This document shows positions 1 through 34,899 of a DNA stretch of 34,899 nt, one piece after another. The notes below the pieces were generated by a model. The model was not told where the DNA came from. It ran no database searches and worked only from the letters and a program-made list of their open reading frames with translations. Numbering within the stretch: position 1 is the first letter of the stretch; each line of letters starts with the position of its first letter. Source of the DNA: Nitrospirota bacterium (lineage in GTDB: Bacteria; Nitrospirota; Thermodesulfovibrionia; Thermodesulfovibrionales; Dissulfurispiraceae); the NCBI GenBank assembly GCA_021792185.1, contig JAJYVD010000022.1:1-34899 (forward strand). The letters run 5' to 3'. Position numbers and translations under genes: made by a program.

Positions 1-26
1 CTCTCTCAGAGCCGTCGGCGTCCACC

Positions 27-46
27 ACTTCTGACTTCTAAACTGG
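27..46. repeat. Short 7-nt-unit array (degenerate)
   Basis: Roughly three heptamers of the type ACTTCTG / ACTTCTA / AACTGGC lie downstream of the CHAT gene. The array is short and degenerate and is listed only because the same style of 7-nt array recurs many times later in the window. Confidence 0.3.
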
Positions 47-84
47 CATCCCTTACGCCAGCGGAACCCTATCTCATACTGTTT

Positions 85-153
85 TCATAAATCCGTCTCT
101 TTTTTCATGAAACTTTTGACATTACCAAACAAATTATTAAAAACCATTGTCAT
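85..153 (-). CDS. Possible 22-residue ORF downstream of the CHAT gene
   Basis: A 22-codon frame (MTMVFNNLFGNVKSFMKKETDL) runs leftward just after the CHAT gene. A GGAGG-like stretch lies about 12 nt upstream of its ATG, which is rather far. The stop overlaps another ATG that itself hits a stop after four codons. It may be a decayed start of a downstream operon gene or chance. I recognise no family. The rest of bases 1-179 shows no gene or clear terminator. Confidence 0.15.
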   Translation of the reverse strand: MTMVFNNLFGNVKSFMKKETDL

Positions 154-179
154 TTTACATTAAACCCTCCTCCCACAGC

Positions 180-2873
180 TCAATTTGCCTCACCCATTAG
201 AATAAACGACGCCCAGTAGAATGGGTTGTCATAGCCGTTATTTCTCAGATAGTTCTTTGCTTCTTTGAGCGCGGTCATTTTGTCCTTGCCGTTTTTCAAT
301 CCGTCGAAAAATTTGGCCATCAGCTTATATGTTGACTCATCCGCAACGCTCCAGAGGCTCACAAGCACCGTATCCGTGCCAGCATACATGAATGCCCTCG
401 AAAGACCTACCACACCTTCTCCTGCTGATTGCACACCGAGTCCTGTCTTGCAGGCGGAAAGCCCCACTATGTCTGCGTTTAAGTCCATCTCAAATATCTC
501 AGAGGCAGTCAGAAAACCGTCTTCTTTGTCATTGCCAATAAGATTCAAAACCAAGGCAGGCTGTTTGATGTATGGGATCTCGTTTCCGAGTATACCGTGA
601 GTTGAAAAAAGTATATAACGCCTTGTCCTTAAATCCTCTGCCTTCAGTTTTGCTTCAGAGGCGTCGGAGCCTATCAGCAGTTTCGAACTGCCAAAAAGCT
701 TTCCCACCTCTTTAATCTCTTTCTCTGTGTTTACAAGGCGGTCGAATTTATATCCGGCATCTTTGGTGGCCTGACTGTCTGTTATAGCCTGAGTTTCTTT
801 GGATACGATTTTAACCCCGCGTAAAGATGCGATGCGGCCGTCATCTTTGCCATACACTGGGTCGCCCAATCCAAAAAAGCTCTTTTCTTTTGTGCGGGCT
901 GTATGCAGGCCTCTTTGCAAAGATAATACAGAGGCTGACTGATAGTAGCTTATAGGATATTCGTCTATTGCATAGATGTGGTCCTTTGATTTAGCCGACG
1001 GCATCGAGAGGACAAGCGATTCGAATGGAAGCAGGCTTAAAGACTCGTCAGAGACGATTATCAGTCGTTCACCTCTATTTATCTCTGAAAGCGCCGGCTT
1101 AAGTAAGAGCGCCGTCAAGTCCGCGCCAAGGTTCACGTTAAAGCTGTTTATATCAGCGCCTTCCTGAAAGGGAGAGCGGTATTTTGTAATCATTGTTGAA
1201 AGCTCTGTCCTTGTCTTATCAACCTTGAATGCCTTAATGATCTTTCCGTCACGGATTACAAACCCAATTGCGTATGGGTCTGTTACTTCATACTCAATAA
1301 TGGTCTCTCCTTTGTTTAAGGCAAGCTGGGAGAGTTTTGCAGGCTGTGGGTATTTGATTGAGGCATATTGGGGATATTCCCTGCGCAGGCGGTCGATAAG
1401 ATTGTCCATCTTTGCTTTAAGTGAAGGGTATTCTGTTTCGAGCTGTTTTAATAGTTCAGGGTTGTTCTTTTCAAAGGCGGTCTGCTGCTGTTTCTTATTC
1501 ATCATTATTTGGCTGGTCAAGTCTTCTTCCTCTTTGGCAAGCTGAGACGGAATCTTGTATCCCTTGCCTGAATGTCTTTTGGAGAGGAGTTCTGAGAAGA
1601 TTCTGCCTCTTGTGTTTTCCGCCCAGTAGAATGCCTCGTCATATCTGCCGAGCATAAAAGCGCAACGGACAGCGCCTTCGTATGCCTCTATCCTCGGAAA
1701 GTCAAATTCATTTCCTTCAAAATAGTGTTCACGCTCCGAAGGGGAAAGGCTGTTTCGTTGGTCTTCCATGAAGGCGATTGCCTTTGTGTACCATTTATAG
1801 GCTTCTTCGTAATTTTTAAGCCCTTCGTGTGAAATTCCGAGGCCTATCCATTTTGGTATTATGAGTCCTGCGCTCTTGGCTTTTTCATTTTTTTCCCTGT
1901 CCCGCTCAAACTGCTTGACTGCCTCTTTAAAATCTTTTTTCTTGAGATAATACCTGCCAAGCCTGATTTCATGATCTTGTTTTTTGTAAATGGAAAAGGC
2001 GTCCTCATCCCTGTTAATGGCAAGATATGCGTCTGCAAGATTGCCGAGACGTTTCCATTTGTCATGTTCAGCCCCGATCTCTTCAGCGATAGCAAGCGCC
2101 TTCTCATAGAAACTGATCGCCTTCCCATAGTCGCCTAAATCACTGTATGCAAGCCCCAGCAAGCCGAGACATTGCCCCTTGTTCTGTTTATCGCCGATTT
2201 CTTCAGCGATGGCAAGCGACTTTTCAAGATAGTCAATCGCCTTTCTGTAGTCACCTAAACCATGGTATATATTCCCCAGCTTACCGAAAGATTGCACCTT
2301 GCCACTTTTATCGCCGATTTCTTCAGCGATGGCAAGCTCCTTTTCGGAATAGTCAATCGCGTTTCTGTAGTCGCCTAAACCATAGTATGCATTCCCCATC
2401 ATACCGAGCACGGTTCCCTTGCCCTTTTTATAGCCGATCTCTTCGGCAATAGCAAGCGCCTTTTCATAATAGTCAATCGCCTTTCTGTAATCCCCTAAAT
2501 CACTGTATGCAAGCCCAAGATTGCCGAGATGTCTCCCCTTGCCCTCTTTATCCCCGATCTCGTCGGCAATGGCCAATGCCTTTTCAATATAGTCAATCGC
2601 CTTTCTGTAATCGCCTAAAATACTGTATACAGCCGCCAGATTGCCAAGCACAGTTCCCTTGCCCTTTTTATAGCCGATCTCTTCGGCAATAGCAAGCGCC
2701 TTTTCCCATTTTTCAATCGCTCCGCGAAAATCCGAAGAATTAAGTCGCTTTTGTCCTTCTTCAAAAAGCGCTTTCGCCCTGTTAAGCTCCTCCTGCGGTA
2801 TCTCTGCGGAAGAAAAATTACATAAAAATAAGACTGCCAGAACAACAAATAAACCGCAAATGATTTGTTTCAT
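180..2873 (-). CDS. Secreted TPR-CHAT domain protein (caspase-like protease family)
   Basis: 897 residues. A signal peptide (positive MKQ start, hydrophobic core, Ser-Ala near residue 23) points to export. Residues ~30-330 are tandem tetratricopeptide repeats built on a GDYRKAIDYxEKALAIAEEIG unit of 40 residues, followed by looser helical repeats to ~440. The C-terminal third is a CHAT domain: the His of FSTHG (His759) and the Cys of LSACKTG (Cys808) match the catalytic dyad of this clan CD peptidase family. The start is supported by GGAGGG just upstream of the ATG. CHAT proteins act as proteases in several bacterial systems, often activated through their TPR or partner domains. Here there are no CRISPR or gasdermin genes beside it, so substrate and trigger are unknown. 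It stands alone, divergent from argG. Confidence 0.9.
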   Translation of the reverse strand: MKQIICGLFVVLAVLFLCNFSSAEIPQEELNRAKALFEEGQKRLNSSDFRGAIEKWEKALAIAEEIGYKKGKGTVLGNLAAVYSILGDYRKAIDYIEKALAIADEIGDKEGKGRHLGNLGLAYSDLGDYRKAIDYYEKALAIAEEIGYKKGKGTVLGMMGNAYYGLGDYRNAIDYSEKELAIAEEIGDKSGKVQSFGKLGNIYHGLGDYRKAIDYLEKSLAIAEEIGDKQNKGQCLGLLGLAYSDLGDYGKAISFYEKALAIAEEIGAEHDKWKRLGNLADAYLAINRDEDAFSIYKKQDHEIRLGRYYLKKKDFKEAVKQFERDREKNEKAKSAGLIIPKWIGLGISHEGLKNYEEAYKWYTKAIAFMEDQRNSLSPSEREHYFEGNEFDFPRIEAYEGAVRCAFMLGRYDEAFYWAENTRGRIFSELLSKRHSGKGYKIPSQLAKEEEDLTSQIMMNKKQQQTAFEKNNPELLKQLETEYPSLKAKMDNLIDRLRREYPQYASIKYPQPAKLSQLALNKGETIIEYEVTDPYAIGFVIRDGKIIKAFKVDKTRTELSTMITKYRSPFQEGADINSFNVNLGADLTALLLKPALSEINRGERLIIVSDESLSLLPFESLVLSMPSAKSKDHIYAIDEYPISYYQSASVLSLQRGLHTARTKEKSFFGLGDPVYGKDDGRIASLRGVKIVSKETQAITDSQATKDAGYKFDRLVNTEKEIKEVGKLFGSSKLLIGSDASEAKLKAEDLRTRRYILFSTHGILGNEIPYIKQPALVLNLIGNDKEDGFLTASEIFEMDLNADIVGLSACKTGLGVQSAGEGVVGLSRAFMYAGTDTVLVSLWSVADESTYKLMAKFFDGLKNGKDKMTALKEAKNYLRNNGYDNPFYWASFILMGEAN
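2081..2720 (-). repeat. 120-bp tandem DNA repeats encoding the TPR units
   Basis: Five to six units of exactly 120 bp, each encoding one 40-residue TPR, are similar at the DNA level as well as the protein level. Blocks such as GATCTCTTCGGCAATAGCAA recur identically in two units (around 2437 and 2677). The near-identity suggests recent expansion or ongoing homogenisation by recombination, so copy number probably varies between strains. Confidence 0.85.
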
Positions 2874-2944
2874 ATCAGTCCCTCCGCTTCCTAAGAAGTT
2901 TGTTTAGCAATGCCGCCCAATATAGGGGGGTTGTATGCTCTCAA

Positions 2945-2971
2945 ATTATACCAGCGCACTATTAATGTCAA
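2945..2971 (-). promoter_or_regulatory. Sigma-70-like promoter of the CHAT gene
   Basis: Read on the minus strand there is a perfect TTGACA (2966-2971) and a perfect TATAAT (2945-2950) separated by 15 nt, which is short for sigma-70. The site lies about 70 nt upstream of the CHAT start codon. An imperfect palindrome AAGGT-N7-ACCTT (2970-2986) abuts the -35 box and could be an operator. The assignment is from consensus match only. Confidence 0.6.
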
Positions 2972-3078
2972 GGTAATTTTCACCTTACCGGGTCGCTCTA
3001 ATGCCCTATAGCATCCCCCCTCACTTCACTTTAAATCGGAATTTATGATATGGTGTATAAAACATCGGGAGGAATTCT

Positions 3079-4281
3079 ATGGCTAAGAAAATCGTACTTG
3101 CGTATTCCGGCGGTCTTGACACGTCCGTTATCATAAAGTGGCTTATCGAAACATACAACGCGGAGGTAATAGCCTTCTGCGCGGACCTCGGCCAGGGAGA
3201 GGATTTAAAGTCGATAAAAGAAAAGGCGCTTAAAACAGGTGCGTCAAAGGCGTATGTGGAGGACTTAAGGAACGAATTCGTAAAGGACTATATATTTCCG
3301 ATGCTTAGGGCAAACGCTATTTACGAAGGCACATACATGCTCGGCACATCGATAGCGCGGCCTCTGATAGCTAAGAAGCAGATAGAGATAGCCTTAAAAG
3401 AAAAAGCCGACGCTGTAGCGCACGGGGCAACCGGCAAAGGAAACGATCAGGTGAGATTCGAACTTACCTATTACGCGCTCAAGCCGGATATAAAGGTTAT
3501 AGCGCCCTGGCGCGAATGGTCCTTCGACTCAAGACAATCACTTATCGACTACGCGAAAAAACACGGCATACCCGTGCCGGTCACAAAAAAGAAACCCTAC
3601 AGCACCGACAGGAATATCCTCCATATAAGCTATGAAGGCGGAATTTTAGAAGACCCGTGGGCGGAACCGACCAAGGATATGTATACCATGATGTTACCAC
3701 CTGAAAAAGCGCCGGACAAACCTTTATATATCGAGATAGAATATAAGGCAGGCAATCCGGTCGGATTAAACGGGAAATCCTTATCACCTGTCGAACTATT
3801 CGAAAAACTCAATAAGACAGCCGGAGAAAACGGCATAGGCAGGGCAGATATCGTGGAGAACAGATATGTCGGAATAAAATCGCGGGGCGTTTACGAAACG
3901 CCGGCAGGCACCGTCTTGCACACGGCCCACAGGGCAATGGAATCCATTACATTGGACAGGGAGGTTCTTCACCTCAGGGATTCTCTCATCCCCAAATACG
4001 CAGAGCTTGTATATTACGGCTACTGGTTCTCGCCTGAAAGGGAAACGCTCCAGACAATGATGGATGACATCCAGAAAAACGTTACAGGCACCGTAAGGTT
4101 AAAACTCTATAAAGGAAATTGCATCGTCGCGGGCAGAAAATCGCCGAAATCCCTTTATCATCCCGAACTCGCGACCTTCGAGGCCGAAAAAATATATAAC
4201 CAGAAAGATGCCGAAGGCTTCATTAAACTGAATGCCCTCCGTTTAAGGGTAAACAGCCTTCTCAGGAAACGGCGCATTTAG
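3079..4281 (+). CDS. argG: Argininosuccinate synthase
   Basis: 400 residues, the usual length. It joins citrulline and aspartate using ATP to give argininosuccinate, the penultimate step of arginine synthesis in the cytoplasm. The N-terminus has the PP-loop AYSGGLDTS (residues ~8-16) that binds ATP. The family stretches around [13 protein letters not shown] and [17 protein letters not shown] are intact. A GGAGG ribosome site sits 7-8 nt before the ATG. The gene is divergent from the CHAT gene and is followed after 18 nt by dprA; no other arginine gene is in the window. No good -35/-10 pair was found in its 205-nt upstream region beyond a weak TATGAT at 3044. Confidence 0.97.
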
Positions 4282-4299
4282 GTCAGGCAGTTTTCGTCC

Positions 4300-5436
4300 A
4301 TGGAAAAACAACACGACAGAGACGACATCAAATACTGGCTTGCCCTGTCTTTTATAGACGACGTAGGCCCGGTAACCGCAAGGCGGCTCCTGTCCGCGTT
4401 CCGCTCCCCGAAAAAGATACTCGAAGCGAAAATCGATGAACTCAGGGATGTGGAAGATATAAGCGAGGCAAAGCTTAAAAAGATAGCCGGATTCGATTCA
4501 TGGGACGCCGTGGAAAAGACGATTGTGGCATCGAAAGAGCACGGCATAAGAATGATCAAATACATTGACAGCGAATATCCGGAAAATCTCCGTGAGATAG
4601 AAGATTCTCCTGTATTGCTTTATTGCAAGGGACGGCTTGAAAAGGAAGACAGATACGCCATAGCCATGGTCGGCTCGCGGAACATGACACCCTACGGCCA
4701 AAAGATCGCCGAGAGCATAGCATCGGGGCTTGCCTCTTACGGCTTTACCATTGTGAGCGGAATGGCGCGCGGAATAGACACATGCTCTCATAGGGGGGCG
4801 TTAAATGCAAAGGGAAGAAGCATTGCGGTATTGGGCAACGGCCTCGACAATCCATATCCTGCCGAAAACGCGGCTCTCTTCGATGAGCTTTCGAATAACG
4901 GCTGCGTTATCAGCGAATTCCCGCCCGGCACTCCGCCCAACAGGGAAAATTTCCCGAGGAGGAACAGGCTGATAAGCGGCCTCTCATTAGGCGTCCTCGT
5001 TGTTGAGGCGACCGTTAAAAGCGGCTCCCTGATAACTGCGGGATACGCTCTGGAACAGGGTAAAGAGGTCTTTGCGGTTCCGGGCAGCATAACATCCGGG
5101 AATTCCGAAGGCACAAACGCCCTTATCAAAAAGGGCGCGAAACTCGTTCAAAAAGCGGATGATATACTGGAAGAATTAGCGCCTCAAATCAAGGGTCTTT
5201 TGAAGGGTTCGCATAAAGAGATTCCGGAGAGAAATTTCGCCGTAAATATCTCCGGACTTGAAATAACCGGTGAAGAAAAGGCAATATGTAATATTTTGGG
5301 GAGCGAGCCTAAGCACGTGGACGAGATCGCGAGGGAAACACGAATTCCGTCCGCGAAACTTTTAGGTCTGCTTCTCGGCCTCGAGATCAAAGGAACAATA
5401 AAACAGACCGAAGGCAAAAGATTTTACATGGCATAA
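4300..5436 (+). CDS. dprA: DNA-processing protein DprA (Smf)
   Basis: 378 residues with three parts: an N-terminal helix-hairpin-helix-like region (residues ~10-70), the Rossmann-type DprA core beginning near Gly125 (VGSRNMTPYG, then SGMARGIDTCSHRGAL and LPxNRxIS-like NFPRRNRLISGLS), and a C-terminal winged-helix domain (~315-378). DprA binds incoming single-stranded DNA and loads RecA during natural transformation. The start ATG lacks a strong Shine-Dalgarno sequence, so it may be translationally coupled to argG. The order dprA, small gene, topA recalls the dprA-smg-topA neighbourhood of Proteobacteria. Confidence 0.95.
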   Translation: MEKQHDRDDIKYWLALSFIDDVGPVTARRLLSAFRSPKKILEAKIDELRDVEDISEAKLKKIAGFDSWDAVEKTIVASKEHGIRMIKYIDSEYPENLREIEDSPVLLYCKGRLEKEDRYAIAMVGSRNMTPYGQKIAESIASGLASYGFTIVSGMARGIDTCSHRGALNAKGRSIAVLGNGLDNPYPAENAALFDELSNNGCVISEFPPGTPPNRENFPRRNRLISGLSLGVLVVEATVKSGSLITAGYALEQGKEVFAVPGSITSGNSEGTNALIKKGAKLVQKADDILEELAPQIKGLLKGSHKEIPERNFAVNISGLEITGEEKAICNILGSEPKHVDEIARETRIPSAKLLGLLLGLEIKGTIKQTEGKRFYMA

Positions 5437-5451
5437 CAGGAGGAAAGGGAT

Positions 5452-5736
5452 TTGGCACGGAGACTTATAGATATGCTGAGAGTGCTCGCAAAAGAACTTA
5501 TAGAAAAAGGTTATGACGCCGACGACGCGCTGAAAAAGATCAGCGTGTTCGACATAGATTTTTTAACGGTCAAGGAAGAGCTTGTAACGCTCGAATTATC
5601 ACGGTATGTGGACGAGGCGGAACTGGATACCATAAGGGCGCTGCTTTCATACGTGCTTATGAAAGAGACCGAACTCGATACCGAAGATATATATGCCTTT
5701 ACATTCGGTAAAGGCCGCCAGATAACATGGAGTTAA
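5452..5736 (+). CDS. Small conserved-context protein between dprA and topA
   Basis: 94 residues starting with TTG, chosen because AGGAGGA stands at the right distance upstream. The sequence is helical and acidic (LIDMLRVLAKELIEKGYDAD near the start, then TVKEELVTLELSRYVDEAELD). Its place between dprA and topA is where Proteobacteria carry smg (DUF494, ~157 residues), and the N-terminal pattern of a helix followed by a GYDxDDA motif is reminiscent, but the protein is much shorter and I cannot confirm homology. No signal peptide or membrane segment. Function unknown. Confidence 0.75.
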   Translation: MARRLIDMLRVLAKELIEKGYDADDALKKISVFDIDFLTVKEELVTLELSRYVDEAELDTIRALLSYVLMKETELDTEDIYAFTFGKGRQITWS

Positions 5737-5748
5737 TGGAGGAATAGA

Positions 5749-8097
5749 TTGAAATCGCTCGTTATAGTCGAATCGCCCGCAAAGGCGAAAACCATAAATA
5801 AGATACTCGGCAAGGATTTCGGCGTAAAGGCGTCCGTAGGCCACGTAAAGGACCTTCCCAAGAAGGAGCTCGGGGTCGATGTAAATAACGATTTTGCCCC
5901 GCATTATGAAATAATTCCCGGAAAAGAGAAGGTGCTGAAGGAGCTGAAAAGCGAGGCAAAGAAGTCGGAAATCATATACATAGCGACAGACCCTGACAGG
6001 GAAGGAGAGGCCATAGCGTATCATATAGCCGAAGAGATTAACGGCAAGGCTAAAGGTTCTAAGGCAAAGGGACAGGAGAAGAAAAAAATCTATAGAGTCA
6101 CCTTTCATGAAATAACGGCGCGGGCGGTAAAAGAGGCGATGCAGAATCCCGGCAGCGTAAATATCGACAAGGTGGAAGCGCAGCAGGCACGCAGGATACT
6201 CGACAGGCTTGTAGGCTATAATCTCAGCCCGTTTCTATGGAAAAAGGTCAGAAGAGGTCTAAGCGCCGGCAGGGTGCAGTCGGTTGCGGTGAAACTTATC
6301 GTAGACAGGGAGCGGGAAATCGAGGCGTTCAATAAAGAAGAATATTGGACAATAGAATCTCTCATGCGGGCCGTTAATATTACGGATACCGCCGCGCCCC
6401 CTCCGCAATTCCCTGCGCGTCTTTATAAATACAACGGCTCGCTCGTAATAAACCGCGACGCCGAAGAGGGAAAGAGATTCCTTATCACGACAGCGGAAGC
6501 CGCGCAGCAAATCACAGACGAACTTAAAGCCAAGGAATTCCATCTCTCGAAAATAGAGAAAAAACTCAGGAAGAGATCGCCCTCTCCTCCTTTTATTACG
6601 AGCACGCTACAGCAGGAAGCTGCAAGGAAGCTCAGATTCACGGCCAAAAAGACGATGATGACAGCCCAGCAGCTTTATGAAGGGATAGAACTTGGAGAAG
6701 AAGGCTCCGTAGGTTTAATTACGTATATGAGGACCGATTCATTCAGGATAGCCCCTGAAGCGCAGGCATGGGCGAGGGAACTCATAGGAAAAAATTTCGG
6801 AAAGGATTATCTACCGGAAAAGCCGCCTCATTACAAAAGCAAGGGGAGCGCGCAGGAAGCGCATGAGGCGATAAGGCCGACCTATCCCGACAAAGCCCCT
6901 GAAAACGTAAGAAAATTCTTATCCAAAGACCAATATAACCTTTATTCCCTCATCTGGAACAGGTTCATCGCGAGCCAGATGGCGCCGGCGCAGCTCGAAC
7001 AAACCACATACATTATAGGTCTAATCGTCGGGCATGAAGGCACCGAGTTCAGGGCATCAGGCACCGTCATAAGATTTCCGGGGTTTATGGCGCTTTATAC
7101 CGAAAGCAGGGATGAAATAGAGGAAGAAGAAGGCGGGATTCTGCCGTCGATGAAAGAGAACGATCCGCTTACGCAGCGGGAAATAAAGCCGGTTCAGCAT
7201 TTTACACAGCCTCCGCCGAGATATAGCGAAGCAACACTCGTTAAGACTCTCGAAGAAAAAGGCATCGGAAGGCCCAGCACTTACGCGGCGATACTTTCGA
7301 CGATTCAAGACAGGAAATACGTCGAAAAAAATGAAGACAGGAGATTCGCCCCTACCGAACTCGGAACTGTGGTCAACGACCTGCTCGTAGAAAAGTTCCC
7401 GGAATTGATCGACATAGGATTCACTGCAAAAATGGAAGACGAACTCGACGCCATCGAGAACGCCAAAATGAAATGGGTCAAGGTAGTAAGGGATTTCTAC
7501 ACTCCGTTCAACAATGACCTGATAGAGGCGTCAAAGGATATGGCGAAGGTAAAGCCTCATGACATACCCACCGAAGAAGTCTGCGAAAAATGCGGCGCAC
7601 CTATGGTCATAAAATGGGGCAGGCACGGCAGGTTCCTTGCCTGCACCGGGTATCCTCAATGTAAGAATACAAAACCCATAGAGGGCGGCAACGGGAGGCA
7701 AGCAGTTGAACAAACCGTTACTGAAGAAGTCTGCGAAAAATGCGGCGCACCCATGGTAATAAAAAGCGGACGGTTCGGGAAATTCTTAGCATGCTCGAAA
7801 TACCCGGAATGTAAAAATACCAAACCGATATCAACCGGGGTCAAGTGTCCTCTTGACGGCGGAGATATCGTCGAAAGAAGGTCTAAACGAGGCAAATCTT
7901 TCTGGAGCTGCGGCAATTATCCGAATTGCAAGTTCGCCATGTGGTATAAGCCTGTGCCTAAGCAGTGCCCTAAATGCAATGCTTCTTTCCTCGCGGAAAA
8001 ATGGAATAAGGGCGGAGATGCATCTCATATCTGCATGACTAAAGGCTGCGGTTACGAGGAAGATGTAAAAAAAGAAACAGCGCCGGGCGAAGCATGA
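5749..8097 (+). CDS. topA: DNA topoisomerase I (type IA)
   Basis: 782 residues; relaxes negative supercoils by transient single-strand cleavage. The Toprim domain fills the N-terminus (VESPAKAKT, DPDREGEA), followed by SAGRVQSVAVKLIVDREREI and the active-site tyrosine in LITYMRTDS (Tyr326). The C-terminus has four Cys-type zinc ribbons from residue ~605: two close copies starting CEKCGAPMVIK, then CPLDGG...CGNYPNC and CPKC...CMTKGC. Start is TTG, supported by GGAGGA five nt upstream. A short low-complexity Lys/Gly insert (GKAKGSKAKGQEKKK, ~residue 100) sits in a Toprim loop. Confidence 0.97.
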   Translation: MKSLVIVESPAKAKTINKILGKDFGVKASVGHVKDLPKKELGVDVNNDFAPHYEIIPGKEKVLKELKSEAKKSEIIYIATDPDREGEAIAYHIAEEINGKAKGSKAKGQEKKKIYRVTFHEITARAVKEAMQNPGSVNIDKVEAQQARRILDRLVGYNLSPFLWKKVRRGLSAGRVQSVAVKLIVDREREIEAFNKEEYWTIESLMRAVNITDTAAPPPQFPARLYKYNGSLVINRDAEEGKRFLITTAEAAQQITDELKAKEFHLSKIEKKLRKRSPSPPFITSTLQQEAARKLRFTAKKTMMTAQQLYEGIELGEEGSVGLITYMRTDSFRIAPEAQAWARELIGKNFGKDYLPEKPPHYKSKGSAQEAHEAIRPTYPDKAPENVRKFLSKDQYNLYSLIWNRFIASQMAPAQLEQTTYIIGLIVGHEGTEFRASGTVIRFPGFMALYTESRDEIEEEEGGILPSMKENDPLTQREIKPVQHFTQPPPRYSEATLVKTLEEKGIGRPSTYAAILSTIQDRKYVEKNEDRRFAPTELGTVVNDLLVEKFPELIDIGFTAKMEDELDAIENAKMKWVKVVRDFYTPFNNDLIEASKDMAKVKPHDIPTEEVCEKCGAPMVIKWGRHGRFLACTGYPQCKNTKPIEGGNGRQAVEQTVTEEVCEKCGAPMVIKSGRFGKFLACSKYPECKNTKPISTGVKCPLDGGDIVERRSKRGKSFWSCGNYPNCKFAMWYKPVPKQCPKCNASFLAEKWNKGGDASHICMTKGCGYEEDVKKETAPGEA

Positions 8098-8100
8098 TTC

Positions 8101-8856
8101 ATGAAGCATCCACTTCTCATCGGCATCGGCGGAGCGCACAGCGGTATCGGTAAAACAACCATAGCATCGGCAGTCATAGCCCATTTAACAGACCATCCTA
8201 TTTATCCGTTTTCACATCCGCCGAAAATAGGGGCTATAAAATACACTAAAACGGCCTTCTATTCGTCCATTGTCGACGATAAGACCATTATCCGTCAGGA
8301 AAACAAGGATACAAAAAAACTCCTCGATGCCGGTTCCGAAAATGTATTGTGGGTTCAGTCGCCCCAAAACGAACTCGATGAAATACTGCCGCTTGCGGTA
8401 GACAGGCTTTCCGGCCTTGACTGCGTCATAGTCGAAGGCAACAGCGCGATTGAGTTTTTAAAGCCGGATGTTGTAATATTTTTATTTGACGACTCTCGCG
8501 GTAGAATAAAGCCCTCTGCCGTGAGAATACTCAAAATGGCCGATATTATCGCGTTGAGGGACGAGGATCAAAGACCGGAGGTCAGGGACCGGAATGCAAA
8601 TAAATCCGTACGTTATTGTTTAGCCCCTGCCCCTGCCGATAAGAAGACATTAAAGCTCCTTATAAATTTAATAGAGATGACGATAAAAGAAAAAAACATC
8701 GAAGAACTCCTAAGGAAAAAATCGGATGAAGGCAGGCTTACCTGCAGCGAGGCGCGGAAAATAGCCGAAGAACTCGGGGTCGAGTATAAAGAAGTCGGTA
8801 AAACAGCCAATAAGCTGAAAATAAAAATAAAGAACTGCGAGTTGGGCTGCTTCTGA
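8101..8856 (+). CDS. MobB-like P-loop NTPase with conserved C-terminal Cys motif
   Basis: 251 residues. The N-terminus is a P-loop NTPase (GGAHSGIGKTTIA, residues ~10-22) with GLDCVIVEGNS as the probable Walker B region, resembling MobB, the GTPase helper of molybdopterin guanine dinucleotide synthesis. A distinct ~50-residue C-terminal domain (from IEELLRKK) is helical and ends in NCELGCF, whose two cysteines three apart suggest metal or cofactor contact. No MobA or other molybdenum gene is nearby; it lies four nt after topA and overlaps ccsA by one base, so it is probably co-transcribed with haem genes. MobB-like is a family resemblance, not a proven role. Confidence 0.75.
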   Translation: MKHPLLIGIGGAHSGIGKTTIASAVIAHLTDHPIYPFSHPPKIGAIKYTKTAFYSSIVDDKTIIRQENKDTKKLLDAGSENVLWVQSPQNELDEILPLAVDRLSGLDCVIVEGNSAIEFLKPDVVIFLFDDSRGRIKPSAVRILKMADIIALRDEDQRPEVRDRNANKSVRYCLAPAPADKKTLKLLINLIEMTIKEKNIEELLRKKSDEGRLTCSEARKIAEELGVEYKEVGKTANKLKIKIKNCELGCF

Positions 8857-9671
8857 TGGGTACCATACTTTTTGAATTAGCCCTTACCTTTTATTTCGCC
8901 GCAACGATAATAAGCATTATCGAAATATTCAAGGGCGGCACGGAATCATCCAAACCGATGCTCTTTATCGCGGGGGCCGGCTTTCTGATCCACTCTGCAA
9001 GCATAATCTACAGATACGCTGCTGCCGGGCACCTTCCTGTAGCGAGCATGCACGAGGCGTCATCCTTTTTCGCGTGGTGCATCGTCCTTATTTTCTTCTT
9101 CCTCGAATACCGCTATAAAATAGGCCTGATGGGCTCGTTTATCATGCCAATGGTTTTTATTATGATGCTTTCATCATCCGTGCTTCCGAGGGAAATACGC
9201 CCCCTCAGCCCCGCGCTCCAGAGTTACTGGCTCGGCATACACACATTCCTCGCTTTTTTAGGCAACGCCTCGTTTGCGATAGCAGCCGGCATAGGCGTGA
9301 TGTATCTGCTTCAGGAGCATTACCTGAAATCAAAACATCTCGGAGGACTTTTTAAGAGACTGCCGAGCATTCAGGTGCTGGACGAAATAAATTACAGGCT
9401 TATAACCATAGGGTTCCCGCTGCTTACCCTTGCCATAATCACAGGCGCGCTGTGGGCCGAAAGCGCTTGGGGCAGCTACTGGAGGTGGGATCCGAAAGAG
9501 GTCTGGTCGCTGATAACATGGTTCATTTACGCGCTCGTCCTTCACGTAAGGCTTACCGCCGGATGGAGGGGGAGAAGGGCGGCTATTTTATCGATAATAG
9601 GCTTTTTGACTATACTCTTTACATTTTTCGGGGTTAATCTGCTTTTAAAGAGCCTGCATTCATTCTCATGA
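8856..9671 (+). CDS. ccsA: Cytochrome c assembly protein, CcsA/ResC/CcmC-like
   Basis: 271 residues with about eight membrane helices. The Trp-rich haem-handling motif WGSYWRWDPKEVWSLITW (residues ~205-222) is the signature of the CcmC/CcmF/CcsA family, which presents haem on the outer face of the inner membrane for attachment to apocytochromes c. A conserved His-containing stretch (SYWLGIHTFLAFLGNASF) precedes it. The start ATG overlaps the upstream stop (TGATG) and the stop overlaps the hemA ATG by four bases, so translation is coupled. The partner CcsB/ResB is not in the window. A cytochrome c gene lies at the right end of the window. Confidence 0.92.
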   Translation: MGTILFELALTFYFAATIISIIEIFKGGTESSKPMLFIAGAGFLIHSASIIYRYAAAGHLPVASMHEASSFFAWCIVLIFFFLEYRYKIGLMGSFIMPMVFIMMLSSSVLPREIRPLSPALQSYWLGIHTFLAFLGNASFAIAAGIGVMYLLQEHYLKSKHLGGLFKRLPSIQVLDEINYRLITIGFPLLTLAIITGALWAESAWGSYWRWDPKEVWSLITWFIYALVLHVRLTAGWRGRRAAILSIIGFLTILFTFFGVNLLLKSLHSFS

Positions 9672-10942
9672 AAATACTCGTCATAGGATTAAATCATAAA
9701 ACAGCCGCTGTGGAGATAAGGGAAAAGCTCGCATTCAACGGGCCTAAGCTCGAAGACGGGATATTCGGTTTAAGGGAGATACCGGAAGTAAAAGAAGTCG
9801 CGCTGCTTTCCACATGCAACAGGGTTGAAATATACGCCTGTGTCGCCGATCCATCTTCCGCAGTCGAGAATATAAAAAAATTCCTCTCCGATTTTCACGG
9901 CATACAGAGAAGTGATTTTGAAAAGGCATTATACTTCATCACCGATTCCGACGCCGTGCGGCATGTTTTAAGGGTAGCCTCAAGCCTCGATTCCATGGTA
10001 GTCGGAGAACCCCAGATACTCGGGCAGATCAAAGACACATTCGACTTTGCGCTCGCAAAAAAAACCACCGGCGTCCTGTTAAACAGGCTTATGAAAAAAG
10101 CGATATCAACGGCGAAACGGGTAAGAACCGAAACGAGGATTGCGGAGAATGCCGTTTCGATAAGCTTTGCTGCGGTTGAACTCGCTAAAAAAATATTCAC
10201 GGATCTTTCAGGCAAGTCTTTTATGCTCTTGGGCGCCGGAGAAATGGCGGAACTGGCCGCGCGCCACCTCGTAGGCAACGGAGTAACGGACGTCAAGGTC
10301 GTAAACAGGACGTACGAGCGCGGGTGCGAGCTTGCGAATGAATTCAACGGCAAGCCGGTGCGCTTTGAAGACTTTTTACAGGAGTTGGCAAATACCGATA
10401 TTATAATATGCTCAACAGGAGCGCCGACCTACGTGCTTTATAAAGCACAGATGCAGAAGGTCTTGAAAGAGAGAAAACACAAACCTGTCTTTATCATAGA
10501 CATATCCGTGCCGAGAAACATAGACCCCGAAATAAACAAGATAGACGGCGTATATCTCTATGACGTGGATGACCTTCAGGGAGTCGTGGATACGAATATG
10601 CTCGAAAGGAAAAAAGAGGCGGAAAAGGCCGAAAAAATAATAGATGAAGAGGTCGAGAAATTCCTGAAATGGATGTCTTCCCTCGATTCCGTTCCGACTA
10701 TCGTTGCCCTGAGGCAAAAGGCGGAGGAAGTTAAAAACGAGGAATTCGAAAAATTTAAAAATAAATTCCCTGAGCTGGATGATGAAAAGATAAAGGCCGT
10801 GGAATATCTCACAGCGGCAATCATTAACAAACTTATCCATCCCCCGACGGTCGCGCTCAAAGAAGATACCGAAGACAGGGACGAGTTAATCGCGATGATA
10901 AAAAAATTGTATAGGATAAACGGAGACGACAATGAAGAATAA
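9668..10942 (+). CDS. hemA: Glutamyl-tRNA reductase
   Basis: 424 residues; reduces glutamyl-tRNA(Glu) to glutamate-1-semialdehyde, the first committed step of the C5 tetrapyrrole pathway. Diagnostic segments are GLNHKTAAVEIREKLAF at the start, the catalytic Cys50 in LSTCNRVEIY, LDSMVVGEPQILGQIK, the NADPH-binding GAGEMAELAARHL, and the C-terminal dimerisation helix. The ATG overlaps the end of ccsA. The last codons contain an out-of-frame ATGAAGAATAAA (10932-10943) nearly identical to the first four codons of hemC 900 bp downstream; see findings. Confidence 0.97.
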   Translation: MKILVIGLNHKTAAVEIREKLAFNGPKLEDGIFGLREIPEVKEVALLSTCNRVEIYACVADPSSAVENIKKFLSDFHGIQRSDFEKALYFITDSDAVRHVLRVASSLDSMVVGEPQILGQIKDTFDFALAKKTTGVLLNRLMKKAISTAKRVRTETRIAENAVSISFAAVELAKKIFTDLSGKSFMLLGAGEMAELAARHLVGNGVTDVKVVNRTYERGCELANEFNGKPVRFEDFLQELANTDIIICSTGAPTYVLYKAQMQKVLKERKHKPVFIIDISVPRNIDPEINKIDGVYLYDVDDLQGVVDTNMLERKKEAEKAEKIIDEEVEKFLKWMSSLDSVPTIVALRQKAEEVKNEEFEKFKNKFPELDDEKIKAVEYLTAAIINKLIHPPTVALKEDTEDRDELIAMIKKLYRINGDDNEE

Positions 10943-11004
10943 AGGATGCAAGAGACTTACGATATTCATTTATTGTAAAATCTATTAAGAAAATAGAAAA
11001 ATCT

Positions 11005-11334
11005 ATGGCAACTGTAACAACAGAAAACATAATGTCCATTGTAAGCCTTATTGCAAAAAAGTTAAAAGAGGAGTATAGGGCAAAAGAAGTTATTCTTTTC
11101 GGCTCTTATGCGCGGGGCGAGGCTCATGAGGACAGCGACATTGACCTGCTCGTAATAGCGGATACAAAAGAAAGGCTACATGAGAGAATAGCAACCGTAC
11201 TAAAACTGTTGAGAGGACTAATACGATATACTCCTCTTTCCCCGATAGTATTAACACCTGATGAATTGGAAATACAGCTAAAAAAACACAATCAGTTTAT
11301 TGAAGAAATTATAGAAAGAGGAATAAGGATATGA
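11005..11334 (+). CDS. MNT-type nucleotidyltransferase (MntA-like antitoxin candidate)
   Basis: 109 residues, a minimal nucleotidyltransferase. The active-site pattern GSYARG...SDIDLLV is complete: Gly33-Ser34 and the metal-binding Asp45 and Asp47. In characterised MntA-HepT pairs the nucleotidyltransferase AMPylates and silences the HEPN partner. Its stop overlaps the ATG of the HEPN gene (ATGA), the usual arrangement. The gene is AT-rich compared with flanking hemA and hemC, and has no clear ribosome site. The two-gene module splits a haem operon, so it is probably a later arrival. Confidence 0.88.
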   Translation: MATVTTENIMSIVSLIAKKLKEEYRAKEVILFGSYARGEAHEDSDIDLLVIADTKERLHERIATVLKLLRGLIRYTPLSPIVLTPDELEIQLKKHNQFIEEIIERGIRI

Positions 11335-11729
11335 CATCTGCTAATGAGTCACTAAATCCTGAAGATTGGAAAAACATTGCACGAAAGGACTGGCACAGAA
11401 TTTTTGTTCTTCTGGACGACGGAGATGCTGATGGCGCTGCTATTTTCATTCAGCAATCAGTGGAGAAATATCTCAAAGCATTTCTGTTGCAAAATGGCTG
11501 GAAATTACGAAAAATACATGACCTCGTATCTCTGCTTGATTCTGCTGTAGACTTTAAACCTGCCCTTGAGACATTCAGAGATTTATGCGAACGGGTTACT
11601 GCTTATTACTTTGTTGAACGATATCCTCCATTCATTTCATCCGACCTGACAGTGCAAGATATCGAGAAAGACAAATCAGAAGCTATACAAATGATAAAGG
11701 CAATGTTTGAAAATGAAGAATTGAGTTGA
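11331..11729 (+). CDS. HEPN domain protein (partner of MNT nucleotidyltransferase)
   Basis: 132 residues, all helical. The pattern A.IFIQQSVEKYLKAFLL (residues ~37-53) and KIHDLVSLLD is that of the HEPN family of Pfam PF05168. The RNase motif R-X4-6-H found in toxic HEPN proteins of the HepT type is not obvious in the C-terminal half (only ERVTAYYFVERYPP), so ribonuclease activity is doubtful. It forms a translationally coupled pair with the upstream MNT gene. Toxin-antitoxin function is therefore plausible but not shown by sequence; a substrate-recognition role is an alternative. Confidence 0.85.
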   Translation: MTSANESLNPEDWKNIARKDWHRIFVLLDDGDADGAAIFIQQSVEKYLKAFLLQNGWKLRKIHDLVSLLDSAVDFKPALETFRDLCERVTAYYFVERYPPFISSDLTVQDIEKDKSEAIQMIKAMFENEELS

Positions 11730-11732
11730 GAG

Positions 11733-11810
11733 ATGCCCAAAAAAGACACTACCCAAACTACACAAAAGAAAATTATAAAACTGATAGAACATTATAAAAA
11801 CAAAAAGTAA
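11733..11810 (+). CDS. Possible 25-residue basic ORF after the HEPN gene
   Basis: An ATG three bases after the HEPN stop opens a frame MPKKDTTQTTQKKIIKLIEH, then YKNKK. It is lysine-rich and AT-rich like the MNT/HEPN pair, and GAGAG just upstream is only a weak ribosome site. It could be a remnant or a small third member of the cassette. No family recognised. Confidence 0.25.
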   Translation: MPKKDTTQTTQKKIIKLIEHYKNKK

Positions 11811-11837
11811 AAAAGTTTATCGGAGGCATTAATATTC

Positions 11838-12794
11838 ATGAAAAATAAAATCATAATCGGCACGCGGGGCAGCAAGCTCGCGCTCTGGCAGGCCGAGTGG
11901 ATAAAGTCGGAGCTTCAAAAATTGAACCCATGCCTCGAGATAGAGCTTAATAAAATTAAGACTACGGGCGACAAGATTTTAGATGTCCCCCTTGCAAAGG
12001 TAGGCGGCAAGGGATTATTCGTAAAAGAGATAGAAGAGGCGCTTCTCAGGGGAGAGGCAGATATAGCGGTTCACAGCATGAAGGACGTGCCCACCGAATT
12101 TCCTGAAGGGCTTTACCTTGCGGTAATTACCAAGAGGGAAGATCCGAGGGATGCGTTCATTTCGAGGATTTCAAATTTTAGAGAACTGCCTAACGGCGCT
12201 ACAATCGGCACAAGCAGTCTCAGGCGTTCATGCCAGTTGCTCGGTCTCAGGCCTGATTTAAAAATCGAGCAGCTTAGAGGAAATTTGGACACAAGATTGA
12301 GAAAGCTCGACGAGGGGCAATTCGACGCAATAATATTAGCGGCAGCGGGCGTGAAAAGGCTCGGCTGGGCTGAAAGGATTACGGAGATACTCGAACCTGA
12401 AATAAGCCTTCCTGCCATCGGACAGGGAGCGGTAGGCATAGAATGCAGGACTAACGACGAATTCATAAACAAGCTCATAGCTCCGTTAAACCATCCTGAA
12501 ACCTCCGTATGCGTAAGAGCGGAACGCGCCTGCCTGAAAAAACTCGAAGGCGGCTGTCAGGTTCCGATTGCGGCATACGCGAGACTTATTGATGATAAGA
12601 TCGTCATGGAGGGGCTTGTAGGAAGCGTTTCAGGAGACAGGATAATAAAAAGCAGGATCGAAGGCGCACCGGACAATGCGGAATCCCTCGGAGTTACGCT
12701 GGCGGAAGACCTTCTTTCAAAAGGCGCGAAAAAAATACTCGATGAAGTCTATGGCAGATGCGCTCCTACGATAAACGGAGAAATAGCAAGTTAA
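11838..12794 (+). CDS. hemC: Porphobilinogen deaminase (hydroxymethylbilane synthase)
   Basis: 318 residues; polymerises four porphobilinogens into hydroxymethylbilane. Present are [10 protein letters not shown] at the start, [41 protein letters not shown], and the dipyrromethane-cofactor Cys240 in [14 protein letters not shown] lies 12 nt before the ATG. It follows the inserted MNT/HEPN module and leads after one base into cobA-hemD. Confidence 0.97.
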
Positions 12795-12795
12795 A

Positions 12796-14340
12796 ATGAA
12801 AAAAGGCAAGGTCTATCTTATAGGAGCGGGGCCCGGCGATATAGGCCTTTTAACGATCAAGGGATTCAAATGTTTGCAAAAGGCGGAGGCTGTTGTATAC
12901 GATTTTCACCTCAACGCCCAGATATTGAATTACATAAACCACGAAGCGGAATTCATATACGCTGGCAAGCGCGGCGGCCACCACGCAATGACACAGGACG
13001 AAATCAATCAGGCGCTCGTGAACAAAGCTAAGGAAGGCAAGATCGTTTGCAGGCTCAAAGGCGGCGACCCCTTTGTCTTCGGCCGAGGCGGCGAAGAAGC
13101 GGAAGAACTTGTAAAAGAAGGCATAGAGTTCGAAATAATACCCGGAGTAAGTTCCTCGATAGCGGCTCCGGCATACGCAGGCATTCCATTAACTCACAGA
13201 AAATATTCCTCATCCTTTGCCGTGATAACCGGCAATGAAGATATTACCAAACCCGAAAGCACAATCGAATGGGCAAAGTTAGCCTGCGGATTCGATACCC
13301 TCGTTTTTTTGATGGGCGTTAAAAACTTATCCGCCATCACCTCAAAACTCATCGAGCACGGGAAATCGCCGGATACGCCTGCGGCGGTTGTGAGATGGGG
13401 AACAAGGCCTGACATGAAAACAGTTGTAAGCAATTTAAAAAATATTGCGGATATAGTAAAAGAGAAAAACGTCAGGCCGCCTGCGGTAATGATCGTCGGC
13501 AATGTCGTTACATTAAGAGATACATTAAAATGGTATGAAAACAAGCCTCTTTTCGGCCATAGGATATTGGTAACACGTGAATATACAGAAGACTATGCGC
13601 CGCTTGAGGATTTGGGAGCGGAAATATTCGAATTCCCGACAATAAAAATAGCGCCTCCGGAAAGTTATCAAGAACTGGATGATGCCATAACCCGCATAGA
13701 ATCGTATAACTGGCTCATATTCACCAGCGCCAACGGATTTAAATACTTTATGCAGCGGCTTCTCGACAAGGGAAAAGATATACGGGACTTAAAAGGGATC
13801 AAGATATGCGCTATCGGAACAAAGACCGCCGAAAAGATAAAAAATTACGGGATTAAGGTTGATTTGGTTCCGGAAGAGTTCAACGCTGAAGGATTGATAG
13901 AAGCCTTTTGTAAGGTGCATGCATACCCCGATACCCCGATACCCCGATACCCTTTACAAGGTATTAAGTTCTTATTACCTCGCGCTGAAGTTGCAAGGGA
14001 ATTATTCCCACAGAAAGTCCGAGAGCTTGGCGGAGAGATAGATACACCTGTCGCATACCGGGCTATAAAGCCGGAAAAACACGGCAAGAGGTTAAAAAGA
14101 TTTCTTAAGGAAGGCCGGATTACGATTGCGACATTCACAAGCGCGGCCACATTCCATAATTTTGTGGACATAATGGGAGATGGAGCCATAGACTTCTTGA
14201 AAGGCATAACAATAGCAGCCATAGGACCCGTTACCGCAAAGGCAGTAGAAAAAGAGGGATTAAAGGTTTCCATTATGCCCGAAGAGGCCACCATAAAGGC
14301 AATGGTAGATGAGATTATTAAAAAAGCTACACAGCATTAG
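12796..14340 (+). CDS. cobA-hemD: Fused uroporphyrinogen-III C-methyltransferase / uroporphyrinogen-III synthase
   Basis: 514 residues, two enzymes in one chain. Residues 1-~250 are the SAM-dependent methyltransferase (VYLIGAGPGDIGLLTIKG, CRLKGGDPFVFGRGGEE, VIPGVSSSIA-type stretch) making precorrin-2; residues ~255-514 are HemD, which closes hydroxymethylbilane into uroporphyrinogen III (LIFTSANGFKYF, then TFTSAATFHNF). The fusion channels ring product toward sirohaem, haem d1 or cobalamin. Start is one base after the hemC stop. Between HemD strands, residues ~376-386 (HAYPDTPIPRY) come from an 8-nt tandem repeat absent from the family pattern. Confidence 0.95.
   Translation: MKKGKVYLIGAGPGDIGLLTIKGFKCLQKAEAVVYDFHLNAQILNYINHEAEFIYAGKRGGHHAMTQDEINQALVNKAKEGKIVCRLKGGDPFVFGRGGEEAEELVKEGIEFEIIPGVSSSIAAPAYAGIPLTHRKYSSSFAVITGNEDITKPESTIEWAKLACGFDTLVFLMGVKNLSAITSKLIEHGKSPDTPAAVVRWGTRPDMKTVVSNLKNIADIVKEKNVRPPAVMIVGNVVTLRDTLKWYENKPLFGHRILVTREYTEDYAPLEDLGAEIFEFPTIKIAPPESYQELDDAITRIESYNWLIFTSANGFKYFMQRLLDKGKDIRDLKGIKICAIGTKTAEKIKNYGIKVDLVPEEFNAEGLIEAFCKVHAYPDTPIPRYPLQGIKFLLPRAEVARELFPQKVRELGGEIDTPVAYRAIKPEKHGKRLKRFLKEGRITIATFTSAATFHNFVDIMGDGAIDFLKGITIAAIGPVTAKAVEKEGLKVSIMPEEATIKAMVDEIIKKATQH
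13922..13952 (+). repeat. 8-nt tandem repeat inside hemD
   Basis: Nearly four copies of ATACCCCG run head to tail. Translated in frame they give YPDTPIPRYP in a loop of the HemD domain, with the ORF open on both sides. Likely a slippage-prone microsatellite tolerated in a surface loop. Confidence 0.9.
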
Positions 14341-14410
14341 CTGGGAAATTTTTTCCTACCTAAAACCAAAATAATGCATTTACCTTACAGTTGTTAGGCA
14401 AACATGCCTC

Positions 14411-14536
14411 AAAGCCTTTAGTAATGCGATAATATTTATTAAATGGCTGTTTATTTTGTTGAATGTATTGGTGATACTGAAATTGCCTTTAAATGGCGCG
14501 AGGGTTCGCCTTTAAGGTATCGCTACTAAAGGCTTT
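14411..14536 (+). repeat. Palindromic dispersed repeat, copy 1 (MITE-like or structured RNA)
   Basis: Lies in the 289-bp gap after cobA-hemD. Ends AAAGCCTTTAGTA (14411-14423) and TACTAAAGGCTTT (14524-14536) are perfect 13-bp inverted repeats, continued inward by GCGATA / TATCGC. A second copy in opposite orientation is at 29448-29572. Shared internal blocks include GTTGAATG, GGTGATACTGAA and GGCGCGAGGGTTCG. No ORF inside. The rest of the gap (14341-14410, 14537-14629) shows nothing firm. Confidence 0.88.
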
Positions 14537-14629
14537 TCAGCATATTCGCCCAACCTAAGTTCTATTTTTATGCAACATTATGATTAACCCGGCATAAATA
14601 TTGCATCTAAAAATATCTGGAGAAACTTT

Positions 14630-15169
14630 ATGCCTATTTACCGTATAGACAACATATCGCCCCATACGGACTTTGAACCGTATACAAATACAAACGTAAC
14701 GAAACCCACGGAAGAAAAAACAGGCAGAGGGGTCAGCTTTGACGACATTCTCGATATCGTAAATCCCCTTCAGCATATCCCTGTTGTATCCACGGTCTAC
14801 CGCTCCGCGACAGGTGATGAAATCTCTCCTGTTTCAAGAATAGTCGGAGGCACTATTTTCGGGCAATTATTCGGTCTTATCGCCTCCGTTGTAAACGTTG
14901 TCGTTGAAGCGGTAACAGGCAAGGACATCGGAGACCATGTCATGACGGCGCTGAAGGGAGATACAAATAAAACAGAGGCTGTCGCATCTAAAAAACCTGA
15001 TCAAGTTGAACTTTTAGCAGTCTCAGAAAATAAAAACGAATACCCCGAAATTCTCGACGCGCTGAACCAGGCAGCCTATTCCGAAGGCATTAAAAAATAT
15101 AATGCAGCCAAAGAGGTGCTGGAATCAAGAAACCGCGGGATAGAAAGCTATACCTCCATAATGGCATAA
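14630..15169 (+). CDS. Conserved hypothetical protein
   Basis: 179 residues. The start is supported by GGAG seven nt before the ATG. The central part, DILDIVNPLQHIPVVSTVYR (from about residue 40) followed by ATGDEISPVSRIVGGTIFG and a small-residue hydrophobic stretch, resembles proteins I have seen annotated as hypothetical in Alphaproteobacteria; no function is known to me. There is no signal peptide; the Gly/Ala/Val-rich segment (~70-105) could be amphipathic or membrane-associated. It stands alone and converges with the cobN-like gene. Confidence 0.75.
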   Translation: MPIYRIDNISPHTDFEPYTNTNVTKPTEEKTGRGVSFDDILDIVNPLQHIPVVSTVYRSATGDEISPVSRIVGGTIFGQLFGLIASVVNVVVEAVTGKDIGDHVMTALKGDTNKTEAVASKKPDQVELLAVSENKNEYPEILDALNQAAYSEGIKKYNAAKEVLESRNRGIESYTSIMA

Positions 15170-15230
15170 AACGTTTTTTAAACACTTCTTCTCATAAATA
15201 GAAAAATTAATGTCTGTGGAAATTATTATT

Positions 15231-18200
15231 TCAACGTTCAGTTTTCCTCCTGAATCCCCATGCGATAAGCCCGATAAAAACCAGAAATCCTATTAGGAAT
15301 AAATACGGTATCGGCGCTGATGATGCGCCGCCTGTCACATTTACATCCTGCATTTCGTAGCCTTCCACCCTTTTACCGCTTCCGTCAGGGGCTGGTTTAG
15401 GTTGTTGGCTATATGTTGAAGTTTTCTGCTCTGCCGTTCTGTTGTTTTGCTGCTCTGGATTTTGAATTTTATCCAATGCCTTCATAAATCCGCTCACCTG
15501 ACTTTTCAAGCCCGGTACTGACATCAATACGGATGATGTGAATTTTGTTAACTGCGGATTATTGCATGTGTGGTCGCAGCAGGCAAGTCCTACATCCTTA
15601 ACGCTTTCTGCATATTCTTTTGCCAATGTCTCTACAATTTTTTTATCAGGCTTCCAGTAATCCTTTCTCACTGTCTCAAACATCCTTGCTACAATTGATT
15701 GATATGCCCACATATTCTTTGATTTCCTGAACATCTCTTTTATATTCAGTCCATTTCTGTCTAAAACATAGGTCTCATACATCTCATTCCATTTTGCTGA
15801 ATCAACAGCCTCGGGCACCGTCACCTGCCATCCCCATAGGTGCTCCACTACCTTATCTACAAACCTCGCACCCGCATAGCCCTCTTTCATCATCGCCTTT
15901 ATCCATTCTGGATTAAGATACCTTGCCCTCATCTCACGACCCATGAATCTTTCAAGGGTCTCCTGTTTTGGCATTTTTGGATTGGACATATTCGTAACAT
16001 AAACTTCCGGTGTTTTGCCGTCCAGAACACGGATTGCCATTGCAGTGCCGCCTAAATATTGGAAGAAGTCGTCATTATCCAGTGTTGCATAAACATTCCC
16101 CGAACGACTATGGATGGCTATCTTTGAACCAGAAAGGGCATTCTTAAAAAGTGTTAAACTCACATCCTCTTGACTCTTAACTCCTAACTCCTCACTCCCA
16201 ACTTTACTTCCCCAAAACCCCTGCCCATACATATAACTCATCCTCATGAAATAGACATCCGCCACCTGTTTTTCGTTTTCCCATGTGTTTGACATAGGAA
16301 TTACTTTGTCAAGATTGGTCCCGTAAGCCCCTGAAGGCACTGTAAATAATCTCACAGATGCAAGCCTCTCTGCCTTATCCTCTGAGATTCCTTTTTCCAT
16401 GAGCATCTTCTTTGTCTTTAAAACATTTGACCTTAAGATATTATCTTCTTCATCCTGCTCCTTTGCTAAGCTCACAGCCTTATCAAGCAATGCCATAAGA
16501 TTGGAAAATAAATCCCTGTAAAGTCCTGATGGGACAATGGTTACATCAATGCGGGGTCTTCCGAGTTCAGAGCGTGGAATTGCCTCAACGCCTGTTACTC
16601 TGCCTCTCTCATCCCACTTTGGCTTTATACCCATGAGATACATAATCTGCGAGTCCATCACACCCTCATGCCTTATAGTCTCAACGCCCCATAAATTAAA
16701 TGCGAGTTTGTCGGGATACACTCCGTGCCTCTGTTTATAGCCTTCGATCAACTCCTTTGCCAGATTCACTCCCATCTCATATGTCGTCTTTGAAGGTATC
16801 CTTGTCGGATCAAATGAATAGAAGTTTTTGCCGGTGGGCAGGGAATTCGGATTCCTGATCGGATCGTTGCCCTGACCGGCGGGCACATACCTGCCGTTAA
16901 GCGCAGCGACAAAAGAATCAAGCTCCCTCTTACCTGATAGGATTATCCTCCGTTCATAATCAGCAATTCGTTTGTCCATTTCTTCTTTGCTCAACCCCTT
17001 TTCAATAGAAAGAATTGCCTCTGCTGTTGTCTTTCTGTATCTTTCATCAGGAGATTTTCCAAATGTATGCAATCCAAACGGAGTCTGTTTCTCTGCGATG
17101 TCTTTGATATAATGCTCCAGTTCCTCCATATCTTCAGCGGTCTTTATCTCATTCAATTTCAGGTCAGTAAAAATGCCAATTTTCTTTGCAAGGCTGTTAA
17201 TCTCATCAAGTTTAGCCTGCGCCAGCGACAGACTTTTCTCCTTTGCAGTATTGTAATCACTGATAAGCGCAGCAAGCTCTTTTAATTCCTTATTCATTCC
17301 TGCCTTATCAAACGGCGGTGTCATGTGGTCTATAATCACCGCCATCCCGCGTCTCTTTGCCTGAAGACCCTCGCCTACATTATCAACGATATACGGATAG
17401 ATATTCGGCAAATCCTGAATCAATGCCTCTGGCGGATCTTCATTTGTAAAACCTACTTCTTTACCTGAAAGCCACTCGTGTGTGCCGTGTGTTCCGATAT
17501 GTGCTATTGAATCAGCCTGAAAGCCTTTTTTTAGCCATAAGTAAAATGCAACATACTGGTGGTGCGGTGCGAGTGTTACATCGTGGTAGAGCTTTATTGA
17601 ATCCTGCTCCCAGCCTCTTGAAGGCTGCGGAGTGAGAATGATATTCCCATATCTAACAGCAGGAATGATTATATATTTTGTACCGCTGCCGCCTGTCCAT
17701 GACATAATTTTATTTCCTTCGGGCTTGCCCCAGTCTTTGATAACCGATTTTTTAAAACCTTCAGGCAATTCCTCAAACCATCTCTTATATGTCTCAATCG
17801 GAATAAGGACAGGTTTTCCTGTACGTGCAAGCCTGTCAATTTCTCCTGCCGCCCAATTGCCGATATTCCTTGCATAGTTATGGATGTTATTAAAAAGCCT
17901 TTCCTTGTTTACCTCTTGCCCTGTTACATCATAACCTTCAGCCTTTAGCATGTTCAGTATCTCATAGAGGCTCTCCGGCAGCACATTAAGATATGATGCA
18001 CCAATATTCTGCTTTCCAGGCGGATAGTTGTAATAGATTATGGCAATCCTCTTGTCTTTGTTAGCCTTATCCTGAAGATTTATCCATGCCTTCACCCTGT
18101 CAACAAGCCTATTTATCCTATCGTGGATAGGTTTTTCCTCCATATACTCTATCCCTGTCTCTTTATCAATCATCTTCTCTTTTGATGCAACGACCGTGGG

Positions 18201-19223
18201 CTGGATGATACCGGCAAGCTCCGGCAGGGCTATTTGCCACGACCTCTCAAATATGTCAAGACCGACAGGCGATTGCTCCCATTCCTCTTTTGATTTTGTG
18301 TAAAGGGTAATGGCATTGATGACAGGGACATCGAGCCTCTCAAGAACAGGATTCAGCGCCTTCGGATTTATGCCGACCTTCATGGACAGTCCAACGATAA
18401 ATCTTACTCTGCTTTTTCCTTTTTCATCAAAGAAGTATTTCTCTATTGCCTTCTCGGGCGGATACCCGTAAACAGGCAGGACATTGAAGCCTTCTCTTTC
18501 AAGACTCTCAATCACTGCGTCTATATGCTGCATATTGCCTGAGTCAAAAGAGCTTTTGTTGAATGTCAGTCCTATCCATTTGTTGTTATTTGTAATGCCG
18601 GATGAATTTGATTTCAAAAACTCGTTAAAATCTTCAAATATCCTTTTTTCTTTCTTCAGATAAATGCCGGAATCCGGCACAGGAGACGGTTTCTTGTATT
18701 CAACATTCAGCCCTAAGTCCCTGTTTAACACAAACAAAATCATGTTTTTTATATTCTCAAGACCGTTCTCTTTGTAATAAGCCTTTACCGTTTCATCATC
18801 AATAATGCCCATAGTCTTGTGTTCTTTGTTGTAAATGCCGCCTACCCCATAAACCTTTCCGTTATTTTTTACCGCATTTTCAATATGCGGTTTCACAATT
18901 TCTACAGCCTGCCTGTCCATAATGAGGAGTATAAATATGATCTTTGAAGAGGCGATTGCCTTATCCTGAGCGCCTTCATTCCTGATGCTGTGACTTGTAT
19001 AGACATTGAAGTTTACCTTTTCCTTTATTTCAGGATATTCCTTCTCTATTGCCTTTACAGCCTCAATTGCGATCTTTGAATGGCTGTCTCCGAGGAGAAG
19101 GCTGATTTCAAAAGGCTCTGCATGAGCAGTCGCAGTAAGAGCAATAAGAGACAGAATAATCAAAAGCCATCTAACTCCGAACTCTAAACTCCGAACTCTG
19201 AACGCTTGCCTACTCCGGCACAT
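15231..19223 (-). CDS. Exported, membrane-anchored CobN-like metallochelatase (HmuS-like)
   Basis: 1330 residues. The body is a CobN / Mg-chelatase H-type protein (e.g. HIGTHGTHEWLSGKEVGF, LDNDDFFQYLGGTAMAIR, NMSNPKMPKQETLERFMGRE). Unlike cytoplasmic CobN, it starts with a signal peptide (core WLLIILSLIALTATAHA, cleavage near residue 35) and ends with a membrane helix (~1306-1324) followed by RRKTER, so the enzyme should sit in the periplasm tied to the inner membrane. A GGGAGGG site before the ATG supports this start, which overlaps the DUF2149 gene by 14 nt. No CobS/CobT or ChlI/ChlD partners are present. Bacteroidota HmuS, a CobN homologue in haem-uptake operons with similar neighbours, is reported to strip metal from tetrapyrrole. 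The cobalamin riboswitch upstream favours a corrinoid or cobalt role here. Confidence 0.88.
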   Translation of the reverse strand: MCRSRQAFRVRSLEFGVRWLLIILSLIALTATAHAEPFEISLLLGDSHSKIAIEAVKAIEKEYPEIKEKVNFNVYTSHSIRNEGAQDKAIASSKIIFILLIMDRQAVEIVKPHIENAVKNNGKVYGVGGIYNKEHKTMGIIDDETVKAYYKENGLENIKNMILFVLNRDLGLNVEYKKPSPVPDSGIYLKKEKRIFEDFNEFLKSNSSGITNNNKWIGLTFNKSSFDSGNMQHIDAVIESLEREGFNVLPVYGYPPEKAIEKYFFDEKGKSRVRFIVGLSMKVGINPKALNPVLERLDVPVINAITLYTKSKEEWEQSPVGLDIFERSWQIALPELAGIIQPTVVASKEKMIDKETGIEYMEEKPIHDRINRLVDRVKAWINLQDKANKDKRIAIIYYNYPPGKQNIGASYLNVLPESLYEILNMLKAEGYDVTGQEVNKERLFNNIHNYARNIGNWAAGEIDRLARTGKPVLIPIETYKRWFEELPEGFKKSVIKDWGKPEGNKIMSWTGGSGTKYIIIPAVRYGNIILTPQPSRGWEQDSIKLYHDVTLAPHHQYVAFYLWLKKGFQADSIAHIGTHGTHEWLSGKEVGFTNEDPPEALIQDLPNIYPYIVDNVGEGLQAKRRGMAVIIDHMTPPFDKAGMNKELKELAALISDYNTAKEKSLSLAQAKLDEINSLAKKIGIFTDLKLNEIKTAEDMEELEHYIKDIAEKQTPFGLHTFGKSPDERYRKTTAEAILSIEKGLSKEEMDKRIADYERRIILSGKRELDSFVAALNGRYVPAGQGNDPIRNPNSLPTGKNFYSFDPTRIPSKTTYEMGVNLAKELIEGYKQRHGVYPDKLAFNLWGVETIRHEGVMDSQIMYLMGIKPKWDERGRVTGVEAIPRSELGRPRIDVTIVPSGLYRDLFSNLMALLDKAVSLAKEQDEEDNILRSNVLKTKKMLMEKGISEDKAERLASVRLFTVPSGAYGTNLDKVIPMSNTWENEKQVADVYFMRMSYMYGQGFWGSKVGSEELGVKSQEDVSLTLFKNALSGSKIAIHSRSGNVYATLDNDDFFQYLGGTAMAIRVLDGKTPEVYVTNMSNPKMPKQETLERFMGREMRARYLNPEWIKAMMKEGYAGARFVDKVVEHLWGWQVTVPEAVDSAKWNEMYETYVLDRNGLNIKEMFRKSKNMWAYQSIVARMFETVRKDYWKPDKKIVETLAKEYAESVKDVGLACCDHTCNNPQLTKFTSSVLMSVPGLKSQVSGFMKALDKIQNPEQQNNRTAEQKTSTYSQQPKPAPDGSGKRVEGYEMQDVNVTGGASSAPIPYLFLIGFLVFIGLIAWGFRRKTER
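15415..15465 (-). repeat. 8-nt-unit low-complexity tract in the cobN linker
   Basis: On the coding strand units such as CAGAGCAG, CAAAACAA, CAGAACGG and CAGAGCAG follow one another and encode the Gln/Asn-rich linker EQQNNRTAEQK before the C-terminal membrane anchor. Same style as the other short-period arrays in the window. Confidence 0.55.
16165..16200 (-). repeat. 7-nt-unit array translated inside the cobN-like gene
   Basis: On the coding strand units GAGTGAG, GAGTTAG, GAGTTAA and GAGTCAA run in tandem and are read in frame as GSEELGVKSQED (residues ~1008-1020), between the conserved YGQGFWGSKV and the SGSKIAIHSRSGNVYATLDN segment. It appears to be an insertion in a surface loop. Confidence 0.85.
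19171..19204 (-). repeat. 7-nt-unit array in the N-terminal region of the cobN-like gene
   Basis: Four to five heptamers (TTCAGAG, TTCGGAG, TTTAGAG, TTCGGAG, TTAGATG) are translated as FRVRSLEFGVR (residues ~8-18), giving the positively charged n-region in front of the signal peptide core. Confidence 0.88.
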
Positions 19224-19548
19224 AAATAACCCTCCCGTCTTTTAACTGATATGCTGTTCCGAGCCTTTCGCCCTCGCCGCTCAGCCGCTTGTCTGTTACC
19301 TTTTGAACCTTTATCTCCTTGCCCTTTTTTGTGATTACTTCTATTTTCCCGTCAGCAGTCTTTTTCGTTATTGTCATCTCTGATTTCGGGTTAAGCATAT
19401 CGAGCATGTTGTACGCCATAAACAGGGCGAGCATCATGCTTACGATAAAGACAACGCTTGCGTCAAAGAGGTTTGCAACGCCTGCTATCGGGTCTTCAAG
19501 CGGCTCATCATATTTTTCAAATCGCCTGTGTCTCTTCAAAAATCTCAT
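19210..19548 (-). CDS. DUF2149 / ExbD-like single-span membrane protein
   Basis: 112 residues with the chosen start (MRFLKRHRR), preferred over an ATG seven codons upstream because GGAGGAAGAGG precedes it. One membrane helix (VVFIVSMMLALFMAYNML, ~residues 32-50) follows a basic cytoplasmic start containing DPIAGVANLFDAS; the rest is a periplasmic domain ending RLGTAYQLKDGRVIYVPE. This topology and its place after an ExbB gene fit an ExbD-like partner; the sequence resembles DUF2149 proteins that accompany CobN/HmuS genes. It overlaps the exbB-like gene by 32 nt and the cobN-like gene by 14 nt. Confidence 0.82.
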   Translation of the reverse strand: MRFLKRHRRFEKYDEPLEDPIAGVANLFDASVVFIVSMMLALFMAYNMLDMLNPKSEMTITKKTADGKIEVITKKGKEIKVQKVTDKRLSGEGERLGTAYQLKDGRVIYVPE

Positions 19549-20128
19549 CCTCTTCCTCCAATTTTGCATTTTGAACTTTAAACTTTGAACCTCGGAGCGT
19601 CAGCTCCGTGAGATACTCCATCTCCCTCATATCTGCCCTTACCCATTTCTCTTTGATGAGGGAGACCATGTAGGCGGCAACACTGCACGCAAGACCGACA
19701 ACAACGGTTGTGAAGGCAGTTACCATGCTGCCTGCCATCTTCGGCATATCTCCCTGTGCAAGGGAAGACAGGGAAATGCCCATTGGTATAAGTGTCCCCA
19801 TTAATCCGAGGGCCGGCCCGACCCTTATAACAAATCTTATCCTGTCAAGGGATTTGATGAGGCCGAGCTCGGCATCCTGAAGGAGCCTTTCAAGATTGAT
19901 ATCAAGGCTGACATTAACCGTTGATAGCGACATCTCAGAGTCGAGCATCCTTTTGTATCTTTCGACTGATGAATAATAACCGCGCCTCCTTTCGAGGTAT
20001 TCCCTCAGAAAGCTGCCGAAATAGACAATAACCCATAATGTCAATGCAGTTAATCCGGCAACAACAGGGAACAGAAGAACAGAAGAAATAACATACAGAA
20101 AAGTCTCAAGACCCGCAAGAATGTTCAT
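19517..20128 (-). CDS. MotA/TolQ/ExbB proton channel family protein
   Basis: 203 residues, about three membrane helices. The signature region GPALGLMGTLIPMGISLSSL...MAGSMVTAFTTVVVGLACS (residues ~105-150) is that of the ExbB/TolQ/MotA proton channel. With the DUF2149 protein it should form a proton-driven motor in the inner membrane that could energise either the TonB receptor or the anchored CobN-like protein. The C-terminal tail, KFKVQNAKLEEEDE, partly derives from a 7-nt repeat array. The ORF starts one base before the end of the preceding gene's stop region, indicating coupling. Confidence 0.9.
   Translation of the reverse strand: MNILAGLETFLYVISSVLLFPVVAGLTALTLWVIVYFGSFLREYLERRRGYYSSVERYKRMLDSEMSLSTVNVSLDINLERLLQDAELGLIKSLDRIRFVIRVGPALGLMGTLIPMGISLSSLAQGDMPKMAGSMVTAFTTVVVGLACSVAAYMVSLIKEKWVRADMREMEYLTELTLRGSKFKVQNAKLEEEDEIFEETQAI
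19561..19591 (-). repeat. 7-nt-unit array at the exbB tail
   Basis: Plus-strand units TTTTGAA, CTTTAAA, CTTTGAA run in tandem. They encode SKFKVQNAK near the C-terminus of the ExbB-like protein, directly before the ribosome site of the DUF2149 gene. Confidence 0.75.
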
Positions 20129-20129
20129 G

Positions 20130-20897
20130 CTAAACCTCCTTTTTTAGGTTAGTTAAATATCCGACTAAACCGGCAAGAATCAGGATTATGATTACGCCAG
20201 CCATATTGCCCGCATCAATCCCCATCCCTTCTGAAAGAAAGGATTGGTACACAGCCTTTGCCTCTTCTATCTTCCGTGGCAGAAAGAGCGAGGAAATGAA
20301 ATAAAGGCCTATTGCAATCATGCCCAAACCCAGACTGATTTCAGGATTTGAAGTCTGCTTAAACCGTGTAAGTCCTACAACAGCAAGGGTTAGAAGAACA
20401 AAGACTATTCCGAGTCCCAGACCAACCAGCGCTGCGGGGAATTTAATCACACTCAGTGCAGTCCATGTGGAAAAGGTCATGGCAGTAAGACAGACAGGGC
20501 AAGGAATCAATAAGAGTGAAGAGTTAAAAGTTATGAGTTTAGAATTATCTTTTCGAATCTTTGCATTTGCATTACTTAACTCATGACTCGTGACTCTTGA
20601 CTCATGACTTCTGGCTTCTGTATTCTGTTTTCTCAATAAGAGAATTCCCCACACAATCATTCCTATCGCCATCAATGCATGGAGATACGGGCCTTTTCTC
20701 AGAACAGGCTCAAGAATCTTCATCAGTTGTTCCGAGAGGATTGCAATCACAACAAACAGGACAACATACATAGAAAGGGTTAGAAAAATGCCTTTCCGCT
20801 TTATTCCCCCAAAGCCAAGCCCAAAGCCGACCTTTACAGCAAATATGCCGAGACTGAAGAGCATGCCGCCAACCCATAAAATGATGTTCAAATCCAT
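20130..20897 (-). CDS. DUF2162-type polytopic membrane protein
   Basis: 255 residues with about six to seven hydrophobic helices beginning IILWVGGMLFSLGIFAVKVGF. A CPVC motif (residues ~133-136) sits at the start of a helix and could bind metal or a redox partner. Proteins of this kind (DUF2162, putative transporter) accompany ExbB, DUF2149 and CobN/HmuS genes in Bacteroidota and methanogens as I recall. Residues ~91-129 (EARSHESRVTSHELSNANAK and onward) are hydrophilic and come from a two-armed heptamer-repeat insertion at 20513-20630 between two helices. It lies 11 nt after the TonB receptor gene. Confidence 0.78.
   Translation of the reverse strand: MDLNIILWVGGMLFSLGIFAVKVGFGLGFGGIKRKGIFLTLSMYVVLFVVIAILSEQLMKILEPVLRKGPYLHALMAIGMIVWGILLLRKQNTEARSHESRVTSHELSNANAKIRKDNSKLITFNSSLLLIPCPVCLTAMTFSTWTALSVIKFPAALVGLGLGIVFVLLTLAVVGLTRFKQTSNPEISLGLGMIAIGLYFISSLFLPRKIEEAKAVYQSFLSEGMGIDAGNMAGVIIILILAGLVGYLTNLKKEV
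20513..20630 (-). repeat. Two-armed inverted heptamer-repeat element inside the DUF2162 gene
   Basis: The left arm (20513-20549) has GAGTTAAA / AGTTATG-type units, the right arm (20575-20630) has units TTAACTC, ATGACTC, GTGACTC, TTGACTC, ATGACTT, CTGGCTT. The arms are roughly complementary, so the whole ~118 bp can fold back. It keeps the host reading frame open and adds about 39 residues to a loop. The cca insertion at 27402-27470 has the same two-armed design. Confidence 0.85.
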
Positions 20898-20908
20898 ATT
20901 TCACCTCA

Positions 20909-23152
20909 CTAAAACCTTAATGTTATCTCCCCGAACCATGACCTTCCCGGCGCCTTGTAATAGCTGAAATAATCCCTGTCAAAGATGTTATCCACCGAGA
21001 AAGAGATCGTGGCATTCTTTGTAACTTTATAAGAGACCTTTGCATCTGCTGTAAAATATGGGTCATAAGAGGTATAGACACTGTTTACAACATCCTTATT
21101 TTCGTCGTTGGAATATCTCTTACTCACATACCGTCCGGTTGCCGATGCTGAAAACGCTCCCTTTTCAAACTCTGCGCCCGCATTGAACATCCTTTCCGGC
21201 ACATCCGTTAATCTCTTGCCGACTGTCTCCGGCTTGGCATTATTCTCTTTCAGCTTTGCATCGGTATAAGTAAAATTGGCAAAGAGCCTAAGCCATCTAT
21301 CAACCCTCTGTTCAGCCTCAATCTCCACTCCTTTGCTTTCTGCCTTTCCTGCATTTATCAACTCTTGATATGTTGCTGAAACCCTCTTTCTGTAAATAAG
21401 GTCTTCCATTTCGTTCTCAAAGTAAACAGCTTTGACCTTTGCTCCCTTCCAAAATCCCTGTTCAATACCGACATCCCATGAAGTAGTGGTCTCTGGCTTC
21501 AGGTCAGGATTCCCAGCGTAAGTGGTGCCTGACGAGGCTGTCCATGTCCTGTAGAGTTCATAAATCGTAGGCGGTCTGAATGCCTTTCCTATTGAGGTTC
21601 TCAAGGTGGTCTTATCAAAAGCCTTATACACAAGGGCAGCCTTTGGACTAAAGGCAGAGGCATTTCTTGAATCGTATTCCTTTGGATAACCAGTTGTGCC
21701 AACCTGATTCACATAGCCGTCTGTGGTCTCCCACCGGTCCTGCCTAAAACCGACATAAGCCGTAAGGTTTTTAAGAATCATTATCTCATCCTGAACAAAT
21801 AAGGCGTATGTCCTGTCATTTCCCTTTGCCTGATAGGAGAGGGTTGTCTTTGATGTCTCGTCCCTCCAGTTTGTGAGGTTTGTGTCCTTTGCATCAGCCT
21901 CTCCATGTCTCACAGAGCCGCCAAAAGTAACGATATGCCTCTCCAGCAGAGGAATGGTGAATTGAACATCAGCAGTGTATGCCTTTGAAGGAGACTCGCT
22001 CACCTTGCCTGTGCCTCCTGAACGCGTGGCAGTGGAGTTAGGGGTTACATACCACGACTTTTCCTGCTCAGCAAGCCCCAGTGATATTTTTGTCTTCACA
22101 TCTCCAAGCACAGTTTCATAGCCCATGCCGTAGATATTCTGTATCCTGCCGCCGGAGCCTGAAAGAAAGGATGATTCTTTTACGGTGCCATAAGACCAGA
22201 CCTCATTGCCCGCAGCGTTTTTCAAATATGTGTGAGGGGTGTCATAGTTATATTCATAGCGGGTTCTCATAAAGGAGAGATTAATCTTTGATGTTTTAGA
22301 GAAATCATATCCTGCCTTGAGTGTTACATTGTCATCCCACCACCTGTTATCACCTTTATCGCCAATCAGATAGCGTGTTTGTCCCTGATTGTTCGTTGTA
22401 TATGACCAGCCTGTAATTCCTGCCGTTGGCTTGCTGCTCTGGACATTAAAAGCAGTGGGATAACCATTGGTTGATTTGTAGCCATAACTTAAAAAGAGGC
22501 TCAATTTATCTTTAATTTTATCGCCATAGGAGAGATAAAATTTTCTCACGTCATCCATTGCATCTCCCCTGTCCCAACTTGAACCATATCCTGTCTTTAA
22601 AGTGAATTCCCTCTTTTCAGGCATCTTCGTTATGATATTGACGACCCCGCCCATCGCATACCCGCCGTAGAGGCTTGAGAACGGCCCCTTTATAACTTCG
22701 ATCCTCTCTACATCCTCCACAGCCATACCTCCGAAGCGGACGCCGCCTGAATAAGAGTCATTGAGAGTAATTCCGTCCATCAAAATCAAAGTCCTCTGCT
22801 GGGACGGTATGCCCCTTAAAGTAATGGATGTCATTGTATCCGCCAGCCCTTTGCCCCTGCTGTAAAAGACGCCAGAGACAGTGTTTAATGCCTCATCAAC
22901 GGTCTTGATATTTCTCTTTTCCATGACATCTTTTGTCATAACAGAAACACTACCCGGTGCGGTCTCTAATTCCTTTTCTGTCCTTGTTGCAGTAACGACT
23001 ATTTCTTCTAAAGATGCGGTCTTCTGTTCTGCAAATACAGGAACAGCAAACAGGGTAAAGGCGAATGGCAGATGGCTAAAGGCAAGTAAAACAACCGTGA
23101 TGGGTGATGCGTAATGCGTAATACGCTTAAATAAAGACAATAATCTTCTCAT
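20909..23152 (-). CDS. TonB-dependent outer-membrane receptor (BtuB-like, riboswitch-controlled)
   Basis: 747 residues. A signal peptide ends near VFA (residue ~41); the mature start has the TonB box-like EEIVVTATRTEKE, then the plug domain (SGVFYSRGKGLADTMTSITL, GIPSQQRTLILMDGITLND, VERIEVIKGPFSSLYGGYAMGGVVNIIT) and a beta-barrel ending with the aromatic terminus WFGEITLRF. Start ATG has GGGAGGAAAAG before it. A cobalamin riboswitch in its leader implies the substrate is a corrinoid, as for BtuB, although the operon partners are also those of haem receptors (HmuR). Two 7-nt arrays encode much of its signal peptide. Confidence 0.93.
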   Translation of the reverse strand: MRRLLSLFKRITHYASPITVVLLAFSHLPFAFTLFAVPVFAEQKTASLEEIVVTATRTEKELETAPGSVSVMTKDVMEKRNIKTVDEALNTVSGVFYSRGKGLADTMTSITLRGIPSQQRTLILMDGITLNDSYSGGVRFGGMAVEDVERIEVIKGPFSSLYGGYAMGGVVNIITKMPEKREFTLKTGYGSSWDRGDAMDDVRKFYLSYGDKIKDKLSLFLSYGYKSTNGYPTAFNVQSSKPTAGITGWSYTTNNQGQTRYLIGDKGDNRWWDDNVTLKAGYDFSKTSKINLSFMRTRYEYNYDTPHTYLKNAAGNEVWSYGTVKESSFLSGSGGRIQNIYGMGYETVLGDVKTKISLGLAEQEKSWYVTPNSTATRSGGTGKVSESPSKAYTADVQFTIPLLERHIVTFGGSVRHGEADAKDTNLTNWRDETSKTTLSYQAKGNDRTYALFVQDEIMILKNLTAYVGFRQDRWETTDGYVNQVGTTGYPKEYDSRNASAFSPKAALVYKAFDKTTLRTSIGKAFRPPTIYELYRTWTASSGTTYAGNPDLKPETTTSWDVGIEQGFWKGAKVKAVYFENEMEDLIYRKRVSATYQELINAGKAESKGVEIEAEQRVDRWLRLFANFTYTDAKLKENNAKPETVGKRLTDVPERMFNAGAEFEKGAFSASATGRYVSKRYSNDENKDVVNSVYTSYDPYFTADAKVSYKVTKNATISFSVDNIFDRDYFSYYKAPGRSWFGEITLRF
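23053..23083 (-). repeat. 7-nt-unit array in the signal-peptide core of the TonB receptor
   Basis: Plus-strand units GGTAAAG, GCGAATG, GCAGATG, GCTAAAG follow in tandem and encode AFSHLPFAFTL (residues ~24-34), the hydrophobic core of the signal peptide. Confidence 0.75.
23097..23126 (-). repeat. 7-nt-unit array in the n-region of the TonB receptor signal peptide
   Basis: Plus-strand units GTGATGG, GTGATGC, GTAATGC, GTAATAC in tandem encode RITHYASPIT (residues ~10-19). Confidence 0.85.
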
Positions 23153-23210
23153 CTTTTCCTCCCTCGGGAAATTTTTGATTTGGATTTGTCAGAGTCTCTT
23201 GTTCGTGTTT

Positions 23211-23240
23211 TTAACTCTTAACTCCGAACTCTAAACTCTG
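23211..23240 (-). repeat. 7-nt-unit array between riboswitch aptamer and start codon
   Basis: Four heptamers (TTAACTC, TTAACTC, CGAACTC, TAAACTC on the plus strand) directly abut the 3' end of the cobalamin aptamer. In the RNA the first bases CAGAGU could pair with ACUCUG ~40 nt downstream, so the array may be part of the expression platform. Confidence 0.8.
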
Positions 23241-23434
23241 TATGGTTTGGATAGGTCTTCCGGCTCAGGGCATCCATTACCTGATTGCTTCATGCAAACA
23301 GGTGATGCCTTCTACTTGCCCGCCTTCCCATCATGATATTACCCATGACAGTGGCTTTTTTTCGGGCTTTCGTTCCCTTTACGGCTGCGGGGCAGCGGGA
23401 GAATCACACTCCTCTTCCCTGACATCCAGCCATA
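23241..23434 (-). promoter_or_regulatory. Cobalamin riboswitch
   Basis: The minus strand carries the hallmark cobalamin aptamer blocks in order: GGGAAGAGGAGTGTGATTCT, CCCGCTGCCCCGCAGCCGTA, AGCCACTG, GGGAAGGCGGGCAAGTAGAA, and AGCCGGAAGACC. The ends close as a stem (TATGG...GGAT with ATCC...CCATA), which sets the boundaries. It precedes the TonB receptor start by ~90 nt and should lower expression of the whole operon, including the CobN-like gene, when adenosylcobalamin is plentiful. The 110 nt further upstream (23435-23545) show no clear promoter. Confidence 0.95.
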
Positions 23435-23545
23435 TTGTGACTGTTTTTTTCTAAATCTGTGTTCTGTTTTCTATACTCCGACTATCACCTCCTTCATTGC
23501 TTCGTGGCCGATAGTTTTAACATATGTTTTTACAATCTTTCAAGT

Positions 23546-23746
23546 TTAGCCAATTACTTTCTCCGCCTCTTCAAAAAGCCCGTTCATCTTTTTTGTCTCA
23601 TGATAGAGCTTATCGAGAACCTTTGAAAGTTCCTCATTGCCGAGCGATGACGCCTTCTCAGCCCACTGCCTGTAAGTCTCGGCGTGTTCGTCGTTATGCT
23701 CCTTCCAGTGGTGCAAAAGGTGTTTCAGTTTGTCGAGTTCGTTCAT
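23546..23746 (-). CDS. Small His-rich helical protein beside the cobalt transporter
   Basis: 66 residues with the start at MNELDKLKHLLHHW, chosen because AAAGGAG stands five nt upstream; a longer frame to 23932 runs through a MITE-like element and is unlikely. The segment HHWKEHNDEHAETYRQWAEK (residues ~11-30) is rich in His and acidic residues in a helical pattern, suitable for binding a divalent metal such as cobalt or nickel. Similar small proteins near nickel/cobalt transporters are familiar to me but carry no proven function. It follows cbiO in the same direction. Confidence 0.75.
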   Translation of the reverse strand: MNELDKLKHLLHHWKEHNDEHAETYRQWAEKASSLGNEELSKVLDKLYHETKKMNGLFEEAEKVIG

Positions 23747-23777
23747 ACATTCTCCTTTCAATATTCTTTTTATAATA

Positions 23778-23940
23778 GCAACATTGTGGACTGACTTGAA
23801 GCAAAATTTCTGGGTTCTCTGAGGGGCAAAGTAACGACTGCCCCTTCGCTCTGCACTAACCGAAACCTTATATTCAATCTTACATAAAACACAAGTATAA
23901 ACGACTAATAATTTTGCGAGAGTCAGTTCCACAATGTTGC
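23778..23940. mobile_element. MITE-like element with 31-bp terminal inverted repeats
   Basis: 163 bp between cbiO and the His-rich gene. The ends are imperfect inverted repeats of ~31 bp: left GCAACATTGTGGACTGACTT and onward (23778-23808), right the complement of GCAACATTGTGGAACTGACT and onward (23910-23940), both ending at GCAAAATT. No transposase inside. The inner block CTGACTCTCGCAAAATTATT (and AGTCG after it) reappears near 25807-25834 as CTGACTTTTGCAAAATAATT, so a related piece lies upstream of cbiQ. No clear target duplication. Confidence 0.72.
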
Positions 23941-23952
23941 ATTGTTACCTTC

Positions 23953-24762
23953 TCAATGTTTATGGAATAAATAATGCGAATGTATATGCCTGTGAGCGGA
24001 CGGGCCGTGGCAGTGCATATGCTCATGAACAAGGTTCACCTTTAAGAGCAATTCCTCGTCTTTTAAAATATCTTCCGCGCTGCCTGTTTTTTCGAGCCGG
24101 TGTTCTTCCGAAAGCACAGCCACGCTGCAATGAAGTTCGTCCACCAGTGATAAATCATGGGTCGCAATAACAATGGTTTTCCCAGCCTCGCCGAGCGCAA
24201 AGAGCAACTCAACGAGGAAACACTGCGTCCTCGGATCGAGGCCGTTTGTGGGCTCGTCAAAGAGCATTACTTCCGGGTTTATGGTCAATACAGAGCCTAT
24301 CGCGACCCTTTTTTTCTCACCGCCTGAAAGCATATATGAGGGTCTGTCCCTAAGATTTTCTATATTCAGCATCTGCATCACTTCGTGCGCTCTGTCCAGC
24401 GCTTCTCCTTCACTAATTCCAAGTTGCAAAGGTCCGTAAAGAAGCTCGTCAAGAACATTAGGACAGAATAATTGCACATCAGAGTCCTGAAATACATACC
24501 CTACCCCCCCCCGGAAAAATTTAAGTAGTCCTTTATCCTTTAAAGTCTTCTCCGATACCTCTTTGTCTCTGAAAAACACGCGCCCACTTGAAGGATATAT
24601 GAGGCCGTTCATTATCTGAAGAAGCGTAGATTTTCCACTGCCGTTCGCGCCTATGACGGCAAACCTCTCACCCTCTTTTATTGAAAGACTTACATCCTCA
24701 ATAGCAGGGATTTTGCCGTAATATTTATAGCTCACATTTTCTACTCTTATAATATTCTCCAT
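23953..24762 (-). CDS. cbiO: Cobalt ECF transporter ATPase CbiO
   Basis: 269 residues using the start MENIIRVENVSYKYYG, which has GGGAG just upstream; the longer frame to 24801 runs into a palindromic element. ABC ATPase motifs are complete: Walker A GANGSGKST (residues 38-46), Q-loop YVFQDSD, signature LSGGEKKRVAIG, Walker B VMLFDEPTNGLDP, and ATHD. The last ~24 residues are extremely His-rich (VHEHMHCHGPSAHRHIHSHY), a likely metal-binding tail. A run of nine C (24504-24512; G9 in the coding strand) lies within the gene before YVFQ. It powers cobalt import by CbiMNQ. Confidence 0.95.
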   Translation of the reverse strand: MENIIRVENVSYKYYGKIPAIEDVSLSIKEGERFAVIGANGSGKSTLLQIMNGLIYPSSGRVFFRDKEVSEKTLKDKGLLKFFRGGVGYVFQDSDVQLFCPNVLDELLYGPLQLGISEGEALDRAHEVMQMLNIENLRDRPSYMLSGGEKKRVAIGSVLTINPEVMLFDEPTNGLDPRTQCFLVELLFALGEAGKTIVIATHDLSLVDELHCSVAVLSEEHRLEKTGSAEDILKDEELLLKVNLVHEHMHCHGPSAHRHIHSHYLFHKH

Positions 24763-24781
24763 AGCACTCCCGTTATATATT

Positions 24782-24915
24782 CGAAGCATAGGATAAGGCA
24801 TTGAAGCGGCTTCGGCTAACTCCTAATGATCCACGGACGACAATGTAGACTGTGAATCGGAGAAAGGCTTGGATGCCTTTCGAGAATGAGCGGAAATACC
24901 TTGTCCTATGCTTCG
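24782..24915 (-). ncRNA. Multi-hairpin structured element, copy 1 (cbiQ-cbiO spacer)
   Basis: The element fills the cbiQ-cbiO gap. On the minus strand (the operon's sense) it has a 21-bp closing stem (CGAAGCATAGGACAAGGTAT paired with ATGCCTTATCCTATGCTTCG, one mismatch), a hairpin GAAAGGC-AUCCAA-GCCUUUC, a hairpin CUCC-GAUUCAC...GUGGAUC..GGAG, and GAAG-CCG-CUUC. A second copy at 32732-32861 shares the internal blocks CCGCTYATTCTCG, GCATCCA and GCCGAAGYCGCTTCA but has a different, still paired, closing stem. Could be a structured RNA or a palindromic mobile repeat. Confidence 0.7.
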
Positions 24916-24924
24916 TTACCATAA

Positions 24925-25773
24925 TCAAATCCATAAAAATATAATGCCGGCTGAAAACAATGCAAATCCCGCAGCCGCATCCAGCTTATTCATTTTTTTA
25001 AAGCCGTAAAGCATAACGGTATCCGAAAAACCTCTTGCAATCATAGCATTAAAAACATCTTCGCATCTCTGCCGGCTCTTTTTAAACATGAACGCAATCC
25101 TCCCGGCAACCCATCTCCTCGCGTCTTTGCTGCTTACTCCTGACGCGGTCCTGCTCTTCTTTGCGAGATACATATCCTCTATTGTCTTCGCAAAAATAAA
25201 AATATATTTATACGTAAGGGTTATGATCATTAAAACCGCATCAGGCACTTTTAACACTTTCAATGCCCTGATAATGTCTGCAAACGGCGTGGTATAGAGA
25301 ACAAGAAAAGACAACGACACCGAGTTTATAACCCTGAGTGTAAGCATCGCGACTACCGAAATGCCCTCTCCGGTAATGCCGATAGTTGCGGGAATATGGT
25401 ATATCCAGAGATCATAGGGTTTTGAAAAATGTATTAGAGGCAGGATAATATCTCCTTTTGTGATAACATTGAAAGCAGAAGGCAGGGCAATAAGAAAACC
25501 GAAAACGAATCCTAAAAAAAGGACTCTGCCGTAGAAATTCAAAATGTTTAATCTCGATGCGAATGTCAGGCCGAAAACAAAAAAAGCTATCGCAATTTCA
25601 GGCAGCAGTTCCCGTTTCAGGCTTACTATAACGATAAAAAAAATCAGGAAAAGCACTTTTATCCGCGCGTCAAGCCTCTGAAAAAATCCGTTTTCGGATG
25701 CCGATTCCCATTGGACATAACCGGTCTTAATGACCTTTCCTAAATGCTCTATGCCGCTTTCTATAAAAGACAT
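24925..25773 (-). CDS. cbiQ: Cobalt ECF transporter transmembrane protein CbiQ
   Basis: 282 residues from MSFIESGIEHLG; a GTG four codons upstream is possible but lacks a ribosome site, whereas AAAGG precedes this ATG. About six membrane helices; the cytoplasmic segment around ALKVLKVPDAVLMIITLTYKYIFIFAKTIED...KSRTASG is the coupling region typical of the CbiQ/EcfT family that docks CbiO. It transfers ATP-driven movement to CbiM for cobalt entry. Downstream is the multi-hairpin element, then cbiO. Confidence 0.93.
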   Translation of the reverse strand: MSFIESGIEHLGKVIKTGYVQWESASENGFFQRLDARIKVLFLIFFIVIVSLKRELLPEIAIAFFVFGLTFASRLNILNFYGRVLFLGFVFGFLIALPSAFNVITKGDIILPLIHFSKPYDLWIYHIPATIGITGEGISVVAMLTLRVINSVSLSFLVLYTTPFADIIRALKVLKVPDAVLMIITLTYKYIFIFAKTIEDMYLAKKSRTASGVSSKDARRWVAGRIAFMFKKSRQRCEDVFNAMIARGFSDTVMLYGFKKMNKLDAAAGFALFSAGIIFLWI

Positions 25774-25791
25774 TTTACCTTTCACCTGAAC

Positions 25792-25844
25792 GCAGGGTTG
25801 GGTTGAAGCGACTAATTATTTTGCAAAAGTCAGCTTAACTCTGC
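25792..25844. repeat. 53-bp hairpin repeat upstream of cbiQ
   Basis: The ends GCAGGGTTGGGTTGA and TCAGCTTAACTCTGC can pair over 15 positions when G-U pairs are allowed (plus-strand RNA). The centre CGACTAATTATTTTGCAAAA resembles the end of the 163-bp element at 23778-23940, suggesting a shortened relative. Confidence 0.6.
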
Positions 25845-25851
25845 TGATCGC

Positions 25852-26208
25852 CTAACTCTTCTTTAGCAAGAGCCTTGAAATTAAATAGACCACACCGCCC
25901 ACAAGGACTATACCCAGAATCCCCGAAATAATATAAGAGAAAATCTGAACCGTAAGCGAGGCATCCTCTCCTCCGAGATTATAATCGGTTATCGGCGCCT
26001 TCCATATATCCGTCAGCTTCTTCAATCCTTCCGGCACATATCCTAAAACCTTTTCCAGTGTGTCAGTTCCCCATTCTCCCCACGCGTCTCCAGCTTTGAA
26101 TTTCTCGGGAAGGATAATGCCGAGCGGCGACAGCAAGGCCATTATGATAAGCCATATCCAGAGTTTTTTCTGAAATGGCGTTATTTTTTTCTTATTTTGA
26201 TTTTCCAT
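25852..26208 (-). CDS. cbiN: CbiN/PDGLE-type cobalt transporter accessory protein
   Basis: 118 residues from MENQNKKKITPFQKKL. Two membrane helices (LWIWLIIMALLSPLGIIL near the start, and IFSYIISGILGIVLVGGVVYLISRLLL at the end) enclose an extracytoplasmic loop with DAWGEWGTDTLEKVLGYVPEG, the pattern of the CbiN/PDGLE family needed for CbiM activity. The start was moved from an upstream ATG at 26250 because AGGAG lies eight nt before this one; that ribosome site is itself part of a 7-nt repeat array. Confidence 0.85.
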   Translation of the reverse strand: MENQNKKKITPFQKKLWIWLIIMALLSPLGIILPEKFKAGDAWGEWGTDTLEKVLGYVPEGLKKLTDIWKAPITDYNLGGEDASLTVQIFSYIISGILGIVLVGGVVYLISRLLLKKS

Positions 26209-26242
26209 AGCCCATCTCCTATTGCCTATCGCCTTGTATTGC
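26206..26242 (-). repeat. 7-nt-unit array spanning the cbiM stop and cbiN ribosome site
   Basis: On the coding strand GGCGATA, GGCAATA, GGAGATG, GGCTATG run in tandem. They encode the last residues of CbiM (GDRQ-stop), supply the AGGAG ribosome site and end in the cbiN ATG. Confidence 0.85.
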
Positions 26243-26905
26243 ATAAACAACTTCCGGCTCGTGCTTGATAAAATATTTAAGCAGCATGGCTGTTATTACG
26301 CCTTCTATTATCCCGAACAATAACAGGTGTTCCAATGCCATCACCGGAACGGCAACGGACAGCGGATAAGGCGCGTAAAGAGGCCTGCCGTCAGAAGCAG
26401 ATGCGATCAAAGGCTGAATTCCGAACTCGACGGCGGTAACTATCGCGCTTAAAGAAAGTCCGATATATCCCGCAAAAAAACCGGCCGCATACAACCGTTT
26501 CGCGCTGTCAGATTTCCCCTTTATAAGTTTGAATGCCCAATATGATACAAAAGGCATTACTACCGCCATATTAAAGCAGTTTGCTCCAATGGCCGTTATC
26601 CCGCCGTCTCCAAACACAATAGCCTGAATTATTAGAGCTACGGATACCGCTATTACCGCTGTCCATGGCCCTAAAAGAAGCGCTGCAATGCCCGCGCCCA
26701 CGGCATGTCCGGTGGTTCCCCCGGGAATAGGAATATTGAACATCTGGATGATAAAAGAAAAGGCCGCTGCCATAGCGAGATATGGAATATGCTTGACTGA
26801 AAGCTCGCTCTTAAGCTTTCTAAGGGCGATTGCCCAAAAAGCGAACGACGCGCCGTAAAGCGGCACATAGGTCTGCGGGCTCAAATATCCGTCCGGAATA
26901 TGCAT
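26219..26905 (-). CDS. cbiM: Cobalt ECF transporter substrate-binding membrane protein CbiM
   Basis: 228 residues. The N-terminal MHIPDGYLSP is the CbiM signature: the free amino end and His2 form the metal site in this family. Six to seven helices follow, with NIPIPGGTTGHAVGAGIAALLLGPW and FGDGGITAIGANCFNMAVV conserved. GGAG lies upstream of the ATG. It is the first gene of cbiMNQO and has a leader with a hairpin-plus-T-run that could be an attenuator. Confidence 0.95.
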   Translation of the reverse strand: MHIPDGYLSPQTYVPLYGASFAFWAIALRKLKSELSVKHIPYLAMAAAFSFIIQMFNIPIPGGTTGHAVGAGIAALLLGPWTAVIAVSVALIIQAIVFGDGGITAIGANCFNMAVVMPFVSYWAFKLIKGKSDSAKRLYAAGFFAGYIGLSLSAIVTAVEFGIQPLIASASDGRPLYAPYPLSVAVPVMALEHLLLFGIIEGVITAMLLKYFIKHEPEVVYAIQGDRQ

Positions 26906-26930
26906 AAATTTCTCCGTTTAAAACGAAAAT

Positions 26931-26984
26931 AAAAAAGCCACGAAGGCTTTTTTAGGCCTGCTGGCCTATAGAGCCTTCGTGGCT
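26931..26984 (-). terminator. Terminator-like hairpin in the cbiM leader (possible attenuator)
   Basis: AGCCACGAAGGCT (26936-26948) and AGCCTTCGTGGCT (26972-26984) pair perfectly over 13 bp around an inner TAGGCC-TGCT-GGCCTA hairpin; on the minus strand a run of Ts follows. Since no minus-strand gene lies upstream, it acts in the cbiM leader. Each arm also folds alone (GAGCC-ACGAA-GGCUC and AAGCC-UUCGU-GGCUU), giving an alternative three-hairpin fold. Confidence 0.65.
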
Positions 26985-27000
26985 CTAATATTCTGCAAAA

Positions 27001-27030
27001 AGAATAGCATCACAAAAAATCATTTGTCAA
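27001..27030 (-). promoter_or_regulatory. Candidate cbiM promoter
   Basis: On the minus strand TTGACA (27025-27030) and TATTCT (27001-27006) are 18 nt apart. Transcription would start about 26994, just before the leader hairpin. Match is by consensus only. Confidence 0.5.
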
Positions 27031-27062
27031 TAGAAAAAAACTCAAGTAAAATAAGTCTTACA

Positions 27063-28349
27063 ATGAAGGATGCCCTTTTAAAACTATTCGTAGACTTCTC
27101 TGAAAAACACAGCCTTATTGATAACGCATTCATTGTAGGCGGATCTGTCAGGGATATTCTTTTAGGCAATGAGATTAAGGACATCGATATCGCCGTAAAA
27201 GGGGATTCGCTTAATATCGCAAGGAAATTTGCGGAAGAGACCGGCGGTTCGTTCGTGCTTCTCGACGCGGAATTCCAAATAGCGCGGGTGGTAAAAGACG
27301 GCTCTTTTCTGGACATCTCCGTTATGAGGGGAGACTCAATTCATGACGACCTTTCCGAGAGGGACATAACTATAAATGCGATGGCAATACCGCTAAAGAA
27401 CAGTTATGAGTTAAGAGTTAAGAGTTATGAGTCAAAAAACTCCAAACTCCAAACTCTAAACTCTAAACTCTTTCTCATAGACCCGTATGACGGGAGGGAT
27501 GATCTTTCTAACAGAATTATCAGGATGGTGTCGGAGGAAAACCTTATAAAAGATCCCCTGAGGATTCTCAGGATCTACCGATTCAGCGCCGAATTGGATT
27601 TTTTTATAGAAGCAGACACCTTAGACACAGCCGGAAGGCTTTCTCCGCTGATAAGCTCTGTTGCCGCTGAAAGAATAACCGAAGAACTGAGGCATATACT
27701 CAGGCTTGGTGATTCATATACCACGATTAAAACAATGAGCAATAAGGGCACACTGCAGCGTATATTTCCCGAACTTAAAGAGGACTTCGTAGTTCACAAT
27801 TTAGAATTATACAAAAATGTCGAGGATATTTTGAATAATTTCTCCCGCTTCATGCTTCCGGATTTAAAAAAAATATGCCTTAAGCTGTCCACATTTTTCA
27901 CCGATGCGGACACAGCTAAAAATGCGTCCATACGGCTGAAGATGTCGAAGAAAGAGGTGGAGTTTGTTCATAAGATGGTATCGAACCACCGCCGCATTCT
28001 AAGTCAATACGAAGAATACAACGGTGATTTTGATGAGATTGTATCGATAAGGCTTTTAAAGGAATTCAGGGATGAAATATATCCGCTGATAATCCTCACT
28101 ATTGCACAAATGCCTGATATTACAAATTTCTGCGAGAAACTGCTATCGTTTTATGAAAAAATATTTAAAGAGAGAATGAAGCTCCTTCCGGTTATCACAG
28201 GCGGCGACCTGATGAGAGAATTAAACTTAAAACCGTCCCCATCATTCAAGAAAATACTTACTGCAGTAGAGGATATGGTCTTAGAGGGAAAAATAACCTC
28301 CTCCAAAGAGGCGCTGAGAACTGCCCGCAGGATACTAAAAACAGAATGA
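27063..28349 (+). CDS. cca: CCA-adding enzyme / poly(A) polymerase family nucleotidyltransferase
   Basis: 428 residues from MKDALLKLFVDF; a longer GTG frame to 26979 runs into the cbiM leader hairpin and is rejected. The catalytic head has VGGSVRDILLG (Gly26-Gly27) and the metal-binding DID (Asp40, Asp42), followed by RDITINAMA and DPLRILRIYRFSAEL, typical of class II tRNA nucleotidyltransferases that add or repair tRNA 3' CCA. Whether it is a CCA-, A- or CC-adding form cannot be told. Residues ~114-136 are an in-frame heptamer-repeat insertion just before LIDPYDG. No good ribosome site is visible. Confidence 0.9.
   Translation: MKDALLKLFVDFSEKHSLIDNAFIVGGSVRDILLGNEIKDIDIAVKGDSLNIARKFAEETGGSFVLLDAEFQIARVVKDGSFLDISVMRGDSIHDDLSERDITINAMAIPLKNSYELRVKSYESKNSKLQTLNSKLFLIDPYDGRDDLSNRIIRMVSEENLIKDPLRILRIYRFSAELDFFIEADTLDTAGRLSPLISSVAAERITEELRHILRLGDSYTTIKTMSNKGTLQRIFPELKEDFVVHNLELYKNVEDILNNFSRFMLPDLKKICLKLSTFFTDADTAKNASIRLKMSKKEVEFVHKMVSNHRRILSQYEEYNGDFDEIVSIRLLKEFRDEIYPLIILTIAQMPDITNFCEKLLSFYEKIFKERMKLLPVITGGDLMRELNLKPSPSFKKILTAVEDMVLEGKITSSKEALRTARRILKTE
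27402..27470 (+). repeat. Two-armed inverted heptamer-repeat element inside cca
   Basis: 69 bp, a multiple of three. The left arm has units AGTTATG, AGTTAAG, AGTTAAG, AGTTATG; the right arm AACTCCA, AACTCCA, AACTCTA, AACTCTA. The arms are largely complementary (GAGTTAAG against GAGTTTAG), so the segment can fold as a hairpin. Translated as SYELRVKSYESKNSKLQTLN and onward, inserted between AIPLKN and LIDPYDG. Confidence 0.92.
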
Positions 28350-28393
28350 TATAAATCATACACCGTTTAAAGCCGGTCCGAGTAAAATTAACT

Positions 28394-29395
28394 ATGGAAA
28401 AAACAGACCGTTCATACGTCAGGAAAATACGATACGCCGTTCAATGGGCTATATTCTTCATGGTCGCATATGCGGGCTATAAATTCTATATCTTCGCGCA
28501 GGCGCTGGAACAGGGACTGATACCGTCCGTAAGCCGTCCGCCGTCTATTGAAGGGTTCATGCCGATAGGCGCATTAATGGCGCTCAAGCTCTGGATTACG
28601 GAAGGAATATTCGACCCCCTACATCCGGCCGCTCTTATTATCTTTCTCGGCGCACTGCTCGTTTCCCTCTTATTAAAAAAATCCTTCTGCGGATGGATAT
28701 GCCCGGTAGGAACCGTTTCGGATGCCGTATGGAAAGGCGGCAGAAAAATATTCGGTAAAAACTTTGCAATCACGAAATATATCGATTACCCTCTGAGGGC
28801 TTTAAAATATATCCTTATGGCATTCTTCCTTTATGTCATTATCATAAAAATGTCGCCCATCCAAATAGTCGAATTTTTGAATACACCCTACTGGAAGATT
28901 TCGGACATAAAATTATTAAAGTTTTTTACGGAGATGTCCCTCACCACAAAAATTACCTTGATCACCCTGTTCGGAATGTCCCTTTTATACAAAAATTTCT
29001 GGTGCAGATATTTATGTCCATACGGCGGTTTGCTCGGATTATTGAGCGTACTAAGCCCCATAAAGATAAAAAGAAATGATGCCGCATGTATTCAATGCGG
29101 CCTATGCTCTAAGAACTGCCCTTCGCTCCTTCCTGTGGATAAAAAAGATACTGTCCGCTCGCCTGAATGCACCGGATGCCTCACCTGCGTAAGTCATTGC
29201 CCCGCAAAGCACGTGCTCGATACGGCTTTACCGGCAAGAACAGCGATTACTCCGGAAATCTTCATTTCCGGAGTAATCGCGCTGTTCTTCGGACTTGTCT
29301 TGATTGCCAAACTGACAGGAAAATGGCATTCATCCATAACCTACGAAGAACTCCTCTCGCTGATGCCGATCATCCATACCCTTGCCCATCCATAA
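28394..29395 (+). CDS. 4Fe-4S polyferredoxin membrane protein (NapH/NosR/CcoG-like)
   Basis: 333 residues with about five membrane helices. Two loop motifs CGWICPVG and CRYLCPYG mark the NapH/NosR/RdxA class, and two [4Fe-4S] ferredoxin motifs follow (CIQCGLCSKNCP, CTGCLTCVSHCP). Such proteins pass electrons between the quinone pool and periplasmic or membrane partners. No nap, nos or cco genes are adjacent, so the partner is unknown. A 24-bp inverted duplication (29236-29289) encodes the junction into the last helix (ITPEIFISGVIALFF). Transcribed in line with cca. Confidence 0.88.
   Translation: MEKTDRSYVRKIRYAVQWAIFFMVAYAGYKFYIFAQALEQGLIPSVSRPPSIEGFMPIGALMALKLWITEGIFDPLHPAALIIFLGALLVSLLLKKSFCGWICPVGTVSDAVWKGGRKIFGKNFAITKYIDYPLRALKYILMAFFLYVIIIKMSPIQIVEFLNTPYWKISDIKLLKFFTEMSLTTKITLITLFGMSLLYKNFWCRYLCPYGGLLGLLSVLSPIKIKRNDAACIQCGLCSKNCPSLLPVDKKDTVRSPECTGCLTCVSHCPAKHVLDTALPARTAITPEIFISGVIALFFGLVLIAKLTGKWHSSITYEELLSLMPIIHTLAHP
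29236..29289 (+). repeat. Near-perfect inverted duplication inside the polyferredoxin gene
   Basis: Arms of 24-26 bp around a 4-nt loop CTTC. The inner 17 bp (GCGATTACTCCGGAAAT and its complement, 29243-29259 and 29264-29280) are perfect; the outer AAGAACAGC also pairs, with one 2-nt bulge. This is far longer than codon constraints would require. Confidence 0.95.
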
Positions 29396-29447
29396 CATTC
29401 CCATAACCCGCAGCCAAATTATTTGATATGGATGGCAGGTGGTCTGA

Positions 29448-29572
29448 AAAGCCTTTAATAGCGATACCTCAGAGCCGAACCCTCGCGCCGTTTAAGGGCA
29501 AATTCAGTATCACCTTTTGCATTCAACAGAGAAACAGGCAATATGGTTTCTCATCGCATTATTAAAGGCTTT
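29448..29572 (-). repeat. Palindromic dispersed repeat, copy 2
   Basis: Inverted relative to copy 1 at 14411-14536. Ends AAAGCCTTTAATA / TATTAAAGGCTTT pair perfectly; compared with copy 1 one G-C pair has become A-T on both arms. Shared blocks GTTGAATG, GGTGATACTGAA and GGCGCGAGGGTTCG are in the same order and spacing. An internal hairpin GAGAAAC...GTTTCTC is clearer here than in copy 1. It lies in the 273-bp gap before the GalT-like gene; the rest of that gap holds only a possible -10 TATATT. Confidence 0.88.
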
Positions 29573-29668
29573 GAGGAATACCTGTCATCTATGATTACGG
29601 ATTATGGACATTCCACATTAAATGCTGGATATGCTATATTGTTAAATAAAAGCCGGGGGAGGTAGTTT

Positions 29669-30673
29669 ATGCCTGAACTTAGATTAAATCTGATAACCCG
29701 CGAATGGGTAATCATCGCCAAAGAAAAAAGAAAAAATCCCGTTGATTTCGTAAACGCAAAAGAAAGGAAGAAACATCCCGAGATGCTCCAAACATGTCCT
29801 TTCTGTCCCGGCAATGAATCCAAAACACCGGACGAGATATATAGAATCAAAGACGAAAAAGGCTGGCTTATTAGGGTAGTGCCGAACAAATTCTCGGTGC
29901 TCTCAAAGGACGGCGACAGATCGAGGATAAATACGGAATTGAAAAAAACCGTGAACGGGGTCGGCATACACGAGGTTGTCATAGAAACCCCTTTTCATAA
30001 TCTCACAATCGCCACTATGCCGGCAGACCACCTGAAAGAGGTAATTCAGACGTACAAGGAAAGGTTTATCGAGGCATACAAAGACAAACGCGTTGAGAAT
30101 GTGATCATCTTTAAAAACGACGGGTCAAACGCAGGCACGCCCATCGAACATTCCATAGCGCATATCGTAGGCATCCCGATCACTCCGAGACGCGTAAGGA
30201 ACAGGATCGAAAACGCCATGAAATTCTTTGACGATACCGGCGACTGCCTGATGTGCAAAACCGTCATCGATGAACTCAGCGAGAGGGCAAGAATATTGTT
30301 CGATACCGAACACTTCATATCGTTCATACCTTACGCTGCGCTTTCTCCGTTCCATACATGGATATTCCCAAAAAGGCATTCGGGTTCATTCGCCGATATC
30401 CGTTCGGAAGAAATATGGGACCTTGCCTTAAACCTGAAACTTACGATGGGCTCGCTTTTTTACGGGCTTGAAAATCCGGACTATAACTATGTAATAAGGT
30501 CGGGAAGCCCATCTCACGCGAATTCGGAATTCATACACTGGTATATAAGCATAGTCCCGAGAGTCGCTACGGTATCCGGCTTTGAACTCGGCACAGGAAT
30601 ATACATAAATCCGCTGCCGCCGGAAGCGGCTGCGGATTTTTTAAGGAGCGTAAGGATACCGCATGAACGATGA
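29669..30673 (+). CDS. GalT-like (galactose-1-phosphate uridylyltransferase family) protein with altered active site
   Basis: 334 residues, usual family length, GGGAGG ribosome site. The zinc ligands of the GalT fold look retained: Cys43/Cys46 (CPFCPGNE), His110 (PFHNLTIATMP) and His161. The catalytic HPHxQ motif, however, reads HSIAH (His161-Ser-Ile163-Ala-His165): the nucleophilic histidine is replaced by Ile and the glutamine by His. The second-half motif is HWYISIVPR instead of HWHIEI. Its stop overlaps the response-regulator start by 11 nt. It may be a nucleotidyltransferase or phosphorylase of other specificity, or non-catalytic; a galactose role should not be assumed. Confidence 0.85.
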   Translation: MPELRLNLITREWVIIAKEKRKNPVDFVNAKERKKHPEMLQTCPFCPGNESKTPDEIYRIKDEKGWLIRVVPNKFSVLSKDGDRSRINTELKKTVNGVGIHEVVIETPFHNLTIATMPADHLKEVIQTYKERFIEAYKDKRVENVIIFKNDGSNAGTPIEHSIAHIVGIPITPRRVRNRIENAMKFFDDTGDCLMCKTVIDELSERARILFDTEHFISFIPYAALSPFHTWIFPKRHSGSFADIRSEEIWDLALNLKLTMGSLFYGLENPDYNYVIRSGSPSHANSEFIHWYISIVPRVATVSGFELGTGIYINPLPPEAAADFLRSVRIPHER

Positions 30674-31352
30674 AAAAATACTTATAGTAGAAGACGAAAA
30701 AAAAATCTCCGACATCGTAAAATCATACCTCGAGAGAGACGGGTTCAAGGTATCCGTTGCCGAGACAGGACAGGCCGCCCTGCATCTCGTCAAAAAAGAC
30801 TTCGATCTTATAATTCTCGATTTAATGCTTCCCGACATCGACGGGGAGACTATCTGCGGCTCTATCAGGGAATTCTCGGATGTCCCGATAATAATGCTTA
30901 CCGCCAAAAGCGCGGAAGAGGACAGGATCAAAGGGCTCGGCATCGGAGCCGACGATTATGTGATAAAACCCTTCAGTCCGAGGGAACTCGCGGCGCGTGT
31001 CAAGGCACACCTCAGGAGGACGAAAAAAAATGAAAAAAAACTGCTCTCCTTCAACGACGGGCTTCTGACAATAGATACGCTCTCGATGGAAGTAAAAAAA
31101 GGGAAAGATGTTACACCCCTGACAGCCACCGAATTCCGCATACTCCTGTGCATGGCCGAAAAACCGCAGATGGTCTTCAGCAGACTGCAGATCGTCAATG
31201 CCGTGCAGGGATATGATTTCGAGGGATACGACAGGGTCATCGACGCGCATGTCAAAAATATAAGGCATAAAATAGAAGATAACCCTCAAAAGCCGGTATT
31301 TATAAAAACGGTATACGGGGCGGGATATAAATTTATCGGGGTCCCCGATTGA
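30663..31352 (+). CDS. OmpR-family response regulator
   Basis: 229 residues. Receiver domain with ILIVEDEKKISDIV, phospho-acceptor Asp53 in LIILDLMLPD, T/S in MLTAKS and Lys in VIKPFSPREL; C-terminal winged helix from ~residue 130 (LTATEFRILLCMAEKP, FSRLQIVNAVQGYDFEGYDR, VIDAHVKNIRHKI, VYGAGYKF). It is a DNA-binding regulator phosphorylated by the kinase encoded next, whose TTG start overlaps its stop (TTGA). The signal is unknown. It overlaps the GalT-like gene, suggesting a shared transcript. Confidence 0.95.
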   Translation: MNDEKILIVEDEKKISDIVKSYLERDGFKVSVAETGQAALHLVKKDFDLIILDLMLPDIDGETICGSIREFSDVPIIMLTAKSAEEDRIKGLGIGADDYVIKPFSPRELAARVKAHLRRTKKNEKKLLSFNDGLLTIDTLSMEVKKGKDVTPLTATEFRILLCMAEKPQMVFSRLQIVNAVQGYDFEGYDRVIDAHVKNIRHKIEDNPQKPVFIKTVYGAGYKFIGVPD

Positions 31353-32725
31353 AAACCAAAATATTCCTTGCATTTATAGTCGTCATCCTTGCGGCGCTCC
31401 TTTCCAACTTCATCTTCGAGTGGCTGATAATAAGAGACTTTGACAATTATGTCGGCGGAGTAAAAGAGGATCAATTCTACTGGGTACTGGCATCCATAGA
31501 AGGCAGTTACTCCGGAGGCGTCTGGAATAAAAGGGCATTATCCGAATCCATCCATTGGGGAATGATGCTCGGCCTCGACATAAAAATCATCGACGTTACC
31601 GGTGAAGAAGTGCTTTCGTCTAATGAGGTCATTGAATCCCTTTCAGAGTCGATGAAGCGCCGGATGGAAGGGCTCTTTCATATGCACGCGACAACCGGCT
31701 CTTTCGATCAATATCCCCTGTACATTAAGGGTAAACGGATTGGAACACTTCTATCCCGGCCTTTCCAGAAGGAGCAAATAAAGGAAAAGGAATCCATATT
31801 CAAACGGAGGACAAAAAACTTCCTTTTGGTTTCATTCTTGATCGCGGGCGGAGGTTCCGTGCTTATAGCCCTGCTCTTCAGCCGGTATCTTTCCAGGCCT
31901 ATTACGGTTCTTAAAACGGCGGCGGAAAAAATAGCCCAAGGGGATTTCAACGTGCGCATAATTCCCAAAAGCGATGACGATGTCGGAAAACTGTCCGCAA
32001 GCTTTAACGCGATGGCGGAGTCCCTCGGCAGGGAAGAAAAATTGCGAAAACATTTGATGTCCAATATCGCCCATGAATTGAGGACGCCGCTGACCGTAAT
32101 GAAAGCCCATATGGAAGCTATGGATGACGGCGTCGTTGAAGTCGGAAAGGGATTGGAGAATATAAAAAACGAAATCGACCGTTTGATAAAGCTTGTAAAA
32201 GGCATAGAGGACATTACTGCGGCAGAGGCGAGCTTTTTCACAAAGGGAACCCTAACCGAAATCAACCTGAAAGAATTTCTCTCTGAGTTGGTCGATGAAA
32301 TGAAACCGTCGTTCAAAGAAAAGGGTCTCGAAATAAAGATATTGAAAGAAAGGAATCTGCAGGTCGCAGCCGACGCTGAAAAACTCGAAAAGATCGTGCG
32401 GAACATAATTTCGAACTCGTTGAAGTTCACCGAAAAAGGCGGAGTATTGATCGATTATGAAAAAACCGGAAACACTCTTTGCATAGAAATAAAGGATTCC
32501 GGCAAGGGCATTCCCGAAGACAAAATACCGCTCATATTCAACAGATTTTACAGAATAGAAAATCACCCTCCCATCCCCCCCTTAGCAAGGGGGGACGAAG
32601 GGGGGTTAGGCCTGGGGCTTGCAATCGTGAAAGAACTCGTCGAAGTGATGGGCGGCAGTATCGATGTGAAAAGCGAGATAGGCAAAGGGACGACATTCAG
32701 GATTTGTTTACCCACAAGCATATAA
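31349..32725 (+). CDS. Membrane sensor histidine kinase
   Basis: 458 residues, TTG start overlapping the response-regulator stop. Two membrane helices (residues ~5-24 and ~153-175) bracket a periplasmic sensor of ~130 residues with no recognised family; then HAMP (SRYLSRPITVLKTAAEKIAQGDF), HisKA with phosphorylated His242 (NIAHELRTPLTVMKAHM), and HATPase with N box NIISNSLKFT, G1 DSGKGIP, F box FNRFYR and G2 GGLGLGLAIVKEL. Residues ~406-421 (ENHPPIPPLARGDEGG) in the ATP lid come from an inserted GC-rich inverted repeat. Confidence 0.95.
   Translation: MKTKIFLAFIVVILAALLSNFIFEWLIIRDFDNYVGGVKEDQFYWVLASIEGSYSGGVWNKRALSESIHWGMMLGLDIKIIDVTGEEVLSSNEVIESLSESMKRRMEGLFHMHATTGSFDQYPLYIKGKRIGTLLSRPFQKEQIKEKESIFKRRTKNFLLVSFLIAGGGSVLIALLFSRYLSRPITVLKTAAEKIAQGDFNVRIIPKSDDDVGKLSASFNAMAESLGREEKLRKHLMSNIAHELRTPLTVMKAHMEAMDDGVVEVGKGLENIKNEIDRLIKLVKGIEDITAAEASFFTKGTLTEINLKEFLSELVDEMKPSFKEKGLEIKILKERNLQVAADAEKLEKIVRNIISNSLKFTEKGGVLIDYEKTGNTLCIEIKDSGKGIPEDKIPLIFNRFYRIENHPPIPPLARGDEGGLGLGLAIVKELVEVMGGSIDVKSEIGKGTTFRICLPTSI
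32566..32610 (+). repeat. GC-rich inverted repeat in the ATP-lid coding region of the histidine kinase
   Basis: CCCTCCCATCCCCCCTTAGC is followed by AAGGGGGGACGAAGGGGGGT; C6 and G6 runs pair around TTAGCAA. Read in frame as HPPIPPLARGDEGG. This resembles a widespread dispersed repeat that often encodes NPPxPPLAKGGxGG in other genomes, as far as I recall. Confidence 0.8.
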
Positions 32726-32731
32726 AACATT

Positions 32732-32861
32732 TTGGCAGGTATGACAGCCTTCCGCTTCATTCTCGGAAGACATCCAGCCTTCCTCCGAAGCTACGCCAGC
32801 ATGCTTCACCCATGGTTTCGCTTATGCTGCCGAAGTCGCTTCAGGCAATCATCCCTGCCAA
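32732..32861 (+). ncRNA. Multi-hairpin structured element, copy 2 (kinase-hydrolase spacer)
   Basis: Fills the 154-nt gap between kinase and hydrolase genes, in their sense. Closing stem TTGGCAGGTATGA / TCATCCCTGCCAA (one mismatch), then hairpin GGAAGAC-AUCCA-GCCUUCC, a third stem CAGCAU...AUGCUG, and GAAG-UCG-CUUC. Shares with copy 1 (24782-24915 minus) the blocks CCGCTTCATTCTCG, CATCCA.GCCTT.CTCCGA and GCCGAAGTCGCTTCA, while the closing stem differs completely. Total length 130 nt against 134. Confidence 0.7.
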
Positions 32862-32879
32862 CAACATGATCATTAAGAT

Positions 32880-33647
32880 ATGAAAATCGCTTTGATACAA
32901 CTAAACATTGCATGGGAAGCTAAGGAAGAAAATTATAAGCGGGCGGAATTTTTCGCGGAAAAAGCCTTCCATGAAAGATGCGATATCATAGTCTTCCCTG
33001 AAATGTTCAACACGGGGTTTTCCATGAATGTTTCCGGGATCGCGGAAAGCGGACATGGAAAGACCGATTCGGTATTGTCGGAGATGGCCCGAAAATACGG
33101 CATATATATAATTGCAGGTTTTCCTGTAAAAGAACCCGCAGAAGAAAAAGGCAGGAACATGGCCGCTGTATATGATAGAGATGGAAGGCGCATCGCCGCC
33201 TATACAAAGATGCATCCTTTCTCTTTTTTGGATGAAGACAAATATTATGCCGCCGGCGAGGATACCGTTACTTTCGACATAGACGGCATGACGTGCAGCG
33301 TATTTATATGTTATGACCTGCGTTTCCCTGAAACGTTCAGGAAAGTAGCGGAGAAAGTTCATGCGATATTCGTTATTGCCAACTGGCCTGCATCGCGAAA
33401 GGAACATTGGGAACCCCTGCTTAAGGCACGGGCCATCGAAAACCAATGCTTTGTGATCGGCGTCAACCGCACCGGCACGGACGGAAACGGAATCTATTAT
33501 CATGGAGCGTCCCGTGTTTTCGATCCGTCGGGAAATGCTGTTTGTTCGGGCAATGAAAAAGATGAATTTCTGGCGTGCGAATTCAATCCCGCAGAAGCCG
33601 TTGAAATAAGGTTACGGTTCCCTTTTCTGAAGGATATGCGCATTTAA
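32880..33647 (+). CDS. Carbon-nitrogen hydrolase (omega-amidase/nitrilase family)
   Basis: 255 residues, cytoplasmic. The Glu-Lys-Cys catalytic triad of the nitrilase superfamily is visible: Glu41 (FPEMFNTGF), Lys110 (YTKMHPF) and Cys144 (FICYDLRFPE). The MFNTGFSM stretch and length match omega-amidase-like members (YafV type), which hydrolyse alpha-ketoglutaramate or alpha-ketosuccinamate; substrate cannot be fixed from sequence. No convincing ribosome site precedes the ATG, and the structured element ends 18 nt upstream. Confidence 0.92.
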   Translation: MKIALIQLNIAWEAKEENYKRAEFFAEKAFHERCDIIVFPEMFNTGFSMNVSGIAESGHGKTDSVLSEMARKYGIYIIAGFPVKEPAEEKGRNMAAVYDRDGRRIAAYTKMHPFSFLDEDKYYAAGEDTVTFDIDGMTCSVFICYDLRFPETFRKVAEKVHAIFVIANWPASRKEHWEPLLKARAIENQCFVIGVNRTGTDGNGIYYHGASRVFDPSGNAVCSGNEKDEFLACEFNPAEAVEIRLRFPFLKDMRI

Positions 33648-33688
33648 CCATTCATAATTTCTTCAAAATTAAACGGTATCATCATTCT

Positions 33689-34006
33689 ATGAAAAAATTG
33701 ATTTTTATAATCCTTCTGCTCGTAATCACGCCCTCGGGTATTCATGCGGAAAGTTATCCCGCTCAAACGATTATGCCGTATGAGGAGAGATGTCCGCTGT
33801 GCGGGGCATACGGATACTGCGAACAGCAGCCTTCCAGTCGAGAAGCGGCAAGAGCCCTTAAGACATATTACGCAAAAAAAGGCATGAAGGCAACAATTAT
33901 AAAGCAGGACGGGCGATTTATAGAGGCGGAAGTTACCAAGAACAATAAAATTATTGACCGGGTGTTGCTCGACTGCAGGACAGGAAGGATCCGATCTATA
34001 TATTAA
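33689..34006 (+). CDS. Small exported protein with CPLCGAYGYC motif
   Basis: 105 residues. Signal peptide MKKLIFIILLLVITPSGIHA. The mature N-terminus has CPLC...YC, three cysteines that could bind metal or form disulfides. The C-terminal half (ARALKTYYAKKGMKATIIKQ, then GRFIEAEVTKNNKIIDRVLL and DCRTGRI) has the alternating pattern of a PepSY-like small domain. No family assigned. A strong terminator follows, closing this transcript. Confidence 0.75.
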   Translation: MKKLIFIILLLVITPSGIHAESYPAQTIMPYEERCPLCGAYGYCEQQPSSREAARALKTYYAKKGMKATIIKQDGRFIEAEVTKNNKIIDRVLLDCRTGRIRSIY

Positions 34007-34033
34007 CAGGCATTTTACTCATCCCCCTCCCTA

Positions 34034-34067
34034 AGGCAGCCTTCCCCCAAGGCTGCCTCTTTTTTTT
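34034..34067 (+). terminator. Rho-independent terminator
   Basis: A 10-bp perfect stem AGGCAGCCTT / AAGGCTGCCT with a CCCCC loop is followed by C and eight Ts. It ends the transcript of the 33689-34006 gene. Confidence 0.93.
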
Positions 34068-34157
34068 ATTTTCACAATCTTTTCATAAAACATTCATATA
34101 ATATTCGTAATCTTATGTTATTTTTTATAAAATTTTTAATAAGGGGGTTTTCATAAA

Positions 34158-34466
34158 ATGAAACGCATGCTGTTTTTAGGGATTTTGATTTCCTTTCTCA
34201 TATCCGGCAATGCCGCTGCGATGGGGCCTGCGATAGGGCTGATAATGAAAGGCGCCGGAATAATGGGCGGCGAAATGACAAGTGGACATGGGAAACAGCA
34301 TGACAGCACTCAAGGCGGAATAAAGAGCGGACAGGGCGATACGGACGGCCAGAAAATAACGGATGATAAGAAGGACGATGACGGTTTAGTAGGTTGTCAT
34401 AGCGGGACAACTCAGGATTATCAAAATGAAGATGGTAAGCCCACAGATAGGACAGAAAGAAAATAA
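34158..34466 (+). CDS. Small exported low-complexity protein
   Basis: 102 residues. Signal peptide MKRMLFLGILISFLISGNAA, then a Gly/Met-rich segment (MGPAIGLIMKGAGIMGGEM) and a hydrophilic Asp/Gly/Lys/Gln-rich tail with one Cys (VGCHSG). A purine-rich AAGGGGG site lies about 10 nt before the ATG. TATAAT at 34097-34102 may be the -10 box, without a clear -35. The cytochrome gene follows after 22 nt, so they are likely co-transcribed. No family recognised. Confidence 0.7.
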   Translation: MKRMLFLGILISFLISGNAAAMGPAIGLIMKGAGIMGGEMTSGHGKQHDSTQGGIKSGQGDTDGQKITDDKKDDDGLVGCHSGTTQDYQNEDGKPTDRTERK

Positions 34467-34488
34467 AAAAAAGATGCGGGAGGAAATA

Positions 34489-34899
34489 ATGAAAAAAATA
34501 GTAATCTTGATTGTATTTTCAGTGTTCGCCCTTATCTTTAACTATGCATTTGCCCAGACAGCGGAGCATGTCCACAAACCGCATCCGCACAAACACAAAG
34601 AATACGCTAAAGTCAAAAACCCTATTCCCATGACCGAAGACTCCATAGTCAAGGGAAAGGGGCTTTATGGAAAACACTGCGTTTCATGTCATGGAGAATC
34701 GAGCAAAGGCAGCGAAAAAACCGATCTCACGGACAACCTATGGATTCACGGCGACAGCGACGGCGAGATATTTCATGTTATAACTGACGGGACAAAAGGA
34801 CCCACGCCGATGAAGGGATTCAAAAAGGAATTGACAAAGGAAATGAGATGGCATCTTGTGAATTATATCAATAGCCTCAAAAAGTCCGAAGGAGACAGG
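34489..34899 (+). CDS. Monohaem c-type cytochrome (partial, runs off the window)
   Basis: 137 codons without a stop at the window end. GGGAGG five nt before the ATG. Signal peptide ends near FAQ (residue ~23); a His-rich stretch (EHVHKPHPHKHKEY) follows, then the haem site CVSCH (residues 64-68) and a likely axial Met in TPMKGF (Met108), as in class I cytochromes c of ~100 mature residues. It should be a periplasmic electron carrier, matured by machinery including the CcsA-like protein at 8856-9671. Confidence 0.93.
   Translation, partial: MKKIVILIVFSVFALIFNYAFAQTAEHVHKPHPHKHKEYAKVKNPIPMTEDSIVKGKGLYGKHCVSCHGESSKGSEKTDLTDNLWIHGDSDGEIFHVITDGTKGPTPMKGFKKELTKEMRWHLVNYINSLKKSEGDR

Follow-up and report, generated by a model that had tools for sequence, protein, structure and literature searches.

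A cobalamin riboswitch-controlled operon with a predicted exported CobN/HmuS-type chelatase: a candidate system for corrinoid processing and cobalt recovery in a Nitrospirota bacterium

HmuS, encoded in the hmu operon of Bacteroidota, has been shown to be a haem dechelatase, the activity of which requires the histidine residue H538 (PMC12583661). For the pSZ77 cobN-exbB-exbD-tonB cluster of Trichlorobacter (Geobacter) lovleyi, transport and not demetallation was proposed in 2012 (PMC3403914), and the operon PA1922-PA1925 of Pseudomonas aeruginosa is Zur-regulated and zinc-responsive (PMC4542158, PMC9431628). For Bacteroides hmu-like operons that carry a cobalamin riboswitch, a link with cobalamin or metalloporphyrin salvage was suggested in 2023 (PMC10100974); BtuS, which PMC6460266 cites from Rodionov 2003, is likewise a CobN-like protein under B12 control.

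Here we analysed a window of 34,899 nucleotides from a Nitrospirota bacterium (contig JAJYVD010000022.1 of assembly GCA_021792185.1), in which the minus strand encodes a CobN homologue of 1,330 amino acids (Table 1). The operon follows a cobalamin riboswitch, with the receptor ATG 86 nt past it, in the order TonB-dependent receptor, DUF2162, ExbB, DUF2149 and CobN homologue, while cbiM, cbiQ and cbiO, together with the gene for a PDGLE protein, are located just upstream on the same strand. This gene order and the neighbouring hem genes are kept in related genomes, and the arrangement is therefore no assembly artefact. A preliminary description of the locus had named the CobN-like frame, ExbB, DUF2149, DUF2162, the riboswitch and the cobalt import genes, and claimed B12 control with a link to cobalt; all of these were recovered with Pfam, NCBIfam and cmscan, the RF00174 element being the operon leader and cbiM/Q/O adjoining it. 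The receptor matched both the haemin and the B12 receptor models of NCBIfam below cut-off, and in a PDB search the colicin I receptor, the pyochelin receptor and BtuB alike, so that these matches do not single out a substrate.

Table 1. Features of the operon and of the adjoining cobalt import genes, with positions in the window
Feature	Position	Strand	Support
Cobalamin riboswitch aptamer RF00174, operon leader	23238..23464	-	cmscan 63.9 bits (gathering score 31.5); sequence read directly
TonB-dependent outer-membrane receptor	20909..23152	-	Pfam TonB_dep_Rec_b-barrel 192 bits, Plug 88 bits
DUF2162 predicted inner-membrane transporter	20130..20897	-	Pfam 195.8 bits
ExbB/MotA/TolQ-family proton-channel subunit	19517..20128	-	Pfam 39 bits
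DUF2149, ExbD-like topology, one TM, Asp36 at helix start	19210..19569	-	Pfam 112.3 bits
CobN/HmuS-type class I chelatase homologue, predicted to be exported and membrane-anchored	15231..19223	-	Pfam CobN-Mg_chel 1095.7 bits; tree; model
CbiO-type ECF ATPase, His-rich tail	23953..24801	-	Pfam ABC_tran; NCBIfam cbiO-type
CbiQ, cobalt ECF T component	24925..25785	-	TIGR02454 113.4 bits, above cut-off
PDGLE-domain protein, CbiM/CbiN type	25852..26250	-	Pfam PDGLE 31.5 bits
CbiM, cobalt ECF substrate-specific component	26219..26905	-	Pfam CbiM 220 bits; NF008873 297.9 bits, above cut-off

The CobN-Mg_chel match spans the whole length of the CobN-like protein. Its N-terminus (RWLLIILSLIALTATAHA, followed by EP) reads by eye as a Sec-type signal, and its C-terminus consists of a hydrophobic helix followed by RRKTER, which by the positive-inside rule would place the body of the protein in the periplasm. 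Hydropathy maxima are 2.1 at the N-terminus and 2.6 at the C-terminus, as compared with -0.2 to 0.7 for the C-termini of classical CobN proteins, which have no C-terminal transmembrane (TM) segment; nearly all homologues of the window protein combine such a segment with an N-terminus that resembles a signal. At the level of sequence, these readings bear out the export and anchoring first proposed for this protein, and we regard it as predicted to be exported.

The predicted model (pLDDT 84.9) has HmuS (PDB 9d26) as its closest solved fold (TM 0.84, Foldseek), and the conserved H579 aligns with the catalytic H538 of HmuS. The cleft carries D1051-D1052-Q1055, as in most classical CobN, whereas HmuS has D-H-E; some branches that lack B12 control have D-D-Q too, and the signature therefore does not prove corrin binding. 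Residues C1215, C1216, H1218 and C1220 form a motif (CCDHTCNNP) that looks like a metal site, and the agreement of CCxHTC with B12 synthesis in 47 of 51 rows mostly reflects one change on the tree and hence is not independent evidence.

Phylogeny placed the window protein with HmuS, and not with cytoplasmic CobN: both share a clade as against CobN and BchH (99% SH-aLRT), classical CobN forms one clade excluding the window protein (99-100% SH-aLRT), and the alternative tree, in which the window protein joins classical CobN and HmuS stays outside, gave an AU p of 0.005. The protein thus belongs to the HmuS/BtuS-type chelatase superclade of predicted exported proteins, as a sister to HmuS that falls outside the HmuS clade. 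Membership in HmuS proper was rejected on residues, a missing insertion and this clade. D1052 and Q1055 stand in place of H1209 and E1212 of the HmuS motif LSLDHxxEFMGG, and the methionine-rich insertion corresponds to a gap (alignment columns 1301-1500). The Met79/His254 haem site was not recovered, H254 aligning with M281 and M79 with M102, the latter in a variable region where the alignment is uncertain.

Each candidate partner family was searched for separately in the window genome, which is 99% complete. CobS (TIGR01650) was not found, and neither was a ChlI-type partner, PF01078 giving only ComM-like and regulator-type matches; this fits the preliminary expectation that no CobS would serve the protein. 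The arrangement named there as contrary evidence, i.e. a position within the classical clade with CobS/CobT elsewhere in the genome, was looked for, on the partner side with the CobS and ChlI-type families, and not encountered. The genome encodes a full anaerobic B12 pathway with CbiX-CbiC, and therefore early cobalt insertion; on these grounds, together with the tree and the absent CobS and ChlI, a classical CobN of aerobic B12 synthesis was rejected. Neither CbiZ nor a FecCD/BtuC-type permease for the import of intact corrinoids was found in this genome.

Of 68 complete module loci, 64 have ExbB and DUF2149 genes beside the chelatase gene, as against 0 of 13 controls, 12 of them classical CobN or BchH; three of the four loci devoid of the pair also lack the C-terminal TM segment on the chelatase. 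In ExbB, T112 is invariant and T140 is 89% conserved over 65 homologues, both at positions where canonical ExbB has conserved threonines. DUF2149 has the predicted topology of ExbD/TolR (one TM helix with an N-terminal Asp) and an ExbB partner, with D36 98% conserved and G83, G100, G104, Y107, Y116 and P118 near-invariant in 66 homologues. Its model (pLDDT 61) comprises a confident helix at 27-59 and a beta-rich C-terminal part of low confidence, and this model had no PDB match at E <= 0.001; a sequence search against solved structures likewise found nothing.

The reading that we tentatively favour, at a little below an even chance, is a B12-repressed periplasmic system for corrinoid processing and cobalt recovery with an HmuS-type chelatase at its core. 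Under B12 shortage, the riboswitch would open the operon, the receptor would let a corrinoid, or a cobalt complex related to one, enter the periplasm, and the central cleft of the membrane-anchored CobN-like protein would bind this molecule. Cobalt would be removed by a reversed class I chelatase reaction, as in HmuS with haem, H579 serving as acid or ligand, and the Co2+ freed in the periplasm might be handed on by the CCDHTCNNP motif. CbiMQO would then import Co2+ for the anaerobic pathway, where CbiX would insert it. ExbB-DUF2149, as a TolQR/ExbBD-like proton channel, would probably work the CobN-like protein instead of the ATP motor CobST.

Apart from the dechelatase activity of the sister HmuS and the retention of its essential histidine, this reading draws on the D-D-Q cleft, on the constant ExbB-DUF2149 pair and on the related operons. 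In at least 25 of 50 surveyed genomes, from several phyla, a cobalamin riboswitch precedes the module on its 5' side by no more than 900 nt, and L027 has one as well; the locus positions presuppose that match and locus share one contig, for which a B12-box motif check gave support in 23 of the 25. CbiZ was found in 17 loci; exported forms are encoded in four operons (L027 and the closest relative, L045, among them), a CbiZ in that of L060, and periplasmic BtuF-CbiZ fusions in five others, which strengthens the corrinoid link drawn in the preliminary description. CbiM/N/Q genes occur in 11 loci and bracket the module in L045, and the operons of anammox genomes contain DUF4430, counted as a corrinoid-specific partner. 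Moreover, these anammox genomes mostly make B12 and keep the module without a strong FecCD, resembling the window genome with its full pathway and no FecCD. Several observations count against cobalt recovery from corrinoids, namely the lack of CbiZ in the window genome and the absence of CbiC from Duganella and relatives, which have the module with a riboswitch and, not making B12, would gain none from freed cobalt. Furthermore, canonical ExbB/ExbD were not found in the window genome, where TolR is the only ExbD-family protein, so that ExbB-DUF2149 may simply energise TonB and not drive the chelatase, the role that the preliminary description had considered for proton motive force.

Cobalt is held very tightly in the corrin, and we know of no enzyme that removes it from an intact one. 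CbiZ, moreover, normally readies corrinoids for re-use and not for destruction. This role favours an importer without metal removal, which we consider rather unlikely: the CobN-like protein would be a periplasmic corrinoid receptor, a permease such as DUF2162 would form the channel and ExbB-DUF2149 would act as the proton motor, giving a proton-driven BtuFCD replacement that delivers corrinoids or CbiZ products intact. The missing BtuC-type permease of the window genome, the riboswitch-controlled module in B12 auxotrophs such as Duganella and the predicted transporter nature of DUF2162 would suit such an importer; however, DUF2162 accompanies only 23 of the 68 complete loci and is absent from almost every anammox locus, FecCD is present in many module genomes, CbiMNQO genes lie inside the operon, and the catalytic His of the dechelatase HmuS (PMC12583661) is conserved. 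Profile comparison showed no similarity among the proteins whose genes adjoin ExbB at this place (DUF2162, HmuT, a Runella urease-accessory protein and a Dyadobacter 214-aa protein); a common permease family was thus rejected, and the module cannot be credited with a conserved fifth component.

It is improbable, in our estimate, that the cobalt comes from a non-corrinoid source, with the receptor importing Co2+, a cobalt metallophore or a metalloporphyrin, the CobN-like protein stripping or relaying the metal to CbiMQO, and each family branch serving another metal. The four-gene module does occur in B12-free metal contexts (Zur-regulated PA1922-1925, the hyp hydrogenase genes of Runella, haem iron in hmu), and the CCDHTCNNP motif could be a metal site, but the exported CbiZ and BtuF-CbiZ fusions point to a corrinoid. 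The database name of many relatives (cobaltochelatase subunit CobN) would imply an ordinary cytoplasmic cobaltochelatase that inserts cobalt late and has been mistaken for an exported protein; this is highly implausible given the position outside the classical clade, the missing CobS and ChlI-type partners, the CbiX pathway and the termini of nearly all homologues.

Within the corrinoid-cobalt reading, a proton-driven periplasmic dechelatase is a possible, if doubtful, extension: exported CbiZ of the relatives would trim corrinoids, the membrane-anchored CobN homologue with ExbB-DUF2149 would empty them of cobalt, and B12-makers including anammox planctomycetes could draw cobalt from foreign corrinoids. 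If true, this would be, to our knowledge, the first enzyme to extract corrin-bound cobalt, as well as the first class I chelatase to run on proton motive force in place of an AAA+ ATPase. It would also change the view of B12 flow in communities, corrinoids being eaten for their metal rather than shared, and many proteins from which B12 synthesis is now scored in genomes would be misnamed as cobaltochelatase CobN. HmuS would then be one branch of a wider metal-recovering family, the branches of which seem to serve haem iron, zinc, nickel and corrinoid/cobalt.

Compared with known systems, the window protein has in common with HmuS (PDB 9d26, PMC12583661) the predicted signal, the membrane anchors, the CobN/ChlH fold and the catalytic His, and the hmu operon likewise encodes a TonB receptor, ExbB (HmuU) and DUF2149 (HmuV). 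Unlike HmuS, it is devoid of the methionine-rich insertion, H254, H1209 and E1212, and its operon, unlike hmu, has no HmuY, carries DUF2162 in place of HmuT (no detectable similarity) and possesses a cobalamin riboswitch and cobalt importers. CobN of CobNST (PDB 7c6o, 9fpc) shares the fold, the catalytic His and the cleft signature, but is cytoplasmic, soluble, driven by the CobST ATPase and of a separate clade. The PA1922-PA1925 operon likewise combines genes for a TonB receptor, a CobN-like protein, DUF2149 and, by annotation, ExbB/ExbD; no B12 riboswitch was reported for it (PMC4542158, PMC9431628). The T. lovleyi protein (PMC3403914) is an orthologue, 64% identical, in the same gene order near B12 and CbiMNQ genes, whereas its cluster possesses a further receptor as well as a canonical set of ExbB, ExbD and TonB. 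The system is partly in print already, for T. lovleyi in 2012 and for Bacteroides in 2023; the Bacteroides and BtuS cases are from Bacteroidota and HmuS-like, and the passages that treat them do not report CbiZ, a cobalt importer or a cross-phylum survey. New here are the operons of relatives with exported CbiZ or BtuF-CbiZ fusions, CbiMNQO and the cross-phylum occurrence of the riboswitch.

Downstream of a cobalamin riboswitch, the minus strand encodes a TonB-dependent receptor, DUF2162, ExbB, DUF2149 and a CobN homologue, which bears out the layout given in the preliminary description; CbiM, a PDGLE protein, CbiQ and CbiO are encoded 5' of the riboswitch on the same strand. At its N-terminus the CobN-like protein has a run of basic residues and a hydrophobic core, then AHA|EP; at its other end a transmembrane helix is followed by RRKTER. 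The same gene order, with hem neighbours, was seen again in independent related genomes. It should be added that hemA and hemC, separated in the window, overlap in the relative L024, which lacks the intervening pair. Heptad repeats have been inserted into genes, at the CobN signal n-region, in the CobN interior and in DUF2162, and also lie directly past the riboswitch; related peptides (SLEFRV-like) were found elsewhere in the genome.

Coordinates of features in the window and in compared loci (L-numbers)
Location	Strand	Feature
Window 23464-23238	-	Cobalamin riboswitch, heads operon
Window 15231-19223	-	CobN-like protein, 1,330 aa
Window 23546-23932	-	Small His-rich ORF between cbiO and riboswitch; 67 aa from internal ATG, MNELDKLKHLLHHWKEHNDEHAETYRQWAEKA...
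Window 16167-16198, 19175-19206, 20575-20612, 23208-23239, near 27455		Tandem AGTTNNG-type heptad repeats
Window 11005-11729	+	Toxin-antitoxin-like pair of nucleotidyltransferase and HEPN genes, separating hemA from hemC
L016:1774-3111 (own genome, contig C2, 26774-28111)		CbpB, a radical-SAM peptide maturase (518 bits to TIGR04163, exceeding the cut-off), directly after cbiMNQO-type cluster
L067:4915-6942 (Propionivibrio)		Exported-looking CbiZ joined to carbon-nitrogen hydrolase; receptor, ExbB and CobN-like genes follow downstream
L121:8553-9437		CbiK-type chelatase, signal-like N-terminus, adjoining module
L030:2887-13604 (Runella slithyformis plasmid)		Receptor, urease-accessory-type membrane protein, ExbB, DUF2149, CobN-like gene

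Both a tree built from 105 homologues and a smaller mixture-model tree separate BchH, classical CobN and a superclade in which HmuS joins the window type (98-99% SH-aLRT); inside that superclade HmuS stands apart from the window type (98%). A topology uniting the window type with classical CobN and leaving HmuS out was rejected (AU p 0.005). Of the findings that would have counted against the periplasmic dechelatase or metal-scavenging machine proposed earlier, neither a classical placement (trees) nor CobS (genome search) was found. The predicted structure (pLDDT 84.9) matched HmuS best in Foldseek (TM 0.84; CobN second, 0.76) and CobN and ChlH slightly above HmuS in VIA-align; because these rankings differ, the modelled fold by itself leaves kinship to HmuS or CobN undecided.

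The window protein is the single CobN homologue of its 2.65 Mb, 99% complete genome, in which neither CobS nor ChlI was found, the ChlI search giving just ComM-like and regulator-type matches. A second contig carries a B12 cluster with two further cobalamin riboswitches and CbiX-CbiC and CbiG-CbiH fusions; the organism therefore makes B12 via early cobalt insertion and does not need CobN. FecCD (BtuC-type) permease and CbiZ were absent from this genome. CbpB beside the cbiMNQO-type cluster raises the possibility of a cobalt-linked modified peptide.

Across loci, the riboswitch, CbiZ, CbiM/N/Q and DUF4430 point to corrinoid and cobalt as the substrate. In the suggested survey of co-occurrence, at least 25 of 50 genomes, spread over several phyla, carry a cobalamin riboswitch no more than 900 nt 5' of the module, in tandem copies in anammox planctomycetes; one also accompanies the module in the window and in the relative L027. 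CbiZ (adenosylcobinamide amidohydrolase) lies in the operon or adjoins the CobN-like gene in 17 loci, with a signal-like N-terminus (L027, L045, L054, L101) or fused to BtuF (L028, L065, L111, L113, L120) or to a nitrilase (L067). CbiM/N/Q genes occur near the module in 11 loci; in the closest relative, L045, it is flanked by cbiM on one side and cbiQ-cbiO on the other. Anammox loci encode, between receptor and CobN-like gene, a DUF4430 protein, which resembles the C-terminal domain of transcobalamin. The CbiK-type chelatase of L121, with its signal-like N-terminus, is comparable to the periplasmic CbiK known from Desulfovibrio.

In 64 of 68 complete loci, drawn from the window type and the clade around it, the ExbB and DUF2149 genes share the strand of the CobN-like gene and lie no more than 6 kb away; none of 13 control loci, 12 of them classical CobN or BchH, has them there. 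Three of the four loci lacking the pair (Chitinophagaceae-type) have also lost the C-terminal helix of the CobN-like protein, a joint loss that suggests docking of the helix onto the pair. ExbB T112 and DUF2149 D36 are conserved at the positions that proton-pathway residues occupy in ExbB/ExbD. Since canonical ExbD accompanies DUF2149 in 13 loci, the pair there is not simply a TonB energiser. In the window organism it could be one; the sole ExbD-family protein there is TolR, in a TolQRA-TolB cluster (Tol names are our reading of the sequences). In the phylum relative L026, the CobN homologue is divided between two genes, one for its N-terminal and one for its C-terminal part, next to ExbB and DUF2149.

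The simplest reading, held tentatively, is demetallation for cobalt: the CobN-like protein would strip imported corrinoid in the manner of HmuS, and the freed Co2+ would pass to CbiMQO. This account agrees with the absence of BtuC and the presence of the de novo B12 pathway, both in the window's lineage and among anammox bacteria. B12 auxotrophs such as Duganella are a poor match for it: they retain the module under a riboswitch, and its role there may be corrinoid handling without demetallation. Import of intact corrinoid is judged less probable, and acquisition of cobalt from another ligand slightly less probable still. As to other contexts, the Runella slithyformis module sits inside a hypBF...hypCDE hydrogenase-maturation operon and is probably a nickel version. 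In L085, L088 and L096 (Gallionellaceae/Methylotenera), the place of DUF2162 is taken by a PepSY_TM protein, a relative of siderophore reductases, and no riboswitch adjoins the module.

The open-licence literature searched held no report of the module's association with exported CbiZ and with cobalt importers, of its spread over phyla, or of the joint loss of anchor and ExbB-DUF2149. A 2012 paper described the T. lovleyi cluster and proposed a transport role (PMC3403914), Bacteroides hmu-like operons with a B12 riboswitch were noted in 2023 (PMC10100974), and the name BtuS, for a third type of CobN, dates from 2003, as cited in PMC6460266; the zinc operon PA1922-1925 of Pseudomonas aeruginosa comprises the same set of genes (PMC4542158, PMC9431628). 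Ahead of its C-terminal anchor the window protein carries a CCDHTCNNP motif, conceivably a metal relay, which is near-invariant across the window's clade and absent from the HmuS, BchH and classical CobN sequences compared. H579 aligns with HmuS H538, which is required for dechelation (PMC12583661); the opposing HmuS H1209/E1212 are replaced by D1052/Q1055, the state of most classical CobN, with D-H-D at this site in BchH.
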